The notes below the pieces were generated by a model. It was not told the DNA's origin. It saw only the letters and a program-made list of their open reading frames with translations, and made no database searches. 64,000 bases of DNA from Cellulomonas aerilata (GTDB lineage Bacteria; Actinomycetota; Actinomycetes; Actinomycetales; Cellulomonadaceae), in assembly GCF_007991755.1 (NCBI RefSeq), contig NZ_BJYY01000013.1, forward strand, positions 310,001 through 374,000, given 5' to 3'. Each line of letters opens with the position of its first letter. The stretch's first letter is position 1. Positions 1 to 64,000 of this stretch are shown here, one piece after another. The translations under genes were made by a program, and so were the position numbers.

Positions 1-586
1 CGCCGGTCAGCAGCGGGTAGTGGGTGCAGCCCAGCACGAGCGTGTCGACGTCGGCCTCGCGCACCGGGTCCAGGTACTCGTGCGCGACGGCGAGCACCTC
101 GGGCCCGGACGTGACCCCCGCCTCGACGAACTCCACGAACCGGGGGCACGGCTGCATGGTCAGCGACAGCCGCGGGGCGATGGCGAAGGCGTCGTCGTAG
201 GACCGTGACTGGATGGTCGCCTTCGTGCCGATCACCCCGATCCGGCCCGTGCGGGTCGCGGACGCCGCCCGTCGCGCCGCCGGCAGGATCACCTCGACGA
301 CCGGCAGCCCGCGCCGCAGCGTGTACCTCTCGCGGGCGTCGCGCAGGACCGCCGACGACGCGCTGTTGCACGCGATGACCAGCATCTTCACCCCGGCGTC
401 GACGAGGTCGTCCATGACCTCCAGCGCGTGCGCGCGCACCGCGGCGAGAGGCTTGGGGCCGTACGGGGAGTTGAGCGTGTCGCCGATGTAGAGCAGCGAC
501 TCGTGCGGCAGCTGGTCCAGGATCGAGCGCGCGACCGTCAGACCGCCGACGCCGGAGTCGAAGATCCCGATGGGCGCGTCGTTCAC
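1..586 (-). CDS. murI: Glutamate racemase (3' end cut by window)
   Basis: Interconverts L- and D-glutamate in the cytoplasm, supplying D-Glu for peptidoglycan. The reverse-strand translation begins [20 protein letters not shown], the classic N-terminus. It carries both catalytic cysteine motifs, ACNSAS in the first half and GCTHYPLL near the window edge. The GTG start at 586 is chosen because a TAGGCT -10 box (599-594) ends exactly 7 nt before it, so the mRNA is probably leaderless. About 195 codons are visible; the C-terminal quarter lies outside. It follows clpS and DUF2017 on the same strand but appears to have its own promoter overlapping the DUF2017 stop codon. Confidence 0.95.
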
Positions 587-593
587 GCGGGCG

Positions 594-599
594 AGCCTA
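594..599 (-). promoter_or_regulatory. -10 box of murI (TAGGCT), leaderless
   Basis: TAGGCT on the minus strand, followed by 7 nt and then the GTG start of murI. It overlaps the TAG stop codon of the upstream gene. No convincing -35 hexamer is visible. Confidence 0.6.
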
Positions 600-1391
600 G
601 TCGAGCCCGGTCCGTGCCCCGTCCGCGCCTCCGTCGAGGTCGGCCAGCAGCAGCGCCATGAGCGACTCCTGCAGCCAGGTGAGCGCCGCGTACACCGAGC
701 CCAGGTAGGCCCGGACCTCGGCCGCGACGATCTCCCGGGCCGGCCGGTCGTCGTCGACGTCGGCGCCCTCGTCCAGCTCGTCGGCGTCGTCCAGGGCCGC
801 CGCCTGCGCCTCGAGGGTCTCGTACAGCCGGTCCGCGTCCTCCTCCGTCCGCAGGCCGAGGCGCTCGGCCAGCACGAGGCGCACGTCCGTGAGCCCGGCG
901 GCCAGCGCCTGCGCGTCACCGCGCGGGACCACGAGGTCCTCGTCGTCGTCCGCCGGCAGGCCCAGCCGCCGGGCCCGGACGGCGTCCTGCGCGCCGTCCA
1001 GCGCGGTCCACAGGTCGCGCAGCCGCGCGATCTTCGTCGAGCGGAGGTCGGCGTCGGTGAGCCGGCGGAACTCCGCGGTGACCTCGTCGTCGTCCCGCGA
1101 GGCGTCCGGCAGCAGCCGCCGCACGGCCGGGTCGTCCGGCGGCGCGACGCGGCCCGTGCTCATCCGCAGCAGCACGGGCGGCACGCCGGGGTGCGCGGCG
1201 TCCGGGCCGCCGTCCGGGGCTCCGTCGGGGACCGGCCCGTCGCCGGAGCCCTCGCCGTCGGAGGCCTCGGCGCGGAAGCGCTCGGCGCCGAGCAGCTCCG
1301 CGACGTCGGCCACCACGGTGGCGAACACCTCGCGCTCGGTGCGGTCCAGCCCGGCGACGTAGTACCCCCCGGCCGGACGGAACGCGCGCAT
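597..1391 (-). CDS. DUF2017 family protein
   Basis: 264 residues, beginning [23 protein letters not shown]2017 proteins occur in actinobacteria next to clpS and murI and have no established biochemical role. The middle (about residues 45-75) is a Gly/Pro/Asp-rich insertion, and the C-terminal half is acidic and helical, ending in [20 protein letters not shown]. The ATG at 1391 shares one base with the clpS stop codon (TGATG), so the two are translationally coupled. The conserved linkage to clpS suggests a role around regulated proteolysis, which is inference. Confidence 0.85.
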
Positions 1392-1684
1392 CAGCGGCCG
1401 CCCTGCTGGAGGGTGGCCCACAGCCCGAACTCGTGCATCGCCTGCACGTCGGTCTCCATCTGCTCGCGGTTGCCGGTCGACACGACGGCGCGCCCCTGCT
1501 CGTGCACCTGGCGCATCAGCCGCTCCGCCTCGAGAGCCGGGTAGCCGAAGTACGACCGGAACACGTAGCTGACGTACGTCATGAGGTTGACCGGGTCGTT
1601 CCAGACGATGGTCACCCACGCGTCGTCGGTCGCCGCCTGCTCCTCGACCCGCACGTCCTGCTCGGGGAGGGTCTGCACGGGCAC
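1391..1684 (-). CDS. clpS: ATP-dependent Clp protease adaptor ClpS
   Basis: Adaptor that delivers N-degron substrates to the ClpA/ClpC-ClpP protease. The core is plain: [20 protein letters not shown] (NDP...M loop), followed by [17 protein letters not shown] and [17 protein letters not shown]. The GTG at 1684 gives 97 residues, the usual family size. An upstream ATG at 1744 would add a 20-residue tail and overlap pncB divergently, so it is less likely. It is followed by DUF2017 with a one-base overlap. The region 1685-1742 must carry divergent promoters. Confidence 0.9.
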
Positions 1685-1729
1685 CGTCCCACTGTAGGTG
1701 CTCCCGTCGACGGCTTCCGCGCGGCCCCC

Positions 1730-1735
1730 TACGGT
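1730..1735 (+). promoter_or_regulatory. -10 box of pncB (TACGGT), leaderless
   Basis: TACGGT is followed by 7 nt and the ATG of pncB at 1743, with no room for a Shine-Dalgarno sequence. A TCGACG hexamer 17 nt upstream is a weak -35 candidate. Confidence 0.6.
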
Positions 1736-1742
1736 GAGCACC

Positions 1743-3146
1743 ATGAGTGCTCCGGAGCCTTCGGCGCGCGTCGGCGGCACCGGTGCCGCACGGCGCGCCG
1801 CCCCCAGGACGGCGTCCGCCCACGGGTCGACCGCGCTGCTCACCGACCGCTACGAGCTCACCATGCTCCAGGCGGCGCTGGCGGACGGCACCGCGCACCG
1901 GCACTCGATCTTCGAGGTCTTCACGCGCCGGCTGCCGCCCGGCCGGCGGTACGGGGTGCTGGCCGGCACCGGCCGCGTCCTGGAGGCGCTGGCCGACTTC
2001 CGGTTCGGCGAGCCCGAGCTGGAGTGGCTGCAGGCGGAGAAGGTCGTCGACGACGCGACCCTGGGGTTCCTGGCCGACTACCGCTTCACCGGTGACATCT
2101 CCGGGTACGCCGAGGGTGAGGTCTTCTTCCCGCGCTCGCCGGTCATGGTCGTCGAGGGGACCTTCGCCGAGTGCGTGCTCCTGGAGACCCTCGTGCTGTC
2201 GATCCTCAACTTCGACTCCGCGGTCGCGTCGGCGGCGTCACGCATGACCAGCGCGGCCGTCGACCGGCCGGTGCTCGAGATGGGGTCGCGGCGGGCGCAC
2301 GAGCACGCGGCCGTCGCCGCCGCACGTGCAGCGGTGGTCGCGGGCTTCGCCGGGACGTCCAACCTCGAGGCCGGGCGCCGTTGGGGGCTGCCCACCATCG
2401 GCACGGCCGCGCACGCCTTCATCCTCCTGCACGACGACGAGGAGTCCGCGTTCGCCAGCCAGGTCGCCTCCCAGGGCAAGGGCACGACCCTGCTGGTGGA
2501 CACCTACGACGTCCGGCGCGGGGTCGAGGCCGCGATCGCGGCGGCCGGCCCGGGGCTCGGCGCGGTCCGGCTGGACTCCGGGGACCTGCTGTCCCTGGCG
2601 CAGGAGGTGCGCCGCACGCTGGACTCCCTCGGGGCGACGTCGACCAGGATCGTGGTCACCTCGGACCTGGACGAGCACGCGATCGCCGCCCTCGCCGCGG
2701 CGCCGGTCGACGCGTACGGCGTCGGGACGTCGGTGGTCACCGGGTCCGGGGCGCCGACCTGCGGGATGGTCTACAAGCTCGTCGCGCGCGCCGGGGAGGA
2801 CGGCGTCATGGAGCCGGTCGCCAAGGCGTCGGCGTCCAAGACGAGCTCGGGCGGCCGCAAGAACGCCGCCCGGCGCCTGGACGCCGAGGGCCGCGCCGAG
2901 GCCGAGGTGATCATCGTCGGCCGGGACGGCGAGGTCGCGGCGTGGTCGCCGGAGGAGCAGGGGCTGCGCGCGCTGCACGTCCCGCTCGTGATCGGCGGGG
3001 CGGTGGACACCCGCTGGTGCGGGGCGCACGGGGTGCACACGGCGCAGCAGCGTCACGGGCTCTCGCGCGCCGAGCTGCCCCGCGGGGCCCGCCGGCTGTC
3101 CGCGGACGAGCCGGCGGTCCCCACGGAGACGGTCACGCTGGTCTGA
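1743..3146 (+). CDS. pncB: Nicotinate phosphoribosyltransferase
   Basis: Converts nicotinate and PRPP to nicotinate mononucleotide in the Preiss-Handler NAD salvage pathway. 467 residues. Family landmarks are [15 protein letters not shown] near the N-terminus, [19 protein letters not shown], the [10 protein letters not shown] region, GTSNLEAG, the LDSGDL motif, and [13 protein letters not shown] with VYKLVA near the C-terminus. The ATG at 1743 is supported by a TACGGT box 7 nt upstream. Divergent from clpS; tandem hairpins follow the stop codon. Confidence 0.95.
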
Positions 3147-3158
3147 CCCGGGTGCGTC

Positions 3159-3216
3159 CCCGACCGGCGCCGGTCGCGCCGGTCGGGCCCCGGGTCGCGC
3201 CGGGGCCGACCCGGGG
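3159..3216. terminator. Tandem hairpins between convergent genes
   Basis: Two adjacent perfect inverted repeats: a 12-bp stem (3159-3170 with 3176-3187, 5-nt loop) and a 10-bp stem (3188-3197 with 3207-3216). They lie between the ends of pncB and the small membrane protein gene, so a bidirectional terminator is likely. No U-tract, as usual in such G+C-rich genomes. Confidence 0.65.
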
Positions 3217-3225
3217 CGTGCGGGG

Positions 3226-3381
3226 TCAGACCCGTGCCTTGCCTCGCCGCACGATGCTGAGGACCAGGCCGATCACGAGCACGGCGACGCCGATCCAGAT
3301 GAGGATCTTGGCGGCCTCGATCGCGACGCCGAGGATCAGCAGCACGACACCGACGACGATGATGAGCAACCAGCTGGGCAT
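3226..3381 (-). CDS. Small two-helix membrane protein
   Basis: 51 residues, MPSWLLIIVVGVVLLILGVA then a short polar turn (EAAKI) and a second hydrophobic helix (LIWIGVAVLVIGLVLSI), ending in a basic tail RRGKARV. It resembles the small DUF6131-type membrane proteins of actinobacteria, recognised by pattern only. The ATG at 3381 has a good AGGGAGG ribosome site about 7 nt upstream. The function is unknown. Confidence 0.75.
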   Translation of the reverse strand: MPSWLLIIVVGVVLLILGVAIEAAKILIWIGVAVLVIGLVLSIVRRGKARV

Positions 3382-3631
3382 GGTGCCCCTCCCTGTGTGA
3401 GCCCGCGCCGGATCTCGGTGCGGGCGGTCCGACGTGGGGAGCATGGCACCGCGGCGGCACCGGCCGCGCGTCATGGCTGGTCGCACGCCGGGTCACGGCC
3501 GGGGTGCACCCGACGGTGCCGTCCCGTCGGCCGCTCCGCCGCTCGGGTGTCCCTCCCGCGGGCTCCTACACCCGGCACCCGGCCGGACGATGGGACGGGC
3601 GACACCACACCGCCCGCAGGAGCTGCGTCCC

Positions 3632-3883
3632 ATGAGCACCGCCACCGCCCCGGCCACCCGGCCGGAGTTCGTCTTCGTGCGTTACGACGACGCCCCCGAC
3701 CGTCCCGACGGCATGCCCAGCGACCGGGAGCGGTTCGCGATCCACCGCTCGTGGCTGCACGCGCTCGACTCCGGCACCATGCCGGCGTCGAAGGTGGCCC
3801 TGCTCGACACCTGGGCACCCGGCTGGCGCAGCGACGCCGCCCGGAGGGTCTTCGCCGCCGTGCCGAGCCCGCACGGGCGGTAG
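3632..3883 (+). CDS. Small helicase-associated-domain-like protein
   Basis: 83 residues, start supported by GGAG about 10 nt upstream of the ATG. The stretch ALDSGTMPASKVALLDTWAP followed by GWR resembles the Trp-containing helicase-associated (HA) repeat, in which a short three-helix unit ends in LD..APGW. No enzymatic domain is present. It converges on the helicase gene at 4006-5814. The assignment rests on pattern resemblance only; its role may be nucleic-acid binding. Confidence 0.6.
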   Translation: MSTATAPATRPEFVFVRYDDAPDRPDGMPSDRERFAIHRSWLHALDSGTMPASKVALLDTWAPGWRSDAARRVFAAVPSPHGR

Positions 3884-3943
3884 GCGGGCCCGCTCGCCGA
3901 TGTCGGCCGCCGAGCCCGCCCGGACCCGCGGCTCCGGTCGGTG

Positions 3944-4002
3944 CGGAGCCGGCCGGGGCGGAGCCGGCCGGGTCGGAGTCGGCCAGGGGGAGCCGGCCGG
4001 TC
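3944..4002. repeat. 15-bp tandem repeat, four copies
   Basis: Four consecutive 15-bp units built on CGGAGCCGGCCGGG (units start at 3944, 3959, 3974, 3989), the last two diverged. They fill the gap between two convergent genes and end right at the helicase stop codon. Confidence 0.75.
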
Positions 4003-4005
4003 CCG

Positions 4006-5814
4006 TCAGCGCTTGCCGACGAACCAGGCGCGGACCACGGCGACCCGCTGCTCGAGCTGCTCGACGGTCGCCAGCGCGACCTCCGGTCCCCCGCTGCGCC
4101 GGCGCAGCTCGGCGTGGACCGACCCGTGCGGCTGCCCGCTGCGCCGTGCCCACGCGGACACCAGCGAGTTGAGCTCCTTGCGCAGCTCGGCGACCCGGCG
4201 GTGGTCCACCACCGCCGGCTGGGGCGCCGCGCCCCGGCCCTTGCGGGCCGTGAGCTGGTCGGCCTGACGCTGCCGCAGCAGCGTGGTGACCTGGTCGGCG
4301 TCCAGCAGCCCGGGCAGGCCCAGGAAGTCCAGCTCCTCCTCGGAGCCGACGTCCGCCCCGGTGCCGAACTCGCCGCCGTCGAACAGCACCCGGTCGAACG
4401 ACGCCTGCGCCTCCAGCGCCTCGAACGACCCCTGCGTGCCGTCCGGGCCGACGGCGTCCGGCCCCGAGTCGGTGCGGTTCGCCGCTGCGAGCAGCGCGTC
4501 CTCCGGGTTGAAGCCCTCGCCCTGCTCCTCCACGGTCAGCGGGCGGTCCAGCGCATGGTCCCGCTCCGCCTCGAGCGCGTTCGCGAGCTCGAGCAGCTGC
4601 GGGACGCTGGGCAGGAACACCGACGCCGTCTCCCCGCGCCGGCGGGCGCGCACGAACCGGCCGACGGCCTGCGCGAAGAACAGCGGCGTCGCCGTCGAGG
4701 TCGCGTAGACCCCGACCGCCAGGCGCGGCACGTCGACGCCCTCGGAGACCATCCGGACCGCCACGAGCCACCGGCTGGTCCCGGCGGAGAACGCGTCGAT
4801 CTTGTCCGAGGCGCCGTCCTCGTCGGACAGCACGACCGTCGGCGACTCCCCCGTGAGCCGGGCGAGGTGACCGGCGTAGGCGCGTGCGTCCGTCTGGTCG
4901 GTCGCGATGATCATGGCGCCCGCGTCCGGCACGGCCCGCCGGACCTCGGTGAGCCGCCGGTCGGCCGCGGCGAGCACGGAGGGGATCCACTCGCCGTTCG
5001 GGTCGAGCGCGGTGCGCCACGCCTGCGCGGTCATGTCCTTGGTGAGCGGCTCCCCGAGGCGGGCGCTGATCTCGTCGCCCGCCTTGGTGCGCCACCGCAC
5101 CTGGCCGGAGTAGGTGAGGAACAGCACCGGGCGCACGACGTGGTCCCGCAGGGCCTCGCCGTAGCCGTACACGAAGTCGGCCGCGCTGCGCCGGATGCCG
5201 TCCCCGCCGCGCTCGTACCGGACGAACGGGATCGCGGCGGTGTCCGAGCGGAACGGCGTCCCGGTCAGCGCCAGCCGCCGGGTCGCGCCCTCGAACGCCT
5301 CGCGGATGCCGTCGCCCCAGGACAGCGCGTCCCCGCCGTGGTGCACCTCGTCGAGGATGACCAGGGTGGGCGCGGCGGCGGTCCGGGCGGCGTGCAGCGC
5401 CGGCTTCATCGCGACCTGGGCGTAGGTCAGCGCGACGCCGTCGTAGTGGGCGCCGTGGCGGCCCTGGGCGTTGGTGAAGCTCGGGTCGATGCGGATCCCG
5501 ACCCGCGCGGCGGCGTCGGCCCACTGCCGCTTGAGGTGCTCGGTCGGCGCCACCACGGTCACCCGTCGCACGACGCCCGCAGCGAGCAGGTCCGTCGCGA
5601 TGCGCAGGGCGAACGTCGTCTTGCCCGCCCCGGGGGTGGCCACGGCGAGGAAGTCGCGCGGCGCGGCGGTCCGGTACTGCTCGAGCGCCTGCGCCTGCCA
5701 GGCACGCAGCTTCCCCGCGGTCCCCCACGGCGCGCGCCCGGGGAAGGCGGGCGAGAGCTGGGAGGCCGCGGCGGCCGAGGCGTGGGTCGGAGGCAGGCGG
5801 TGCGGGGTGCTCAC
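4006..5814 (-). CDS. DEAD/DEAH-box (SF2) helicase
   Basis: 602 residues. Predicted ATP-dependent nucleic acid translocase. Motifs in order: WQAQALEQYRTAAPRDFLAV (Q-type region), Walker A ATPGAGKTTFA, VVAPTEHLKRQW (motif Ia), DEVHHGGD (motif II, DEVH), LTGTPFRSD (motif III), then MVSEGVDVPRL (motif V) and QAVGRFVRARRRG (motif VI). A C-terminal extension of about 170 residues is acidic and then helical. The GTG at 5814 overlaps the DUF3039 stop codon by 4 nt (GTGA), so the two are co-translated. This pair is common in actinobacteria; the substrate is unknown. Confidence 0.9.
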   Translation of the reverse strand: MSTPHRLPPTHASAAAASQLSPAFPGRAPWGTAGKLRAWQAQALEQYRTAAPRDFLAVATPGAGKTTFALRIATDLLAAGVVRRVTVVAPTEHLKRQWADAAARVGIRIDPSFTNAQGRHGAHYDGVALTYAQVAMKPALHAARTAAAPTLVILDEVHHGGDALSWGDGIREAFEGATRRLALTGTPFRSDTAAIPFVRYERGGDGIRRSAADFVYGYGEALRDHVVRPVLFLTYSGQVRWRTKAGDEISARLGEPLTKDMTAQAWRTALDPNGEWIPSVLAAADRRLTEVRRAVPDAGAMIIATDQTDARAYAGHLARLTGESPTVVLSDEDGASDKIDAFSAGTSRWLVAVRMVSEGVDVPRLAVGVYATSTATPLFFAQAVGRFVRARRRGETASVFLPSVPQLLELANALEAERDHALDRPLTVEEQGEGFNPEDALLAAANRTDSGPDAVGPDGTQGSFEALEAQASFDRVLFDGGEFGTGADVGSEEELDFLGLPGLLDADQVTTLLRQRQADQLTARKGRGAAPQPAVVDHRRVAELRKELNSLVSAWARRSGQPHGSVHAELRRRSGGPEVALATVEQLEQRVAVVRAWFVGKR

Positions 5815-6179
5815 TTCCCGCCGGAGGACGAGCCGCCGGAGGACCCGGCACCGGAGCCGGCGTCGTCGTCCTGCGGGGGGCGCAGGCCGTTGTAGATCTC
5901 CTGGCAGATCGGGCAGACGGGGAACTTGTTCGGGTCGCGGCCCGGCACCCAGACCTTGCCGCACAGCGCGATGACCGGCTTCCCGGACAGCGCCGAGTCC
6001 ATGATCTTGTTCTTGCGCACGTAGTGGGCGAAGCGCTCGTGGTCCCCCGGCTCCACCTGCTCGGTCGCCTCGGTGCGCTCCAGGACGCTCGTCGAGGTGC
6101 CGCCCGTGGAGTCCGGCTGGGTGCCCGGCTGGGTGAACGGGTCGTCGGGTCCGGTGGTCGAGGCGAACGGCTCACTCAT
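5811..6179 (-). CDS. DUF3039 domain protein
   Basis: 122 residues. The N-terminal 45 are acidic and disordered. The conserved core reads FAHYVRKNKIMDSALSGKPV, then ALCGKVWVPGRDP and FPVCPICQEIYNGL. The Cys residues (CGK and CPIC) plus a His suggest a small zinc site. The tail is Gly/Ser-rich. The ATG at 6179 lies 7 nt after a TAGACT box. It is the first gene of a two-gene unit with the helicase (4-nt overlap), so it may be a partner or regulator of that helicase (inference). Confidence 0.9.
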   Translation of the reverse strand: MSEPFASTTGPDDPFTQPGTQPDSTGGTSTSVLERTEATEQVEPGDHERFAHYVRKNKIMDSALSGKPVIALCGKVWVPGRDPNKFPVCPICQEIYNGLRPPQDDDAGSGAGSSGGSSSGGK

Positions 6180-6186
6180 GGGCCCG

Positions 6187-6192
6187 AGTCTA
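6187..6192 (-). promoter_or_regulatory. -10 box of DUF3039/helicase unit (TAGACT)
   Basis: TAGACT, then 7 nt, then ATG; a leaderless start for the two-gene unit. Confidence 0.6.
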
Positions 6193-6292
6193 CGTCGAGG
6201 GTCCGACACCGCCGACGGTGCACCCACGACGCGGACAGGCTCGCCGCGCACGTCACGGGCCCGCTCCCAGGGCGGTCCGTCCGGGCCGGGGC

Positions 6293-6298
6293 TAGCCT
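6293..6298 (+). promoter_or_regulatory. -10-like box upstream of beta-helix gene (TAGCCT)
   Basis: TAGCCT about 60 nt before the ATG at 6358. Here a leader with a Shine-Dalgarno sequence (GGAGG, 6349-6353) follows, unlike the leaderless genes nearby. Confidence 0.4.
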
Positions 6299-6357
6299 GC
6301 GATGGTCCGGACAGGACCGTCCCGCACGGTCCCTGCGCACAGCCGATGGAGGCTCCG

Positions 6358-8118
6358 ATGCATCGTCGGACGTTCGTCCTCGGGCTCGCCGGCGTCGGTG
6401 CCGCAGCCTCCCTCCCCACCGCGCCTGCCGCCGCCGCCGCCGCACTGGCTACCGCGCCTGCCGCGGGCGCCCGCACCTCGGCCGCGCCGGCGCTCCTGCC
6501 GGTCGGGGCCGTCGGTGACGGGGTCGCCGACGACACCCAGGCGCTGCAGGACCTCCTCGACGCGTCGGCGGCGAGCGGCGCCGCGGCTGTCGTGCCGGCG
6601 GGCACCTACCGCTGCACGCGCAGCCTGCTGCTGTCGTCGGGCACGGCCCTGCACCTGGAGGGCGGAGCGCACCTGCTCAAGGACTGGGCAGCCCGCCCGG
6701 GCCTGGTGAACGCGTTCCTGCGCAACGTCGACTTCGGGACGAGGTCCGACCGGGTGAGCATCACCGGACCGGGCACCATCGGCGCCGTCGACCACAGCCG
6801 CACCGGGGTCGTGCTGGCCCTCTACGGCGACGACGTCCGGCTCCGCGACTTCACCATCGACACCTACGCGGGCGGTCAGGCGATCCTGTTCGCCGGCGAC
6901 CGTGGCCGGATCGACGCCGTCACGATCCGGGGCAGCGCCCCGGCCTTCGGCACCGGCGGCATCCGGATGTTCGGCGGCGAGGACTTCGTCGCGACCGGGT
7001 GCCACGTCGAGTCCGGTGACGACTGCCTGCAGTTCGTGCCGATCGGCGACCCGACGGCCGTCCTGCACGACCTGAGCATCCGGCGCGGCTCGTACGTCGC
7101 CTGCACCGGCGCGAGCTCGGCGAGCCGCTTCATGGTCGCCAGCCTCGAGTGGACGAGCGGCGAGGGCGGGATGACGTCCTCGGTGACGGACTGCTCGTTC
7201 GTGGCCTGCCACGGCTCCGGCGCCGATCGCGGCATCGTCGTGAAGAACACGCACAGCAGCGGGGCCATCGAGCGCGTGTCCTTCGTCGACTGCTCCGTCG
7301 ACATGGCCGGTGCGTCGGACGCCGACACCCAGGAGATCCGGATCCAGACCGGCGCGACGTCGACCGGCGCGATCCGCGACGTGTCGTTCACGCGCACCTC
7401 GATCACCCGCCCGGTCAACGCGACGCTGCGCATCGGTGGCCCGAACATCAGCGGCGTCACCTTCGACGGCTGCACGTTCACCGCACCCTCCGGCGCCGGC
7501 GCCACCATCGCGGTCGTCGACGCCGCCGACCGCGTGACCTTCCGGCGGTGCACCGTGGCGGCCGCACCGGGCAAGCGCCCCCTGACGGTCGGACCCGTGA
7601 CGCAGGTGACGGACCTGCTGGTCGACGGCTGCCGCTTCACCGAGATCCCGGACGGCGTGTGGGGGATCAACCTCGTCGCCGTCGACGGCGCCCGGATCGT
7701 GGGCACCTCCTTCGCGGCGGCCGCCGGGAGCACGACGGCCCGTGCCGTGCGCATCACCGCTGCCTCACGGCGGGTGGTGCTGGTCGACGACGACCTCACG
7801 GGGCTGACCAACCGGACGCCGGTCACCGACGCCGCGCCCGACACCGTCCTGCGGGGGAACGTCGGCGCGAGCACCGAAGCAGCCGGCACCGCCACCATCC
7901 CGCCCGGTGCGACCTCGGTGACCGTGCCGCACGGGCTCGCCGGGTCCGGTCGGGTGCCGGGACCGTCGCACGTCGGCGTGATGCCGGTCAGCGGGTCGGC
8001 CGCGACGAGCGGCTGGTTCGTCACCGCGATCACCGCGACGTCGTTCCGCATCGCGGTGCCGACTCCCCTGGGCCAGCCGGCCGAGCTCGCCTGGCGGGTC
8101 GACCTCACCCGCCGGTGA
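6358..8118 (+). CDS. Exported right-handed beta-helix protein (pectate-lyase/GH28-like fold)
   Basis: 586 residues. The N-terminus MHRRTFVLGLAG with an Ala-rich stretch is a probable Tat signal peptide (RRTFVLG). Next comes DGVADDTQALQDLLDASA, the start of the Pectate_lyase_3 fold, and many short coil repeats (SITGPGTIGAVDHS, GCHVESGDDCLQF, VSFVDCSVDM). The ESGDDC motif resembles the GDD catalytic segment of GH28 polygalacturonases. A C-terminal beta-rich domain of about 70 residues follows. Likely a secreted polysaccharide-active enzyme, with the substrate unknown. The start has GGAGG upstream; an in-frame ATG at 6346 overlaps that site and was not chosen. Confidence 0.8.
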   Translation: MHRRTFVLGLAGVGAAASLPTAPAAAAAALATAPAAGARTSAAPALLPVGAVGDGVADDTQALQDLLDASAASGAAAVVPAGTYRCTRSLLLSSGTALHLEGGAHLLKDWAARPGLVNAFLRNVDFGTRSDRVSITGPGTIGAVDHSRTGVVLALYGDDVRLRDFTIDTYAGGQAILFAGDRGRIDAVTIRGSAPAFGTGGIRMFGGEDFVATGCHVESGDDCLQFVPIGDPTAVLHDLSIRRGSYVACTGASSASRFMVASLEWTSGEGGMTSSVTDCSFVACHGSGADRGIVVKNTHSSGAIERVSFVDCSVDMAGASDADTQEIRIQTGATSTGAIRDVSFTRTSITRPVNATLRIGGPNISGVTFDGCTFTAPSGAGATIAVVDAADRVTFRRCTVAAAPGKRPLTVGPVTQVTDLLVDGCRFTEIPDGVWGINLVAVDGARIVGTSFAAAAGSTTARAVRITAASRRVVLVDDDLTGLTNRTPVTDAAPDTVLRGNVGASTEAAGTATIPPGATSVTVPHGLAGSGRVPGPSHVGVMPVSGSAATSGWFVTAITATSFRIAVPTPLGQPAELAWRVDLTRR

Positions 8119-8122
8119 CCCC

Positions 8123-8905
8123 CTAGAGGCCCTGCCAGGCCGGCTTGGACGCGTAGGTGCTGCGGAAGTAGTCGGCCAGCTGCAGCCGGCTCGCGGCCGC
8201 GTTGTCCACCAGCACGGTGACGTGCGGGTGGTGCTGCATGATCGTCCCCGGCCACATCGCGCTCACCGGGCCCTCCACCGCCTGGTGGACGGCCTCGGCC
8301 TTGCTGCGTCCGGTCGCCAGCATCACCAGGTGCCGGGCCGACATGATCGTGCCGAGCCCCTGGGTGAGGCAGTGCTGCGGGACCTGGGTCACGTCGCCGC
8401 CGAAGAACCGGGCGTTGTCCGCGCGGGTCTGCTCGGTGAGGGTCTTGATGCGCGTCCGCGACGCGAGCGACGAGCCCGGCTCGTTGAACCCGATGTGCCC
8501 GTCGGTGCCGATGCCGAGCAGCTGCAGGTCGACGCCCCCGGCGTCGGCGATCGCCTGCTCGTAGGCGGCGCAGGCGGCGGCCAGGTCCTCGGCCAGCCCG
8601 TCCGGCCCCTGGACCGCGCCGGGTGCGAAGTCCACCCGGGACGCGATCTCGGTCTCGATGACGTTGCGGTACCGCTCGGGGTGGTCCGCGGGAAGCCCCA
8701 CGTACTCGTCGAGCATGAACGCCGTGGCCCGTGCGAACGACAGGCCCGACTGGGTGTGCCGGCGCGCGAGCTCGTCGTACACCTTCAGGGGACTGGACCC
8801 GGTCGCGACCCCCAGGACCGCGTCGGGCTTGCGGCGCAGCAGGGACTCGACGGCGTCCGCGGCGAGCCGTGCGAGCTCGTCCGCCGGGGCGATCACGACC
8901 TCCAT
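8123..8905 (-). CDS. nagB: Glucosamine-6-phosphate deaminase
   Basis: Converts glucosamine-6-phosphate to fructose-6-phosphate and ammonia, feeding amino sugars into glycolysis. 260 residues, the normal length for the monomeric-type family. Landmarks are LGVATGSSPLKVYDEL, the catalytic Asp region FMLDEYVGLP, GIGTDGHIGFNEPGSS with the catalytic His, and MLATGRSKAEAVHQ. It ends 4 nt from the convergent beta-helix gene. No nagA is visible nearby, so it appears monocistronic. Confidence 0.95.
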   Translation of the reverse strand: MEVVIAPADELARLAADAVESLLRRKPDAVLGVATGSSPLKVYDELARRHTQSGLSFARATAFMLDEYVGLPADHPERYRNVIETEIASRVDFAPGAVQGPDGLAEDLAAACAAYEQAIADAGGVDLQLLGIGTDGHIGFNEPGSSLASRTRIKTLTEQTRADNARFFGGDVTQVPQHCLTQGLGTIMSARHLVMLATGRSKAEAVHQAVEGPVSAMWPGTIMQHHPHVTVLVDNAAASRLQLADYFRSTYASKPAWQGL

Positions 8906-9112
8906 CGGGCCACCGTCCCACGCGCGGCGAGGGCCGCGCCAATCGCCGTGGCGGGCCGCCGGGGCGGCCCGGCTCCACCCGCTCGGTCAGCGGCAGCACG
9001 TGCGGGACGTGAGGTGCGCGGCCTGCTCGCCCGTGGCGCCGACGTGGGGTGCGCAGCAGCTCGTCCCCGATCTCGTGCGGACTCCCGCCCAGCACGAGCC
9101 TGGTCGAGCGCG

Positions 9113-10051
9113 TCAGGCGCCGGGCGGGTTCTGCGCCGCGGACGCATCCCGTCCGCCGACGCGCGACGCGAGCCCCATCGCGTCGAACGGAGCGCGCACC
9201 TTCACGTCGTTGTCGAAGTAGACGTACACGTCACGGCCCTGCGGAGCCTCGGGGGGCGCGAGTGCTGCGACGCCCGGCGGTGCGGCCACCGGGCCGCCGA
9301 CGAACGCCTCCCCCGCCATCCAGCCGCGCACCTTCGCGGCCCAGGTGTCCAGGGACGGGTCGTCGTACCCGCTGACGTACAGCTCGGTGTCGCCGTGAAG
9401 ACGCACGTAGACGAAGTCGGACGTGACGTCCTCGAGGTGCGGCCACTTGCCGGCGGTGTCGGCCACGACCAGTGCCACGTCGTGCCGGCGCAGGACGTCG
9501 ACGAGCTCCGGCGTGTCGAACGTGGCGTGCCGGACCTCCAGGGCGTGCCGGATCGGCCGGTCGGCGTCGGTGGTGAGCCACGCGCGGTCGTCCAGGCGCT
9601 CGTCGTGCTCCGTCGCCAGCTGGGCCGCGGCGGTGGTCGTCCGCGGGAGCAGGTCGAAGAACCGGTCGAGTCGGTCGGCGTCGAAGCGCAGCAGCGGCGG
9701 CAGCTGCCAGAGCACGGGCCCGAGCTTGGGCCCCAACGCCAGCGGGCCGGAGGCGAAGAAGTTGGCCAGCGGCGTGCGCACGTCGGCCAGCTTCTTCATG
9801 TGCGTGATTAACCGCGGCCCCTTGACCGAGAACACGAACTCGGGCGGCGTCTGCTCGGCCCACCGGACGTAGCTCTCCGGCCGCTGCAGCGAGTAGAACG
9901 ACCCGTTGATCTCGATGGAGGACAGCAGGCCGGACGCGTGCTCGAGCTCCCGGCGCTGCGGCAGCCCCGGCGGGTAGAACGAGCCGCGCCACGGGGCGTA
10001 CCGCCACCCCGAGATCCCGATGTAGGCGCCCGCCGACACGGTGCTCACCAC
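9113..10051 (-). CDS. DUF72 family protein
   Basis: 312 residues. The family has a TIM-barrel-like fold and no established activity. Hallmarks are YIGISGWRYAPWRGSFYPPG at the N-terminus, SSIEINGSFYSLQ, LGPVLWQLPP, and FVYVRLHGDTELY near the C-terminus, then DVYVYFDNDVKV. The start is GTG at 10051 or the adjacent GTG at 10048; neither has a clear ribosome site of its own. A 40-codon ORF with a strong ribosome site ends inside this start, suggesting coupling. Confidence 0.9.
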   Translation of the reverse strand: MVSTVSAGAYIGISGWRYAPWRGSFYPPGLPQRRELEHASGLLSSIEINGSFYSLQRPESYVRWAEQTPPEFVFSVKGPRLITHMKKLADVRTPLANFFASGPLALGPKLGPVLWQLPPLLRFDADRLDRFFDLLPRTTTAAAQLATEHDERLDDRAWLTTDADRPIRHALEVRHATFDTPELVDVLRRHDVALVVADTAGKWPHLEDVTSDFVYVRLHGDTELYVSGYDDPSLDTWAAKVRGWMAGEAFVGGPVAAPPGVAALAPPEAPQGRDVYVYFDNDVKVRAPFDAMGLASRVGGRDASAAQNPPGA

Positions 10052-10167
10052 CCGCCGGCGAGCACGTCGACGAGCCCCACGCCGTGCGTGCGATGGGTGA
10101 CGACGTCCATGACCCGGCGACGTCCGGTGCGCGCGGCGAGGGGCTGCGCCTCCATGACTGACTTCAC
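10045..10167 (-). CDS. Possible 40-residue protein coupled to DUF72 gene
   Basis: Short ORF starting at GTG 10167 behind a strong GGAGG ribosome site 5 nt upstream. It ends with TGA at 10045-10047, overlapping the GTGGTGA start of the DUF72 gene. The product is basic, with RTGRRRVMDVVTHRTHGVG then LVDVLAGGW. It could be a genuine small protein or a leader that couples translation. No family is recognised. Confidence 0.4.
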   Translation of the reverse strand: MKSVMEAQPLAARTGRRRVMDVVTHRTHGVGLVDVLAGGW

Positions 10168-10326
10168 TGCGCCTCCGGGGTCGGGGTTCGGCGCGGTCCG
10201 CGAGCGCCGGCGGCGTGCCCGACGGCGCGGCGGGGCGGGTGGACCGCGCGGCGCCGAGGCGTGGCGCACGCTACCGCGCGTCCTCGACGGCGGCCCGACG
10301 GCGGGCGCGAGGCGGCCGGACGGCGG

Positions 10327-10659
10327 CTAGAGCGCGTCGAACTCGGTGACGCGCGTGCGCCAGTACTCGGCGCCGTCACGCGTGCGGGTGACGAGGCCGG
10401 CGTCCACCAGGGCCCGGCGCAGACCGACCGGGTCGCGGGTCAGCTCCGCCAGCCGGAGGGTCAGGGCCCGCTCCCCCACCGGGTCGTCGACCGGCAGGGT
10501 GCGGCTGGCGACGTAGGCGAGCACGCGGTCGCGGTCCGCCAGGCGGCGCGGCATCACGGGCAGCGTGCCGTGGCGGAAGAACCGGGCGACCGACGCCGGC
10601 GGGGTGGCCGGCGCCGGGTCGCCGACGCCGGTCGGGTCCGAGGAGCGCGCGCGGTCCAT
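10327..10659 (-). CDS. DUF2087 domain protein
   Basis: 110 residues. The C-terminal 75 residues match DUF2087 by pattern: MPRRLADRDRVLAYVASRTL, ALTLRLAELTRDPVGLRRAL, VDAGLVTRTRDGAEYWRT. This is a winged-helix-like module often fused to transcription regulators or MerR-like proteins, so DNA binding is plausible. The ATG at 10659 sits 7 nt after a TACGCT box, indicating a leaderless mRNA independent of the DUF4334 gene just upstream. Confidence 0.8.
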   Translation of the reverse strand: MDRARSSDPTGVGDPAPATPPASVARFFRHGTLPVMPRRLADRDRVLAYVASRTLPVDDPVGERALTLRLAELTRDPVGLRRALVDAGLVTRTRDGAEYWRTRVTEFDAL

Positions 10660-10666
10660 GCCGCCG

Positions 10667-10672
10667 AGCGTA
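10667..10672 (-). promoter_or_regulatory. -10 box of DUF2087 gene (TACGCT)
   Basis: TACGCT, 7 nt spacer, ATG. Fits the recurrent leaderless pattern. Confidence 0.55.
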
Positions 10673-10759
10673 GGTCGCAGCCCGTGCGGGCGCCGCTGCG
10701 ACGGCTGGGCGGCCGCCGTCGGTGGAGCCTGGCCTCGCCTCCGGCGACACCGGGCGCCG

Positions 10760-11374
10760 TCAGCCCCTCGCAGCCGGGCGACGACGGCGGAGCACGAACA
10801 TCAGGGGCGCCGGCTCGCCGCGGATGTCCGCCGCGCCCAGCAGCAGGTCGGGTGCCACGCGGCGCAGGGCGTCGACGATCGGGACAGCGTCGTAGACCAG
10901 CGCGGCGCTGACCACGCCGCGGGTCTGCACCGACCGGATCCGGCCGGCGGGTCGCGGCGAGCGGAGCAGCGGGACCACCGCGCGGAACGCGGCCGGCAGG
11001 CCCGAGCGGCGCAGACCCTGCGGGAACAGCCGGATGAGCGACACCGGCGCCAGGACCGGGTCGACTGGGACGGGGTCGCCGCGACCGTCGCGGAACAGCG
11101 TCGGCCGGACGTGCTCCGGGTCGTCGACGTCCTTGCCGTACCAGCCCATCGCCTCGAGCAGCCCGTCCCAGGGGTGCCCGGTGTGCCAGCCGGAGCCGTG
11201 CCAGCGGCCCACGACCTCCTCGGGCTCGATCGCGGCGCACCGGTCGAAGAACCGCAGCGCGGTGTCGGCGTCGGTGCCGCGCCGGTGCGCGAGGAGCCAC
11301 CGCTCGGCGGCGTCGTCCGGCGCACCGGGGCCCGGCAGCACGTCGCCGGACGGGACGTGTGCGGGCAGACCCAT
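10760..11374 (-). CDS. GXWXG / DUF4334 domain protein
   Basis: 204 residues. The N-terminal half has LRFFDRCAAIEPEEVVGRWH then GSGWHTGHPWDGLLEAMGWY, the GXWXG signature. The C-terminal half contains RSVQTRGVVSAALVYDAVPI, which matches DUF4334 (YDxxPIxDxFR...). Family members are small cytoplasmic proteins of unknown function. The ATG at 11374 is preceded by a GACGCT stretch, a weaker version of the leaderless -10 pattern. Confidence 0.85.
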   Translation of the reverse strand: MGLPAHVPSGDVLPGPGAPDDAAERWLLAHRRGTDADTALRFFDRCAAIEPEEVVGRWHGSGWHTGHPWDGLLEAMGWYGKDVDDPEHVRPTLFRDGRGDPVPVDPVLAPVSLIRLFPQGLRRSGLPAAFRAVVPLLRSPRPAGRIRSVQTRGVVSAALVYDAVPIVDALRRVAPDLLLGAADIRGEPAPLMFVLRRRRPAARG

Positions 11375-11420
11375 GCGGTGAGCGTCACCCCGCCGGGCGG
11401 GCCCCGCAACCGGCGGCCGC

Positions 11421-13376
<1,956 letters not shown>

Positions 13377-13383
13377 GCCCACC

Positions 13384-13389
13384 AGGGTA
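13384..13389 (-). promoter_or_regulatory. -10 box of recQ (TACCCT)
   Basis: TACCCT, 7 nt spacer, GTG start of recQ. It decides the start against longer upstream reading. Confidence 0.55.
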
Positions 13390-13462
13390 CGAGCCGGTCC
13401 GCGCCGGGGCGGACCGCTGTCGACAGGCGTCGGCTGCCTCGCGAGCGGCCCAGCTGCCGGCG

Positions 13463-13840
13463 TCAGTCGAGCAGGAACAGGCAGAACGGGTGCCCGTCGG
13501 GATCCAGGTGCACGCGGACGTCGTCCTGCGGCTGGTAGGCGGCCAGCTCCGCGCCGGCCTCCGCGGCGTGGGCGCACGCGGCCTCCAGGTCCCGGACGCC
13601 GATGTCGAGGTGGACCGACATCTGCTGGTCGCCCGGGCCGGCCGGCCACACCGGTCGCCGGTACGCGGTCTCCGTCTGGAACGACAGGCCGGCCCCGCCG
13701 TCCGGTGAGCGCAGCGTGACCCAGTCCGGCTCGTCGGTGCCGATCGGCCAGCCCAGCAGCCGCCTGTAGAAGGCGGCGAGGGCGCGGGGGTCGGGCGTGT
13801 CCAGCACGATGCCGGACAGCGTGAGCCGGGGGGCGTCCAT
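13463..13840 (-). CDS. VOC family (glyoxalase/bleomycin-resistance-like) protein
   Basis: 125 residues with the beta-alpha-beta-beta-beta vicinal oxygen chelate layout: [40 protein letters not shown], then [20 protein letters not shown] and [13 protein letters not shown]. The His in SVHLDI and the DPDGHPFC motif are typical metal or fold positions. The substrate is unknown. The ATG at 13840 has GAGG upstream. Divergent from cstA. Confidence 0.85.
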
Positions 13841-13992
13841 GAGGCTCCTCGAGGTCGACGTCGTCCGGCGCAGCATGCCCGCGCCGCCGGTCCGGGCGCC
13901 AGGCAGGCGGGGCCCCGGGCCGTGCCCGGCGGCCCGCCGCGGGGCATTCCGGCGCGCCGTCCCGTCGACGCGAGCGGCGGGGCGCACGTCAC

Positions 13993-13998
13993 TAGGGT
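13993..13998 (+). promoter_or_regulatory. -10-like box upstream of cstA (TAGGGT)
   Basis: TAGGGT 52 nt before the cstA GTG. The leader between carries GGGGGAG just before the start. Confidence 0.45.
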
Positions 13999-14049
13999 GG
14001 GCGACGGTGGCGCCCGACTCCTCGGCCGCACCGATCTCGAGGGGGAGAC

Positions 14050-16341
14050 GTGGGCGCGTACAGCAGTGATCGGCCGGGCCGGGCCGGCCGCGACGTCGGA
14101 GACGTCCTCGAGCAGGACCCCAGCCTTCCGCCGGTCGCCCTGGACGACGACGTCCTGGACGCCCAGGACCGCCGCTGGACCCCCGTGCGCATCGCCGTGT
14201 GGGCCGCGATCGCGCTGCTCGGCGGGGTCGCCTGGGTGGTGCTGGCGGTCGTGCGCGGGGAGACGGTCAACGCCATCTGGTTCGTCTTCGCGGCGGTCTG
14301 CACCTACCTCATCGCGTACCGCTTCTACTCCCGCTACATCGAGAAGCACCTGCTGCGACCCGACGACCGCCGGGCGACGCCCGCGGAGTACAAGGCCGAC
14401 GGCAAGGACTACGTCGCCACCGACCGGCGCGTGCTCTACGGGCACCACTTCGCCGCGATCGCCGGTGCCGGTCCGCTGGTCGGGCCCGTGCTGGCCGCCC
14501 AGATGGGCTACCTGCCCGGGACGATCTGGATCATCGTCGGGGTCGTCCTGGCCGGAGCCGTGCAGGACTACCTCGTCATGTTCTTCTCGATGCGCCGCGG
14601 TGGCCGCTCGCTGGGGCAGATGGCGCGGGACGAGCTCGGCGTCATCGGCGGCACCGCCGCCCTGGTGGCGACGCTCGTCATCATGATCATCATCGTGGCG
14701 ATCCTCGCCCTGGTCGTGGTCAACGCCCTGGCGGAGAGCCCGTGGGGCGTGTTCTCGGTGTCGATGACCATCCCGATCGCCCTGTTCATGGGCTGCTACC
14801 TGCGGTTCTGGCGTCCCGGCAAGGTCACCGAGGTCTCCCTCATCGGCTTCGTGCTGCTGATGGCCGCGATCATCGGCGGCGGCGCCATCGCCGAGACCGC
14901 GTGGGGCGCCGAGCTGTTCACGCTGGACAAGGTGACCATCGCCTGGGCGATCGTCGTCTACGGCTTCGTCGCCGCCGTGCTGCCGGTCTGGCTCCTGCTC
15001 GCGCCGCGTGACTACCTGTCGACCTTCATGAAGATCGGCACGATCGTCATGCTCGCCGTCGCGATCGTCCTGGTCCGGCCGACCCTCGAGGTGCCGGCAA
15101 TCGAGCCGCTCGCCGCCGGCGGGCAGGGCCCGGTCGTCGCCGGCCCCCTGTTCCCGTTCCTCTTCGTCACCATCGCCTGCGGCGCCCTGTCCGGGTTCCA
15201 CGCGCTGATCTCGTCCGGCACGACGCCCAAGCTCCTCGAGAAGGAGCGCCAGACGCGCTTCATCGGCTACGGCGGCATGCTCATGGAGTCGTTCGTCGCG
15301 ATCATGGCGCTGGTCGCCGCGCTCTCCATCGACCGGGGCATCTACTTCGCGATGAACTCCTCGGCCGCCGCGACGGGCGGCACCGTCGAGGGCGCCGCCG
15401 CGTTCGTCAACGGGCTGGGCCTCACCGGGGTCGACGTGACGCCCGAGCTGCTCGCCCAGACGGCGTCCGACGTCGGCGAGGAGTCCATCGTCTCGCGCAC
15501 CGGCGGGGCGCCCACGCTGTCCGTCGGGCTGGCGAACATCATGGCCCAGCTCGTCGGGGGCCGCGGGCTGATGGCGTTCTGGTACCACTTCGCGATCATG
15601 TTCGAGGCGCTGTTCATCCTCACCGCCGTCGACGCCGGCACCCGTGTCGCCCGGTTCATGCTGCAGGACAGCATCGGCAACTTCGTGCCGCGGTTCCGCG
15701 ACACCTCCTGGCGCGTGGGCGCGTGGCTCGCGACGGCGGTCATGGTCGCCGCCTGGGGCGCCGTCCTGCTCATGGGCGTCACCGACCCGCTCGGTGGGAT
15801 CAACACCCTGTTCCCGCTGTTCGGCATCGCCAACCAGCTGCTCGCGGCGATCGCGCTGGCGGTGTGCCTGGCGATCGTCGCCAAGCGAGGCCTGTTCCGG
15901 TACCTGTGGGTCGTGGCGCTCCCGCTCGCGTTCGCGTCGGTGGTCACCATCACCGCGTCGTTCCACAAGATCTTCTCGGACGTCCCGGCGATCGGGTACT
16001 TCGCGCAGAACCGGGCGTTCCGCGACGCCCGGGCGGCCGGCGAGACGACGTTCGGCACGGCCGCCACGCCCGAGGCGATGGACGCCGTCATCCGCAACAC
16101 GATGATCCAGGGCGTGCTGTCGATCCTGTTCGTGACGCTGTCGATCATCGTCATCGCGACCGCGCTGTGGGCCACGTGGCGGGCGTACCGCTCGGGCTCC
16201 AGCGCGACGAGCGAGGACGACGCCGTCCCGTCGCGGATCTTCGCCCCGGCCGGCCTGCTCCCCACACCGGCCGAGAAGGAGCTCGAGACGCAGTGGGCCG
16301 CGGTGCCGGCGGACCGCCGGCCGGTCCGGACGGGGCACTGA
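14050..16341 (+). CDS. cstA: Carbon starvation protein CstA (peptide/pyruvate transporter family)
   Basis: 763 residues. Large inner-membrane transporter; CstA/BtsT relatives take up peptides or pyruvate. Recognised by YRFYSRYIEKHLLRPDD, HHFAAIAGAGPLVGPVLAAQ, the many helices (about 16), LISSGTTPKLLEKERQTRFI and PLFGIANQLLAAIAL. The GTG at 14050 has a GGGGGAG ribosome site. The stop overlaps the ybdD-like start (TGATG). The cstA-ybdD pairing is the normal arrangement in this family. Confidence 0.95.
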   Translation: MGAYSSDRPGRAGRDVGDVLEQDPSLPPVALDDDVLDAQDRRWTPVRIAVWAAIALLGGVAWVVLAVVRGETVNAIWFVFAAVCTYLIAYRFYSRYIEKHLLRPDDRRATPAEYKADGKDYVATDRRVLYGHHFAAIAGAGPLVGPVLAAQMGYLPGTIWIIVGVVLAGAVQDYLVMFFSMRRGGRSLGQMARDELGVIGGTAALVATLVIMIIIVAILALVVVNALAESPWGVFSVSMTIPIALFMGCYLRFWRPGKVTEVSLIGFVLLMAAIIGGGAIAETAWGAELFTLDKVTIAWAIVVYGFVAAVLPVWLLLAPRDYLSTFMKIGTIVMLAVAIVLVRPTLEVPAIEPLAAGGQGPVVAGPLFPFLFVTIACGALSGFHALISSGTTPKLLEKERQTRFIGYGGMLMESFVAIMALVAALSIDRGIYFAMNSSAAATGGTVEGAAAFVNGLGLTGVDVTPELLAQTASDVGEESIVSRTGGAPTLSVGLANIMAQLVGGRGLMAFWYHFAIMFEALFILTAVDAGTRVARFMLQDSIGNFVPRFRDTSWRVGAWLATAVMVAAWGAVLLMGVTDPLGGINTLFPLFGIANQLLAAIALAVCLAIVAKRGLFRYLWVVALPLAFASVVTITASFHKIFSDVPAIGYFAQNRAFRDARAAGETTFGTAATPEAMDAVIRNTMIQGVLSILFVTLSIIVIATALWATWRAYRSGSSATSEDDAVPSRIFAPAGLLPTPAEKELETQWAAVPADRRPVRTGH

Positions 16342-16589
16342 TGGCGCGCGAGGTCGTGACGCCGGTCGCCGTCCTGGACGCCGTCCGGCGGTCGGTCGGT
16401 GCCGGGCTGCACGACCTCGCGCGCATCTGGCGGGGCGTCGTCGGCGAGGACGCCTACGAGCGGTACTGCGACCACGTCCGGGCCGAGCGGGCGGCCGGCG
16501 AACCGGACCACCCGTGCCTGACCGAGCGGGAGTTCTGGCGGGACCGCACCGACCGGCAGGACGCCAACCCGCAGGGCCGGTGCTGCTGA
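16341..16589 (+). CDS. YbdD/YjiX family small protein
   Basis: 82 residues. Signature SVGAGLHDLARIWRGVVGED with YERYCDHVRAERA and LTEREFWRDRTDRQDANPQG. This family accompanies cstA/btsT genes, but its function is not established. It starts on the last base of the cstA stop codon, so it is translationally coupled. It ends with RCC. Confidence 0.92.
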   Translation: MAREVVTPVAVLDAVRRSVGAGLHDLARIWRGVVGEDAYERYCDHVRAERAAGEPDHPCLTEREFWRDRTDRQDANPQGRCC

Positions 16590-16626
16590 CGGGCGGTGCC
16601 GGACGGCGACGGCGACGGGGAGCTGC

Positions 16627-17943
16627 TCATCTCGGTGCTGGTCGACCGGACCGCCGCGCTGCGGGGAGTGCACCCGGTGGAGGCTTGCCGGCGGCCCCGG
16701 GCGTGGCCGGGGGCTCCGGGCCCGCCTCGGTCAGCTCGGCGCGCCGCCGCTCGAGGAACGTCCGCTCCACCCGGTTCTCGCACCGCTCGATCGCCTCGGC
16801 GTAGGCGGCGTCCGCCTCGGCGGTGCGCCCGACGCGTCGCAGCAGGTCCGCCCGGACTGCGTGCACCAGGTGGCCCCGCAGCCCGAGCCGGTCCACCAGC
16901 TCCAGCCCGGCCGCCGGCCCGTCGACCTCCGCGACGGCGACGGCCCGGTTGAGCTCGACGACCGGGCCGGGTGCGAGTCGCAGCAGGTGCTCGTAGAGCA
17001 GGACGACCTGCCGCCAGTCGGTCCCCGCGGCGTCCGGCGCGTCGCTGTGGACGGCGGCGATCGCCGCCTGCAGCTGGTACGGCCCGGGACGGTCCAGCCG
17101 CAGGCAGCGGCGCACCAGCCGCTGCCCCTCCTCCACCAGGGCGCGGTCCCACCGGGAACGGTCCTGCTCGGCGAGCAGCACCAGGTCGCCGCCCGCCGTC
17201 ACACGCGCCGGACGGCGCGCCTGGGTGAGCAGCATGAGTCCGAGGAGCCCGAGCGCCTCCGGCTCGTCCGGCATGAGCTCGGCGAGCAGGCGACCGAGCC
17301 GGACGGCCTCGGCGGCCAGGTCGTCGCGGGCCAGTGCGTCGCCCGCGGTCGCCGTGTGCCCCTCGGTGAAGATCAGGTGCACGACCGTGAGCACGGCCGA
17401 GAGGCGGTCCGGCAGCTCGGCGTCGTCCGGCACCCGGTACGGGATGCGGGCGTCACGGATCTTGCCCTTCGCCCGGACGAGCCGTTGCGCCATGGTCGCC
17501 TCCGGGACGCCGAACGCCCGGGCGATCTCCGGGGTGGTCAGCCCGCCGATCAGGCGCAGGGACAGGGCGACCCGGGCCGCGGGCGACAGCGCCGGGTGGC
17601 AGCACGTGAACAGCAGGCGCAGCCGGTCGTCGTGCACGGGTCCCTCCTCGGGGCGGGGGTCGCGCGCGTGCAGCAGCAGGGCCTGGGCGTGCCGGTCGTG
17701 CCGGGACGCCTCGCGGCGCAGGCGGTCGATGGCACGGCGGCGGGCCGTGGTGAGGATCCAGCCCGTGGGGCTGGGCGGCACCCCGTCGGCCGGCCACCGC
17801 TCGAGTGCCGCGGCGAAGGCGTCCTGCACGGCGTCCTCGGCCACGCACAGGTCACCGAAGGCCCGGGTCAGGACCGCGACGGCGCGGCCGTGCTCGGCAC
17901 GGAACACGTCCGCCACCACCTGCGGCCCGACCTCCTCCGTCAC
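16627..17943 (-). CDS. ECF sigma factor with C-terminal TPR-type extension (ECF42-like)
   Basis: 438 residues. Residues 1-170 hold sigma2 ([18 protein letters not shown]) and sigma4 ([20 protein letters not shown]). A long helical extension of about 230 residues follows, with TPR-like segments ([40 protein letters not shown]). This architecture, next to a DGPF/YCII protein, defines ECF42. No anti-sigma gene is present; the extension is thought to control activity in this group. The GTG at 17943 is 5 nt after the YCII stop. A GTG at 17919 or 17916 with GGAGGAGG upstream is an alternative start. Confidence 0.9.
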
Positions 17944-17947
17944 GGGG

Positions 17948-18346
17948 TCAACCGACGGCGTGGGCCGCATCGACCACGCCGTGCGGGCCGGCCGGGTCGT
18001 CCGCGCCGTCGACGAAGGGCCGGACCTCGATGTGGAGCGTGGTGGCACGCGCCAGCCGGCGCCCCCACTCCAGGGCGGCGTCCAGGTGCGGTGCGTCGAT
18101 GACCGTGAACCCGCCCAGGTGCTCGCGCGCCTCGGCGTACGGTCCGTCCGTCATCAGCACCTCGTCGCCCGCCGGCCGCAGCACCGTCGCGGTGCTCGCC
18201 GGGTGCAGGCCGCCGGAGAACACCCAGACCCCGGCGGAGCGCATCTCGGCGTCCAGGGCGTCGACGTCAGCCATGATCCTCTCGAGGTCGGCGGCCGCCG
18301 GGGCGGGTCCGTCGGGCTGGTACACGCTGAGCAGGTACTGGGACAT
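17948..18346 (-). CDS. YCII-related (DGPF) domain protein
   Basis: 132 residues. [20 protein letters not shown] at the start, [18 protein letters not shown] for the DGPF-type motif (here DGPY), then [18 protein letters not shown]. It has a ferredoxin-like YCII fold, with unknown ligand or activity. It is the usual partner and target of ECF42 sigma factors and is co-transcribed with one here (gap 4 nt). The ATG at 18346 has AAGGAG 7 nt upstream. A TGTCGA-N17-CGTC promoter lies in front. Confidence 0.9.
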
Positions 18347-18395
18347 CGTGGCTCCTTGCGTCGTGGCCGGCCTCGTGCCGGCCTGTCACCCTCTG

Positions 18396-18422
18396 GACGA
18401 ACGGTCCGGACCGGGATCGACA
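18396..18422 (-). promoter_or_regulatory. Candidate ECF42 autoregulated promoter (TGTCGA-N17-CGTC)
   Basis: On the minus strand TGTCGA (18422-18417), 17 nt, then CGTC (18399-18396), about 50 nt upstream of the YCII ATG. This fits the motif I recall for ECF42 target promoters, consistent with self-activation of this two-gene unit. The spacer contains the perfect palindrome CGGTCCGGACCG (18402-18413). Confidence 0.6.
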
Positions 18423-18438
18423 TCCCGCCGCCGCCGGC

Positions 18439-19356
18439 TCAGCGCGGGCGGGACCGCGGTCGCCGCACGGTCGGCGCGGCCACCGGCACCGCCCGCTCCC
18501 CCGTCGCCCAGTGGCCGGGGTGGTCGAGCGACGGCGAGGTCCGGGTACGGGCGTCGCCCCGGGCCGACTCCAGCTGGGACCCGGTGAGGAACAGGCACCC
18601 GGTCAGGTCCGCGCCGCGCAGGTCCGCACCGCGCAGGTCCGCCCCGACGAGGTCCGCGCCGCGCAGGTCGGAGTCCCGCAGGTCGGCGCCGACCAGCAGC
18701 GCGCCGCCCAGGTCCGCACCGCGCAGGTCCGCACCGCTCAGCCGGGCTCCCAGCAGGTCGGCGCCGCGCATCCGCCGGCGCGGCGGGACGTCACCGCGGA
18801 CCAGCGCGCTCGCCTCGCGCAGCAGCACGGCGACCTCCGCGCGCAGCGTGTCGACGTCCAGGGCGAGCAGCTCGTCCGGCGTCCCGCACGACAGCCGGTC
18901 GGTCCGCTCGACGGCATCGGCCAGGGCGCCGCGCAGGGCCGCGCCGTCGGTCCTGCCCCCCACCACGGCGAGCGCCTCGGCGAGGTACCGGAGCAGCTCC
19001 TGCAGGCGGCGCACCACCGGGAACACCGCGAACATCCCGGCCGCCACCGCGGGGCCCTCGCGCCAGTCACGCCCGCCGAAGACGACCTGGGTGACCTTCT
19101 GGCCCGCCCCGAAGCAGTCGTAGACGACGCACCCGGGGAACCCGCGCGGGCGCAGCTCGGTGTGGATGCCGCAGCGCGAGTCCTCCGCCAGGTGCGGGCA
19201 CGGGGTGCCGGCGGGCTTGTCGATCGCGAAGTCCGACGACGCCGCGAACGCCGGGACCACGCAGCACAGCCCGACGCAGCGCGCGCAGTCGGCCCGCAGG
19301 CCCGGGTCGCGGCGCGGGTCCGCCGGTGGGGCGGTGGGCTCGGGGACGTCGGGCAC
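18439..19356 (-). CDS. Cysteine-cluster (YkgJ-like) plus pentapeptide-repeat fusion protein
   Basis: 305 residues. The N-terminal part has eight cysteines (C24, C27, C31, C32, C53, C62, C76, C81) in the pattern CARCVGLCC...CPHL...CGIH...GCVVYDC, a putative Zn or Fe-S binding cluster domain. Residues about 95-190 are helical. From about residue 193 ([20 protein letters not shown]) some 14 pentapeptide units A(D/N)LRG form a right-handed quadrilateral beta-helix. A low-complexity basic tail ends the protein. Function unknown. GTG start at 19356; a 10-bp tandem repeat lies directly upstream. Confidence 0.85.
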
Positions 19357-19390
19357 GGGGTCAGTCTCCCGCAGGGCGGCGCACGCCAGC

Positions 19391-19440
19391 GCAGGGCAGC
19401 GCAGGGCAGCGCAGGGCAGCGCAGGGCAGCGCAGGGCAGG
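19391..19440. repeat. 10-bp tandem repeat (GCAGGGCAGC), five copies
   Basis: Five head-to-tail copies of GCAGGGCAGC (last ends in G), preceded by a partial copy. It sits between the ABC permease stop and the start of the cysteine-cluster/pentapeptide gene, where that gene's promoter or leader would be. Confidence 0.9.
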
Positions 19441-19464
19441 ACGGGCCGAGGCCGTCCTGGGCGG

Positions 19465-20382
19465 TCAGGAGCTGATGTCGCGCGTGGTGAACCGGGCCCA
19501 GGCGGCCGTGGTGAAGACGGCCGTGTAGGCCAGCGCGCTGACGATGCCCGGCTCCAGGCCGTCGAGGGCGATCGGGTCACGCAGCAGGTCCCCGAACGCC
19601 AGCCAGTAGTGCGTGGGCAGGTACTCGTGGATGGCCGACAGCTGCGGGATCGCGTCCATGATCTGGCTGGCCAGGGTCAGGACCAGGACGGCGATGGTCG
19701 CGCCGATCGGCTGCTCGGTGAGGGTCGAGATGAACAGCCCGATCGCGCCGAGCGCCACCAGGCAGATGCTGAGGTAGGCGCACACCAGCGCCAGCCGGCC
19801 GAGCCCGGCGGCGAAGCTCACGGTCGTCCCGGACAGCGTGAGCATCGGCCCACCGCCGAACAGCACGAGCCCCATGACGGCGCCCACGGCGGCGACCAGC
19901 AGCGTCGCGGAGACCGTGAAGATGACCAGCGCCGCGAACTTCACCACGAGCAGCCGGGTCCGGTCGACCGGGACGACGAGCAGGTACCGCAGCGTGCCGA
20001 GGTTGGCCTCGCCCGCGACGGCGTCCCCGGCGATCGTGGCGACGGCGATCGGCAGGAACAGCGGGAGCTCGAGCGTCAGCGCCGCGAGCGCGACGAACAG
20101 CCCGTTGGCGGTGATGAGGTCGAAGAAGCCCGGGCCGCCCCCGGACGGCGGCGACACCCGGACGGCGACCGCGATGATGACCGGCACGCTGGCCAGCACC
20201 AGCGCGCCCACCCAGTTGCGGCGGCGCCCGTAGACGAGCCACAGCTCCGAGCGCAGGAAGCGCAGCCACCCGCCGCGCACCGCGGTCGTGGCGGGTGCCG
20301 GTGACCGTCGTGCGGGCGTCGCCCCGCGCCCCGGGGCGGGGTCCCCCACGTCCGCGGCCGTCCGCTGCTCAGCCGCTGACAT
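19465..20382 (-). CDS. ABC transporter permease (ABC-2 type)
   Basis: 305 residues. A cytoplasmic Pro/Ala/Arg-rich N-terminus of about 45 residues is followed by six hydrophobic segments typical of ABC-2 permeases (NWVGALVLASVPVIIAVAV; FVALAALTLELPLFLPIAVA; VGAVMGLVLFG; LGAIGLFIST; IAVLVLTLASQI; near C-terminus ALAYTAVFTTAAWARF). The motif AGDAVAGEANLGTLRYLLV after TM2 is characteristic. It overlaps the ATPase gene by 14 nt. The cargo is unknown. Confidence 0.9.
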   Translation of the reverse strand: MSAAEQRTAADVGDPAPGRGATPARRSPAPATTAVRGGWLRFLRSELWLVYGRRRNWVGALVLASVPVIIAVAVRVSPPSGGGPGFFDLITANGLFVALAALTLELPLFLPIAVATIAGDAVAGEANLGTLRYLLVVPVDRTRLLVVKFAALVIFTVSATLLVAAVGAVMGLVLFGGGPMLTLSGTTVSFAAGLGRLALVCAYLSICLVALGAIGLFISTLTEQPIGATIAVLVLTLASQIMDAIPQLSAIHEYLPTHYWLAFGDLLRDPIALDGLEPGIVSALAYTAVFTTAAWARFTTRDISS

Positions 20383-21337
20383 CGAAGCCCTCCCCCGTCA
20401 GCTCGACGAACATCTCCTCCAGGTCGGCCGACCGCACCTCGAACCCGCGGACCGGCACGCCGGCGTGGACGAGCGCGGCGACGACCGCCTCGGGCGCCAG
20501 CGACCGCAGGTCCCCGCTCACCGCGTCGCCGTCCACGCGCACGTCCGCCACGCCGAGCCCGGCCAGCACCTGCGACGCGCGAGCCGGCTCGGGGGTCCGC
20601 ACCGCGGCCCGGGCCACGGAGCGGGCGGCGAGCTCGTCCAGCGGCGCCTGCGCCACCAGCCGGCCGCGGTGCATGACGCCGACGTGCGTGCACACCTGCT
20701 GGACCTCCGAGAGCAGGTGCGTGGACAGGACGACCGTCGTGCCGGCCGCGGCGAGCTCCAGGAGCAGCGCGCGCACCTCCCGGGTCCCCTGCGGGTCCAG
20801 GCCGTTGGTCGGCTCGTCCAGGACGAGCAGCTCGCGTGGGCGCAGCAGCGTCGCCGCGATCCCGAGCCGCTGCCGCATGCCGAGCGAGTAGTGCCGGTAC
20901 CGCTTGCCGGCGGCGTGGGCGAGCCCGACCCGCTCCAGCGCGACCTCGATCCGTGCGGCCGCGGTGGCCGGGTCGACCGTGCGGTCGGCGGCGTCGATCC
21001 GGCGCAGGTTGTCCACCCCGGACAGGTACGGGTGGAACGCCGGACCCTCGACCAGCGCGCCGACCCGCGGCAGGACGGACGCGGACCGGTCCGGCATCGC
21101 CTCGCCGAGGATCCGGTGCGACCCCCCGGTCGGGCGCAGCAGCCCGAGCAGCAGGCGGATCGTCGTCGTCTTGCCCGAGCCGTTGGGCCCGAGGAACCCG
21201 TAGACCGAGCCGGTGGGGACGGCGAGGTCGACCCCGTCGACCGCGACCTGACCGGAGCGGAAGCGCTTGGTCAGCCCCTGGGACGAGATGGCCAGGCCCC
21301 CGGGCGCCTGGCCCGGGGGTGTGTCCAGGACCGTCAC
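20369..21337 (-). CDS. ABC transporter ATP-binding protein
   Basis: 322 residues. Cytoplasmic nucleotide-binding subunit paired with the permease gene downstream. Walker A GPNGSGKTTT near residue 52, signature YSLGMRQRLGIA, Walker B LLVLDEPTNGLDP, and switch His in VLSTHLLSEV. The C-terminal 100 residues resemble the DUF4162-type extension of CcmA-like exporters. GTG start at 21337, 14 nt after the LolA-like gene. The three genes form one unit; export or drug/bacteriocin resistance is typical of the family, and the cargo cannot be told here. Confidence 0.93.
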   Translation of the reverse strand: MTVLDTPPGQAPGGLAISSQGLTKRFRSGQVAVDGVDLAVPTGSVYGFLGPNGSGKTTTIRLLLGLLRPTGGSHRILGEAMPDRSASVLPRVGALVEGPAFHPYLSGVDNLRRIDAADRTVDPATAAARIEVALERVGLAHAAGKRYRHYSLGMRQRLGIAATLLRPRELLVLDEPTNGLDPQGTREVRALLLELAAAGTTVVLSTHLLSEVQQVCTHVGVMHRGRLVAQAPLDELAARSVARAAVRTPEPARASQVLAGLGVADVRVDGDAVSGDLRSLAPEAVVAALVHAGVPVRGFEVRSADLEEMFVELTGEGFDVSG

Positions 21338-21351
21338 GCGGTGGGCGCCGG

Positions 21352-22524
21352 TCAGCCGAGCGCGGCGGCGGGGTCCCCCGCGGCCGACTCGAGGGTGGCG
21401 CGGTCGACGGCGCCGACCAGCAGCCGGCCGTCGTCGGTGAGCAGGGCCGAGACCAGCCGGGAGGTCAGCAGCCGGCCGCTGCCCCAGGAACCCTCGACCC
21501 GCGGCAGCGCCTGGAGGAACGCGCCGGCGTCGCGACCGGCGCCCTCGGCGCCGAGCAGGTCGGTGAGGTCGGCGCCGTCGGGCAGCGCCGACACCACGAC
21601 GGCGGACCAGCCCTCGCCCACGACGGCGACCCGGTCACCGGCGGCGGCACCCGGGAACGCCCCGTCGGCGGGCGCCGCGCCGGGGAGGCCGTGCTCGCCC
21701 GCACCGTCGTGGCCCGCGCGCGTGTGGCCCTCGAGGGAGTGCTCCTCGACGCTGACGCCGGGCGCCGGGGTGAAGGCGAAGACGTCGTCGGCCGGGGTGG
21801 CGAAGCTGAGCTCGGTGAACGCGACCTCCAGGGCCGGCACCGACGACCCCGCCGGCAGCACCTGCACGCGGGTCGGCACGTGCTCGGCCGCGTCGACCGC
21901 GATCCGCACGGAGCCGATCAGCGACCCGCTCGTCGCCGGCTCCAGGACCAGCTCGTACGCGGCGCGGCCGGCGACGGTGTCGTTGGGGCCGCTCGTGACG
22001 GTCGTGGTGGGCTCCAGCGCGTCGAGGACGGCCTGGGTGACCTGCTCCGGCGTGACCGGCGGGACCTCGCGCGACCACGCCGGGTCGCCGTCGTGGTCGG
22101 GGAGCGCCACGTGCGTGGCGGCGTTCTCGTCGCTGGACCAGGTCCACAGGTCCGCGCCGTCGGTGACGATGCCGTACTCACCGAGCCGGCCCTCGAGCGA
22201 CACCCGGCCCTTGTGCCCCGCGGCCCAGACGCGCAGCTCCGTGGTGCCGTCCAGCAGGGCGCTGAGGTCGGTGCTGTGCTCACCGCCACCCATGCCGCCC
22301 GGAAGCACGGGCAGGCCGAGGTCCGCGTGGTGCCGGACGGTCCCGGAGAACGCGTCCACGTCCGCCGTCTGCAGGTCGGTGAGCAGCTGGGCGGCCGACC
22401 GCTCGGGCAGCTCGACCTCGGCCGAGGCGCTCAGGGCGGGCCCGGCCACGGCGCCCCCGAGGACGAGCGCGGCGACGCCGGTGGGGACGGCCCAGCGTAG
22501 GCCGGGGCGCGTGAGGGTGGTCAT
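21352..22524 (-). CDS. Secreted LolA-like / DUF2092-like lipoprotein-carrier-fold protein
   Basis: 390 residues. The signal peptide or membrane anchor TGVAALVLGGAVAGPALSAS is followed by LLTDLQTADVDAFSGTVRHH, the typical beginning of the LolA-like fold, with further beta-rich segments (VRIAVDAAEHVPTRVQVL, FTELSFATPADDVFAFTPAP). Not a true LolA, since actinobacteria lack that outer-membrane system. The gene leads an operon with an ABC exporter, so it may be an extracytoplasmic sensor or partner. The ATG at 22524 is chosen from the signal sequence. Confidence 0.8.
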   Translation of the reverse strand: MTTLTRPGLRWAVPTGVAALVLGGAVAGPALSASAEVELPERSAAQLLTDLQTADVDAFSGTVRHHADLGLPVLPGGMGGGEHSTDLSALLDGTTELRVWAAGHKGRVSLEGRLGEYGIVTDGADLWTWSSDENAATHVALPDHDGDPAWSREVPPVTPEQVTQAVLDALEPTTTVTSGPNDTVAGRAAYELVLEPATSGSLIGSVRIAVDAAEHVPTRVQVLPAGSSVPALEVAFTELSFATPADDVFAFTPAPGVSVEEHSLEGHTRAGHDGAGEHGLPGAAPADGAFPGAAAGDRVAVVGEGWSAVVVSALPDGADLTDLLGAEGAGRDAGAFLQALPRVEGSWGSGRLLTSRLVSALLTDDGRLLVGAVDRATLESAAGDPAAALG

Positions 22525-22611
22525 GACCCCATCCTCACCCCGCGAGCGGCAGGCGTCGAGAGCGCGGGCGGGCGGTTCGCCCACGGCGTCGCGCGGCCGT
22601 TCGCGCGGCGG

Positions 22612-22824
22612 TCACTCCTTGTGCAGGGCGGACGGCTTGTGCACCGCCTCGCCACCGCTCTTGTCGCTCTTGACCAGGTACTGCGGGTCGTCCTTCGAGG
22701 CGCGGACCGTGCGGCCGGCCGCCTCGGTGTCCTCCGTGATCTTCTTCTCGACCTTGCCCTCGGCGGTGCCGCCATGGCTCTTCCAGGTCACCGCGTCGCC
22801 GGGGTGCAGCTCGTCGTCGGCCAT
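22612..22824 (-). CDS. DUF2945 (hypervirulence-associated TUDOR-like) protein
   Basis: 70 residues: HPGDAVTWKSHGGTAEGKVE, then KKITEDTEAAGRTVRASKDD, PQYLVKSDKSGGEAVHKPSA. This is the whole DUF2945 module, a small SH3/Tudor-like fold of unknown function common in stress-adapted bacteria. Strong ribosome site (CTGGAGGACCAC) before the ATG. Monocistronic, divergent from the ATPase-PAS gene. Confidence 0.92.
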   Translation of the reverse strand: MADDELHPGDAVTWKSHGGTAEGKVEKKITEDTEAAGRTVRASKDDPQYLVKSDKSGGEAVHKPSALHKE

Positions 22825-22995
22825 GTGGTCCTCCAGGGTGGGGTCGGGCTGATGGGTGTCTCGGGCTCCGGGGTGCGGCGGTCGGGTCGGGCGAGCGACC
22901 GGCCCCGGTCATCATGCTCCGGCCGGCCGCCGCCCGCGAGGCCGGCCGCGGTGCACGTCACGTCCGCCCGTCCGGCCCTGTCGCGGGGTGTCGAC

Positions 22996-23001
22996 TACCG
23001 T
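22996..23001 (+). promoter_or_regulatory. -10 box of ATPase-PAS gene (TACCGT)
   Basis: TACCGT, 7 nt spacer, GTG at 23009. It argues for this GTG over the GTG at 23000, which lies inside the box. Confidence 0.5.
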
Positions 23002-23008
23002 GGCGAGC

Positions 23009-24448
23009 GTGGAACGGGTCGACGAGGGGCGAGCCCCGGGGACGTCCCGCAGCGGTCCGGACGCCCGGTCCGCAGGCGCGCCCCGGCGCACCGTGACCCT
23101 CGCCCCGGACCCCTCCAGCCCGGCCCACGCCCGCGACCTGCTGCGCCAGGTCCTCGCGGGGGCAGGGCGCCTGGAGTGCCTGGACGCCGCCGAGCTGGCC
23201 TGCACCGAGCTCGTCACCAACGCGGTGCTGCACGCGCACACCACGATCGACGTGACGGTCGAGGTCGGGGACGTGGTGCGGGTCGAGGTGCGGGACCGCA
23301 ACCCCACGCTCCCCAGCCGGCGCCACTACGACCCGCACGCGACGACGGGACGCGGCCTGGCGCTGGTCGCCGCACTCACCGACGAGCACGGCGTGACCGA
23401 CGCCGGCACCGCCGGCAAGACGATGTGGTTCACGGTCGGCGTCGACCACGACCACCGCACCGACGACGAGCTGACCTCCGTCTGGGACGCCGCGGAGTGG
23501 GACGCCGACCTGCCGACCCGCCGCCAGGCGCCCGCCCCGGGGCCCGTCCGCACGCGCGAGGTGCAGCTGCTCGGCCTGCCGTCCGGCCTGTGGCTCGCCG
23601 CGCGACAGCACCACGACGCCCTGCTGCGCGAGCTCGCCCTCTACGCGGCCTGGCACGACGAGCTCGCCGTCGACGTCGTGGCGACCGACCGCGCGCGCTC
23701 CACCCTGTCCGGCGCGGTCGTGGCGGCGGTCGAGCGGCGACGGCGGACCCAGGCGGCCGAGCCGCCCGACGGCACCACGCAGGGGCCCTGGGAGAACGCC
23801 CCCGTCGACCTGACGCTGGACATCCCGCTGGAGGCGGGCGGCGACTTCGCCGCGATGCAGGACACGCTGGACGCCGCCGAGCACCTCGCGCGCACCGGCC
23901 ACCTGCTCGCACGGCCGGGGCTCGCGGAGGTCGTGGCGGTGCGGGACTGGGCGTGCGAGCAGGTCGTCGCCCAGCTCGCCGGCGTCCAGCCCGCGGCCTG
24001 GCCCGGCGCGGACCAGGAGAGGTTCACCCGGGAGGTGCACCCACGCCAGGGCGACGACCTCGAGGCGTTCGACCTGCTCACGGTGCGGTGCTCGTCCGCG
24101 TGCGTGGCGGCCGGGGACGACTCCAACCGCATCGTCGCGGTCAGCGAGCCGCTCGCCCGGCTCGTGGGCTGCGCTCCCGAGGAGCTCGTGGGGCGCCGCA
24201 TCGTCGTGCTGGTCCCGCCCCGGTTCCGCGAGGCGCACGTCGCCGGGTTCACCCGCCACCTGAGCACCGGCGAGGTGCACGTCCTGGGCGTCCCTGTCAC
24301 GGTCCCGGTGCTGCGCGCCGACGGGAGCGAGGTGCTCTGCCGCCTCCTGATCGAGCGGTCGACCGCCACCGGGGGGCGCTCGATGTACGTCGCGTCAATC
24401 GAGCCGGTCGACGAGGTGGCCGGGGCGTCCGACCGCCGGGCCGTCTGA
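23009..24448 (+). CDS. HATPase_c (anti-sigma-like) and PAS domain signalling protein
   Basis: 479 residues. An HATPase_c_2 domain (about residues 25-145) carries the N box ELACTELVTNAVLHAH, GRGLALVAALTDEHG and GKTMWFTV, as in RsbW-type anti-sigma kinases and phosphatase-linked sensors. An unclassified helical middle (about 165-355) follows, then a PAS domain (about 360-465) with NRIVAVSEPLARLVGCAPEE, GRRIVVLVPPRFREAHVAGF and DGSEVLCRLLIERS. There is no HisKA or phosphatase domain. Probably a partner-switching regulator sensing a ligand through PAS; its target is not evident. Confidence 0.8.
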   Translation: MERVDEGRAPGTSRSGPDARSAGAPRRTVTLAPDPSSPAHARDLLRQVLAGAGRLECLDAAELACTELVTNAVLHAHTTIDVTVEVGDVVRVEVRDRNPTLPSRRHYDPHATTGRGLALVAALTDEHGVTDAGTAGKTMWFTVGVDHDHRTDDELTSVWDAAEWDADLPTRRQAPAPGPVRTREVQLLGLPSGLWLAARQHHDALLRELALYAAWHDELAVDVVATDRARSTLSGAVVAAVERRRRTQAAEPPDGTTQGPWENAPVDLTLDIPLEAGGDFAAMQDTLDAAEHLARTGHLLARPGLAEVVAVRDWACEQVVAQLAGVQPAAWPGADQERFTREVHPRQGDDLEAFDLLTVRCSSACVAAGDDSNRIVAVSEPLARLVGCAPEELVGRRIVVLVPPRFREAHVAGFTRHLSTGEVHVLGVPVTVPVLRADGSEVLCRLLIERSTATGGRSMYVASIEPVDEVAGASDRRAV

Positions 24449-24523
24449 CCACCGGTACCTCTCACCGCCCGCACGTCCCACCGCCCGTCGGCAGCGGCCC
24501 CCGCGCCTCGCCCCGGACGCATC

Positions 24524-24551
24524 GAGGGGAGCGGCTCGCGCCGCTCCCCTC
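24524..24551. terminator. Bidirectional terminator hairpin
   Basis: Perfect 11-bp stem GAGGGGAGCGG (24524-24534) pairing with 24541-24551, 6-nt loop, between two convergent genes. Confidence 0.8.
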
Positions 24552-24588
24552 GGTCCGTCACGTCCCGGTCGTCGACCGGCTCAGCCGG

Positions 24589-25443
24589 TCACAGCCGGTC
24601 GCGGCCGTCGTCCGTCAGGTCCCGGTCGTCCACCAGGGCGCCGGTGCCGAGCTCGCGGCCGTCGTTCACGTCGTCCAGGGCCGGCGTGGCGCCCGGCGCG
24701 GTCGCCGTGACCGGGTCCAGCACGGGGGCGGAGCCCACGGTGCCGAGCGGCTCCGGGGTGGTGGTCGCCGGGGGCAGCGTCACGGTGTCGACCGGCACGG
24801 GCTCGACCGTCGTGACGACGTCCGTCTCGACGGTCTCCTCCTTGTCGCCGCTCTTCGACGCGACCACGGCGGCCGCGGCGGCGGCCGCGACCCCGAGGCC
24901 CACGGCGGCGGCCTTGCCGGACACCCCGGCGTGGCCCTTGTCGCCCTGGGAGGCGGACGCGTGCTCGATGCCCGGGTTCACGTCCGCGCCGGCGTTCACG
25001 TTGCCGCGCCAGGCTCCGCTGGCGTAGCCCTCCGCCTCGATGAAGGCCTTGAACCGCTCCAGGTCCGACTCCGCCTGGTTCTCCACGATGTTGAGCTTGT
25101 CGCCGATCTTCTCGACGATGCCCTCGGGCTCGTACTCGAGGGACAGGTGCACGCGGCTCTGACCGCCACCGAGGTCCTCGAACGTGACGGACCCGGCGTT
25201 GGTGGCGCCCTCCGAGGCGGCCCAGGCGACCTTCTGGTCGACGACCTGCTCGAGGATCTTCGCCTCCCACTGACGCTTCACGCCGGCGATCTCGGCGACC
25301 CACTCCAGGCGGTCGTCGGTCAGCTGCGTCACCTTCTTGACACCGCCCATGAAGTGCGGGAACTCCTCGAACTGCGTCCACTGGTTGTACGCGACGCTCA
25401 CGGGCACGTTCACCAGGATCGACTTCTCGACCTTCGTCGTCAT
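24589..25443 (-). CDS. SRPBCC (polyketide cyclase/START-like) protein with membrane-spanning tail
   Basis: 284 residues. The first 145 form an SRPBCC domain: KVEKSILVNVPVSVAYNQWT, FEEFPHFMGGVKKVTQLTDD, EGIVEKIGDKLNIVENQAES, FKAFIEAEG. A Gly/Asn linker, an Ala-rich helix at about 177-195 (KAAAVGLGVAAAAAAAVV) and a Val/Thr/Pro/Asp-rich tail follow. The START-like part probably binds a hydrophobic ligand. The Ala-rich helix may be a membrane anchor. This N-terminal type is frequent in actinobacterial stress loci. The ATG at 25443 is preceded by GAGGAGAGG. Confidence 0.85.
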   Translation of the reverse strand: MTTKVEKSILVNVPVSVAYNQWTQFEEFPHFMGGVKKVTQLTDDRLEWVAEIAGVKRQWEAKILEQVVDQKVAWAASEGATNAGSVTFEDLGGGQSRVHLSLEYEPEGIVEKIGDKLNIVENQAESDLERFKAFIEAEGYASGAWRGNVNAGADVNPGIEHASASQGDKGHAGVSGKAAAVGLGVAAAAAAAVVASKSGDKEETVETDVVTTVEPVPVDTVTLPPATTTPEPLGTVGSAPVLDPVTATAPGATPALDDVNDGRELGTGALVDDRDLTDDGRDRL

Positions 25444-25581
25444 GACCTCTCCTCACGTTGACCTCGATGACGAGGCGTCACCTCGTTGCCCCGTCGGTAC
25501 CGTGCCCGTCCAGCATGGCCGAAGGCGTCGGCGCTCGCGCGCCGAGCAGGTCGCCGCTCGGGACCGGCCTGCACCGGCCGC

Positions 25582-25587
25582 TAGGGT
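25582..25587 (+). promoter_or_regulatory. -10 box of AAA ATPase gene (TAGGGT)
   Basis: TAGGGT, 6 nt, ATG at 25594; leaderless pattern. Confidence 0.55.
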
Positions 25588-25593
25588 GCGGCC

Positions 25594-26697
<1,104 letters not shown>

Positions 26698-26714
26698 CCG
26701 TCGGGACGGCGGGC

Positions 26715-27866
26715 TCAGGCGCCCAGCATCGCGTCGACCGCGCGGGGGGCGAACACCTGGTCGACCACCATCCGGGTCATGCCGACGATCCCGGCGTCCT
26801 CCCCGAGCGAGGCGAGCCGCACCTCGAGGTGACGGGTCGCGCGGGGCAGGGAGCGCGGGTACAGCGTCTCGCGCACACCGCTGATCAGCGCCGACGACGC
26901 CAGCGCGCCGCCGACGAGCAGCACCCCGGGGTTGACCAGGCACACCACCGTCGCCATGACGCCGCCGATCACCCGGCCCGCCTCCTGGGTGCGGCGGGTC
27001 GCCGCGACGTCGCCGCGCGACAGCAGCGCGCGGACGTCACGCCCGGAGGCGGCCGGGATCCCCTCCGCGGTCAGCGCCTGGGCCACGGCGCGTCCACTGG
27101 CGACCGCGGCCAGGCACCCGCGGGCGCCGCACTGGCAGACGGCGTCGTCGTGCCCGGACAGCCGCACGTGGCCGATGTCCCCCGCCCCGCCGTCGATCCC
27201 CTGGTAGACGCGGCCGTCGATGACGATGCCGGTGCCGATCCCGGTGGAGACCTTGACCAGGCACAGCGCCCGGCAGTCGAGGTACCCCGAGGAGTACTCC
27301 CCCAGCGCCATCGCGTTGGCGTCGTTCTCGACGAGGACGGGGACGCCGAAGCCGTCGTGCAGGTGCTCGGCGACCGGGTAGGCGTCCCAGCCCGGCATGA
27401 TCGGCGGCTGGCTCGGCCGCAGCGTCGCCGGGTCCACCGGACCGGGGACCGAGATGCCGAACCCGCTGACCCGTGCGGCCGGCAGGCCCTGACCGTCCAG
27501 CAGGTCGCGTGCGGCGCCGGCGATCCCGGACAGCACCGCCTCCGGGCCGTCCTCGACGGCGACGTCGAGCTGCCGGTCGGCCAGGATGCGGCCGGAGAGG
27601 TCCGTCAGCGCCGTGCGCGAGTGCGTGGTGTCGACCGTCGCGGAGATGACGACCGAGTGCGTGACGTCGAGCTCCAGCCGCGCGGGGCGGCGCCCGCCGG
27701 ACGCCCGCTCGGACCCGGCCTCGCGGATCAGCCCCGCGGCCAGCAGCACGTCCACGCGCTGGGCCACGGTCATCCGGGACAGCCCGGTGAGGCCCAGGAG
27801 GTCCCCCCTCGTGCGTGCGCGACCGTGCCGGATGAGCTCGAACACGTCGCCGGGGCCGGACGGCAT
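26715..27866 (-). CDS. ROK family transcriptional regulator
   Basis: 383 residues. N-terminal winged helix-turn-helix (FELIRHGRARTRGDLLGLTG, SRMTVAQRVDVLLAAGLI), then the ROK sugar-kinase-like domain with FGISVPGPVDP, ENDANAMALGEY, GTGIGTGIVIDGRVYQG, GHVRL and the zinc motif CQCGARGCLAAVASG. It most likely represses the divergent transport/glycosidase operon and is relieved by a sugar (NagC/XylR logic). The ATG at 27866 has GGAGGTG upstream. Confidence 0.93.
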   Translation of the reverse strand: MPSGPGDVFELIRHGRARTRGDLLGLTGLSRMTVAQRVDVLLAAGLIREAGSERASGGRRPARLELDVTHSVVISATVDTTHSRTALTDLSGRILADRQLDVAVEDGPEAVLSGIAGAARDLLDGQGLPAARVSGFGISVPGPVDPATLRPSQPPIMPGWDAYPVAEHLHDGFGVPVLVENDANAMALGEYSSGYLDCRALCLVKVSTGIGTGIVIDGRVYQGIDGGAGDIGHVRLSGHDDAVCQCGARGCLAAVASGRAVAQALTAEGIPAASGRDVRALLSRGDVAATRRTQEAGRVIGGVMATVVCLVNPGVLLVGGALASSALISGVRETLYPRSLPRATRHLEVRLASLGEDAGIVGMTRMVVDQVFAPRAVDAMLGA

Positions 27867-27930
27867 GGCGCACCTCCGCGTCGTCGTGCGGTCCCACGTC
27901 CACCGGGGACCTGCGGCACAGCGGCCCGAC

Positions 27931-27994
27931 GCCCACGTCACGTTTGCGCAACGCGTGGGCGTCTTCTGCTCGACCATTATGCATAGCGTCGCTA
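27931..27994. promoter_or_regulatory. Inverted repeats in ROK/ABC intergenic region
   Basis: The divergent gap holds the 8-bp palindrome TTGCGCAA (27944-27951), flanked by the arms GCCCACG/CGTGGGC (27931-27937 and 27954-27960), and the perfect inverted repeat TAGCGTCGCTA (27984-27994). They are candidate ROK operators or promoter-overlapping sites. Binding is inferred. Confidence 0.4.
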
Positions 27995-28100
27995 GCGTCG
28001 TGGCTGATGTGCAGGAGGGTCGACGCGGCCGACGACGGTCCGCGCGCCGGCGCGACGGAGCGTCGAGGCTCGACCTGCCGCACCGAGAAGGAGCTCGGCG

Positions 28101-29516
28101 ATGACACGGACGAGACGACGGACCCTCGCTGCCGCCGGCCTGGTGGCCGTCACCGCACTGGCCGCCTGCAGCGGCGGTGGTGACGACGGCGGCGGCGACG
28201 GCGGGGACGGCACCGACGAGGCCGGCGGGAGCATCACCCTGTGGATCCAGGAGGACCTGCCCGACCGGGTCGCCGCGACGCAGGCGATCGTCGACGAGTT
28301 CACCGCCGCGAGCGGCGTCGAGGTCGAGCTGATCCCCGTCGCCGAGGACCAGTTCGACCAGCTGCTCACGTCGTCCGCGGCGGCAGGTGACCTCCCCGAC
28401 GTCATCGGCGGGATCTCGCTGCCCCAGGTGCGCACGCTCTCGGCCAACGAGCTGGTCGACACGGACGCCGTCGGCGCCGTGCTCGAGGAGCTCGGCGCCG
28501 ACACGTTCGCCGAGAGCGCGATCGAGCTGACCTCCGACGGCGACACCCAGCTCGCCATCCCGAGCGAGTCGTGGCTGCAGCTGCTCGTGTACCGGACCGA
28601 CCTGTTCGAGGCGGCCGGCCTGGACGCACCGACCTCCTACGAGGCGGTGCTGGCGGCCGCCGAGGCGCTCCACTCCCCCGAGGTCGCCGGCTTCGTCGGT
28701 GCGACGGCGCCGGGCGACGCCTTCACCGAGCAGACGTTCGAGCATGTCGCGCTCGGCAACGGCTGCCAGCTGGTCGACGAGGAGGGCGAGATCCAGCTCG
28801 ACAGCGCCGAGTGCGTCGAGGCGCTCGACTTCTACGGGAACCTCATCCAGAACTACTCGGTGCCCGGAGCGCAGGACGTCGACACCGTGCGCGCCACGTA
28901 CTTCGCCGGGCAGGCGGCGATGTTCATCTGGTCGAGCTTCATCCTGGACGAGATGGCCGGACTGCGCGACGAGGCGCTGCCGTCCTGCGCCGAGTGCGCG
29001 GCGGACCCGGCCTTCCTGGCCAAGAACAGCGCCGTGGTCACGGCCCTGGAGGGTCCCGGCGGCAGCGAGCCCGCGCAGTTCGGCGAGATCACCTCGTGGA
29101 CCGTCACCGCGGGGGCCGACTCCGAGCCCGCCCAGCAGCTCATCCAGTACATGCTCTCCGACGGGTACCTGCCGTGGATCGAAATCGCGCCGGAGGGCAA
29201 GGTCCCGGTGCGGCTGGGCACCTCCGACAACCCCACCGAATACTCCGACGCGTGGGGCGACATGGAGGTCGGCGTCGACCGGAAGGCCCCGCTGTCGGAG
29301 TTCTACGGTCCGGAGGTGCTCGAGGAGCTGGGCACCGGCCCGGAGCGCATCGCGCGGTGGGCCCTGCCGCAGGGCCAGGGCGACCTGCTCGGCGCGCTGC
29401 AGGGCGAGCAGCCGGTCGCGACCGCGGTCAACGACGTCACGCAGGGGACGCCTGCCGAGGACGCGGCGACGGAGGCCGCCGAGGCCGCCCGTGAGATCCA
29501 GGAATCGGTCTCGTGA
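28101..29516 (+). CDS. Carbohydrate ABC transporter substrate-binding lipoprotein
   Basis: 471 residues. Lipoprotein signal with lipobox LAAC (Cys23), then a Gly/Asp-rich linker. Family 1 solute-binding fold: SITLWIQEDLPDRVAATQAI, GDLPDVIGGISLPQVRTL, ALDFYGNLIQNYSVPG, ATYFAGQAAMFIWSSF. It presents an oligosaccharide to the two permeases downstream; the sugar is unknown. The ATG has AAGGAG upstream, and the stop overlaps the permease start by 4 nt. Confidence 0.93.
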   Translation: MTRTRRRTLAAAGLVAVTALAACSGGGDDGGGDGGDGTDEAGGSITLWIQEDLPDRVAATQAIVDEFTAASGVEVELIPVAEDQFDQLLTSSAAAGDLPDVIGGISLPQVRTLSANELVDTDAVGAVLEELGADTFAESAIELTSDGDTQLAIPSESWLQLLVYRTDLFEAAGLDAPTSYEAVLAAAEALHSPEVAGFVGATAPGDAFTEQTFEHVALGNGCQLVDEEGEIQLDSAECVEALDFYGNLIQNYSVPGAQDVDTVRATYFAGQAAMFIWSSFILDEMAGLRDEALPSCAECAADPAFLAKNSAVVTALEGPGGSEPAQFGEITSWTVTAGADSEPAQQLIQYMLSDGYLPWIEIAPEGKVPVRLGTSDNPTEYSDAWGDMEVGVDRKAPLSEFYGPEVLEELGTGPERIARWALPQGQGDLLGALQGEQPVATAVNDVTQGTPAEDAATEAAEAAREIQESVS

Positions 29517-30526
29517 GCCAGATCGCGGGGCCGGCGGTCGTGGCCGGGGGCCAGGCCCCCGGCGCGCCGTCGCCCCGCGGGCCCCGCAGGCGCAGGTCCG
29601 CCCGGGGTCGGGAGGAGAGCCGCACCGGGCTCCTGCTCATCACGCCGACCGTCGTCATCGTCGTCGCGGTCGTGGTGCTGCCGGTCCTGTGGACGGTCTC
29701 GCTCGCGTTCCAGTCCGTGCGGCTGCTCAACCTCCGCACCACCGGGATCATCGGCGACTACACGGTGGAGAACTTCGTCGACGTGCTGACGTCGTCCGGC
29801 TTCGCCGAGTCGCTGCTCACGACGGTCCTCTACTCCGTGCTGGGGACCGCCGGCGCCATCCTCGTCGGCCTCGTGGCGGCGCTGGCGCTGCGCCACCCGT
29901 TCCGCGGCCGGGGGGTCATCCGGGCCGCTCTCCTGCTCCCGTACGTCGCGCCCGTCGTGGCGGCGACGTTCGTGTGGACGACGATGCTCAGCCCGCAGTT
30001 CGGCGTCGTGAACCACTGGGGGACCCGGCTGCTCGGCTGGGACGAGCCCGTCGCCTTCCTCAGCTCGCGGTCCGACGAGGTCTCCCTGCTCGGGCTGGAC
30101 GTCTCGGTCCCCACCGCGCTGCTGACGGTCATCGCGTTCGAGGCGTGGCGGTCCTTCCCGTTCGCGTTCCTCTTCCTCACCGCGCGGCTCCAGGCCGTCC
30201 CGGACACCCTCGACGAGGCCGCGCGGGTGGACGGCGCCACGCCGACCCAGCGGCTGCGGCACATCCTCATGCCGCAGCTCCTGCCGACCATCGCCGTCCT
30301 GAGCGTGCTGCGCTTCATCTGGACGTTCAACAACTTCGACGACATCTACCTGCTGACCGGCGGCGGCGCGGGCACCGAGGTGGTCTCGGTCCGGGTCTTC
30401 GACTTCCTCACCGCGCGCGGGGACATCGGCGCCGCCGCGGCGCAGTCCCTCGTGCTCGCCGCGATCCTCGCGGTCGCCGTGACGGCGTACCTCAAGCTCT
30501 TCGGCCGACCGGAGGAGGTGGCATGA
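29513..30526 (+). CDS. Sugar ABC transporter permease (MalF/UgpA type)
   Basis: 337 residues. After a basic 40-residue N-terminus come six membrane segments, beginning LLLITPTVVIVVAVVVLPVL, and the EAA loop DEAARVDGATPTQRLRHILM that contacts the ATPase. The GTG at 29513 lies within the previous stop codon overlap (GTGA). A motif near the end (NNFDDIYLLTGGGAGTEVVS) is typical of the family. The stop overlaps the next permease by 4 nt. Confidence 0.93.
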   Translation: MSQIAGPAVVAGGQAPGAPSPRGPRRRRSARGREESRTGLLLITPTVVIVVAVVVLPVLWTVSLAFQSVRLLNLRTTGIIGDYTVENFVDVLTSSGFAESLLTTVLYSVLGTAGAILVGLVAALALRHPFRGRGVIRAALLLPYVAPVVAATFVWTTMLSPQFGVVNHWGTRLLGWDEPVAFLSSRSDEVSLLGLDVSVPTALLTVIAFEAWRSFPFAFLFLTARLQAVPDTLDEAARVDGATPTQRLRHILMPQLLPTIAVLSVLRFIWTFNNFDDIYLLTGGGAGTEVVSVRVFDFLTARGDIGAAAAQSLVLAAILAVAVTAYLKLFGRPEEVA

Positions 30527-31470
30527 GCACCACCCGGACCCCTCCCGCCCGCACCGCCGTCGACGGCGGCCGCAGCCGGCGCCCACGGTCGGCAGGCGGT
30601 GGCCTGTCCCGGGACGCGGTGGAGAACGCCACGATCCGCCTGCTGCGGCCTCTCGTGGTCGTCGTGCTGCTGCTCGTCTCGGTCTTCCCCTTCTACTACA
30701 TGGTGGTGCTGTCGCTGCGGCCGCTGGACGCCGTCCTGCGCGACCCCGGCGCCCTGTGGGTGCCACCGGACCAGGTGGACCCGGACACCTACGCCGACGT
30801 GCTCCGCTCCGTGCAGTCCGGCGGCCAGGGGTTCCTCACCTTCATCGGCAACAGCCTGGTCGTGGCGCTGGCCACGGTGGCCCTGTCGATGCTGGTCGCG
30901 GTGCCGGGCGCGTACGCGGTCAGCCGCCTGGAGTTCTTCGGGCGGCGCCGGATCAGCGCGCTGTTCCTGGCGGTCTACTTCTTCCCCGCGATCCTGCTCG
31001 CGGTCCCGCTGTTCGTGTTCTTCACGCGGATCGGCCTGCGCGGCTCGCTGGTGGGGCTGCTGGTCGTCTACGTCGCGCAGGTCGCGGCCGTGACGATCTA
31101 CATGCTGCGCAACTACTTCGACACCATCCCGGTGAGCCTGGAGGAGGCCGCCGCGATCGACGGCGCCACCCGCCTGCAGGTCATGCGCAAGATCGCCCTG
31201 CCGCTGGCGATGCCCGCGATCGTGTCCAACGGGCTGTTCGTCTTCATGATCGCGTGGAACGAGTTCCTGTTCGCGCTGCTGTTCCTGGTCGAGCGCCGCG
31301 ACCGCTGGACGGTGTCGCTGGGCCTGTCCCAGCTCGCCGGCAGCATCGAGGTCCCCACCACCGTGCTCATGGCCGGGTCGGTGATCCTCACGCTGCCGAT
31401 CGTCGTGCTGTTCTTCGCCAGCGAGCGGCTGCTCGTCGGCGGGCTGACGGCCGGCGCGGAGAAGGGCTGA
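30523..31470 (+). CDS. Sugar ABC transporter permease (MalG/UgpE type)
   Basis: 315 residues. Six membrane segments starting LLRPLVVVVLLLVSVFPFYY; EAA loop EEAAAIDGATRLQVMRKIAL; then MIAWNEFLFALLFLVERRDR, characteristic of MalG-type subunits. GGAGGAGGTGGC precedes the ATG. It pairs with the preceding permease. No msmK/ugpC ATPase gene is in the window, so a shared ATPase encoded elsewhere is needed. Confidence 0.93.
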   Translation: MSTTRTPPARTAVDGGRSRRPRSAGGGLSRDAVENATIRLLRPLVVVVLLLVSVFPFYYMVVLSLRPLDAVLRDPGALWVPPDQVDPDTYADVLRSVQSGGQGFLTFIGNSLVVALATVALSMLVAVPGAYAVSRLEFFGRRRISALFLAVYFFPAILLAVPLFVFFTRIGLRGSLVGLLVVYVAQVAAVTIYMLRNYFDTIPVSLEEAAAIDGATRLQVMRKIALPLAMPAIVSNGLFVFMIAWNEFLFALLFLVERRDRWTVSLGLSQLAGSIEVPTTVLMAGSVILTLPIVVLFFASERLLVGGLTAGAEKG

Positions 31471-31479
31471 CGCGCAGCC

Positions 31480-32559
31480 GTGCCCAGCGTCGTCCAGCTC
31501 TCCGCGCCCGGGGTCGTCAGGCTCGTCCCGTGCGAGCCCCAGCCCCTGACGCCGGGGGCCGTGCGGGTGCGCACGTGGTACTCGGGCATCTCGGCGGGCA
31601 CCGAGCTGACCGCGTACCGCGGCTCCAACCCGTACCTGACGAAGGCCTGGGACACCGGGCGCCGGCTGTTCCTCGACGGCGACCCGAGCGTCGCCTACCC
31701 CATGGCGGGCTGGGGCTACTCCGAGGTCGGCGAGGTCGTGGAGGCGGCCGACGACGTCCGCGCACCCGCGGTGGGCGAGGTCGTCCACGGCGTCTGGGGC
31801 CACCGCAGCGACGCGGTCGTCCCGGCCGCGTCCCTGGCGGCTCGGCAGGTCCCGGCGGGCCTGGACCCGCTGCACGCGGTCTTCGCGCGGGTGGGCGCCA
31901 TCGCCCTCAACGCGGTGCTCGCCGCCGACGTGCACCTCGGCGAGCGGGTCGCCGTCTTCGGGCAGGGCGTGATCGGCCTGCTCGCGACCCGGCTGGCCCG
32001 GCTCAGCGGCGGCGACGTCGTGGCGGTGGACGGCCTCGAGCACCGCCTCGCGCTCGCGCGCCTCATGGGAGCGACCGCCGTCGTCCCGGTGACCGCGCCC
32101 GGGGGTGCCGGCGTCGGGGTCCGTGCGGTGACCGGCGACGCCGGCGTGGACGTCGCCATCGAGCTCAGCGGCAGCTACCGCGCGCTGCACGAGGCGGTGC
32201 GCTCCGTCGTCCCGGACGGCACCGTCGTGGCGTCGGGCTTCTACCAGGGCGGCGGGGAGCAACTGCGGCTCGGTGAGGAGTTCCACCACAACCGCGTCCG
32301 GATCGTCGCGAGCCAGATCGGCGGCACGCCGGCGGCGCTGGGGCCCCGGTGGGACCACGAGCGGCTCGTCCGGGTCTTCATGGCGCAGGTCGCGTCCGGC
32401 GCGGTCGACGTCCGGCCGCTGGTCACCGACGTGCTGGACGCCGACCGGGTCGCGGAGGCCTTCGCGCGGCTCGACGGCGGCGGGGGCGAGACCCTGCAGG
32501 TGATCCTGCGGTTCGACGGCGACCCGGCAGCCGGCCCGACCGGGGCTGACCTCGCGTGA
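31480..32559 (+). CDS. Medium-chain dehydrogenase-like oxidoreductase
   Basis: 359 residues. MDR fold: VRVRTWYSGISAGTELTAYR, MAGWGYSEVGEVVEAADDVR, Rossmann VAVFGQGVIGLLATRLARL then VVAVDGLEHRLALARLMGA. The catalytic-zinc Cys of classical alcohol dehydrogenases is replaced (SGISAGTE) and the structural four-Cys loop is absent, so it belongs to the zinc-poor sugar-dehydrogenase-like branch. It could oxidise the imported sugar or its derivative. It sits 9 nt after the permease and overlaps the GH36 start by 4 nt. Confidence 0.85.
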   Translation: MPSVVQLSAPGVVRLVPCEPQPLTPGAVRVRTWYSGISAGTELTAYRGSNPYLTKAWDTGRRLFLDGDPSVAYPMAGWGYSEVGEVVEAADDVRAPAVGEVVHGVWGHRSDAVVPAASLAARQVPAGLDPLHAVFARVGAIALNAVLAADVHLGERVAVFGQGVIGLLATRLARLSGGDVVAVDGLEHRLALARLMGATAVVPVTAPGGAGVGVRAVTGDAGVDVAIELSGSYRALHEAVRSVVPDGTVVASGFYQGGGEQLRLGEEFHHNRVRIVASQIGGTPAALGPRWDHERLVRVFMAQVASGAVDVRPLVTDVLDADRVAEAFARLDGGGGETLQVILRFDGDPAAGPTGADLA

Positions 32560-33902
32560 GCACCGGCGGCCTCCGCACGGTCGACGAGGTGCGGGTCGAC
32601 CCTGACCGGGCGCGGGTGTACGAGGAGGGCTGGCAGAGCTGGAGCCCCACGACCTGGTACCGCGCGGACGAGACGTCACGCCGGCCGCGGCGGGACTGGC
32701 AGCACACGATGCGCTATCGCGCCGGTGCCGAGCTGCCCGGGCGGGGGTTCCAGGGCTCAGGGCTGCTGGTCCTCGACCCCGGCACGGGTGACCCGGTGCG
32801 CGTCTACGGCGCCGGCTTCTCCCCCGACCACGTGCCGTCGATCCGCGCCGAGCTAGTAGGCGACCGCCTGGTGGTGACCGCCGACGGGGGCGTGACGGCC
32901 CGGACGGCACGCGACGCGACCGCGGGGCTCGCCGACTTCGGGGACCGGTACGCCGCCCAGGCCGGCGCGGTGCCGCGGGCGGCCCCGACGGTGTGGTGCT
33001 CCTGGTACCGGTACTTCCTCGAGGTGACCGAGGCCGACGTCGTGGAGAACCTCGGGGCCATCGGCCGGCACGACCTCCCGGTCGACGTCGTCCAGGTGGA
33101 CGACGGGTGGCAGTCCGGGATCGGCGACTGGACCACGCCGTCCGCCCGGTTCGCGTCGCTGCCCCGGCTGGCGGGCACCATCCGCGCGGCGGGACGTCGC
33201 GCCGGGATCTGGGTCGCACCGTTCCTGGCCGGCTCGGGCAGCGACCTCGCCCGCGAGCACCCCGACTGGCTGGTCGGCGACGCCGGCGTCAACTGGGGGC
33301 AGAGCCTGCACGGCGTCGACCTGACGCACCCGGGCGCGCGCCGGTACCTGGGGGACGCGTTCCGCGCACTGCGCGAGGCGGGCTTCGACTACTTCAAGCT
33401 CGACTTCCTCTACGGCGGCACCGCACCCGGACCGCGGCACGACCCCACGGTCACGCCCGTGGCGGCGTACCGGTCCGGGCTGGAGCTCGTCCGCGACGCC
33501 GTCGGCCCCGACGCCTACCTCGTCGGCTGCGGCGCCCCCCTGCTGCCCAGCGTCGGGCTCGTGGACGCGATGCGGGTCTCCCCCGACACCTTCCACGTGG
33601 ACGCCCAGGACGGGTCCCGGGGGCTGCGCGGGGAGATGGCGACGACGGCGCGTGCCTGGCAGCACGGGCGGCTCTGGGTCAACGACCCCGACTGCGTGGT
33701 CATGCGCGCGTCCTACGCGCTGCGCGAGAGGTGGGCCCACGTGGTCGAGCGGTACGGCGGCCTGCGGTCCTGCTCGGACCGCATCGCCGAGCTCGACGCG
33801 TGGGGGCTGGAGACCACCCGCACGCTGCTCGCCACCGCGCCACCGCCGACGCCGTTCCCGCACACCGTCCCGGCCCCGCCACCACTGGAGCACCGACCAT
33901 GA
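32556..33902 (+). CDS. GH36-like alpha-galactosidase family glycosidase
   Basis: 448 residues, cytoplasmic (no signal). Clan GH-D landmarks: TVWCSWYRYFLEVTEADVVE, VVQVDDGWQSGIGDWTTP, AGIWVAPFLAGSGSDLAREH, HPDWLV, and FDYFKLDFLYGGTAPG, where the KLDF Asp is the predicted nucleophile. The predicted acid/base Asp is near WVNDPDCVVMR. It is shorter than typical GH36 enzymes (about 700), lacking the long N-terminal beta-sandwich. It probably cleaves an imported alpha-galactoside or related glycoside. Start GTG, overlapping the dehydrogenase stop. Confidence 0.85.
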   Translation: MSTGGLRTVDEVRVDPDRARVYEEGWQSWSPTTWYRADETSRRPRRDWQHTMRYRAGAELPGRGFQGSGLLVLDPGTGDPVRVYGAGFSPDHVPSIRAELVGDRLVVTADGGVTARTARDATAGLADFGDRYAAQAGAVPRAAPTVWCSWYRYFLEVTEADVVENLGAIGRHDLPVDVVQVDDGWQSGIGDWTTPSARFASLPRLAGTIRAAGRRAGIWVAPFLAGSGSDLAREHPDWLVGDAGVNWGQSLHGVDLTHPGARRYLGDAFRALREAGFDYFKLDFLYGGTAPGPRHDPTVTPVAAYRSGLELVRDAVGPDAYLVGCGAPLLPSVGLVDAMRVSPDTFHVDAQDGSRGLRGEMATTARAWQHGRLWVNDPDCVVMRASYALRERWAHVVERYGGLRSCSDRIAELDAWGLETTRTLLATAPPPTPFPHTVPAPPPLEHRP

Positions 33903-33927
33903 CGTGTCCTGGCACCCGGTGCGGACG

Positions 33928-35250
33928 ATGAGCGCCGCGACCTCCTCCGGCAGGACGCCCTCGGACCTGACATCGGCCGCCGTGCGCGTCCTGGAGAGGA
34001 ACTGGACGGGCTCGCACACGCTGCCGGCCACCGGCCTGTACCCGCACCAGTGGAGCTGGGACTCGGCCTTCATCGCCGTCGGGCTGCGGCACGTCGCCCC
34101 CGCCCGCGCCCAGCAGGAGCTGGAGTCCCTCACCCGCGGGCAGTGGGCGGACGGGCGGATCCCGCAGATCGTCTACGACGTCCGGCGCGACGACGACTAC
34201 GCTCCCGGTGCCTCGTTCTGGGCGTCGCCGCGGATCGACCCGCCGCCGCCCGTCCCCACGGCCGGGCTGGTGCAGCCGCCCAACCACGCGTGGGCCGCCT
34301 GGCTGGTGCACCAGGCGGACACCGCCGCGTCGGTCGCGCGCGGCTTCCTGCCGCGCCTGTACCCGCGCCTCGTCGCCTGGCACGAGTACCTGCGCACGCG
34401 CCGGGACCACGGCGGACGGGGGCTCGCGAGCGTCATCCACCCGTGGGAGTCCGGGATGGACAACCTCCCGCTGTGGGACGGCGCTCTGGCGCCCGTGCCC
34501 GGGACCCCGACGACCGTGCTGGGGCGTCCGGACCTCCAGCACGCGGACCTGACCGAGCGGCCGAGCCAGAAGGAGTACGGCAAGTACTTCTGGCTCGCCG
34601 AGCACTACCGCGACCGCGGCTGCGACGACACCGACGGGCTGGACCGGTTCGTCGCGGAGGACCCCACCTTCAACACGCTGTGGGCGGCCTCGGAGGAGGC
34701 GCTCGCCCGCATCGCCGAGGTCGCCGGCGCAGACCCCGAGCCGCACCTGGCCCGGGCCGCCGCGATCACCGCCGCGCTCGAGAGCCTCTACGACGACCGG
34801 CTCGGGCTGTACGTGGCGCACGACGTCGTGCGGGACGAGCCGATCCGCAAGGCGACCGTCTCGGGGCTCACGCCGCTGCTGCTCGCCGACCTCCCGCACG
34901 CCGAGCAGGTGCTGGCGACGCTGGACGGCCCACGCTTCCTGGGCGACGACCCGCTCATGGTGCCCAGCTACGACGTCACCGCGGACGACTTCCGGCCCTC
35001 GCAGTACTGGCGCGGGCCGGCCTGGTTCAACATGACCTGGCTGGTCGTCCAGGGGCTGCGCCGGCACGGGCGGACGGGCACCGCGGACGCGCTGTCCGCG
35101 CACACGCGACGGCTGGCCGTCGAGCACGGGTTCCCCGAGTACGTCCACCCGTTCACCGGCGCCCCCCACGGGGCCCGCAGCTTCAGCTGGACGGCCGCGC
35201 TCGCGCTGGACCTCGAGGCGTCCGACGGCGGGGTGGCGGGGCCCGCGTAG
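33928..35250 (+). CDS. MGH1-type (GH63-like) glycoside hydrolase
   Basis: 440 residues, (alpha/alpha)6 barrel type: LYPHQWSWDSAFIAVGLRHV, ARAQQELESLTRGQWADGRI, PPNHAWAAWLVHQ, HPWESGMDNLPLWDGAL, QYWRGPAWFNMTWLVVQGL. These resemble mannosylglycerate/glucosylglycerate hydrolases and GH63 relatives. No signal peptide. Last gene of the sugar operon, 25 nt after the GH36 stop. The ATG at 33928 is used; a GTG at 33904 in frame would add 8 residues. The substrate is probably a glucosyl- or mannosyl-compound, which is inference. Confidence 0.85.
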   Translation: MSAATSSGRTPSDLTSAAVRVLERNWTGSHTLPATGLYPHQWSWDSAFIAVGLRHVAPARAQQELESLTRGQWADGRIPQIVYDVRRDDDYAPGASFWASPRIDPPPPVPTAGLVQPPNHAWAAWLVHQADTAASVARGFLPRLYPRLVAWHEYLRTRRDHGGRGLASVIHPWESGMDNLPLWDGALAPVPGTPTTVLGRPDLQHADLTERPSQKEYGKYFWLAEHYRDRGCDDTDGLDRFVAEDPTFNTLWAASEEALARIAEVAGADPEPHLARAAAITAALESLYDDRLGLYVAHDVVRDEPIRKATVSGLTPLLLADLPHAEQVLATLDGPRFLGDDPLMVPSYDVTADDFRPSQYWRGPAWFNMTWLVVQGLRRHGRTGTADALSAHTRRLAVEHGFPEYVHPFTGAPHGARSFSWTAALALDLEASDGGVAGPA

Positions 35251-35285
35251 CCGCGAGCCCGCCCGGCGTGCGACCGACGGACCGC

Positions 35286-35298
35286 CGCACATTGTGCG
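35286..35298. promoter_or_regulatory. Inverted repeat upstream of giant multicopper oxidase
   Basis: Perfect 6+1+6 inverted repeat CGCACATTGTGCG in the 233-bp gap before the oxidase. It is too short for a good terminator, so an operator is possible. The rest of the gap shows no gene. Confidence 0.35.
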
Positions 35299-35483
35299 CC
35301 ATCGTGGCGAGCGCGCAAGGCGTCGATCTGCGCGTGGCACACGTCTGCCAGGTTGAGCGTCCAGGGGCCTCCCGGCCGTCCCGTGCGACGCGCGTCGACC
35401 TACCGTCGTCCATATCGCCGCCGTGGTCGACAGCCCGACCCCGCGGCCCCCCCTCCCATGCTCGCTCCTGCCTGGAGACCGTC

Positions 35484-38400
35484 ATGCCCGCTGTCCGCAG
35501 CCGCTCGTCCCGTGCCCTGCTCCTCCCCGCCCTCGCGCTCAGCGTGCCGCTCGCTCTCGGGACGGTCGGCTGGCTCCAGCTCGCCCACGGGCTGCAGCCG
35601 ACCGCCCAGGCCGCCCCCCACGAGACGGCCGCGAGGCCGCCGGACCCCGGCGGCCCGGACGGGGCCGTCCACCAGCACGTCGACCCCGCGCTCGCGGCTC
35701 CCCCGGCGATCGCGACCGGGACGGCCGCGGCCGGTCACGACCACGCCGACCCCGCCACCGCCGCCGTACCGCACGACCACGCCGACCCTGCCGCCGCTGC
35801 CGCACCGCACGACCACGCCGACCCCGCCGCCGCTGCCGCACCGCACGACCACGCCGACCCGGCCGCCGCTGCCGCCCCGGCGCCGACGGATGCCGGCGGT
35901 CACGTGGACCACACCGCCATGGCGATCCTCTCCGGTCAGATGGACGGCCCCTCGCTGCCCACCAACGGCACGGACGACGCCGCCGCGGCGGCCGCTCCCA
36001 CCTCCGCGCGCGGCCACCACGACATGGCCGGGATGAGCGCGCTGACCCACTGGCTCCGGGACGGCCTGCTCGCCGTCCCGGTCGTGCTCGCGGCGCTGCT
36101 GGCCGGCGGCGCGGTGTCCGCCGCCGCCGCCCGCAGGGGCGCCGCCGTCCGCGGGCTGCGCCGCTCGGCCACGGCGTCCGCCGCCGGACGCGGCGGGGTC
36201 GCGGCGCTCGCGCTGGCCGTGGCCAGCCCCGGCCACGGGCTGCTGTTCGAGGAGCCGGTCAACGGCCCCGTCGCGCACGCCGCCGAGGTGTTCGTCCTGG
36301 CACTGCCGGCCACGGTGCTCGTCGCGATGCTCGCCAGCGTCACCGTCGGCGCAGGCCGGGCGGTGCGGACCGAGCTCGCCCGGCGGGCCGGCCCCGCGCG
36401 TCCCCGCCGCGCGGCGGTGGCGGGCGTCGTCGCCCTCGCGGTGGGTGGTGTCTCCCTGGTCATGATGCCGACCGCGCAGGCGGCGTCGAGCGCCGGGGTC
36501 TGCCCCGCAGGGTCGCGCTCCATCACCTACGACATCTCCGCGTTCCGGATCTCGATCCCCCTCAACGGGTGGGGTGACCGGCTCCCGGACGGCACGATCT
36601 ACGCGCTGCAGGGCAAGGACGCCCGGGTCGGCAAGACCCAGATGCTCGCGAACCCGAACCTCACCCAGCCCCTCGTGATCCGCGCCAACGTCGGCGACTG
36701 CGTCACCGTGGTGCTCAAGAACGACCTCACCCGCCGCGTCGGCGTCCACCCGGACGGCCTGGTGCAGCTCGACCCCGAGGCCTCCGACGGCGCACGGGTC
36801 GGCAAGAACCCGGACACCACCGTCGCCCCGGGCGGCTCCCGCACCTACACCTGGTACGCGGACAAGCAGGGCGAGGCACCGATCAGCGACATCGCCAACG
36901 TCGACACGGCCGACCCCCGCCACACCACCGTCCAGGACGGGCTGTACGGCGCCGTCGTCGTGCACCCCAAGGGCTCCGTGTGGCGCAACTCCACCACCGG
37001 TGCCGACCTGCTGGCCGGCGGACGCGCGGTCGAGACCCAGACCTACGCCGACGTCGTCACCCCGACCGGCGCGCTGCGGTCGTACGCCATGGTGCTGATG
37101 GACGAGAACGAGGACGTCAAGGACCGCAACGGCAACCAGCCGACGTACCCCACCACGGGCCTGCCGGACTCGACGTTCGGCATCAACTACCGCTCCGAGC
37201 CCCTGCGCAACCGCATGCGCGCGATCCTGGAGCACCGCGGGACCGTCACGCCGGAGAACCCGAACGGCGTCGCCAAGACCATCACGCTGCCCAACGGCAA
37301 GGTCTTCACCCCGGCGGACCACTTCTGCGACGGCTACGTGCCCGAGCTCGACCGGGTCGTGGACGACCCGGGCGCCAAGTGCCTGAACGAGGAGTCGCAC
37401 CTGCAGTCGTGGGTGTTCGGCGACGAGGGCAAGCTCGTCCGCAAGGCGGCCGAGGGCAAGATCACCGTCGACTCGGACAACCTCATCCCCAAGGCCTACG
37501 TCGGTGACGCCGTGCAGTTCCACGTCGTGCACCCGGGCGCCAAGGAGAGCCACCCGTGGCACCAGCACACCCAGCGCTGGTTCAAGGACCCCAACAACCC
37601 CGACTCCCCGCGCAACGACGTGCAGTCCATCGGTCCGGGCGAGGGCTACCGGATGGAGATCGAGGGCGGCGCCGGCGGCACCCAGCGCACCGCCGGTGAC
37701 TCGATCTTCCACTGCCACCTGTACCCGCACTTCGCCCAGGGCATGTGGGGCCACCTGCGGATCTTCGACAAGCTCCGCAACGGCACCCAGTCCTACGCGG
37801 ACGGCACGCCCATCCAGGCGCTGCGCGAGCTCCCCAGCCGCGTGGGCCAGACCGCGGCCCCGACCGCCGCGCAGCCCGGCTTCCCGCTGTTCGTCAAGGG
37901 CGACTTCGCCCAGCGGGCGTACCGCGCGCCGAACGCCGTCGTGAAGGACCAGTTCGCCGCGATCCGCCGCCCCGGGGACGCCCCTCGCGGCCCCACGGCG
38001 CTCGAGGCGGCCGGCCTGCCGGCGCTCGACCCGGCCAAGCCCGGCAACGGCTACATCGACCCGTGCCCGGCGGGCGCCCCGACCCGCACCTACCGCCCGC
38101 ACGTCGTGGACGTGCCCATCAGGTACAACAGCGCCGGCTGGACCGACCGTCAGGGTCGCGTGTACGTGGAGGAGTCGCAGGCGGCCGCCGTCCGGGCCGG
38201 GACCTCAGCACCCGAGCCGTTCACGATCCGCGCCCGGCTCGGTGAGTGCGTCCAGGTGTTCACCACCAACGACCTCCACCTCGACGAGGACCCGGCCGTG
38301 CCCCTCGACCACGTGAACCGGCTCGACGGCGACTACATGCACGAGGAGGAGACCAGCGAGGTCTCCACCCACGTGCACCTGGTCAAGTTCGACGAGCTCG

Positions 38401-40538
38401 CCTCCGACGGCACGAGCGTCGGGTGGAACTACAGCTCGTCCGCGATGCCCGGCCAGACCTACGGCTACCGGTGGTTCATCGACCAGCCGCTGCGCACGGT
38501 GTTCTTCCACGACCACCAGTACGCGAACCTGCACCAGCAGAAGGGCCTCTTCGCCGCGCTGCACGTGGAGCCGGCCGACGCGACCTGGCACGACCCGAGG
38601 ACCGGCGCGCCGACCGACGGCACCGGGACGGTCGCCGACATCCGCTCCGCCAGCGGGCCGGACTTCCGCGAGATCAGCGTCTTCCACCAGGACCGCATCC
38701 CGATGTGGAAGGACGGCGGCGCCGGCGACCCGGTCAACCCGCCGCCCGCCGTGGACGACTACGGCGCGGACCAGGGCGGGTACGCCCTCAACTACCGCAA
38801 CGAGCCGTTCCAGATCCGGGTGAAGAAGGGCGTGGCGGGGCCCAAGGGCGACCCGGCGTACGTCTACTCCTCCACCGTGCACGGCGACCCGTCGACCCCG
38901 GTGTTCCGGGCCTACACCAAGGACCCGGTCGTCGTCCGCAACGTCGACGGGAGCCACGAGGAGGTCCACACCTTCAACGTGCACGGGCACCGGTGGCTGA
39001 ACGAGCCGGACAACGCCCGCTCCACGATCGTGGACAACCAGAGCCTGTCCGTGGCCGAGTACTACAACTACGAGGTGAGCGGCGCCCGCGTCGGTCGCAA
39101 GTCCCGCACGGCGGACAGCACCCTCAAGCAGGCGCGCAACGACCAGGCGAACGGTGCTCCCAGCATCCTGGCCGGTGGCGCCGGACGCCCTGGTGACTAC
39201 CTCTACGGCTCGACGCCGCTGGACGACCAGTGGCTGGGCATGTGGGGCATCTTCCGGGTGCCGGACGGAGCCGTGGGCGACCTGCAGCCCCTGCCCGACC
39301 GCGGTGCGCCCGCAGCGGCGGCCACCCCGTGGCCCGCGCTCCAGCCGGGCCAGGCGCTCAACGCCAAGCCGCCGAACGCGGTCAACACGTGCCCCGTCGG
39401 CTCCCCGCTGCGCACCTACGACGTGGCGGCGATCAACAAGGACATCGTCTACAACGCGAAGACCGGGGACCACGACCCCGCCGGTGCGCTGTACGTCCTG
39501 AGCGCGGACGAGGCCGCGGTGCGGGCCGGGACCAAGCCCACCGAGCCGCTCTTCATCCGGGCCAACGCGGGCGACTGCGTCGCGGTGACGCTGACCAACA
39601 GGCTCCCCGCCGGCGGCCTGCCGGCGCACACCGGTGACGTCCCGCTCCCCGCGGACGCCCCGTTCCCGTCCGGCAACCGGGTGTCGATCCACGCCGCGCT
39701 GCTCGAGTACGACGTCAAGCGGGCCGACGGAGCCACGGTCGGGCACAACTTCGACCAGACCGTGGCGCCGGGGCAGTCGATCACCCAGTACTGGTACGTG
39801 CCCGAGGAGCTGGCCGGTGCCAGCGTCACCCTCGCCGACTTCGGCGACCGTCGCGGCCACCGGCACCACGGGCTGCACGGCGGGCTGCTGGTCGAGCCGA
39901 AGGGCTCGACCTGGACCCACCCGCAGACCGGCGCCCCGGTGACCACCGGCGCGAGCGCGGTGATCCGGTGGACCGACGCCGCCGGCAAGCCGCAGGTGTA
40001 CCGCGAGCACGCCCTGGAGTGGCAGGACGGGCTCAACCTCCGCACCGCCTCGGGGGCGGCCATCGCCCCGGCCGGTCCGGTCGACGACCCGTACGACCTC
40101 GGCAACCGCGGGGTCAGCTACCGCACGGAGCGGTTCGCGCCTCGCCTCGCCAAGGACCCGGCGCAGTCGAACGTCTTCAGCTCCGTCGTCCACGGCGACC
40201 CGGCCACACCGGTGATCCGTGCCTACGTCGGGGACCCGGTCCGCATCCGGCTGCTGGCCAGCAGCGACCGGGGACGCGCGCACACGTTCGTGCTGGGCGG
40301 GCACGGCTGGAACTACCAGCCTGCGGACCCGGCGTCGACGGTCGTGAGCGCGCGGGGTCTCCTGGTCGCCAGCCAGGCGTCCTCCCACGACCTCGTGGGC
40401 GGGGCCGGTGGGCCGCGTGGCACGAGCGGCGACTTCCTCTACCGCGACGGCAACCAGGCGAACCAGACCAACGCCGGGCTGTGGGGGCTGCTGCGGGTGC
40501 ACAGCACCACCCAGGCCGACCTGCCGAGGATCCGGTGA
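35484..40538 (+). CDS. Giant membrane-anchored multicopper oxidase (MnxG/MofA-like)
   Basis: 1684 residues. A signal/membrane segment (about 11-30) is followed by four HDHADP repeats (85-132), membrane helices near 193-215, 267-290 and 311-334, then three two-cupredoxin units starting at CP motifs at residues 340, 861 and 1303. Copper motifs: HPWHQH (H690, H693, H695), HCHLYPHFAQGM (H743, C744, H745, H749, M754), then HVH (963-965) and HDH (1009-1011). Classical C-terminal motifs thus precede the N-terminal ones, as in the Mn(II) oxidases MnxG and MofA. A trinuclear site between domains 2 and 3 is inferred. The ATG at 35484 has GGAG upstream. The substrate is not proven. Confidence 0.85.
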   Translation: MPAVRSRSSRALLLPALALSVPLALGTVGWLQLAHGLQPTAQAAPHETAARPPDPGGPDGAVHQHVDPALAAPPAIATGTAAAGHDHADPATAAVPHDHADPAAAAAPHDHADPAAAAAPHDHADPAAAAAPAPTDAGGHVDHTAMAILSGQMDGPSLPTNGTDDAAAAAAPTSARGHHDMAGMSALTHWLRDGLLAVPVVLAALLAGGAVSAAAARRGAAVRGLRRSATASAAGRGGVAALALAVASPGHGLLFEEPVNGPVAHAAEVFVLALPATVLVAMLASVTVGAGRAVRTELARRAGPARPRRAAVAGVVALAVGGVSLVMMPTAQAASSAGVCPAGSRSITYDISAFRISIPLNGWGDRLPDGTIYALQGKDARVGKTQMLANPNLTQPLVIRANVGDCVTVVLKNDLTRRVGVHPDGLVQLDPEASDGARVGKNPDTTVAPGGSRTYTWYADKQGEAPISDIANVDTADPRHTTVQDGLYGAVVVHPKGSVWRNSTTGADLLAGGRAVETQTYADVVTPTGALRSYAMVLMDENEDVKDRNGNQPTYPTTGLPDSTFGINYRSEPLRNRMRAILEHRGTVTPENPNGVAKTITLPNGKVFTPADHFCDGYVPELDRVVDDPGAKCLNEESHLQSWVFGDEGKLVRKAAEGKITVDSDNLIPKAYVGDAVQFHVVHPGAKESHPWHQHTQRWFKDPNNPDSPRNDVQSIGPGEGYRMEIEGGAGGTQRTAGDSIFHCHLYPHFAQGMWGHLRIFDKLRNGTQSYADGTPIQALRELPSRVGQTAAPTAAQPGFPLFVKGDFAQRAYRAPNAVVKDQFAAIRRPGDAPRGPTALEAAGLPALDPAKPGNGYIDPCPAGAPTRTYRPHVVDVPIRYNSAGWTDRQGRVYVEESQAAAVRAGTSAPEPFTIRARLGECVQVFTTNDLHLDEDPAVPLDHVNRLDGDYMHEEETSEVSTHVHLVKFDELASDGTSVGWNYSSSAMPGQTYGYRWFIDQPLRTVFFHDHQYANLHQQKGLFAALHVEPADATWHDPRTGAPTDGTGTVADIRSASGPDFREISVFHQDRIPMWKDGGAGDPVNPPPAVDDYGADQGGYALNYRNEPFQIRVKKGVAGPKGDPAYVYSSTVHGDPSTPVFRAYTKDPVVVRNVDGSHEEVHTFNVHGHRWLNEPDNARSTIVDNQSLSVAEYYNYEVSGARVGRKSRTADSTLKQARNDQANGAPSILAGGAGRPGDYLYGSTPLDDQWLGMWGIFRVPDGAVGDLQPLPDRGAPAAAATPWPALQPGQALNAKPPNAVNTCPVGSPLRTYDVAAINKDIVYNAKTGDHDPAGALYVLSADEAAVRAGTKPTEPLFIRANAGDCVAVTLTNRLPAGGLPAHTGDVPLPADAPFPSGNRVSIHAALLEYDVKRADGATVGHNFDQTVAPGQSITQYWYVPEELAGASVTLADFGDRRGHRHHGLHGGLLVEPKGSTWTHPQTGAPVTTGASAVIRWTDAAGKPQVYREHALEWQDGLNLRTASGAAIAPAGPVDDPYDLGNRGVSYRTERFAPRLAKDPAQSNVFSSVVHGDPATPVIRAYVGDPVRIRLLASSDRGRAHTFVLGGHGWNYQPADPASTVVSARGLLVASQASSHDLVGGAGGPRGTSGDFLYRDGNQANQTNAGLWGLLRVHSTTQADLPRIR
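35736..35879 (+). repeat. 36-bp tandem repeat encoding HDHADP units
   Basis: Four in-frame 36-bp copies (residues 85-132) each encode HDHADP followed by an Ala-rich AAAAAP spacer. The copies are near-identical, indicating recent expansion or slippage. The paired His/Asp residues could bind copper or other metals. Confidence 0.9.
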
Positions 40539-40587
40539 CCGGCAGGCCGCCCCTGGACTGCTGAGCCTGCTGAGCGGCCAGCGCCCA

Positions 40588-40620
40588 CCCGGCGGCCTCG
40601 GTCGGACCGAGGCCGCCGGG
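40588..40620 (+). terminator. Terminator of multicopper oxidase gene
   Basis: Perfect 15-bp G+C-rich stem (40588-40602 with 40606-40620) and 3-nt loop, 50 bp after the stop codon. Confidence 0.85.
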
Positions 40621-40725
40621 CAGGCGTGGGGGATGACGCCGTGTGGGACGACGCCGGGTCCGGCACAGTGGGACCGGGCAGCACGGCGCGACGTCCGGCG
40701 CGACAGCCGGGCAAGGGGGCAAAAC

Positions 40726-41430
40726 ATGAGGGATCTGTCAGCGTCGACCCAAGACGATCTGGAGGTCGTGGTGCTGTTCACCGAACCGACCACCCGCGCC
40801 CGCGTGCGCGGCACCCTGGAACGGCAGGGCTACCGGATCGCGCAGCCCGACCGGCTGCTGGAGTGGGTCACCGGCAGGCGACCGCACGTGCTGGTGGTGA
40901 CCGGGGACGACCCGCCGGCGCAGCGGGCGCGAGCAGCGGTGATGCGCGCCGCCCCGGAGGCCGCGTGCGTCGTCCTCGCCACGGACCCCACGCCCGGCCG
41001 GTACCGCGAGCTGATGGAGACGTGCACCGCCGTCCTCCCCGAGTCCGCACCGCAGGAGGACGTCGCCGTGGCGGTCGCCGGGGCGTGGCGCGAGCTGAGC
41101 TGTCTGCCCCGGTCGGCCGCCCGGGCCCTGTCCGGCGACGGGTCCACCGCGCCGTCGCCGGCCGTGACCGTGGCCCCCCGTGAGGCGGGGTGGCTCCGGG
41201 CCCTGGCCGACGGCGCCACCGTCGCCGGTCTCGCCCGGACGGCCGGGTACTCCCCCCGCGAGATGTACCGCCTGCTGAGCGCCCTGTACGCCCAGCTCGG
41301 CGCAGCCGGCCGGACCGAGGCGCTGCTGCGGGCGGACCGTCTGGGGTTGCTCTCGGTGACGGCCCCGGGTCCGGATGCGTCCGTCCCCCGGCCGCATCCC
41401 GCGTCGTCGTCGCGGAGCGTGACGTCATGA
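40726..41430 (+). CDS. LuxR-type regulator with degenerate receiver domain
   Basis: 234 residues. The N-terminal 120 form a receiver-like alpha/beta domain (LEVVVLFTEPTTRARVRGTL, PHVLVVTGDDPPAQRARAAV), but the usual phospho-acceptor Asp at the end of strand 3 is Thr (VVTGDD). The C-terminal part has a LuxR/NarL-type HTH (WLRALADGATVAGLARTAGY, SPREMYRLLSALYAQLGAAG). This suggests an orphan, phosphorylation-independent regulator. The ATG has GGGGG upstream; the stop overlaps the rhodanese start by 4 nt. It lies behind the oxidase terminator, so control of that gene is only a guess. Confidence 0.75.
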   Translation: MRDLSASTQDDLEVVVLFTEPTTRARVRGTLERQGYRIAQPDRLLEWVTGRRPHVLVVTGDDPPAQRARAAVMRAAPEAACVVLATDPTPGRYRELMETCTAVLPESAPQEDVAVAVAGAWRELSCLPRSAARALSGDGSTAPSPAVTVAPREAGWLRALADGATVAGLARTAGYSPREMYRLLSALYAQLGAAGRTEALLRADRLGLLSVTAPGPDASVPRPHPASSSRSVTS

Positions 41431-42275
41431 CCGCCGACGTCGTGAGGTCGCTCGTGTCGACCGCGTGGCTCGCGGAGCACGCGGCGGACCCCGGCGTCCG
41501 GGTCCTGGAGGTGGACGGGGAGGCGGCCCGCTACTACGACGGCCACGTCCCCGGCGCCCTGCCCGTGGACTGGCTGGACGACCTGCACGCCCCGGTGCGC
41601 CGCGGCTTCGCGGACGCACCGGCGCTCGCCGCCCTCCTCGGCCGCCTCGGGGTGACCCCGACCACGCACGTCGTCCTGCTCGGCGACGCGCACAACACCT
41701 ACGCGGCCAGCGCCTTCTGGCTGCTGCGCTACTACGGCCACGGGCCGCTCAGCCTGGTCGACGGCGGCCGGCGGGCGTGGGAGGTGGAGGGCCGGCCGCT
41801 CAGCACGGAGGTGCCGGAGCCCGCCCCGGCCGACTACCCGGAGCCGTCCCCCGTGTCGTCCGTCCGAGCCAGCCGGGACGACATCCTCCAGCGCTTCGTC
41901 CCGGGGCTGCCCGGGACCGCGCTGCTCGACTGCCGGACCCAGATCGAGTACGAGGGGCACGGTGCGCGCGGCGTGGACCTGCCGGTGGAGCGCCACCGGG
42001 TGCCCGGCCACATGCCCGGTGCCCGCAACCTCGACTCGATCGACGTGCTGGACGAGGCGACGCACCGGTTCCGTCCCCTGCCCGAGCTGCGCGCCATGTT
42101 CGCCGACCGCGGCGTGGAGCCCGACACCGAGGTGGCGCTGTACTGCCGGCTGGCGGAGCGCAGCTCGCTGCTGTGGTTCGCACTGCACGAGGTCGTCGGG
42201 CACGGGCGCGCGCGCAACTACGACGGCGGCTGGGCCGAGTACGGCAGCCTCGTCGACGTGCCGGTGGAGCGCTAG
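41427..42275 (+). CDS. Sulfurtransferase (tandem rhodanese domains)
   Basis: 282 residues with two rhodanese modules. The first (about 1-125; VRVLEVDGEAARYYDGHVPG, NTYAASAFWLLRYYGHG) lacks the catalytic Cys. The second (about 150-280; LLDCRTQIEYEGHG, GHMPGARNLDS) carries the active loop ALYCRLAERSS with Cys followed by Arg...Arg. This fits thiosulfate or mercaptopyruvate:cyanide sulfurtransferases, here of the thiosulfate type by loop shape (tentative). Co-transcribed with the preceding regulator by a 4-nt overlap. Confidence 0.9.
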   Translation: MTADVVRSLVSTAWLAEHAADPGVRVLEVDGEAARYYDGHVPGALPVDWLDDLHAPVRRGFADAPALAALLGRLGVTPTTHVVLLGDAHNTYAASAFWLLRYYGHGPLSLVDGGRRAWEVEGRPLSTEVPEPAPADYPEPSPVSSVRASRDDILQRFVPGLPGTALLDCRTQIEYEGHGARGVDLPVERHRVPGHMPGARNLDSIDVLDEATHRFRPLPELRAMFADRGVEPDTEVALYCRLAERSSLLWFALHEVVGHGRARNYDGGWAEYGSLVDVPVER

Positions 42276-42290
42276 AGGGCGCGGCGGCCG

Positions 42291-42860
42291 TCAGGCGCGG
42301 AGCCGGCGGGCGACGCCTCGGGCCACCCGGAACGCGAGCCATCCGCCCACGACCCAGGGTCCGGCGACGATGACCGGGTCCAGGGTCTGGTGCCGGATGT
42401 CGACCCGCCCACGGCGGGAGGCGATCGGGTGGGCGCCCGGCTCGGCCAGCACGCCGGTCTCGGTGATCGGGTTGTCCGGGTGCAGGGTCGCGAACGACGC
42501 GAGGTGGCTCTCCACGGCGTCGACCCGGTCCGCCGCGATGAGGATCAGCCAGTGCGCGGCGCGGCCCTCGCTGAAGCGCCGGTAGGCGTACTTGCGCAGG
42601 ACGCCGGACAGCGCCTTGGGCGGCTGGGCCGTCCCGAAGACGGGCGTGAGCCGGCTGTGCTCGATCGAGCGCTCGCGCGGCCAGAGCTCGGGCTGCTGCT
42701 CGGGGAGGTCCCAGTGGGCACCGGTCGTCCCGGGCGAGAAGACCTCGCGGGGGACGGACGGGCGGTCGCGCGGGTCGAGGTCGGCGCCCCAGCCCGGGAT
42801 GCGGGCGCGCAGCTGCTCGGGCGTCTCCGGCAGCGGCGGCTTGGCGGACGTGTAGGTCAT
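42291..42860 (-). CDS. Hypothetical protein partner of zinc alcohol dehydrogenase
   Basis: 189 residues, no recognised domain. N-terminal half Pro/Arg-rich and soluble (REVFSPGTTGAHWDLPEQQP). A central region GVLRKYAYRRFSEGRAAHWL then LILIAADRVDAVESHLASFA looks like a small alpha/beta domain. A hydrophobic helix near the end (VIVAGPWVVGGWLAFRVARG) may associate with the membrane. Good GGAG site before the ATG. 17 nt after the dehydrogenase, so co-transcribed. Confidence 0.7.
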   Translation of the reverse strand: MTYTSAKPPLPETPEQLRARIPGWGADLDPRDRPSVPREVFSPGTTGAHWDLPEQQPELWPRERSIEHSRLTPVFGTAQPPKALSGVLRKYAYRRFSEGRAAHWLILIAADRVDAVESHLASFATLHPDNPITETGVLAEPGAHPIASRRGRVDIRHQTLDPVIVAGPWVVGGWLAFRVARGVARRLRA

Positions 42861-42877
42861 GGCGGTCTCCTGCCCGG

Positions 42878-44026
42878 TCAGCCGGCGTTCGGGACGACGA
42901 GCGGCTTGATGCAGCCGTCGAGCTTGTTGGAGAAGATGTGGTAGCCCTCCGCGATGTGCTCCAGCGGGATGCGGTGGGTCACGATGTCGCTGGGCTTGAA
43001 GTAGCCGTTCTGCAGGTGCTCGAACAGCCGCGGCCACTGGCGCTTCACCGGCGCCTGGTTCATCCGGAGCGTCAAGCCCTTGTTGACGGCGTCGCCGAAC
43101 TTCACCGCGCTGAAGATCGGCCCGTACGCGCCCATGACGGAGACGGTCCCGCCCTTGCGGACGGAGTCGATCGCCCAGTTCAGCGCGATCGGGGAGCCGC
43201 CCTGCAGCTTGAGCTTGGCCCCGGTGAGGTGCTGCAGCAGGTTGCCGTCGGCCTCGGCGCCCACGGCGTCGATGGCCCGGTCGGCGCCGAGCCACCCGGT
43301 CGTCCGCTTCATCTCCACGACGATGTCCTGGTACTCGGTGAAGTTGAGCGTCTCGGCGTGCGCGAACTCCCGCGCCTTGGCGAGCCGGTACTCGAGGTGG
43401 TCGACGACGATGACTCGGCCGGCGCCCATCAGCCACGCCGACCGTGCCGCGAACAGCCCGACCGGTCCCGCGCCGAACACCACGACGACGTCGCCCTCGA
43501 CGATGTCGGCGAGCTGGGCGCCGAAGTAGCCGGTCGCCAGGGCGTCGGTGCACAGGACGGCGTCCTCGTCGGCCAGCCAGTCGGGGATGACGGAAGGACC
43601 CACGTCGGCGAACGGCACCCGGACGAACTCGGACTGGCCGCCGTCGTACCCGCCGGCCGTGTGGGAGTACCCGTAGATGCCGCCGACCGCCGTCGCGTTG
43701 GCGTTGACGTTGTGGCAGTTGGAGTACAGGCCGCGGGCGCAGAAGAAGCACGACCCGCAGAAGATGTTGAACGGAACCATGACCCGGTCCCCGACCTTCA
43801 GGTTCTGCACCGAGGGCCCGACCTCGTGCACGATCCCGACGAACTCGTGACCGAACGTGTGCCCGACGCGGGTGTCCGGCAGCAGCCCGTGGTAGAGGTG
43901 CAGGTCCGACCCGCAGATCGCGGCGAGGGTGACCCGGATGATGGCGTCGTTCGGGTGCTCGATCCGCGGGACGTCCTTCTCCTCGACCCGGATCTTGTAG
44001 GGCCCGCGGTAGACCATCGCTCGCAT
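42878..44026 (-). CDS. Zinc-dependent alcohol dehydrogenase (formaldehyde-dehydrogenase-like)
   Basis: 382 residues. Catalytic zinc Cys in LAAICGSDLHLYHG, HEFVGIVHEVG with zinc-binding His/Glu, structural zinc loop CGSCFFCARGLYSNC, and Rossmann VVVVFGAGPVGLFAARSA then VIVVDHLEYRLAKAREF. A conserved long loop (SHTAGGYDGGQSEFVRV) matches the glutathione-independent formaldehyde dehydrogenase branch. Likely NAD(P)-dependent oxidation of an alcohol or aldehyde adduct. First gene of a two-gene unit. Confidence 0.92.
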   Translation of the reverse strand: MRAMVYRGPYKIRVEEKDVPRIEHPNDAIIRVTLAAICGSDLHLYHGLLPDTRVGHTFGHEFVGIVHEVGPSVQNLKVGDRVMVPFNIFCGSCFFCARGLYSNCHNVNANATAVGGIYGYSHTAGGYDGGQSEFVRVPFADVGPSVIPDWLADEDAVLCTDALATGYFGAQLADIVEGDVVVVFGAGPVGLFAARSAWLMGAGRVIVVDHLEYRLAKAREFAHAETLNFTEYQDIVVEMKRTTGWLGADRAIDAVGAEADGNLLQHLTGAKLKLQGGSPIALNWAIDSVRKGGTVSVMGAYGPIFSAVKFGDAVNKGLTLRMNQAPVKRQWPRLFEHLQNGYFKPSDIVTHRIPLEHIAEGYHIFSNKLDGCIKPLVVPNAG

Positions 44027-44155
44027 TGACGCCGCCTCGCTCGTGCCGAAGACCTGACAGCGACAGCCTCACACCGTTGCCGGTGCCCCGCGCGCCGACC
44101 ACCGTGGGCAGGTCGCCGTCGCGCACGACACCCCCGCGCGTGCTGGGCTGGGCCC

Positions 44156-44980
44156 ATGGAGACGCCGCAGGACGCTGCCGAGCACCCGGTGGACCGCGAG
44201 GACGACGAGGCGAGCACCGAGGACAAGGACACGGCCCTCGACCGCGTCATCCTCGAGGGCCGGCCCCGCCTGCACCGCAGCACCGCGGACCTGCTGGCGA
44301 CCGGCACGGTCGCCGGGGTGGAGGTGGGGTTCGGGGTGCTCGCCCTGCTGACCGTCGAGCACCTGACCGGCAGCACGCTGCTCGGTGCGCTCGCGTTCTC
44401 GGTCGGGCTGATCGCCCTGCGCCTGGGTCACAGCGAGCTGTTCACCGAGGGGTTCCACATCCCGGTCATGGTCGTGGCCGCCAAGGAGGCGACCGTCGCC
44501 CAGCTGCTGCGCCTGTGGGCCGGCACGCTGGTCGGCAACCTCGCCGGCGGGTGGGTGCTCGCGTGGCTCGTGGCGACCGGCCTGCCGGACCTGCACGAGA
44601 CCGCCGGCGCGAGCGCGCGGGAGTTCACCGCGGCGCTCGACGGCCGGGCCTTCGTCCTCGCCGTCCTGGCCGGCGGCGCCATCACGCTGCTGACCCGCAT
44701 GCAGCAGGGCACCGAGGACGACGTCGCCCGGATCGTCGCGGCGGTCGCCATCGCCTTCGTGATCGTGGGCACCGGGCTGCTGCACTCGGTGCTGGACACG
44801 CTGATCATCTTCGTCGCGCTGCACGCCCAGCAGCCGGGGATCTCCTACGGCACCTGGCTGCCGTGGTTCGGGTTCGTGGTGGCGGGCAACCTGGTCGGCG
44901 GGCTGGTGCTCACCACGATGCTGCGCCTGATCCGCAGCCGCGAGCGGATCGAGCAGTGGCGTGCGGCGGCTGATCGCTGA
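44156..44980 (+). CDS. Formate/nitrite transporter (FNT) family protein
   Basis: 274 residues. Acidic 40-residue N-terminal tail, then six membrane segments. FNT hallmarks are LFTEGFHIPVMVVAAKEATV, LWAGTLVGNLAGGWVLAWL, and WFGFVVAGNLVGGLVLTTML with the GNxxGG repeat. It resembles the YfdC branch. Passive channel for small monovalent anions; the substrate is not predictable. Divergent from the dehydrogenase gene. Confidence 0.9.
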   Translation: METPQDAAEHPVDREDDEASTEDKDTALDRVILEGRPRLHRSTADLLATGTVAGVEVGFGVLALLTVEHLTGSTLLGALAFSVGLIALRLGHSELFTEGFHIPVMVVAAKEATVAQLLRLWAGTLVGNLAGGWVLAWLVATGLPDLHETAGASAREFTAALDGRAFVLAVLAGGAITLLTRMQQGTEDDVARIVAAVAIAFVIVGTGLLHSVLDTLIIFVALHAQQPGISYGTWLPWFGFVVAGNLVGGLVLTTMLRLIRSRERIEQWRAAADR

Positions 44981-45060
44981 CCTACGGGGATCAGTCCGGG
45001 GTCACGAGGGGCGCCGACGGACGCCGGTGGGTCAGCGGTCAGCGAGTCGGGGTCCGCGGG

Positions 45061-46035
45061 TCAGCGGTCGAAGGGGGCGTCCAGCCAGACGTGCCGGGGC
45101 GGCAGGAGCGACTCCAGCTCGTCCCACAGCGCGTCCGGCACCGGGTGCGCGGCGGCGGCGAGGGTGTCGGCGACGCGGGAGGGCGCGCCCATCCCGACCA
45201 CCGTGGCCCCGAACCGGTCGTCCCGCAGCGAGAACTGCAGCGCCGCGGTGCGCAGGTCCGTGCCGTGCTCGGCGCACACCCGCTGCATGTCGGCGACGGC
45301 GTCGAGGATCTCCGGCGGCGCGGGACGGTAGCCGTAGGTCACCGGGCGGCGGTCGGGCGCGGCGAGGATGCCGCCGCCGTACACCGCGGCGTTGAGGACG
45401 CCCATCCCGCGGTCGAGCGCCTCGGCGATAAGGTCCCCGGCGCTGCGGTCCAGCAGCGTCCACCGGTTGTGCACGAGCAGCACGTCGAAGACCCCCAGCG
45501 CCAGGTACTTCGCCATCTCCTGGACGCGCCCGCCGGCGAGCCCGATCGCCCCGACGACGCCGCTCTCGCGCAGCTCGACCAGCGCGTCCACCGCACCGCC
45601 GGGCGCGCTGATCTCCGTGAAGTCGAAGTTCTCGGGGTCGTGCAGGTGGACGAGCGGCAGGTGGTCCAGACCCAGGCGCTCGCGGCTCTCGTCGAGCGAG
45701 GCCCGGACCCGGTCGCCGGAGAAGTCACGGTCCCGTGCGTCGACCTTGGTGATGACGACGAAGTCGTCCGGCAGACCGCCGGCGTCCGCGATCGCGGTCC
45801 CGATCCGCCGCTCGCTCTCGCCGTCGCTGTAGTTGTTCGACGTGTCGATGCAGCGGATCGGGCTGTCCAGGGCCGCCCGGGCCGTCGCCACGCCCTCGTC
45901 GACGCTCACCTCGCGCCCGTAGAGCCGCGGCAGGCTGCCCAGCGGGCTGGCCCCGACGCAGACCGCGGAGAGCTGGATGCCGGTCCGTCCCAGCGGGCGG
46001 ACCCAGGTCGGTGAGCCGGGTGCGGGCGTGGTCAT
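45061..46035 (-). CDS. Aldo/keto reductase family protein
   Basis: 324 residues, TIM-barrel NADPH-dependent reductase. Catalytic tetrad positions are visible: Asp/Tyr region CIDTSNNYSDGESERRIGTA, Lys in VVITKVDARDRD, His in LVHLHDPENFD. Motifs GVVGAIGLAGGRVQEMAKYL and LLVHNRWTLLDRSAGDLIAE follow. This branch includes L-fucose/galactose dehydrogenase-like enzymes. It may form a unit with the VOC gene 93 nt upstream. Confidence 0.92.
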   Translation of the reverse strand: MTTPAPGSPTWVRPLGRTGIQLSAVCVGASPLGSLPRLYGREVSVDEGVATARAALDSPIRCIDTSNNYSDGESERRIGTAIADAGGLPDDFVVITKVDARDRDFSGDRVRASLDESRERLGLDHLPLVHLHDPENFDFTEISAPGGAVDALVELRESGVVGAIGLAGGRVQEMAKYLALGVFDVLLVHNRWTLLDRSAGDLIAEALDRGMGVLNAAVYGGGILAAPDRRPVTYGYRPAPPEILDAVADMQRVCAEHGTDLRTAALQFSLRDDRFGATVVGMGAPSRVADTLAAAAHPVPDALWDELESLLPPRHVWLDAPFDR

Positions 46036-46128
46036 GGTGCCTCCGTCGTCGTCGCCGATGCGGACGACATCCCACCACGGCCGGGGCCCGGCGACCCGAC
46101 GGAGGGTGCGGGTGCGGGCGACCGCGGG

Positions 46129-46530
46129 TCAGCCCGTCGTGGCGGGCGGGTTGCTGGTGCACAGGCCGATCCAGCGACCGTCGGGGTCGCTGAGCTCGGC
46201 CCACCAGCCCATGTCGCCGCCGATCTCCGTCCGGGGCGCCCGGACGGACCCGCCGGCCGCCTCCGCCGCGGCGAAGACCGCTTCCAGGTCCGCGACGTTG
46301 ATGTACGTGCGCACCCCGGGCGGGTCGCCGGCGGCCCCCTCGGCGCGGTAGATCCCTCCGATCAGCTCGCCATCGCGGACGACGCCCAGGTAGGCGTCGT
46401 CGTCGCCACCGAACGACGTGAACGTCCACCCGAACACCTCGCCGTAGAACCTCTGGGCGGCGGTGACATCGGTGACGGGCAGCTCCCACCACGTCACGGT
46501 GTTGAGCGGCTCCTGCTGGGTCTCGGTCAT
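46129..46530 (-). CDS. VOC family protein (glyoxalase-like)
   Basis: 133 residues. NTVTWWELPVTDVTAAQRFY, GEVFGWTFTSFGGDDDAYLG, then AELSDPDGRWIGLCTSN; one complete VOC domain. The expected metal-binding His at strand 1 is Trp, so it may be non-catalytic or bind a different ligand. ATG at 46530 with a GGAGG site. Ends 93 nt before the aldo/keto reductase start. Confidence 0.88.
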   Translation of the reverse strand: MTETQQEPLNTVTWWELPVTDVTAAQRFYGEVFGWTFTSFGGDDDAYLGVVRDGELIGGIYRAEGAAGDPPGVRTYINVADLEAVFAAAEAAGGSVRAPRTEIGGDMGWWAELSDPDGRWIGLCTSNPPATTG

Positions 46531-47152
46531 CGCGGGTCCTCCAGAGGAGGGGGCCGACCGTCGGGCCGGCGAAGGCGGACGAGGGGCATGGCGATTTTTC
46601 CGTCGGCGATGCGGGGAGCGCCAGGGGGTGCGTCGACCTGTGGTCGCTCGGGGACGGTGCGGGCGGGGGGTTGCGATGGTGGCGTGGCGGGAGCCCCCGC
46701 ATTGCACTCCAGCGGCCGCCCGGTGGCCGGCTTCCTGCACGCGTTGTCCGGTGGCGGGGCGGGAGTCCTCACACCCCACTCCAGCGGCCGCCCGCTGGCC
46801 CGCTTCTCGCAGCGTCGTCCGGTGGCGCGCCGATCCTCGGTGTGCGTGCTACCCGCGGCCGCTGCCCCAGCCGAGTCGCGCGCTGACAGGCTCGTTCTTC
46901 CCGCTTTGCCACCCGCGCGCAGGCACCCGCGCCCCACTGCTCGTCCATATTCTTCACCCCGCCGAAGCGAGCCGACCTCGCTCATTCTTTCCTTCTGCCA
47001 CCCGCCCACAGGCATCCGCGGACCACTGCTCATCCACAGTTGTCGCCGCGCCGCCAAGAATGTCAGTGGCTCGTCCTAGCATGGTGCTCAGGAATCGGGC
47101 CAGAGTCAGTGGGCAACGAAGCCGAACGACCGACGGGAAAGGGGTGAACGCC
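46531..47152. repeat. Non-coding region with two pairs of imperfect tandem repeats
   Basis: No convincing gene in these 622 bp. 46681-46752 and 46753-46827 are tandem copies of a 72-bp unit sharing CACTCCAGCGGCCGCCCG. 46891-46951 and 46981-47041 are about 60-bp copies sharing CCACTGCTC and GGCA(C/T)CCGCG. Base composition dips below the neighbours near 46940-47060. It precedes a DUF222-HNH gene and may be part of its repeat family. Confidence 0.65.
47077..47082 (+). promoter_or_regulatory. -10-like box of DUF222-HNH gene (TAGCAT)
   Basis: TAGCAT about 70 nt upstream of the ATG, downstream of the repeats. Confidence 0.4.
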
Positions 47153-48535
47153 ATGGATGACGACGTGTCGGACGAGCCGGGCGTCACCTCGCCGAGTGCC
47201 ACCGGCACGGATCTGTCGACGGTGCGTCCGGAGGTCGCGGAGCTGTTGGCGGCGTTGGAGGCGGTGGCCGATGCCGCGGTCGCCGTGGCCCGGTCGGACG
47301 CCGGGGTGGACGGTCGTGAGGCGGCGGTGGTGGCCGCCGGGATCGCGGCCGCGACGAGCCGGCTCGGGGTGGTGCAGGCCCGGATGCTGGCGGTGGTCGA
47401 AGCGGACGGGATCTGGTCGCTCGAGTCCCGGTCGCTGGTCCGATGGGCCGCCCGACGACTCGACGTCACCGTCCGCACCGCCCAGGCCCAGGTGCACCTC
47501 GGCCGGACCCTGCGCGACGACCTGCCGCTGACCGCCGCCGCGGCCGCGGCCGGGGAGATCGGCGTGGAGCACGCGCACGTGCTCGCCGCCCTGGCACCCA
47601 CCACGGAGCGGCGGCGCGCGGCGCTGGCCAGCCCCGATGTCGAGTGCAACGAGGCGTGGCTGGTCCGGCAAGCCAAGCTCAACACCGTCGACGACCTGCG
47701 GACCATCGTCCGGCACTGGGCGGCGGCAGCCGACACCGAGGCGGACGACCGCGGGTACGTCGAGGCGTGCGAACGCCAGCACCTGCAGTTCGCACCAACG
47801 CTCGGCGGGTACCACGTGCAGGGGTTCCTCACCGTGGACGTCGGGCAGGCCCTGGTCACCGCCCTCGAAGCCGTCACGCCTGTCCCCGCCGCCGGGGACA
47901 CCACGACGGCGGACCAGCGGCGCGCGCAGGCGGTCGGGGTGCTGGCGAACCTGGTGCTGGACAAGGGACTGGCCGGCGACGGGCGAGCGTCGCGGCCCCG
48001 GCTGAACGTGCTGGTGTCGTACGAGACGCTGCAGGCCGTCACCGAGCGGGCGATCGCGCGGCAGGACGGGCTCACGCTGCTTGAGGCAGCGCCGCTATTG
48101 ACGGAGAAGAGCGTGCTGCGCGGGCCGCAGTTCGAGGACAGCACCCCGGTCCCGCGCATTCTGCTCGACCGGTTGGCGTGCGACGGCGAACTCAACCGGG
48201 TGATATTCGGCCCGACGTCCGAGATCCTCGACGTGGGCCGGGCGGAACGGACGTTCACCCGGGCGAGACGGAATGCGATCATCGCCCGGGACCGGCACTG
48301 CCGGTTCCCCGGGTGCAGCGCACCGCCGACGTTGTCCGAATGCCACCACGTCCGACATTGGGGACGAGATCACGGCAGCACCTCGGTCAGCAACGGGATC
48401 CTCCTGTGCTGGCACCACCACGGGCATGTCCACGCGCGCGGGATCGAGATCCACCGGCGAGGTGCCCGGTGGGTGTTCACCGACGCGGCCGGCCGCGAGC
48501 TAGGCGATCCATGCCCGGGCGACGAGGCGGGATGA
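47153..48535 (+). CDS. DUF222 / HNH endonuclease (13E12 repeat family)
   Basis: 460 residues. N-terminal two thirds DUF222 (AAVVAAGIAAATSRLGVVQA, SRSLVRWAARRLDVTVRTAQ, LGRTLRDDLPLTAAAAAAGE). C-terminal HNH domain with zinc and catalytic residues: CRFPGCSAPPTLSECHHVRH, then SNGILLCWHHHGHVHARG. A multi-copy family in actinobacteria, known as REP13E12 in mycobacteria; function unproven, suspected selfish or intron-like spread. The ATG at 47153 has GGAAAGGGG upstream. Intact, no frameshift. Confidence 0.93.
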   Translation: MDDDVSDEPGVTSPSATGTDLSTVRPEVAELLAALEAVADAAVAVARSDAGVDGREAAVVAAGIAAATSRLGVVQARMLAVVEADGIWSLESRSLVRWAARRLDVTVRTAQAQVHLGRTLRDDLPLTAAAAAAGEIGVEHAHVLAALAPTTERRRAALASPDVECNEAWLVRQAKLNTVDDLRTIVRHWAAAADTEADDRGYVEACERQHLQFAPTLGGYHVQGFLTVDVGQALVTALEAVTPVPAAGDTTTADQRRAQAVGVLANLVLDKGLAGDGRASRPRLNVLVSYETLQAVTERAIARQDGLTLLEAAPLLTEKSVLRGPQFEDSTPVPRILLDRLACDGELNRVIFGPTSEILDVGRAERTFTRARRNAIIARDRHCRFPGCSAPPTLSECHHVRHWGRDHGSTSVSNGILLCWHHHGHVHARGIEIHRRGARWVFTDAAGRELGDPCPGDEAG

Positions 48536-48614
48536 GCCGTGCGCCGCGGGCACGGCCGGGGCGCCTGCTGGCGCGGTCGTACGGTTTCGAGCGACCGGAG
48601 CACTCCCGACCCGC

Positions 48615-49277
48615 TCAGCCCCGACCAGCCCCCGGCCGGACCAGACCCGACTCGTAGGCGTACACGATCGCCTGCGCGCGGTCGCGCACGCCCAGCTTGT
48701 GCAGCACCCGCTTCACGTGGGTGCGCACCGTCTCCTCCGAGATGTACAGGCGCAGCGCGAGCTCCGCGTTGGACGCGCCGGAGGCCAGCGCGACCAGGAC
48801 CTCGGTCTCCCGGTCGGTGAGCGGGTCGGTCAGCGGCGGAACCGGCACCGGGGCAGGGACGCGGGCGAAGGCCTCGATGAGCCGCCGCGTGACCGACGGC
48901 GAGAGCAGCGCCTCTCCCCCGGCCACCACCCGCACCGCCGCGATGAGGTCCTCCGGCGGCGTGCGCTTGAGCAGGAACCCCGACGCCCCGGCGCGGATGG
49001 CGTCGAACACGTAACCGTCGTGCTCGAAGGTCGTGAGGATCACCACGCGCGTCGCCGGTGCCTCGGCGGTCAGCCGCACGGTCGCCTCGATGCCGTCCAT
49101 GACGGGCATCCGGACGTCGACCAGGGCGACGTCCGGCGCCTCGCGCACGACGAGCTCCACGCCCTGCAACCCGTCGGCCGCCTCGCCGACGACGACGACG
49201 TCGTCGACGCTCTCCAGGATCATCCGCACGCCCCCGCGCACGAGGTGGTCGTCGTCGACGAGGGCGACGCGGATCAT
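48615..49277 (-). CDS. NarL/LuxR family response regulator
   Basis: 220 residues. Receiver domain with VALVDDDHLVRGGVRMILES, phospho-acceptor Asp in DVALVDVRMPVMDG, Thr in VVILTTFEHDGYVFDAIRAG and Lys in FLLKRTPPEDL. LuxR HTH: LTDRETEVLVALASGASNAE, LYISEETVRTHVKRVLHKLG. Start ATG overlaps the kinase stop by 4 nt. Cytoplasmic partner of the adjacent kinase; targets may include the neighbouring membrane protein. Confidence 0.95.
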   Translation of the reverse strand: MIRVALVDDDHLVRGGVRMILESVDDVVVVGEAADGLQGVELVVREAPDVALVDVRMPVMDGIEATVRLTAEAPATRVVILTTFEHDGYVFDAIRAGASGFLLKRTPPEDLIAAVRVVAGGEALLSPSVTRRLIEAFARVPAPVPVPPLTDPLTDRETEVLVALASGASNAELALRLYISEETVRTHVKRVLHKLGVRDRAQAIVYAYESGLVRPGAGRG

Positions 49278-50464
49278 CGGGCCACCGGGATCCGGCAGCG
49301 CACGGTCCAGCCGCCCGCCGGGTCAGGACCGGCCTCCACGGTGCCGCCGAGGGCCTCGACCCGGTCGCGGATGCCGACGAGCCCGCGACCCGGGTCGCCG
49401 CCCGGCGGGCGTCCCGCGGCGTGCGCGACGCCGCGGTCGGTGACCCGCAGCCGCAGCGCGTCGTCGTCGTAGGCGACCTCCACCTCGGCCGGCGTCCCCG
49501 GGGCATGCTTGGTCACGTTGGTCAGCCCCTCCTGCACGATGCGGAACGCCGCGAGGTCGACCGGCATGGGCAGCGGCCGTGGCGTGCCCGCGACCGTGAC
49601 CCGCGCCGGGACGCCCGCGGCGGTCACCTGCGCCGCGAGGTCCTCGACGTCCGCCAGGCCGCGGGCGGGGCGGCGGTCGGCGGGGGCGTCCAGGACGGCC
49701 AGCGCCTGGTCGAGGTCCGCGAGCGCGTCGCGCCCGACCTGCTCGACCGTCGCGAGCGCTGCCGCGCTGGCCCTCGGGTCCCGGTCAAGGACCCGTCGTC
49801 CGGCGCCGGCCTGCAGCACCATCACGTTGAGCGCGTGCCCCACGATGTCGTGGACCTCGTGCGCGATCCGCGTGCGCTCCTGCGCCACCGCGGCGGCTCG
49901 CTCGCTCTCGCGTCGCTGCTCGGCCTCCTCGGCGCGGCGGACGACGTCGGCCGCGGCACGCCGGCGCTGGCGCTCGCCCTGCCCGGCGACCCACGCCAGC
50001 GCCCAGGCCGCCACGACCAGTCCGGGGAGCCATGGGATCCCGGTCGACGGCACCAGCGTCCAGTACGTCACGACCCCCGTCAGGCCCACCACGAGCCCGA
50101 CGACGGCCTGCACACGGGTGCGGGCGTGCCCGCCGACGCGGTAGAGGCTGAACCCGTTGGCGTACGGGTACAGCCCGGCGTCGTAGTACAGGCCGGCGAT
50201 GAGCAGCAGCGCGGCAGCGCTGACGAGGTAGGCCCGCAGGGGGAACCGCCGCCCGAAGGTCAGCGCCGCCCCCATCGTGAGGCCCAGCAGGACGGGCACC
50301 GGCGACCCGGTGTCCTCGGCCACGGCCTCGCCGACGAGCAGCGCGCTCGCGAGGCCGCCGAGCAGGAGGTCCCACCCGCTCGGAGGGCCGGTCGGTGCGC
50401 CGGTGGACAGGTGAGGCGGCCGGGCGGGAGGTGCGACGGGAGGCAGCCGCGACCGCACGTCCAT
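49274..50464 (-). CDS. NarL-type sensor histidine kinase
   Basis: 396 residues. About five N-terminal membrane helices (residues 30-165), a coiled segment RRRAAADVVRRAEEAEQRRE, the HisKA_3 motif RIAHEVHDIVGHALNVMVLQ (phospho-His in HEVHD), then HATPase with FRIVQEGLTNVTKHAPGTPA and DPGRGLVGIRDRVEALGG. ATG at 50464 chosen for its GGGAGG site. Ligand unknown; membrane-embedded sensing is likely since no large extracellular loop is present. Confidence 0.93.
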   Translation of the reverse strand: MDVRSRLPPVAPPARPPHLSTGAPTGPPSGWDLLLGGLASALLVGEAVAEDTGSPVPVLLGLTMGAALTFGRRFPLRAYLVSAAALLLIAGLYYDAGLYPYANGFSLYRVGGHARTRVQAVVGLVVGLTGVVTYWTLVPSTGIPWLPGLVVAAWALAWVAGQGERQRRRAAADVVRRAEEAEQRRESERAAAVAQERTRIAHEVHDIVGHALNVMVLQAGAGRRVLDRDPRASAAALATVEQVGRDALADLDQALAVLDAPADRRPARGLADVEDLAAQVTAAGVPARVTVAGTPRPLPMPVDLAAFRIVQEGLTNVTKHAPGTPAEVEVAYDDDALRLRVTDRGVAHAAGRPPGGDPGRGLVGIRDRVEALGGTVEAGPDPAGGWTVRCRIPVAR

Positions 50465-50492
50465 CCCGACCTCCCTCGCCCACCCTCGCCGC

Positions 50493-51608
50493 TCAGCGAC
50501 GCCCGTCCACCGCGCCGTGCGGTGCCGCCGGCCTGATCCCCCGCACAGCATCCCGGACCGCGTAGCCGAACGGCACGACTACCGCCAGCGTGGCGAGGCC
50601 CAGCCCGGCGGCCAGGCCGGCGGACACGTCCAGCATCGAGCGTCCGGCGTAGGCCTGTGCCACCACGAGCCCGGTCAGGGCCACGTACCCGGCCGACGCC
50701 GCCAGCATGGCCCGGGTCCGGGCCACCGGCGTCAGGCCCGACCGGCCCAGCAGCAGGGCCAGCGCCCCGAGCACCTGGATGCCGTGCAGCGCCACCGCGT
50801 GCGCCAGCTTGCCCGACCCGGCGACGCCGAAGACCACCGCGGGCGGGACGGCGTCGTGGGCGTCGACGTACGCGAGCCCGCGCGTGATCAGGTCCTGGCC
50901 GAGCGCCGAGGCGACCAGCACGAGCCCGAGGCCGACGAGGACGGCCAGCACGGTCGGCGCCGGCCGCCGCAGCCGCCACGCCGCCCAGACGGTGAGCAGG
51001 ACGATCCCCACCCCGAACACCGCGATGGTCACGCCCATGAGGGCGAACACCACCGCGTCGACGGGCGTGGCGAGGTTGAAGTGCGACGCCGTCCCGCGCC
51101 ACCGCTGGGCGGTGATGAGCGCGACCTCCGCGACGCCGCCGCCGGCGATCAGGGCGGTGGTCGTCCATCCCCACGCGCGGGAGCGCGGCAGGACGCCCTG
51201 CACCCAGCCGACCGCGAGCGCGAACAGCGAGAACGAGACGCCGAACAGGATCGGCTTGCGCCACGAGACCGCGCCCTCCCAGGCGCCGCCGTCGACCGCC
51301 CAGACCCCCACGTGCGCGACGCCGGAGGCCATCAGCAGGGCGGCGACCACGTACATCGCACGCTGGTACGGGTGCCGGGGCCCGGCGTCCGCCAGTGCGC
51401 CGCGCACCTGCGCGAGCACCCGGGACGCGGCCGCGGTCACGACGGCGGTCGCCGCCGGACCGTGGGGCACCGCGGGACCGGCGGGCACGGCGGGACCGGC
51501 GGGCACGGCGGTCACGACAGCGGTCGCGGCTGGACCGGCGGTCGCGGCCGGACCTGCCGCGGCGCTGGTGGTGAGGTGGGGCGAGGGCGGGACGCGTGTG
51601 GTGGACAT
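50493..51608 (-). CDS. Polytopic membrane protein, function unknown
   Basis: 371 residues. An Ala/Pro/Val-rich low-complexity N-terminus of about 75 residues is followed by about eight membrane helices (MYVVAALLMASGVAHVGVWA; ILFGVSFSLFALAVGWVQGV; PVDAVVFALMGVTIAVFGVG; APTVLAVLVGLGLVLVASAL). The SWRKPILFGVSFSLFAL motif recurs in uncharacterised actinobacterial membrane proteins. It lies 28 nt upstream of the kinase gene, so it may be in one operon with the two-component system. Confidence 0.75.
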   Translation of the reverse strand: MSTTRVPPSPHLTTSAAAGPAATAGPAATAVVTAVPAGPAVPAGPAVPHGPAATAVVTAAASRVLAQVRGALADAGPRHPYQRAMYVVAALLMASGVAHVGVWAVDGGAWEGAVSWRKPILFGVSFSLFALAVGWVQGVLPRSRAWGWTTTALIAGGGVAEVALITAQRWRGTASHFNLATPVDAVVFALMGVTIAVFGVGIVLLTVWAAWRLRRPAPTVLAVLVGLGLVLVASALGQDLITRGLAYVDAHDAVPPAVVFGVAGSGKLAHAVALHGIQVLGALALLLGRSGLTPVARTRAMLAASAGYVALTGLVVAQAYAGRSMLDVSAGLAAGLGLATLAVVVPFGYAVRDAVRGIRPAAPHGAVDGRR

Positions 51609-51667
51609 GCCCCTCAGCGTCGCGACCGGCGACGTCCCGGTCGTCCTCCGGAGCGGGGACCGGGCCA

Positions 51668-53458
51668 TCACCCTGCGGGGTGACCCGCCCCCGACCGACC
51701 ACCCCGGCCCGCACCCGTGCTCCGGCGTCGTCGCACCTTGAGCCGTGCGGGCCGCCCGTCCGGGTCGAGGAACGCCCGGTACGCCGCGGCCGCGAGCCAC
51801 CGCTGCCACGGCGGCGGGTACCGGACCGTGTGCACCCGCAGCCGTCCCGGCGGGCGCGGTCCCCGGCGTCCGCCCGCGTACCAGGCGTCCAGCGCGGCAG
51901 CGCTGCGACGGATCGACCCGACCGCCTCGTCCGGGTCGACGAGGCCGGCGTCGTCGTCCGCGTCCAGGTGCTCGCGCCACAGCTCCAGGCGCAGGTCCCG
52001 GGCGAAGCGGCGCGCACCGTCCCCCAGGCCGCCGGGGTCGCGCGGCTCGCGGGGGTCCCGCTCGTCGTCGAGCACCGCGGCGGCAAGCTCGGAGTCGTGC
52101 GTCCACGACCGGCGGTTGAAGTTGTCGCTGCCGACGCTCGCCCACACGTCGTCGACCACGCAGACCTTGGAGTGCACGTACACCGGCTCCCCGGCGTGGT
52201 TCTCCACGTCGAGGACCTGGACGCGGTCCCCGCCCGCCGCACGCACCAGCTCCAGCGCCTGGGCGTGCCCCAGGTGCGAGGCCGCGAGCGTGAACGCGCC
52301 GTCCTGGTCCGGGTACCGGGGCACGACCACGACCAGGTGCAGGCCCGGCTCGCGGCGCAGCGCGTCGGCGAACACCCGTGCGACCGCCGTCGACCACAGG
52401 TACTGGTCCTCCACGTACACCAGCCGCCGGGCCCGGCGCAGCACCTTCGCGTACGCCCGGGCGACGCTGCGCTCGCCGTCCGGGGCGAACGGGTAGCCCC
52501 CCAGCCACCGGTTCGGGTACGTGCGCAGCAGCTGGACCGCGCAGGAGCCGGCGCGCGGCGGGTCGGGCAGCATCGCCGGCAGCCGGTCGGCGCGCTGGTC
52601 CTCACCGCGCAGGCGGTCGGTGATCGCGTACCACGGCAGCCGGGACAGCGGCGCCGGGTCCTCCCAGCGCTCCCGGAACACGGTCTCGACGTCGCTCACC
52701 GCGGGGCCCCGCAGCTCCACCTGGGCGTCGTGCCACGCCGGCTTCGGTCCGTACCGGCTGGAGAACCTCTGGGCCTGCGGGTCCCCGGCGTGGTCGGCGT
52801 CGTCCCGCCGGCTGTGCGCGAGGTCGATGCCGCCGACGAACGCGACGTCGTCCGCCGGCCGGTCGGGGTGCCGGACGACGACGAACTTCTGGTGGTGGCT
52901 GCCCAGCGGCCGCACCCGCTGGTCGAGCAGCACCTCGCCACCCGCCTCGCACACGTCCTCGGACAGGTCGCGGTTCTCCTCGCTGGAGAACCGCAGGCGG
53001 TCCAGGTGCGAGCGCCAGATCAGCCCCTTGACGACCGCTCCCCGCCGGCACGCGTCGACGAGCTGGCCCACGACGGTCGGGCCAGCCTCGCGCAACCGCT
53101 CGTCGGGGTCGCCCCGCCAGTCGGTGAAGAGGACGAGGTCGCCGGGCCCGGCGTCGTCCAGCGCGTCGGCCAGCACGTCGAAGTACCGCGCGCCGTGCAC
53201 CCGGGGCCGCGCGTCGTTGCCCTCCGTCCACGGCCGCAGCCGGGTGGCGGGGTTGCCGCGCTGCGAGGCGGTGAGGAACCACGGGTGGTCGGTCTCCCCG
53301 GGGACGGCGGCGGCCGGGACGTCCGCGGCGGAGGGCGTCGCGGTGGACGGCGTGGCACCCGACGGCGTCGCACCCGACGGCGTCGCGGTGGACGGCGTCG
53401 CGGTGGACGGCGTGGCGGCGTGCCGGTCGGCGGCACGGTCGGCGGCACGGCGGAGCAT
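51668..53458 (-). CDS. Phospholipase D-like (HKD) family protein
   Basis: 596 residues. Two HKD motifs: HHQKFVVVRHPD with GGIDLAHSRRDDADH near residue 190, and VHSKVCVVDDVWASVGSDNF near 440. Both His/Lys/Asp sets are intact, so phosphodiester hydrolase or cardiolipin-synthase-like chemistry is expected. The N-terminal 50 residues contain a repeat of TPS(T/G)A. No signal peptide. ATG at 53458 has no strong ribosome site. Other starts further upstream cannot be excluded. Confidence 0.85.
   Translation of the reverse strand: MLRRAADRAADRHAATPSTATPSTATPSGATPSGATPSTATPSAADVPAAAVPGETDHPWFLTASQRGNPATRLRPWTEGNDARPRVHGARYFDVLADALDDAGPGDLVLFTDWRGDPDERLREAGPTVVGQLVDACRRGAVVKGLIWRSHLDRLRFSSEENRDLSEDVCEAGGEVLLDQRVRPLGSHHQKFVVVRHPDRPADDVAFVGGIDLAHSRRDDADHAGDPQAQRFSSRYGPKPAWHDAQVELRGPAVSDVETVFRERWEDPAPLSRLPWYAITDRLRGEDQRADRLPAMLPDPPRAGSCAVQLLRTYPNRWLGGYPFAPDGERSVARAYAKVLRRARRLVYVEDQYLWSTAVARVFADALRREPGLHLVVVVPRYPDQDGAFTLAASHLGHAQALELVRAAGGDRVQVLDVENHAGEPVYVHSKVCVVDDVWASVGSDNFNRRSWTHDSELAAAVLDDERDPREPRDPGGLGDGARRFARDLRLELWREHLDADDDAGLVDPDEAVGSIRRSAAALDAWYAGGRRGPRPPGRLRVHTVRYPPPWQRWLAAAAYRAFLDPDGRPARLKVRRRRSTGAGRGGRSGAGHPAG
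53332..53418 (-). repeat. 15-bp tandem repeat encoding TPS(T/G)A
   Basis: About six units of a 15-bp repeat (GACGGCGTCGCGGTG and variants) within the start of the phospholipase D-like gene; they encode TPSTA/TPSGA pentamers. Confidence 0.85.
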
Positions 53459-53530
53459 GTGCCCAACGTGGCACAGCCCGACGCGGCGGACGAGACCCCG
53501 GGCGGGCGAGATCCGGGGGCGCCGGCGGCC

Positions 53531-53536
53531 TATCGT
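53531..53536 (+). promoter_or_regulatory. -10 box of DUF2238-like gene (TATCGT)
   Basis: TATCGT, 6 nt, GTG at 53543; leaderless pattern. Confidence 0.5.
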
Positions 53537-53542
53537 GAGCGT

Positions 53543-54130
53543 GTGGTCGCTCCCCCGTCCCGACCGGCAGCGGCACCCGCGGTGTGGGTCCGGGCCGACG
53601 TCGTCCGTGTGGTCGGGCTGGCCGCCGTGGCCGCCGCGGTCCTGTGGTTCGACGGGGTCGCCGTCGCCCTCATGCTGCTCGTGCTCGGCGGCCTGATGGT
53701 CCCCCGGGCCCTGCGCATCGGACCCCGGCTCGACGTCGCGTACGGCGTCGCGCTGCTCGTCGCGGCGTGGAGCGGCGTGCTGGACTTCTACCGCGACCTG
53801 GTCTGGTGGGACCTCGTCGTGCATGCCGTCGTCACCGGGCTGGTGGCCGCCGTGTCCCTCGGGGCGCTGGTGCGGCTCGGCGCCGTGCGTGACCCCGACG
53901 ACGCCGACCTGCGCGCCCACCGCCTCGGCGTCGCGCTCGTCACGGTCGCCGTCGGGCTCGGCCTGAGCGTGGTGTGGGAGATCGCCGAGTGGCTCGGGCA
54001 CACGTATGTCGACCCCGCGATCTACGTGACCGAGACCGACACCCTCGGGGACCTCCTCGCCGGCGGGCTGGGGTCCCTGGTGGCAGGAGCCGCCCTCATC
54101 GGCCGGCAGGGGGACCGCACCGACGGGTGA
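53543..54130 (+). CDS. DUF2238-like small membrane protein
   Basis: 195 residues with five or six membrane helices. FYRDLVWWDLVVHAVVTGLV, then LSVVWEIAEWLGHTYVDPAI and TETDTLGDLLAGGLGSLVAG match the YjdF/DUF2238 pattern (WWD...H..., WE..EW, D...D...N/G). The function is unknown. GTG start set by the TATCGT box 6 nt upstream. Divergent from the phospholipase D-like gene. Confidence 0.75.
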   Translation: MVAPPSRPAAAPAVWVRADVVRVVGLAAVAAAVLWFDGVAVALMLLVLGGLMVPRALRIGPRLDVAYGVALLVAAWSGVLDFYRDLVWWDLVVHAVVTGLVAAVSLGALVRLGAVRDPDDADLRAHRLGVALVTVAVGLGLSVVWEIAEWLGHTYVDPAIYVTETDTLGDLLAGGLGSLVAGAALIGRQGDRTDG

Positions 54131-54247
54131 ACCCGGTCCGCGCAGTCCGGACAGACCCACCCCGACGGGACGCCGACGGCACGGCCGAACGGGTCGTCCG
54201 CGCGCTCGCGGCTCCCGGGGCGCCCGTGCACGGCCGATACGGACGGC

Positions 54248-57235
54248 ATGGATCTCCACCGTCCCCCGACCGGGCTCAGCCGTGTCGTGGCCGCCGTCCT
54301 CGTCGCGTCGACCGCCCTGGCCGCCGCCGCCCCCGCCTCCGCCGCCGAGGCCCGGACGACTCTGGACGTGCTCTCGATCGTCGACGGTGAGCACGTGGTG
54401 ACCACGGTCGTGGTCCGCGCCGACCGCGCCGAGTCCGCCGAGGCGGCCCTCGAGGACGACCCGGGCGTGCTCGCGGTCGACGCGCAGGTGACCTACCAGG
54501 TGGACGGCACGGGGCCCGACCCGTACTGGGACGAGCAGGACCCCGTCGCCACCGCCAAGGCCCGCGACGCGTGGACCGTGACCCGCGGCGCCGGCCAGGT
54601 CGTGGCCGTCCTGGACACCGGGGTCGATCCCGAGCACGAGGACCTCGCCGGGGCGCTCCTGCCGCTCGTGGACGTCATCGGCGGGGACGGTGACCCGTCG
54701 CACGGCACCGGCGTCGCCGGCGTCGTCGCGGCGCGGGCCGACAACGGTCTCGGCGGGGCGGGGATCGCTCCCGACGCGACCGTCCTGCCGATCCGCGTGT
54801 GCAACTCCGGCGGCTGCCCGTCGACGAACGTCGCCCAGGGCATCTTCCACGCCGTCGACCACGGTGCCGACGTCATCAACCTGTCGCTGTCGGGCAGGGG
54901 CTACTCCGACATCACCGCGGCCGCGGTGCTCTACGCGCTGGACCGGGGCGTGTCGGTCGTCGCGTCGGCCGGCAACTCCGGCCTGGAGGGCAACCCGGTG
55001 TCGTACCCGGCGGCGAACAGCGGCGTCATCGCGGTCGGCGCCCTGACGCCGCAGAGCACCCCGGCAGCCTGGTCGGTCAACGGCTGGCAGGTCGACCTCT
55101 CGACCGTCGGCGAGAGCGTCCTGGTGCCCGTGCCCGGCAACGGCTACGGCAACGCGAGCGGGACCAGCTTCTCCGGCCCGGCGGTCGCCGCCTCCGTCGC
55201 CCTGCTCCGCGCCAGCCACCCCGGGATCGGGCTGGAGGAGATCCAGGCGGCACTCCAGGCGTCGTCGGACAGCTCGGCACCGTGGGACCGCCGGTGGGGC
55301 GCCGGACGCCTGGACATCCCGGCGGCGCTGGCCGCCGCCGACCGCTCCGACGACGGGGCGCCGACCCTCACCACCGGGCAGCCGCAGACGGTCGACGTCG
55401 GGTGGGCCCCCGTCCCGGGCGCGACGCGCTACCGGGTCCGCGTCGACGGGACGGTGCGCGCCGAGGTCGCCGACCCGCACGCCACCCTCACCGGGCTCAC
55501 CGACGGCACGCAGCTCGCCGTCGACGTCCAGGCGGACGACGGCCCGCGGACCAGCGCGCGCCTCGCGCACGTCGGCGTACCGGCACCGGGGGTCGTCACC
55601 CTGCACGAGGGCCGGCTGACGGGCAGCGGCGCGTCGACCCTGCTCGGCCTCCTGGCCACCACCGACGGCCGTCCCGGCGACACCTACTCGCTCGTCCGCA
55701 ACGGGGTGAGCGTCGGCACCCTGGCGCTGCCGGTGTCGTCGCAGCCCTCATGGCTCTGGATCGGCGTGGGCAGCTGGCCGCCCGGCGCGGCCGTGTGGCG
55801 GCTGCGGGCCGTCGACCGGCTCGGGCGCACGTCCGCCCCGTCGAACGGCATCCTCCTCGGGGAGGGCGTGCCGCAGCCCCCGGCGGCGGTGACCGGGCTC
55901 GCCGCGGGCCTGCGCGACGCCACGGTGCTCCTCACCTGGGACCAGCTCCCCCAGGCCGCCGAGTACGAGGTCGAGGTCGGCGGCGACGTCGTCCGCACCT
56001 CGCGGACCGGCGGCGCCGTGGTCGCCGCACCACCGCCCGGCGAGCAGCGCACCTACTCCGTGCGCGCGGTCGACCCCTGGGGGCAGCGCGGGCCCTGGAC
56101 GTCGGTCGACGTCCGCACGTCCCTGCCGGGGGCCGTCCCGGACGCCCCGACGTCCGTGACCGCGACCCGGGGGTCCGGCAGCGCGACCGTGTCCTGGGCC
56201 GCCCCGGCCGACCACGGCTCCCCGATCACCCTCTACACCGTCGTCGCCTCCCCCGGTGGCGCGACGGTCACCACCGCCCGGACGACCGCCTCGGTCGGCT
56301 CCCTGACCAACGGCGTCCCCTACACGTTCACGGTGACGGCGACCAGCGCAGCCGGGACGAGCCCGGCGTCGGCGCCGAGCGCACCGGTCACCCCGGCGGG
56401 CGCGCCGGACGCGCCGGTCTCGGTCTCCGCCGCCGTGCGGGACGGCTCGGCCGACGTCACGTGGACCGCGCCCGCGTCCAACGGCAGCCCCATCACGTCC
56501 TACACCGTCACGGCGAGCCCGGGCGGGCGCTCGGCGACGACCACCGGGGCGACGGCGGCCACCGTCACCGGACTGACCAACGGCACCGCCTACAGCTTCA
56601 CCGTCACAGCCACCAACGCCGTCGGCACCGGTCCCGCGGCGGCCACCCCCCGACCGCTGCTGTTCCGGACCTTTACCGACGTCCCGGCCACCGCCCCGTT
56701 CGCGGACGACATCGGGTGGCTGGTCGCGCGCGGCATCACCACGGGCCGCCCGGACAACACCTTCGGACCGCTGGAGCCGGTCTCCCGTGAAGCCATGGCC
56801 GCCTTCCTCTACCGCTCCGCCGGGTCACCGACGTTCGCGCCTCCGGGCAGGTCGGTCTTCGTCGACCTGGTGCCCTCCGCCGCGTTCTACGCGCCGATCC
56901 ACTGGCTCGCCGCCCAGCGGATCACCACCGGTTCCCCGCAGCCGGACGGCACGCTGACCTACGACCCGCTGCAGCCCGTCACCCGGCAGGCGATGGCCGC
57001 CTTCCTGTACCGCGCGGCCGGCCGGCCGGCCTTCACGGCGCCGGCCACCGCGACCTTCCCGGACGTGCCGGCGGGTGCGCCGTTCCGGCAGGAGATCGAG
57101 TGGCTCGCGGCCACCGGGATCACCACCGGGACCGTCCGCGCCGACGGCACCCGCGCGTTCGACCCCCTCGCGCCGGTGACCCGGCAGGCCATGGCGGCCT
57201 TCCTGCACCGGATGGACCGGCTGACCGCCGGCTGA
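54248..57235 (+). CDS. Secreted subtilisin-like serine protease with Fn3 and SLH-like repeats
   Basis: 995 residues. Signal peptide about 1-33 (VVAAVLVASTALAAAAPASA). S8 domain with Asp123 (AVLDTGVDPEHEDL), His152 (SHGTGVAGVVAA), Asn243 (ASAGNSGLEGN) and Ser307 (GTSFSGPAVAAS); the full catalytic triad is present. Then about four Fn3-type domains (WAPVPGATRYRVRV; DAPTSVTATRGSGSATVSWA). Three SLH-like repeats end the protein (FTDVPATAPFADDIGWLVAR; PLQPVTRQAMAAFLYRAAG), likely anchoring it to the cell surface. Probable extracellular protein degradation. A terminator hairpin follows. Confidence 0.92.
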   Translation: MDLHRPPTGLSRVVAAVLVASTALAAAAPASAAEARTTLDVLSIVDGEHVVTTVVVRADRAESAEAALEDDPGVLAVDAQVTYQVDGTGPDPYWDEQDPVATAKARDAWTVTRGAGQVVAVLDTGVDPEHEDLAGALLPLVDVIGGDGDPSHGTGVAGVVAARADNGLGGAGIAPDATVLPIRVCNSGGCPSTNVAQGIFHAVDHGADVINLSLSGRGYSDITAAAVLYALDRGVSVVASAGNSGLEGNPVSYPAANSGVIAVGALTPQSTPAAWSVNGWQVDLSTVGESVLVPVPGNGYGNASGTSFSGPAVAASVALLRASHPGIGLEEIQAALQASSDSSAPWDRRWGAGRLDIPAALAAADRSDDGAPTLTTGQPQTVDVGWAPVPGATRYRVRVDGTVRAEVADPHATLTGLTDGTQLAVDVQADDGPRTSARLAHVGVPAPGVVTLHEGRLTGSGASTLLGLLATTDGRPGDTYSLVRNGVSVGTLALPVSSQPSWLWIGVGSWPPGAAVWRLRAVDRLGRTSAPSNGILLGEGVPQPPAAVTGLAAGLRDATVLLTWDQLPQAAEYEVEVGGDVVRTSRTGGAVVAAPPPGEQRTYSVRAVDPWGQRGPWTSVDVRTSLPGAVPDAPTSVTATRGSGSATVSWAAPADHGSPITLYTVVASPGGATVTTARTTASVGSLTNGVPYTFTVTATSAAGTSPASAPSAPVTPAGAPDAPVSVSAAVRDGSADVTWTAPASNGSPITSYTVTASPGGRSATTTGATAATVTGLTNGTAYSFTVTATNAVGTGPAAATPRPLLFRTFTDVPATAPFADDIGWLVARGITTGRPDNTFGPLEPVSREAMAAFLYRSAGSPTFAPPGRSVFVDLVPSAAFYAPIHWLAAQRITTGSPQPDGTLTYDPLQPVTRQAMAAFLYRAAGRPAFTAPATATFPDVPAGAPFRQEIEWLAATGITTGTVRADGTRAFDPLAPVTRQAMAAFLHRMDRLTAG

Positions 57236-57263
57236 CGCGCGGCTCGACCGGGGAGAAGCACGC

Positions 57264-57294
57264 AGACCCTGCCGGGCCGGCGGCGGCAGGGTCT
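57264..57294 (+). terminator. Terminator of subtilisin gene
   Basis: Perfect 11-bp stem AGACCCTGCCG (57264-57274) pairing with 57284-57294, 9-nt loop, 29 nt after the stop codon. Confidence 0.75.
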
Positions 57295-57299
57295 AGCGT
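57294..57299 (+). promoter_or_regulatory. -10-like box of small acidic gene (TAGCGT)
   Basis: TAGCGT starts on the last base of the terminator stem and 70 nt before the ATG at 57364. Confidence 0.4.
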
Positions 57300-57363
57300 G
57301 CGACCACGGGCACTGCCGCCGGTGGCGGCCTCGCGCGCCCGCCACCGCCACGAGGAGAAGCCG

Positions 57364-57537
57364 ATGACGACCTCCGACGAACGCACCCCGCACGACGACG
57401 AGACGACCTCCGGTCCGACCAGCCCCGGTCCGGGCTCGACCGGCTCGGCCACCGCGGGCACCGGGCAGAACGTCCCGGACACCGGCCCCGGCGCGGCCGC
57501 CGCCGATGTCGACGGTGACGCCGACCACACGGACTGA
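57364..57537 (+). CDS. Small acidic disordered protein
   Basis: 57 residues, MTTSDERTPHDDETTSGPTS then a Gly/Ser/Thr/Pro-rich stretch and DVDGDADHTD. No fold is expected and no family is recognised. The reality of the gene rests on a strong GAGGAG ribosome site, a plausible promoter, and biased codons. Not in an obvious operon: the next gene (uvsE) has its own start 123 nt on. Confidence 0.55.
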   Translation: MTTSDERTPHDDETTSGPTSPGPGSTGSATAGTGQNVPDTGPGAAAADVDGDADHTD

Positions 57538-57659
57538 CGACCGCGGCGGCACACCGGGTGCCGATCGGCGGGGCGGCCACCGCACACGCGGGGGCTGCCC
57601 CGCCTCCCGTCGCCCGTCCTCGCCGTGCCGGAGGCCTCCGCGCCCACCACGATGGGCCC

Positions 57660-58667
57660 GTGGCACACCCGTACCGGCTCGGCTTCCCCGTCAAGATCAT
57701 CGGCGACGGCGGGCTCCCGACGGCCGACACCCGCCGGTGGCAGAGCGGCCCGCACCTCTCCCGGTCCCTGGAGCTCCTCGGTCCCGCGTTCGACCGCCTC
57801 GAGCGGATCGACGTGCGAGTGTTCCGGCTCTCGAGCCAGACCATCCCGTACGGGACCCACCCCGACATGCCCCAGCTGCACTACCGGCGCCAGATCGACG
57901 AGGCCCGCGACGCCCTGACCGCCCTCGGGGCGCGGGCGACGGCCCGGGGTCTGCGCCTGTCGACGCACCCCGGTCAGTACACGGTCATCAACTCCGCCGA
58001 CCCCGTCCTGACGGCCAAGTCCTCCGCCGACCTGGAGCAGGACGCCGCCCTGCTGGACGCGCTCGGCCAGGGGCCCGAGGCGGCCGTCGTGGTGCACGTG
58101 GGCGGGCTGTACAACGACCGTCCCTCGGCGCTGGACCGGTGGGCGCGCGCGTACGAGTCGCTGTCCGACCGTGCCCGCGCGCGGGTGGCGCTGGAGAACG
58201 ACGACGGGCCGTTCGGCGTCGGCGACGTCCTGGAGCTGCACCGGCGCACCGGCGTCCGGATCGCCTACGACCACCACCACCACCGCACGTCGGTGGAGTC
58301 GGTCACCCTGGACCCGGCCGAGGCGCTCGCCCGGACCTACGCCACGTGGGCGGACGGCGTCCGGCCCAAGGTGCACCTGTCCAGCCCGCGGGTGGACCTG
58401 GAGACGGCCGAGCGCAAGCCGGCCGGGAGCCGGCGGATCGAGCGGGTGCCCGTGGTGCCCCGGCTGACCCCGCACGCGGACTTCGTCGCACCGTGGGACC
58501 TGGTGGACCTGCTGCGCTCGGCCCCCGGTCCGCTGGACGTCGTCCTGGAGGCGAAGGCCAAGGACCTCGCGCTGCTGCACGCGCGCGCCGCGCTGGAGCG
58601 GCTGTTCCCGGAGCTCGCCGCGCTCGAGGAGCGGACGACAGCGCCTACGCCCCCAGCAGCGCGGTGA
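57660..58667 (+). CDS. uvsE: UV DNA damage endonuclease UvsE
   Basis: 335 residues. Single-strand endonuclease that nicks 5' of UV photoproducts, in an alternative excision repair route. TIM-barrel signature: RLGFPVKIIGDGGLPTADTR, RWQSGPHLSRSLELLGPAFD, STHPGQYTVINSADPVLTAK, HVGGLYNDRPSALDRW, ALENDDGPFGVGDVLELHRR, IAYDHHHHRTS, KVHLSSPRVD. The conserved His/Glu/Asp residues are metal ligands. Start GTG at 57660, chosen just before the family-conserved N-terminus. The 3' end overlaps the convergent AEC gene by 23 nt. Confidence 0.92.
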   Translation: MAHPYRLGFPVKIIGDGGLPTADTRRWQSGPHLSRSLELLGPAFDRLERIDVRVFRLSSQTIPYGTHPDMPQLHYRRQIDEARDALTALGARATARGLRLSTHPGQYTVINSADPVLTAKSSADLEQDAALLDALGQGPEAAVVVHVGGLYNDRPSALDRWARAYESLSDRARARVALENDDGPFGVGDVLELHRRTGVRIAYDHHHHRTSVESVTLDPAEALARTYATWADGVRPKVHLSSPRVDLETAERKPAGSRRIERVPVVPRLTPHADFVAPWDLVDLLRSAPGPLDVVLEAKAKDLALLHARAALERLFPELAALEERTTAPTPPAAR

Positions 58668-59619
58668 CCACGAGGATCGCCGGCAGCGCGAGCAGCGTGC
58701 TGAGGAGCACCGTGCTGCGCGCCAGCACCTGGGACTCGCGGTACCGCACGGAGTAGACGAACACGTTCTGGGCGGTGGGCAGGGCCGCCAGCACGGTCAG
58801 CGCGAACAGCTCCTGGCCGCGCAGGCCGACGAGCAGGCCGATGCCGTAGGCGATGAACGGGTGCACGACGACCTTGATGCCGGTGGAGACCAGCACGTCG
58901 CGCCCGAGCGCACCCTCGCCGGCCCGCATCCCGTGCAGGGACATGCCGTACGCCAGCAGCGCGAGCGGGACGGCGGCGCCGGACAGCAGCGTGACCGGCT
59001 CGATCACCCAGGCCGGCGGCTGCACGCCGGTCAGGTTCGCGGCCAGGCCCAGCACGGACCCGGCGATGATCGGGTTGCGCACGGGGCGGGTCCAGCGCGC
59101 GAGCCTCCCGGGACCCGGCCCCGCGTCGCCGTCGACGGCGACGCCCTCACCGGTCCCGGCCCGCACGCGGTCCCGACGCCGCTCGGCCACGTCGAGCACG
59201 GCCAGCGCGACGGGCGCCATGACCACCAGCTGGAAGAGGATCACCGGGGCGACGTAGGACGCGTCCCCGAGCACGTAGAACGCGATCGGGATGCCGAGGT
59301 TGGCCCCGTTGACGTACGACGACGCCAGGGCGCCGATGGTGAGCTCGCCCACCGTCCGCCGCCACCAGCGCGCGATGAGCACGAACACCAGCGCGGCCAC
59401 CGTGCTGGACGCCGCGATGCCGGCGAGCAGCGCGGACAGCACCGTCTCGACGGGGGCGTCCAGCAGGGTGACGAACAGCAGCGCGGGCGAGGCGAACATG
59501 AACACCACGCGCGCCAGGACCTCCTGGCCGTCGGCCGGGAGCACCCCGCGGCGTGCGGCGACGTACCCCAGGGCCACGAGCGCGAGCAGGATCGCGAACC
59601 CGGTGAAGATGCCACCCAC
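58645..59619 (-). CDS. AEC family transporter (auxin-efflux-carrier-like)
   Basis: 324 residues, about ten membrane helices. Conserved segments FASPALLFVTLLDAPVETVL, YVNGANLGIPIAFYVLGDAS, VRNPIIAGSVLGLAANLTGV, LTVLAALPTAQNVFVYSVRY. The middle loop (residues 155-180) is Arg-rich then acidic and Gly-rich. Relatives transport dicarboxylates such as malate or malonate. GTG start at 59619. 3' end overlaps uvsE by 23 nt, a convergent arrangement. Confidence 0.9.
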   Translation of the reverse strand: MGGIFTGFAILLALVALGYVAARRGVLPADGQEVLARVVFMFASPALLFVTLLDAPVETVLSALLAGIAASSTVAALVFVLIARWWRRTVGELTIGALASSYVNGANLGIPIAFYVLGDASYVAPVILFQLVVMAPVALAVLDVAERRRDRVRAGTGEGVAVDGDAGPGPGRLARWTRPVRNPIIAGSVLGLAANLTGVQPPAWVIEPVTLLSGAAVPLALLAYGMSLHGMRAGEGALGRDVLVSTGIKVVVHPFIAYGIGLLVGLRGQELFALTVLAALPTAQNVFVYSVRYRESQVLARSTVLLSTLLALPAILVVTALLGA

Positions 59620-59662
59620 GCTGCGGTGCCCCCGTCCCTGTGTGCCTTCGAAGAGCGCTGAC

Positions 59663-59709
59663 CGACGGCCGCGGCCCGCACGACGATCTCGTGCGGGCCG
59701 CGGCCGTCG
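59663..59709 (-). terminator. 21-bp perfect hairpin ending the sugar ABC operon
   Basis: Arms 59663-59683 and 59689-59709 pair perfectly over 21 bp with a 5-nt loop. It lies 22 nt after the stop of the binding-protein gene. Confidence 0.85.
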
Positions 59710-59730
59710 GGCTCGTGCGGTCGGGCGGGG

Positions 59731-61086
59731 TCAGCCGATCGCCTGCTCCACCTCGGCACGGAACTGCTGAGCGCCCTCCTCGGGCGTCATCCGCTCGAAG
59801 AGCACCTCGGAGTTGATGCGGGCCAGGATGGCGGCCACCTCACCGGCGCCGACCGGCGGGGTCGGGACGCCGTCGACGATCTCGTCCTCGAGGTCCTTCA
59901 TGAACTCGGCGGCCTTGACGTCACCGGCGGTGAACTGGGCCTCGACGGCCGTCCGCACGTCGGTGTTCGCCGGCAGACCACGGTCGGACAGCAGGATCCT
60001 GCCGGCCTCGGGGTCGTTGACCATGAAGTCGATGAACATCGCCGCCGCGGCCGGCGCCTCGGTGTCGGCGGACATGGAGATGTACATGGACGGCTTGAAG
60101 TACATGCCGGTCCGCTCGCCCTCGGTCTCACCGGGCCAGCGCAGCAGCTCCAGGTCGGTGCCGGCCGCGGTCTGGATCGCGGTGAGCTGGTTGGTCCACC
60201 AGGCGCCCATGGCGCCGCGGTTGGTGCCCAGCAGGGACTGCTCCGGGCCGCCGGTCTCGAGCTCGACGGTCTCGGACGCCGACGGCTGCCCGCCGTTCTT
60301 CTGCAGGTTGAGCGCGATGTTCCACCAGTCGACGAGCGTCTCGTCCTGGTAGCCGAGCTCGCCCTCGGGGGTGTACAGCTCCTCGCCGCGCTGGCGGGCG
60401 AAGACCATGAAGCCCGGCTCGTTGTAGCCGTGGTCCTGCATGCCGAAGACGCTCTGACCGGACGCGCCGATCTCGATGGCGATGTCCTGGTACTCCTCCC
60501 AGGTCCAGGTCTCGTCGTCGGGCATCTCGACGCCCGCCTTCTCGAACACCGCCGGGTTGGCGAGCACCGAGTAGACGTTGATCCCGGTGGGGATGCCGTA
60601 CTGGCCGCCGTCGAACTCGCCGACCGAGAGGATCTCCTCCTCGATCTTGTCCGTGGCGATGTCGAAGTCGTTGAGGTCCGCGATGACGCCGCGCTCGCCG
60701 TAGTCCCGCAGGTAGCGCTCCTCCTGCATGATGACGTCCGGCGTGTCGCCGCCGGCCACGCCGGTCGCGAGCTTGTCCCAGTACCCGTCCCAGTCGGTGA
60801 AGTCGGGGACGATCGTCACGTTCGGGTACTTCTCGGTGAACGCGTCGATGACCTGCTGGTTCAGGCCGTGCCGCACGTCCGAGCCCCACCAGGCGTAGCG
60901 GAGGGTGTACTCCTCGTCCGGGTCGAACTCGGCCGGGGCGGCAGCCTCGGCCCCCTCGGAGGCCGCGCCTGCCGAGGTGTCGTCGGCCTGGCCGCACGCG
61001 GTCAGCGTGAGGGCCGTGGTAGCGACGAGCGTCGCCGTCAGCAGCCGGCGGCGGGGCCGGCTGGTCGTGCTCAGGAAGCTGCGCAT
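59731..61086 (-). CDS. Carbohydrate ABC transporter substrate-binding lipoprotein
   Basis: 451 residues. Signal with lipobox LTAC (Cys31). Family 1 fold: YTLRYAWWGSDVRHGLNQQV, IDAFTEKYPNVTIVPDFTDW, GGDTPDVIMQEERYLRDYGE, EEYQDIAIEIGASGQSVFGM. It captures a sugar outside the cell. Last gene of the three-gene unit on the minus strand, with a good AGGAG site and 111 bp from the preceding permease. Transcription ends at the hairpin 59663-59709. Confidence 0.93.
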   Translation of the reverse strand: MRSFLSTTSRPRRRLLTATLVATTALTLTACGQADDTSAGAASEGAEAAAPAEFDPDEEYTLRYAWWGSDVRHGLNQQVIDAFTEKYPNVTIVPDFTDWDGYWDKLATGVAGGDTPDVIMQEERYLRDYGERGVIADLNDFDIATDKIEEEILSVGEFDGGQYGIPTGINVYSVLANPAVFEKAGVEMPDDETWTWEEYQDIAIEIGASGQSVFGMQDHGYNEPGFMVFARQRGEELYTPEGELGYQDETLVDWWNIALNLQKNGGQPSASETVELETGGPEQSLLGTNRGAMGAWWTNQLTAIQTAAGTDLELLRWPGETEGERTGMYFKPSMYISMSADTEAPAAAAMFIDFMVNDPEAGRILLSDRGLPANTDVRTAVEAQFTAGDVKAAEFMKDLEDEIVDGVPTPPVGAGEVAAILARINSEVLFERMTPEEGAQQFRAEVEQAIG

Positions 61087-61197
61087 CGTTGTGTCACTCC
61101 TGGGTTCTTCCCGCCTCGTGGGCAGGCTGGGGCGAGCCGGCGCTCCTGGTCGAGGCCGGCGCTGGTGTGGTGGGAACTGGTGTGCTGGGGTCCGGGA

Positions 61198-62103
61198 CTA
61201 CTTGATGCCGGTGGTGGCGATGCCCTTGACCAGGTACTTCTGGCCGAAGAGGAAGACCAGGAACACCGGGATGAGCGAGACGATGGACATCGCGAAGAGC
61301 GATCCCCACGAGCTGGCGCCGGTGGAGTCGACGAACGTCCGCAGCGCGACCGGGACGGTGTACTTGTCCGGGTTGGTCAGGAAGATCAGCTGGGAGAAGA
61401 AGTCGTTCCAGGTCCAGATGAAGGTGAAGATCGCGGTCGTGGCCAGGGCCGGCAGCGACAGCGGGATCATGATCTGGAAGAAGATCCGCAGGTGGCCCGC
61501 GCCGTCCAGGCGCGCCGCCTCGTCCAGCTCCTTGGGGATGCCCCGGAAGAACTGGACCATGAGGAAGATGAAGAACGAGTCGGTCGCCAGGAACTTCGGC
61601 ACGACCAGCGGCAGGAACGTGTTGATCCAGCCGAGCTCGGAGAAGAGCACGTACTGCGGGACGATGACCACGTGGATCGGCAGCATGATCGTGATGAGCA
61701 TGATCGCGAACCACAGCGGCTTGAGCCGGAAGTTCAGCCGGGCGAACGCGTAGGCCGCGAGCGCGCAGGAGATCAAGTTCCCGAGCACCGAGCCGAGCAC
61801 GATGATCGCCGAGTTCAGCAGGTAGTGGCTGAACGGGTGCAGCAGCGCGTCCCAGCCGACCGTGTAGTTGCTGAAGTCGAACTGGTTGGGGATCAGGCCC
61901 GGCTCGCGGAAGATCGCGTCGTTCGGCTTGATCGACGACGACAGCATCCACAGCAGCGGGTAGAGCATCACCACGCCGAGGGCGATGAGCACCAGGTGCT
62001 TGAGCAGTGACCTGGCTCGCGAGTGCCCGCGCGACTCCACCCCGACGTGGTCCGGCTTGGGCGTGTCGAGGGCGGTGTCGGGCCGCTCCTGGAGATCAGT
62101 CAT
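61198..62103 (-). CDS. Sugar ABC transporter permease (MalG type)
   Basis: 301 residues. Cytoplasmic 28-residue tail, then six membrane segments starting LLKHLVLIALGVVMLYPLLW; EAA loop DEAARLDGAGHLRIFFQIMI; IFTFIWTWNDFFSQLIFLTN in the MalG-typical place. The ATG overlaps the upstream permease stop by 8 nt. It needs an ATPase not encoded here. Confidence 0.93.
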   Translation of the reverse strand: MTDLQERPDTALDTPKPDHVGVESRGHSRARSLLKHLVLIALGVVMLYPLLWMLSSSIKPNDAIFREPGLIPNQFDFSNYTVGWDALLHPFSHYLLNSAIIVLGSVLGNLISCALAAYAFARLNFRLKPLWFAIMLITIMLPIHVVIVPQYVLFSELGWINTFLPLVVPKFLATDSFFIFLMVQFFRGIPKELDEAARLDGAGHLRIFFQIMIPLSLPALATTAIFTFIWTWNDFFSQLIFLTNPDKYTVPVALRTFVDSTGASSWGSLFAMSIVSLIPVFLVFLFGQKYLVKGIATTGIK

Positions 62104-63031
62104 TGTAGAAGACCCAGTACTTGGAGAGGAGGAAGTTGAGGGCCGTCAGCACGGCGGTCAGGATCAGCAGCAGCCAGGCCATGGCCGACGCGTAGCCCAT
62201 GTTCAGCGAGGCGAAGCCCTGCTGGTACAGGTACAGCGTGAAGAACAACGTGGAGTCCGCCGGCCCACCGCTGCCGCCGGAGACCACGAACGCCTGCGTG
62301 AAGGTCTGCATCGCCCCGATGAGCTGCAGCACGAGGTTGAAGAAGATGATCGGCGTCAGCATCGGGATCGTGATCGACCAGAACTGGCGCAGGCGGGTGG
62401 CCCCGTCGATCGAGGCCGCCTCGTAGTACATCTCCGGGATCTGGCGCAGTCCGGCCAGGAAGATGATCATCGGCGCCCCGAAGGTCCACACGTTCAGCAC
62501 GATCAGCGTCGACAGGGCGTAGTCGGGGTGGGAGACCCACCCCTGACCCTCGATGCCGAAGATGCTCAGCACCTGGTTGATCAGGCCCGTGGTCCCGAAG
62601 ATCTGCCGCCACAGGATCGCGATGGCCACCGAGCCGCCCAGCAGGGACGGCAGGTAGAACGCCGACCGGTACAGCGCCAGCCCGCGCATCCCGCGGTCCA
62701 GCAGCAGCGCCAGGCCCAGCGCCGCGGCCAGCTGCAGCGGGACCGAGACGAACACGTAGATCGCCGTGACCTGCAGCGACTTGATCAGCCGCGGGTCGGA
62801 GAACATCTGGGTGTAGTTCTCCACACCGATGAACTGCGGGTCGGTCAGCAGGTCGTAGTCGGTGAAGGACAGGTACAGCGACGCCAGCAGCGGACCGGCC
62901 GTGATGAGGATCAGGCCGATGTACCACGGCCCCAGGAAGAACAACGACCAACGACCGTCGGCCTTCTCCGTGGGACTGTTCGCGCCTCCCTTCTGCTTGC
63001 GGAGGGTGCTCAGCTCAGACAGAGCGGACAT
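62096..63031 (-). CDS. Sugar ABC transporter permease (MalF type)
   Basis: 311 residues. Six membrane segments from FFLGPWYIGLILITAGPLLA; EAA-type loop YYEAASIDGATRLRQFWSIT; LVLQLIGAMQTFTQAFVVSG. First gene of the operon. The ATG at 63031 is preceded by AGGAAGAGTGG. The upstream region carries two LacI-type operator-like sites. Confidence 0.93.
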   Translation of the reverse strand: MSALSELSTLRKQKGGANSPTEKADGRWSLFFLGPWYIGLILITAGPLLASLYLSFTDYDLLTDPQFIGVENYTQMFSDPRLIKSLQVTAIYVFVSVPLQLAAALGLALLLDRGMRGLALYRSAFYLPSLLGGSVAIAILWRQIFGTTGLINQVLSIFGIEGQGWVSHPDYALSTLIVLNVWTFGAPMIIFLAGLRQIPEMYYEAASIDGATRLRQFWSITIPMLTPIIFFNLVLQLIGAMQTFTQAFVVSGGSGGPADSTLFFTLYLYQQGFASLNMGYASAMAWLLLILTAVLTALNFLLSKYWVFYND

Positions 63032-63235
63032 GGACCCACTCTTCCTGGATCGGGGACCTCGCGGTCACGGTGCGGGCGCCGTCCGCGCGGGGCGCGCGGT
63101 GGCGGGGGGCGTCGGCGCACGGGTCACCGACGCCACACGGACCTGCCTGGGGAAAGAGAGTCATGCTCCCTCTTCGGTGGATCGTCGTTGATGGACCGAG
63201 AGCTGCTACCTCGTCGTGGCCCGTCTCGCGACCAC

Positions 63236-63250
63236 TGGAAAGCGCTTCCA
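63236..63250. promoter_or_regulatory. LacI-type operator-like site (distal)
   Basis: TGGAAAGCGCTTCCA, a near-perfect palindrome about one central CG, resembling actinobacterial LacI-family operators such as the CelR-type TGGGAGCGCTCCCA. About 205 bp upstream of the transporter operon start. Confidence 0.6.
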
Positions 63251-63360
63251 CTATGCGCCGTGCCACACCTCCGCGTCAACCACCGACGGGCCGCGGACCA
63301 CCCGGGGCACCAGCGCCCCGTCCGCGATCCCGCTCCCTGCTTGACATGCCGTCGCCCCGA

Positions 63361-63374
63361 GTAAACGCTTTCCA
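63361..63374. promoter_or_regulatory. LacI-type operator-like site (proximal)
   Basis: GTAAACGCTTTCCA, reading TGGAAAGCGTTTAC on the other strand, matches the distal site in its TGGAAAGCG half. It ends 2 nt before the ATG of the oxidoreductase. Confidence 0.6.
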
Positions 63375-63376
63375 CC

Positions 63377-64000
63377 ATGCCGAGTCCCACCGCCGCGACC
63401 GCTGCCGGCCCTGCGCCCGACCCCGCGCCCGCACCTCTCCCCCGTGTCGCCGTCGTCGGTGTCCTGGGCTTCGGGCTGACCCACCTGCGCGCGTTCCGGG
63501 AGCTGGCCGACGAAGGTCGCTGCACCGTGAGCGACGTGGTGGACATGCGGCCGCTGGCCGGTGAGGCCGCCGAGCTCGCCGGGGACGCGGCCTACCACCG
63601 TGACCTCGCCGACCTGCTCGAGGCCGGTCCGGGCCCCCGGCCCGACGTCGTCGTCATCGCCACCCCGATCTCCACCCACGCGCCGCTCGCGGCCGCCGCG
63701 ATGCGGGCCGGCTGCCACGTCCTGCTGGAGAAGCCGCCCACCGCGTCGCTGGCCGAGTTCACCGAGCTGCTCGCGGTCGCGCGGGAGACCGGACGAGCGT
63801 GCCAGGTCGGGTTCCAGTCCAACGGCTCCGACGCCTACGCCGTCGTGGCCGGCGCCGTCGCGTCCGGCGAGATCGGCGAGGTCACGGGTATCGGCGTGGT
63901 CGGCACCTGGCTGCGGCCCGTGTCGTACTTCGAGCGCGCGCGCTGGGCCGGACGCCGCCGCCTGGACGGGGTCGACGTCGTGGACGGCGTCGTCACCAAC
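63377..64000 (+). CDS. Gfo/Idh/MocA family oxidoreductase (3' end outside window)
   Basis: 208 residues visible, in frame to the window edge. Rossmann start VAVVGVLGFGLTHLRAFREL, then DVVVIATPISTHAPLAAAAM, GCHVLLEKPPTASLAEFTEL (the EKP motif), and ACQVGFQSNGSDAYAVVAGA. NAD(P)-dependent sugar or inositol dehydrogenase family. The Ala/Pro-rich first 22 residues are unusual. It faces the transporter operon and shares operator-like sites with it, so it probably metabolises the imported sugar. Confidence 0.88.
   Translation, partial: MPSPTAATAAGPAPDPAPAPLPRVAVVGVLGFGLTHLRAFRELADEGRCTVSDVVDMRPLAGEAAELAGDAAYHRDLADLLEAGPGPRPDVVVIATPISTHAPLAAAAMRAGCHVLLEKPPTASLAEFTELLAVARETGRACQVGFQSNGSDAYAVVAGAVASGEIGEVTGIGVVGTWLRPVSYFERARWAGRRRLDGVDVVDGVVTN

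Follow-up and report, generated by a model that had tools for sequence, protein, structure and literature searches.

The question raised by this locus is whether a very large multicopper oxidase, first read from the letters of the DNA as resembling the bacterial manganese oxidases, belongs to that class, and whether Mn(II) is the substrate that it oxidizes. The gene, P0001, occupies positions 35484-40538 (+ strand) of the window (the whole 64-kb stretch of DNA that was analysed), and its translation gives 1684 residues with a single terminal stop. The start codon is an ATG with GGAGA 5′ of it and, in a genome of 74.5% GC (a value that, with the relatives of the genome, suits an actinobacterium), the GC content by codon position shifts frame at the proposed start and stop; thus, the start at 35484 fits. 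An extended frame starting at 34050 would run over the glycoside hydrolase gene that precedes P0001 and is itself coded in a different frame. All coordinates given in the sequence-only reading were correct.

The protein was compared with solved structures using phmmer. Residues 356-1683 align with MnxG (9bxa_A; E = 3.5e-219, 733.9 bits), which is the catalytic subunit in the Mn(II) oxidase complex of Bacillus (PDB 9bxa), and two-domain laccases and clotting factors scored below 40 bits. The alignment with MnxG is collinear and in three pieces, and the last 312 residues of P0001 align separately to MnxG 80-356, 528-791 and 914-1214. This gives three two-domain units, equivalent to the six cupredoxin domains that had been predicted from the translation. 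Against family models, P0001 scored only 9-18 bits with CueO, laccase and CopA, for which the cut-offs are 479-615 bits (CueO, 9.1 of the 525 bits needed; laccase, 9.7 of 558.9), and membership of the CueO or three-domain laccase families is not supported by these scores. Pfam returned Cu-oxidase_3 plus a sub-threshold Cu-oxidase_2 only. The NCBIfam model NF041487, for Pseudomonas putida MnxG/McoA, recognizes P0001 in ten stretches with a total of 316.9 bits, far under its cut-off of 3100 bits. Since MnxG of Priestia megaterium also falls short, at 332.6 bits, the cut-off was dropped as a test of MnxG function, and the miss excludes that one equivalog only. A profile search against MnxG and CueO had been suggested as a check on the likeness to MnxG; the scores were 316.9 and 9.1 bits, and the likeness to MnxG is far the stronger. 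On sequence, membership of the MnxG-type six-domain family could hardly be more certain; the homology gives the class of the enzyme and does not establish Mn(II) oxidation.

The putative copper ligands lie in four motifs, each found at the residues originally reported and assigned by alignment to MnxG and to other giant oxidases. In domain 2, HPWHQH (residues 690-695; 37551-37568, + strand) supplies the type 1 (T1) ligand His690 and the trinuclear ligands His693 and His695, and HCHLYPHFAQGM (743-754; 37710-37745, +) supplies T1 ligands Cys744, His749 and the axial Met754, together with the trinuclear ligands His743 and His745. The other trinuclear ligands come from domain 3, in HVH (963-965; 38370-38378, +) and HDH (1009-1011; 38508-38516, +). 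Eleven T1 and trinuclear ligands (H690, H693, H695, H743, C744, H745, H749, H963, H965, H1009 and H1011) are intact in P0001 and are unchanged in ten P0001 orthologs and in 24 of 25 aligned giant oxidases. The sole exception among the 25 is a Pseudonocardia plasmid oxidase (L046, 6019-9789), in which the T1 cysteine and several other ligands are lost in the alignment and which is probably inactive or repurposed. The HCH motif is absent from the other two-domain units of P0001, implying a single T1/trinuclear set. His749 corresponds to Ala340 in the 9bxa chain, at the place of the T1 histidine of HCHLYPHF; Priestia MnxG has a histidine at this position, as P0001 does, and we take Ala340 to be a deliberate H340A mutation. 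Position 754 is Met in P0001, in its two Micromonosporaceae neighbours and in Priestia MnxG, so that a Met axial ligand is shared with Bacillus-type MnxG, and is Phe in the remaining orthologs and in a paralog in the same genome. Phe at the axial position tends to raise the T1 potential in multicopper oxidases.

The motif order was described as permuted in the sequence-only reading. This holds with respect to laccases; as an oddity of P0001 it does not, because in the six-domain oxidases of bacteria, archaea and algae the two domain 2 motifs precede the two domain 3 motifs (PMC3600357). Bacterial six-domain oxidases generally have the T1 copper in domain 2 and the trinuclear site between domains 2 and 3, whilst in chordate six-domain proteins such as ceruloplasmin the trinuclear motifs are in domains 6 and 1 (PMC3600357). 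P0001 follows the bacterial rule, with T1 in domain 2 and trinuclear ligands drawn from both domain 2 and domain 3 (690-754 and 963-1011), and it shares this placement and the motif order with Bacillus-type MnxG. AlphaFold models of residues 338-1300 and 636-1052, made from 11-sequence alignments, had low confidence (mean pLDDT 44.1 and 39.4); alignment to the solved 9bxa structure predicts that the motifs meet at one three-dimensional site.

The MnxG proteins of Bacillus sp. PL-12 (9bxa) and of the Priestia megaterium plasmid are both like P0001 in having homology over the full length of the core and six cupredoxin domains. The Priestia plasmid carries an mnxE-mnxF-mnxG set (NZ_CP085418.1, 6348-10675; L043), for which the annotation reads hypothetical proteins and multicopper oxidase domain protein. 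Its mnxG lies after mnxE and mnxF and the product scores 1705 bits against 9bxa; the E and F products match chains of that structure (E = 2.7e-27 and 1.8e-17), and the core of this MnxG is ∼43% identical to that of P0001. MnxE and MnxF are needed for active Bacillus Mnx (PMC5622069). The lack of adjacent MnxE/F-like genes noted at the outset stood up: none was found in the 64-kb window, in a search that included a positive control, and a genome-wide search, to which that control did not extend, gave no match. MnxG works with MnxE and MnxF and has no N-terminal membrane/His-rich extension; P0001 has such an extension, and MnxE and MnxF were not found.

The neighbours of P0001 in the window (a glycoside hydrolase directly 5′ at 33652-35250, a rhodanese and dehydrogenases) carry no metal clue, and the gene context offers no clue to the substrate. 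A response-regulator-like frame and a double rhodanese protein, with no visible link to the oxidase, lie 3′ of it at 40776-42275 (+). MofA of Leptothrix discophora, compared by description only, is likewise a giant oxidase with four copper motifs (PMC8218464), but it is in an operon with mofB and mofC, and no mofB- or mofC-like genes neighbour P0001, which is flanked by the glycoside hydrolase and rhodanese genes. Directly 5′ of the Saccharopolyspora and Dactylosporangium orthologs are genes for small exported proteins of 193-203 residues that contain a Met-rich stretch (L013, 6729-7310; L017, 7018-7629) and are candidate partners. When considered as MnxE/F analogues, these gave no meaningful match to the 219-residue protein next to the paralog, and no clear counterpart was found in the P0001 genome (best E 0.11). 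A conserved exported PKD-domain protein is encoded divergently beside the Micromonosporaceae orthologs (L009, 5266-7632, − strand; L015, 5276-7564, − strand); it is absent beside P0001, and matches the P0001 genome in its repeat part only.

Two features were overlooked in the sequence-only reading: the His-rich, putatively membrane-associated N-terminus of P0001 and a further giant oxidase encoded by this genome. The N-terminal extension comprises residues 1-337 (35484-36494, +) and has about five hydrophobic segments on hydropathy (11-29, 195-213, 229-247, 269-287 and 310-328). No Pfam match was obtained for these ∼335 residues, and AQA-ASS, a possible signal peptidase site, closes the extension just before the core. 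Repeat analysis and translation revealed four 36-base repeats (35736-35879, +) coding for HDHADPAxAAxP, a His-rich region predicted to be outside the membrane. On the same crude hydropathy scale, between four and seven N-terminal hydrophobic segments were counted in each of the ten orthologs. Sequence identity over the extension is low (20-48%), and His residues number anywhere between 1 and 19; a His-rich region is therefore not a general feature of the orthologs. Priestia MnxG has no hydrophobic or His-rich extension. The hydropathy pattern points to a polytopic N-terminus, and the class, ligands and N-terminal extension of P0001 are established at the level of the protein sequence.

The ten orthologs have 61-82% core identity and come from Jidongwangia, Amorphoplanes, Cryobacterium (five), Saccharopolyspora, a Frankiaceae MAG and a Dactylosporangium MAG. 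In an IQ-TREE tree made without MofA, McoA or Pseudomonas MnxG sequences, they form one clade with P0001 (support 100/100), apart from Priestia MnxG and the haloarchaeal, Rubrobacter and proteobacterial proteins. The branches linking this clade to Nonomuraea and Priestia MnxG were poorly supported, and the distance of P0001 from Bacillus-type MnxG is about that of other giant oxidases. Among 395 genomes sampled across the class, one other had a close match (G777, 861 bits), and across the phylum any match to the MnxG model at E 1e-10 was seen in 9 of 395 other genomes; oxidases of the P0001 type are rare among the actinobacterial genomes sampled. No relatives were found in viral contigs. Gene neighbours vary between ortholog groups, and transposase-like fragments adjoin the Cryobacterium copies, suggesting that these genes have moved between genomes. 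P0001 is a rare actinobacterial representative of a known oxidase class, probably with its own membrane anchor.

We propose that P0001 is an exported, membrane-held oxidase of the MnxG class with Mn(II) as its most likely substrate, and give this reading a probability of ∼0.5. The polytopic N-terminus would anchor the oxidase at the outer face of the membrane, or the oxidase would be released from there. Single electrons from the substrate would enter at the T1 copper in domain 2 (H690, C744, H749 and axial M754) and would travel via the His-Cys-His sequence to the trinuclear site at the domain 2/3 interface (H693, H695, H743, H745, H963, H965, H1009 and H1011), where O2 would be reduced to water. 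The His-rich repeats probably bind copper or another metal. The least certain step is the substrate, which homology suggests to be extracellular Mn(II), oxidized to Mn(III) and then to Mn oxide. Those relatives that have been defined biochemically are Mn oxidases, and we know of no other substrate for MnxG-class oxidases, which makes Mn(II) the best guess. Mn(II) oxidation has been reported in soil actinobacteria, including Cellulomonas (PMC3772008). The missing MnxE and MnxF and the divergence from Bacillus-type MnxG count against Mn(II). Since P0001 belongs to a clade of its own, at a distance from Bacillus-type MnxG like that of other giant oxidases, its substrate may have drifted, and that Mn(II) is the main physiological substrate has roughly an even chance.

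The second giant oxidase, encoded on contig C12 (G000:C12:222000-241999, 8532-14378, − strand; L039), is an MnxG-like protein of 1948 residues with 39.6% core identity to P0001. It is of the same class, keeps all ligands and has N-terminal hydrophobic segments, but falls in another clade, with Rubrobacter, has Phe rather than Met as the axial T1 residue and carries C-terminal SdrD-like and chitobiase-like domains that P0001 does not have. A pair of giant oxidases is likewise present in P. putida GB-1, where both are Mn oxidases (PMC11930936). The paralog gene is in a row with genes for the 219-residue protein, CopD, a CotA-like multicopper oxidase and a signal peptidase, and the same order is found in another genome of the genus (G003, L040). 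This setting would suit an oxidase of the same class and architecture whose physiological substrate is Cu(I), for copper detoxification, or Fe(II), with Mn oxidation incidental, as would the His-rich repeats of P0001 and the presence of copC/copD or a metal P-type ATPase gene near the relatives from Rubrobacter, Priestia and Hymenobacter. However, P0001 itself has no copper-handling neighbour, the contexts of its orthologs vary, and the Priestia locus with copC is a true mnxEFG locus, so nearby copper genes are no argument against Mn. We consider a Cu(I) or Fe(II) substrate a real possibility, if an unlikely one.

It is doubtful that P0001 oxidizes phenolics or lignin fragments, directly or via Mn(III), in a laccase-like role that assists an actinobacterium in degrading plant polymers. 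The adjacent glycoside hydrolase gene and the cellulose-degrading lifestyle inferred in the sequence-only reading fit such a role, but the Cryobacterium, Saccharopolyspora and Micromonosporaceae orthologs have other neighbours, and laccase and ascorbate oxidase models gave P0001 only 9.7-13.9 bits. It is very improbable that P0001 is a degenerate or structural copper protein of six domains that lacks oxidase activity: the Pseudonocardia relative indicates that decay occurs among giant oxidases, but all ligands are present in P0001 and ten orthologs, and the P0001 frame is open with a strong codon signal.

In the literature library that was searched, no paper was found that assigns an MnxG-class enzyme to Mn(II)-oxidizing actinobacteria. 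A more specific form of the Mn(II) reading, held tentatively and judged unlikely as it stands, is that P0001 is a self-contained, membrane-anchored actinobacterial Mn(II) oxidase whose polytopic, His-rich N-terminus, fused to the core, takes the place of MnxE and MnxF. If true, the formation of Mn oxide by actinobacteria would have an identified enzyme. Concrete candidates for actinobacterial Mn(II) oxidation are P0001 and the ten orthologs, with cultured carriers in Cryobacterium, Saccharopolyspora, Amorphoplanes and Jidongwangia, and an oxidase that possibly works without MnxE and MnxF would be more tractable experimentally than the complex from Bacillus.

Follow-up and report, generated by a model that had tools for sequence, protein, structure and literature searches.

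A PafBC-type damage promoter with an upstream DnaA-box-like element precedes a DUF222-HNH gene in Cellulomonas aerilata

RESULTS

The DUF222-HNH gene and its paralogues

The window analyzed in this work, i.e., the whole stretch of 64,000 nt from C. aerilata, carries a DUF222-HNH gene (Table 1) whose start is separated from a divergently oriented VOC gene by an intergenic stretch of 622 nt (46531-47152). The initial annotation had described this stretch as non-coding and atypical in composition; the deviation in composition is mild (71.2% GC, falling to ~65% at 46900-47200). The gene itself is a DUF222 member, as first annotated, with a profile match of 66 bits (E 4e-18) against a cut-off of 24.4. 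Its HNH profile match is weak (E ~0.01, below the cut-off); among the other members such matches reach E 1e-6, 14 of the 17 members match at E 0.1, and the C-terminal part of the protein matches the HNH domains of IscB and McrA-type nucleases.

Residues 20-212 of the protein were modeled with a pLDDT of 91. The best fold match, over residues 64-195, has a Z of 9.3 (2.5 A over 101 residues, identity ~17%), and the 15 best entries are all Noc, ParB, Spo0J or KorB (Z 9.3 to 5.8), the next one falling to 5.0; Foldseek returned a best probability of 1.00, but with an E of 0.32. The DUF222 domain (47210-47788 of the window) thus models as an HTH fold of the ParB/Noc/KorB type, from which DUF222-HNH proteins look like DNA-binding nucleases. 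What sets DUF222 apart from ParB, Noc and KorB, besides the low identity, is its fusion to an HNH nuclease domain. A defense system was considered and rejected (no PADLOC match at E 0.1), and the only PHROGs hit was a weak one to HNH (E 0.0037).

The genome has about 17 DUF222-HNH paralogues, many of them 85-91% identical in DNA. Eight contig ends fall within DUF222 or DUF222-like genes or directly behind them (L008, L010, L016, L017, L024, L055, L062 and L064), as expected from assembly breaks caused by repeats.

Table 1. Features of the DUF222-HNH locus (positions in the window, or residues of the 460-aa protein)
Feature	Position	Strand	Basis or remark
Tandem pair of 72-bp units	46678..46823	.	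TRF, gapped alignment, shuffles; no recognized relative or function
First copy (period 89 bp, decayed) of the promoter upstream region	46866..46964	+	Alignment
Second 89-bp copy, immediately 5' of the promoter core	46957..47053	+	Alignment
Distal box-like element, CCCACAGG	47005..47012	+	28 nt upstream of the proximal box; alignment
Proximal DnaA-box-like element, TCATCCACA	47030..47038	+	TCCACA begins 28 nt upstream of the core
PafBC-type -26 element, TGTCAGTGG	47061..47069	+	Pattern search; agrees with the published motif
-10 element, TAGCAT	47077..47082	+	Pattern search
DUF222-HNH gene, 460 aa	47153..48535	+	Profile matches, structure model
ParB/Noc-like HTH fold	residues 64-195		Predicted structure
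HNH domain	residues ~361-453		Profile and structure comparison

Tandem repeats upstream of the gene

Two pairs of tandem repeats lie in the intergenic stretch. In the first, 46678-46752 aligns with 46750-46823 in a gapped alignment, with 82% identity across 62 nt, and TRF reports it with period 72 and score 207, which bears out the 72-bp tandem duplication initially annotated. The second had been given a 60-bp unit and an offset of 90; the duplication is real, with a period of 89 and an aligned unit of ~98 nt (46866-46964 versus 46957-47053, gapped alignment), its best 58 nt being 79% identical (46907-46964 versus 46996-47053), and it is absent from the TRF output at score 40. In 200 shuffles of the 622-nt stretch that preserve dinucleotides, the score reached at most 15.8 over all offsets; the repeats themselves score 37.8 (offset 72) and 31.6 (offset 89), so that both pairs are far above chance, about twofold over the best shuffle. 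Structured RNA was discarded as a candidate, Rfam having no match at E 0.1 in 46000-49000.

We found no credible similarity between the 72-bp and the 89-bp units. Searched against the whole genome (query 46650-47160), the 72-bp unit gave short matches only (E at least 0.01), and among 38 relatives it had no match except one that overlaps its last bases. The companion role initially proposed for it is thereby rejected, on the very ground that the proposal had named; the pair is a separate local duplication with no recognized function. The 89-bp pair does overlap a conserved upstream region. Its second copy holds the box-like CCCACAGG (47005) and the proximal TCCACA (47033), 28 nt apart. The first copy has TCCATA (46944-46949) in place of the box and lacks a core downstream. 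The 89-bp pair duplicates the upstream half of the promoter, its control region, in decayed form.

Duplications of this kind are found at two other DUF222 loci, L005 and L014, where the promoter is duplicated and the upstream copy lacks its -10; duplication thus recurs, yet the units are not conserved. Among the 17 DUF222 upstream regions, the only other strong tandem repeat of 25-150 nt is that of L002, an unrelated 32-nt unit with a different period, and the other 15 have no tandem repeat above their shuffles. Elsewhere in the window, strong tandem arrays of 36/72 bp (35736-35879) and 15/45 bp (18604-18770), probably coding, and a 10-bp unit in seven tandem copies (19370-19439) were also observed.

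A damage-type promoter core common to DUF222 genes and recA

Region 47006-47084 resembles the DNA located 5' of other DUF222 genes in a whole-genome search, and it contains the core TGTCAGTGG-N7-TAGCAT (47061-47082), which is the sole match within the window and occurred in none of 100 shuffles. The PafBC motif is given as TGTC(G/A)G-N10-TA-N3-T in the accessible text of its description (PMC8151990), and the core, standing upstream of the DUF222 start codon, agrees with it. Judged by its sequence, the core is a promoter of the RecA-NDp/PafBC DNA-damage type.

The pattern TGTCRGTGG-N(6-9)-TAGNNT has 17 sites in the genome, and the reversed-pattern control has none. Ten of these sites precede DUF222 genes, called from the downstream length and a profile of the genome's own DUF222 proteins, one precedes recA, and three precede genes that by eye encode a STAS protein, an amylase and a PhoH/PIN protein. 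The remaining three precede ORFs cut by contig ends (<450 nt downstream), whose starts look DUF222-like by eye and which are probably DUF222 genes. Viewed from the gene side, the 17 DUF222 upstream regions (13 from the genome search plus four at contig ends) have the strict core in 13 cases and a relaxed core in three (L009, L014 and L015), L013 having none. The DUF222 family and recA thus have a damage-response promoter type in common. As for the regulator, two WYL-domain genes lie 0.9 kb apart on the same strand of contig C9, an arrangement that fits PafB and PafC; by analogy with mycobacteria, PafBC would control these promoters in C. aerilata.

Empty site and mobility

In a congener (L257), the genes for a histidine kinase, a response regulator, a VOC protein and an aldo/keto reductase keep their order from the window and enclose no DUF222 gene, and 222 bp replace the 2097 bp of the window. 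The search for an empty site suggested by the initial annotation thus yielded one, at one locus; it shows a gain or a loss of the DUF222 gene, directions which a single relative and locus do not tell apart. Six other loci with a neighboring aldo/keto reductase gene had neither a DUF222 match nor the matching gene order, one of them adjoining a distant kinase/regulator pair. In one relative (genome G001; L263 and L275), the ortholog of the response regulator seems to be broken up over two frames.

This empty site, the about 17 paralogues, many of them closely similar, and the promoter-region duplications at L005 and L014 would suit the initial proposal of a mobile or homing DUF222 unit that the repeats accompany as a conserved sequence. 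Against it, the 72-bp unit is not common to other loci, L002 alone among the DUF222 upstream regions has a further strong tandem repeat, of another period, and at the borders of the DUF222 stretch, which are uncertain, there is no direct repeat of at least 9 bp that could be a target-site duplication, the single 9-mer inverted repeat found there not being significant. Carriage as phage cargo was rejected as well, no phage record matching at E 1e-8, and plasmid records gave one partial match. For the repeats, this explanation is already mostly refuted and we consider it very improbable. What does accompany DUF222-HNH genes is the promoter core with its upstream element, not the tandem repeats; and since the identical promoter type drives recA, which is not mobile, conservation of this sequence does not denote a mobile or homing unit.

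A position-locked TCCACA element upstream of the core

The proximal box has counterparts at many other promoters, and a second box at 54-61 nt is often seen in those of recA and DUF222 genes. Promoters of this genome and of relatives (100 stretches from among the matches listed, plus the loci given with them) were picked by the core alone, merging identical 70-nt keys and leaving out 13 with <450 nt downstream (six with the box) and one without TAG. An exact TCCACA starting 28-31 nt above the core was found in 16/35 DUF222 and 6/11 recA promoters and in 0/83 others, many of which may match the core by chance and not be real PafBC promoters; the last count is thus not proof of specificity for recA and DUF222 within the true regulon. 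The corresponding Fisher p of 2e-12 is too optimistic, because the rows are related by descent. Exact TCCACA is absent from 19/35 DUF222 and 5/11 recA promoters; some of the promoters without it have a one-base variant at the right spacing and many do not.

Box plus core were matched in 122 of the 394 genomes of the class (own genome included; at least three control matches) and not in the other 272. Among the matches listed, tallied by hand without the rows of our own genome, 116 of 140 rows have a spacing of 28-32 nt, a class that comprises 84 genomes and 30 genera among those matches, and minor groups fall at 18-22 (11 rows), 37-41 (7) and 42-48 nt (6), with none of the 140 at 23-27 or 33-36. 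Relative to the main class, these groups are offset by roughly one turn of the helix, a pattern of helical phasing. In reverse orientation the box gave 39 matches in 30/394 genomes (at least one control match), mostly 14-26 nt from the core. A ruvC-like gene, so named by eye (L215, genome G128), also carries this core, its TCCACA standing one turn further upstream, at 39 nt.

It may be asked whether the element is a mere residue of the common ancestry of these promoters, with no function, as recent copying of the DUF222 paralogues could suggest. Its locked position in 30 genera among the matches listed, and at recA as well, while the bases between box and core vary, argues against this, and we regard it as highly improbable.

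Resemblance to DnaA boxes

The flank of TCCACA was not selected for; among 57 sequences it has a pyrimidine at -3 in 49 and at -2 in 54 and a purine at -1 in 46, so that the element reads YYRTCCACA, a relaxed form of the DnaA-box pattern. TTGTCCACA is listed as the high-affinity DnaA box of Mycobacterium tuberculosis and Streptomyces coelicolor (PMC4285127), and the window's TCATCCACA differs by one base from TTATCCACA. Among the reverse-oriented matches, 14/39 read TGTGGAYAA, the exact complement of TTRTCCACA. The strict form is rare in this genome (12 sites versus 5 in the control, two of them at these promoters), so that most boxes here are relaxed; in the presumed oriC, on the 3' side of dnaA, five TCCACA sites lie within ~240 bp, and their flanks are relaxed to the same degree as at the promoters. 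The SiwR palindrome, also considered, does not fit the element, since in the accessible text it lies between -35 and -10 (PMC10693628).

The element is therefore best described as a DnaA-box-like candidate site, and we infer from the motif that DnaA may be its binding protein. Binding of a different activator or repressor with a DnaA-box-like site at the same damage promoter is possible, if somewhat doubtful: helical phasing requires merely some protein in contact with the polymerase, and the boxes of this genome are relaxed relative to TTRTCCACA, but the exact DnaA extension occurs in both orientations in many genomes and the unselected flank drifts to TT (T at -3 in 32/57 and at -2 in 26/57). 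The DUF222 protein itself, whose N-terminal domain models as a ParB/Noc HTH fold, could also bind the upstream boxes and autoregulate; this is unlikely given that recA promoters carry the element too, at an equal spacing (6/11).

DISCUSSION

The explanation that we favor, with confidence just short of even, is that of a PafBC-type promoter with helically phased, DnaA-bound boxes that tune the damage induction of recA and DUF222 genes to replication. The working part would be a SigA promoter of the RecA-NDp type, TGTCAGTGG-N7-TAGCAT, activated by PafBC as single-stranded DNA builds up; one or two DnaA-box-like (Y)(Y)RTCCACA sites would stand on a fixed face of the helix, centered ~28 and 56 bases above the core, and DnaA bound there may touch the RNA polymerase-PafBC complex, so that recA and the DUF222 nucleases would respond to damage in tune with the state of replication. 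The direction of this tuning, that is, the sign of the effect of DnaA, is something that we can only infer. While the motif, its distribution, the element's spacing and its sequence are shown here, PafBC activation and the single-stranded DNA signal come from published mycobacterial work: according to the accessible text, in mycobacteria single-stranded DNA activates PafBC, which adapts the SigA polymerase to promoters of this kind (PMC11804915). The wider proposal that, across actinomycetes, DnaA directly regulates the RecA-independent damage response through phased boxes built into the PafBC promoters of recA and of the large DUF222 family of ParB-fold HNH nucleases, and so couples induction to replication initiation, is one that we advance tentatively, as a possibility.

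The promoters described here resemble the mycobacterial RecA-NDp/PafBC promoter in their core, TGTC(A/G)G-N10-TA-N3-T, in the presence of recA among the targets and in the accompanying PafB/PafC-like pair. They depart from it in that most copies drive DUF222-HNH genes and, relative to the mycobacterial promoters as portrayed in the accessible texts, in the phased DnaA-box-like element upstream. With DnaA boxes involved in transcription control, the element has in common the YYRTCCACA pattern, the occurrence in both orientations and the helical phasing. No joint mention of "DnaA box" and "recA promoter" was found in the literature searched, mostly outside subscription journals, and no DnaA-controlled promoter of recA or of the PafBC type is known to us from published work on actinobacteria. 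Should the element be a site of DnaA, the initiation of replication and the main damage response of actinobacteria would be wired together at recA.

The shared promoter type ties the DUF222-HNH genes, abundant and unexplained, firmly to the damage response, and the predicted fold gives the DUF222 domain a likely DNA-binding role, so that a damage-induced DNA-binding nuclease would be the simplest reading of the DUF222-HNH protein. A comparison at hand is the 13E12 repeat family of M. tuberculosis, whose proteins we take to belong to DUF222. In the accessible parts of two reports, the 13E12-family HNH genes of Mycobacterium are damage-responsive and some are in the LexA regulon (PMC4181829, PMC5005354). 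Multi-copy HNH genes under DNA-damage control are thus a trait of both groups and, unlike in 13E12, most copies in C. aerilata have a PafBC-type promoter and no LexA-like box (14/17). The three paralogues that do have such a box, L009, L013 and L015, carry it around or just after the -10, which suggests for this subgroup an SOS control that replaces the PafBC control or adds to it.
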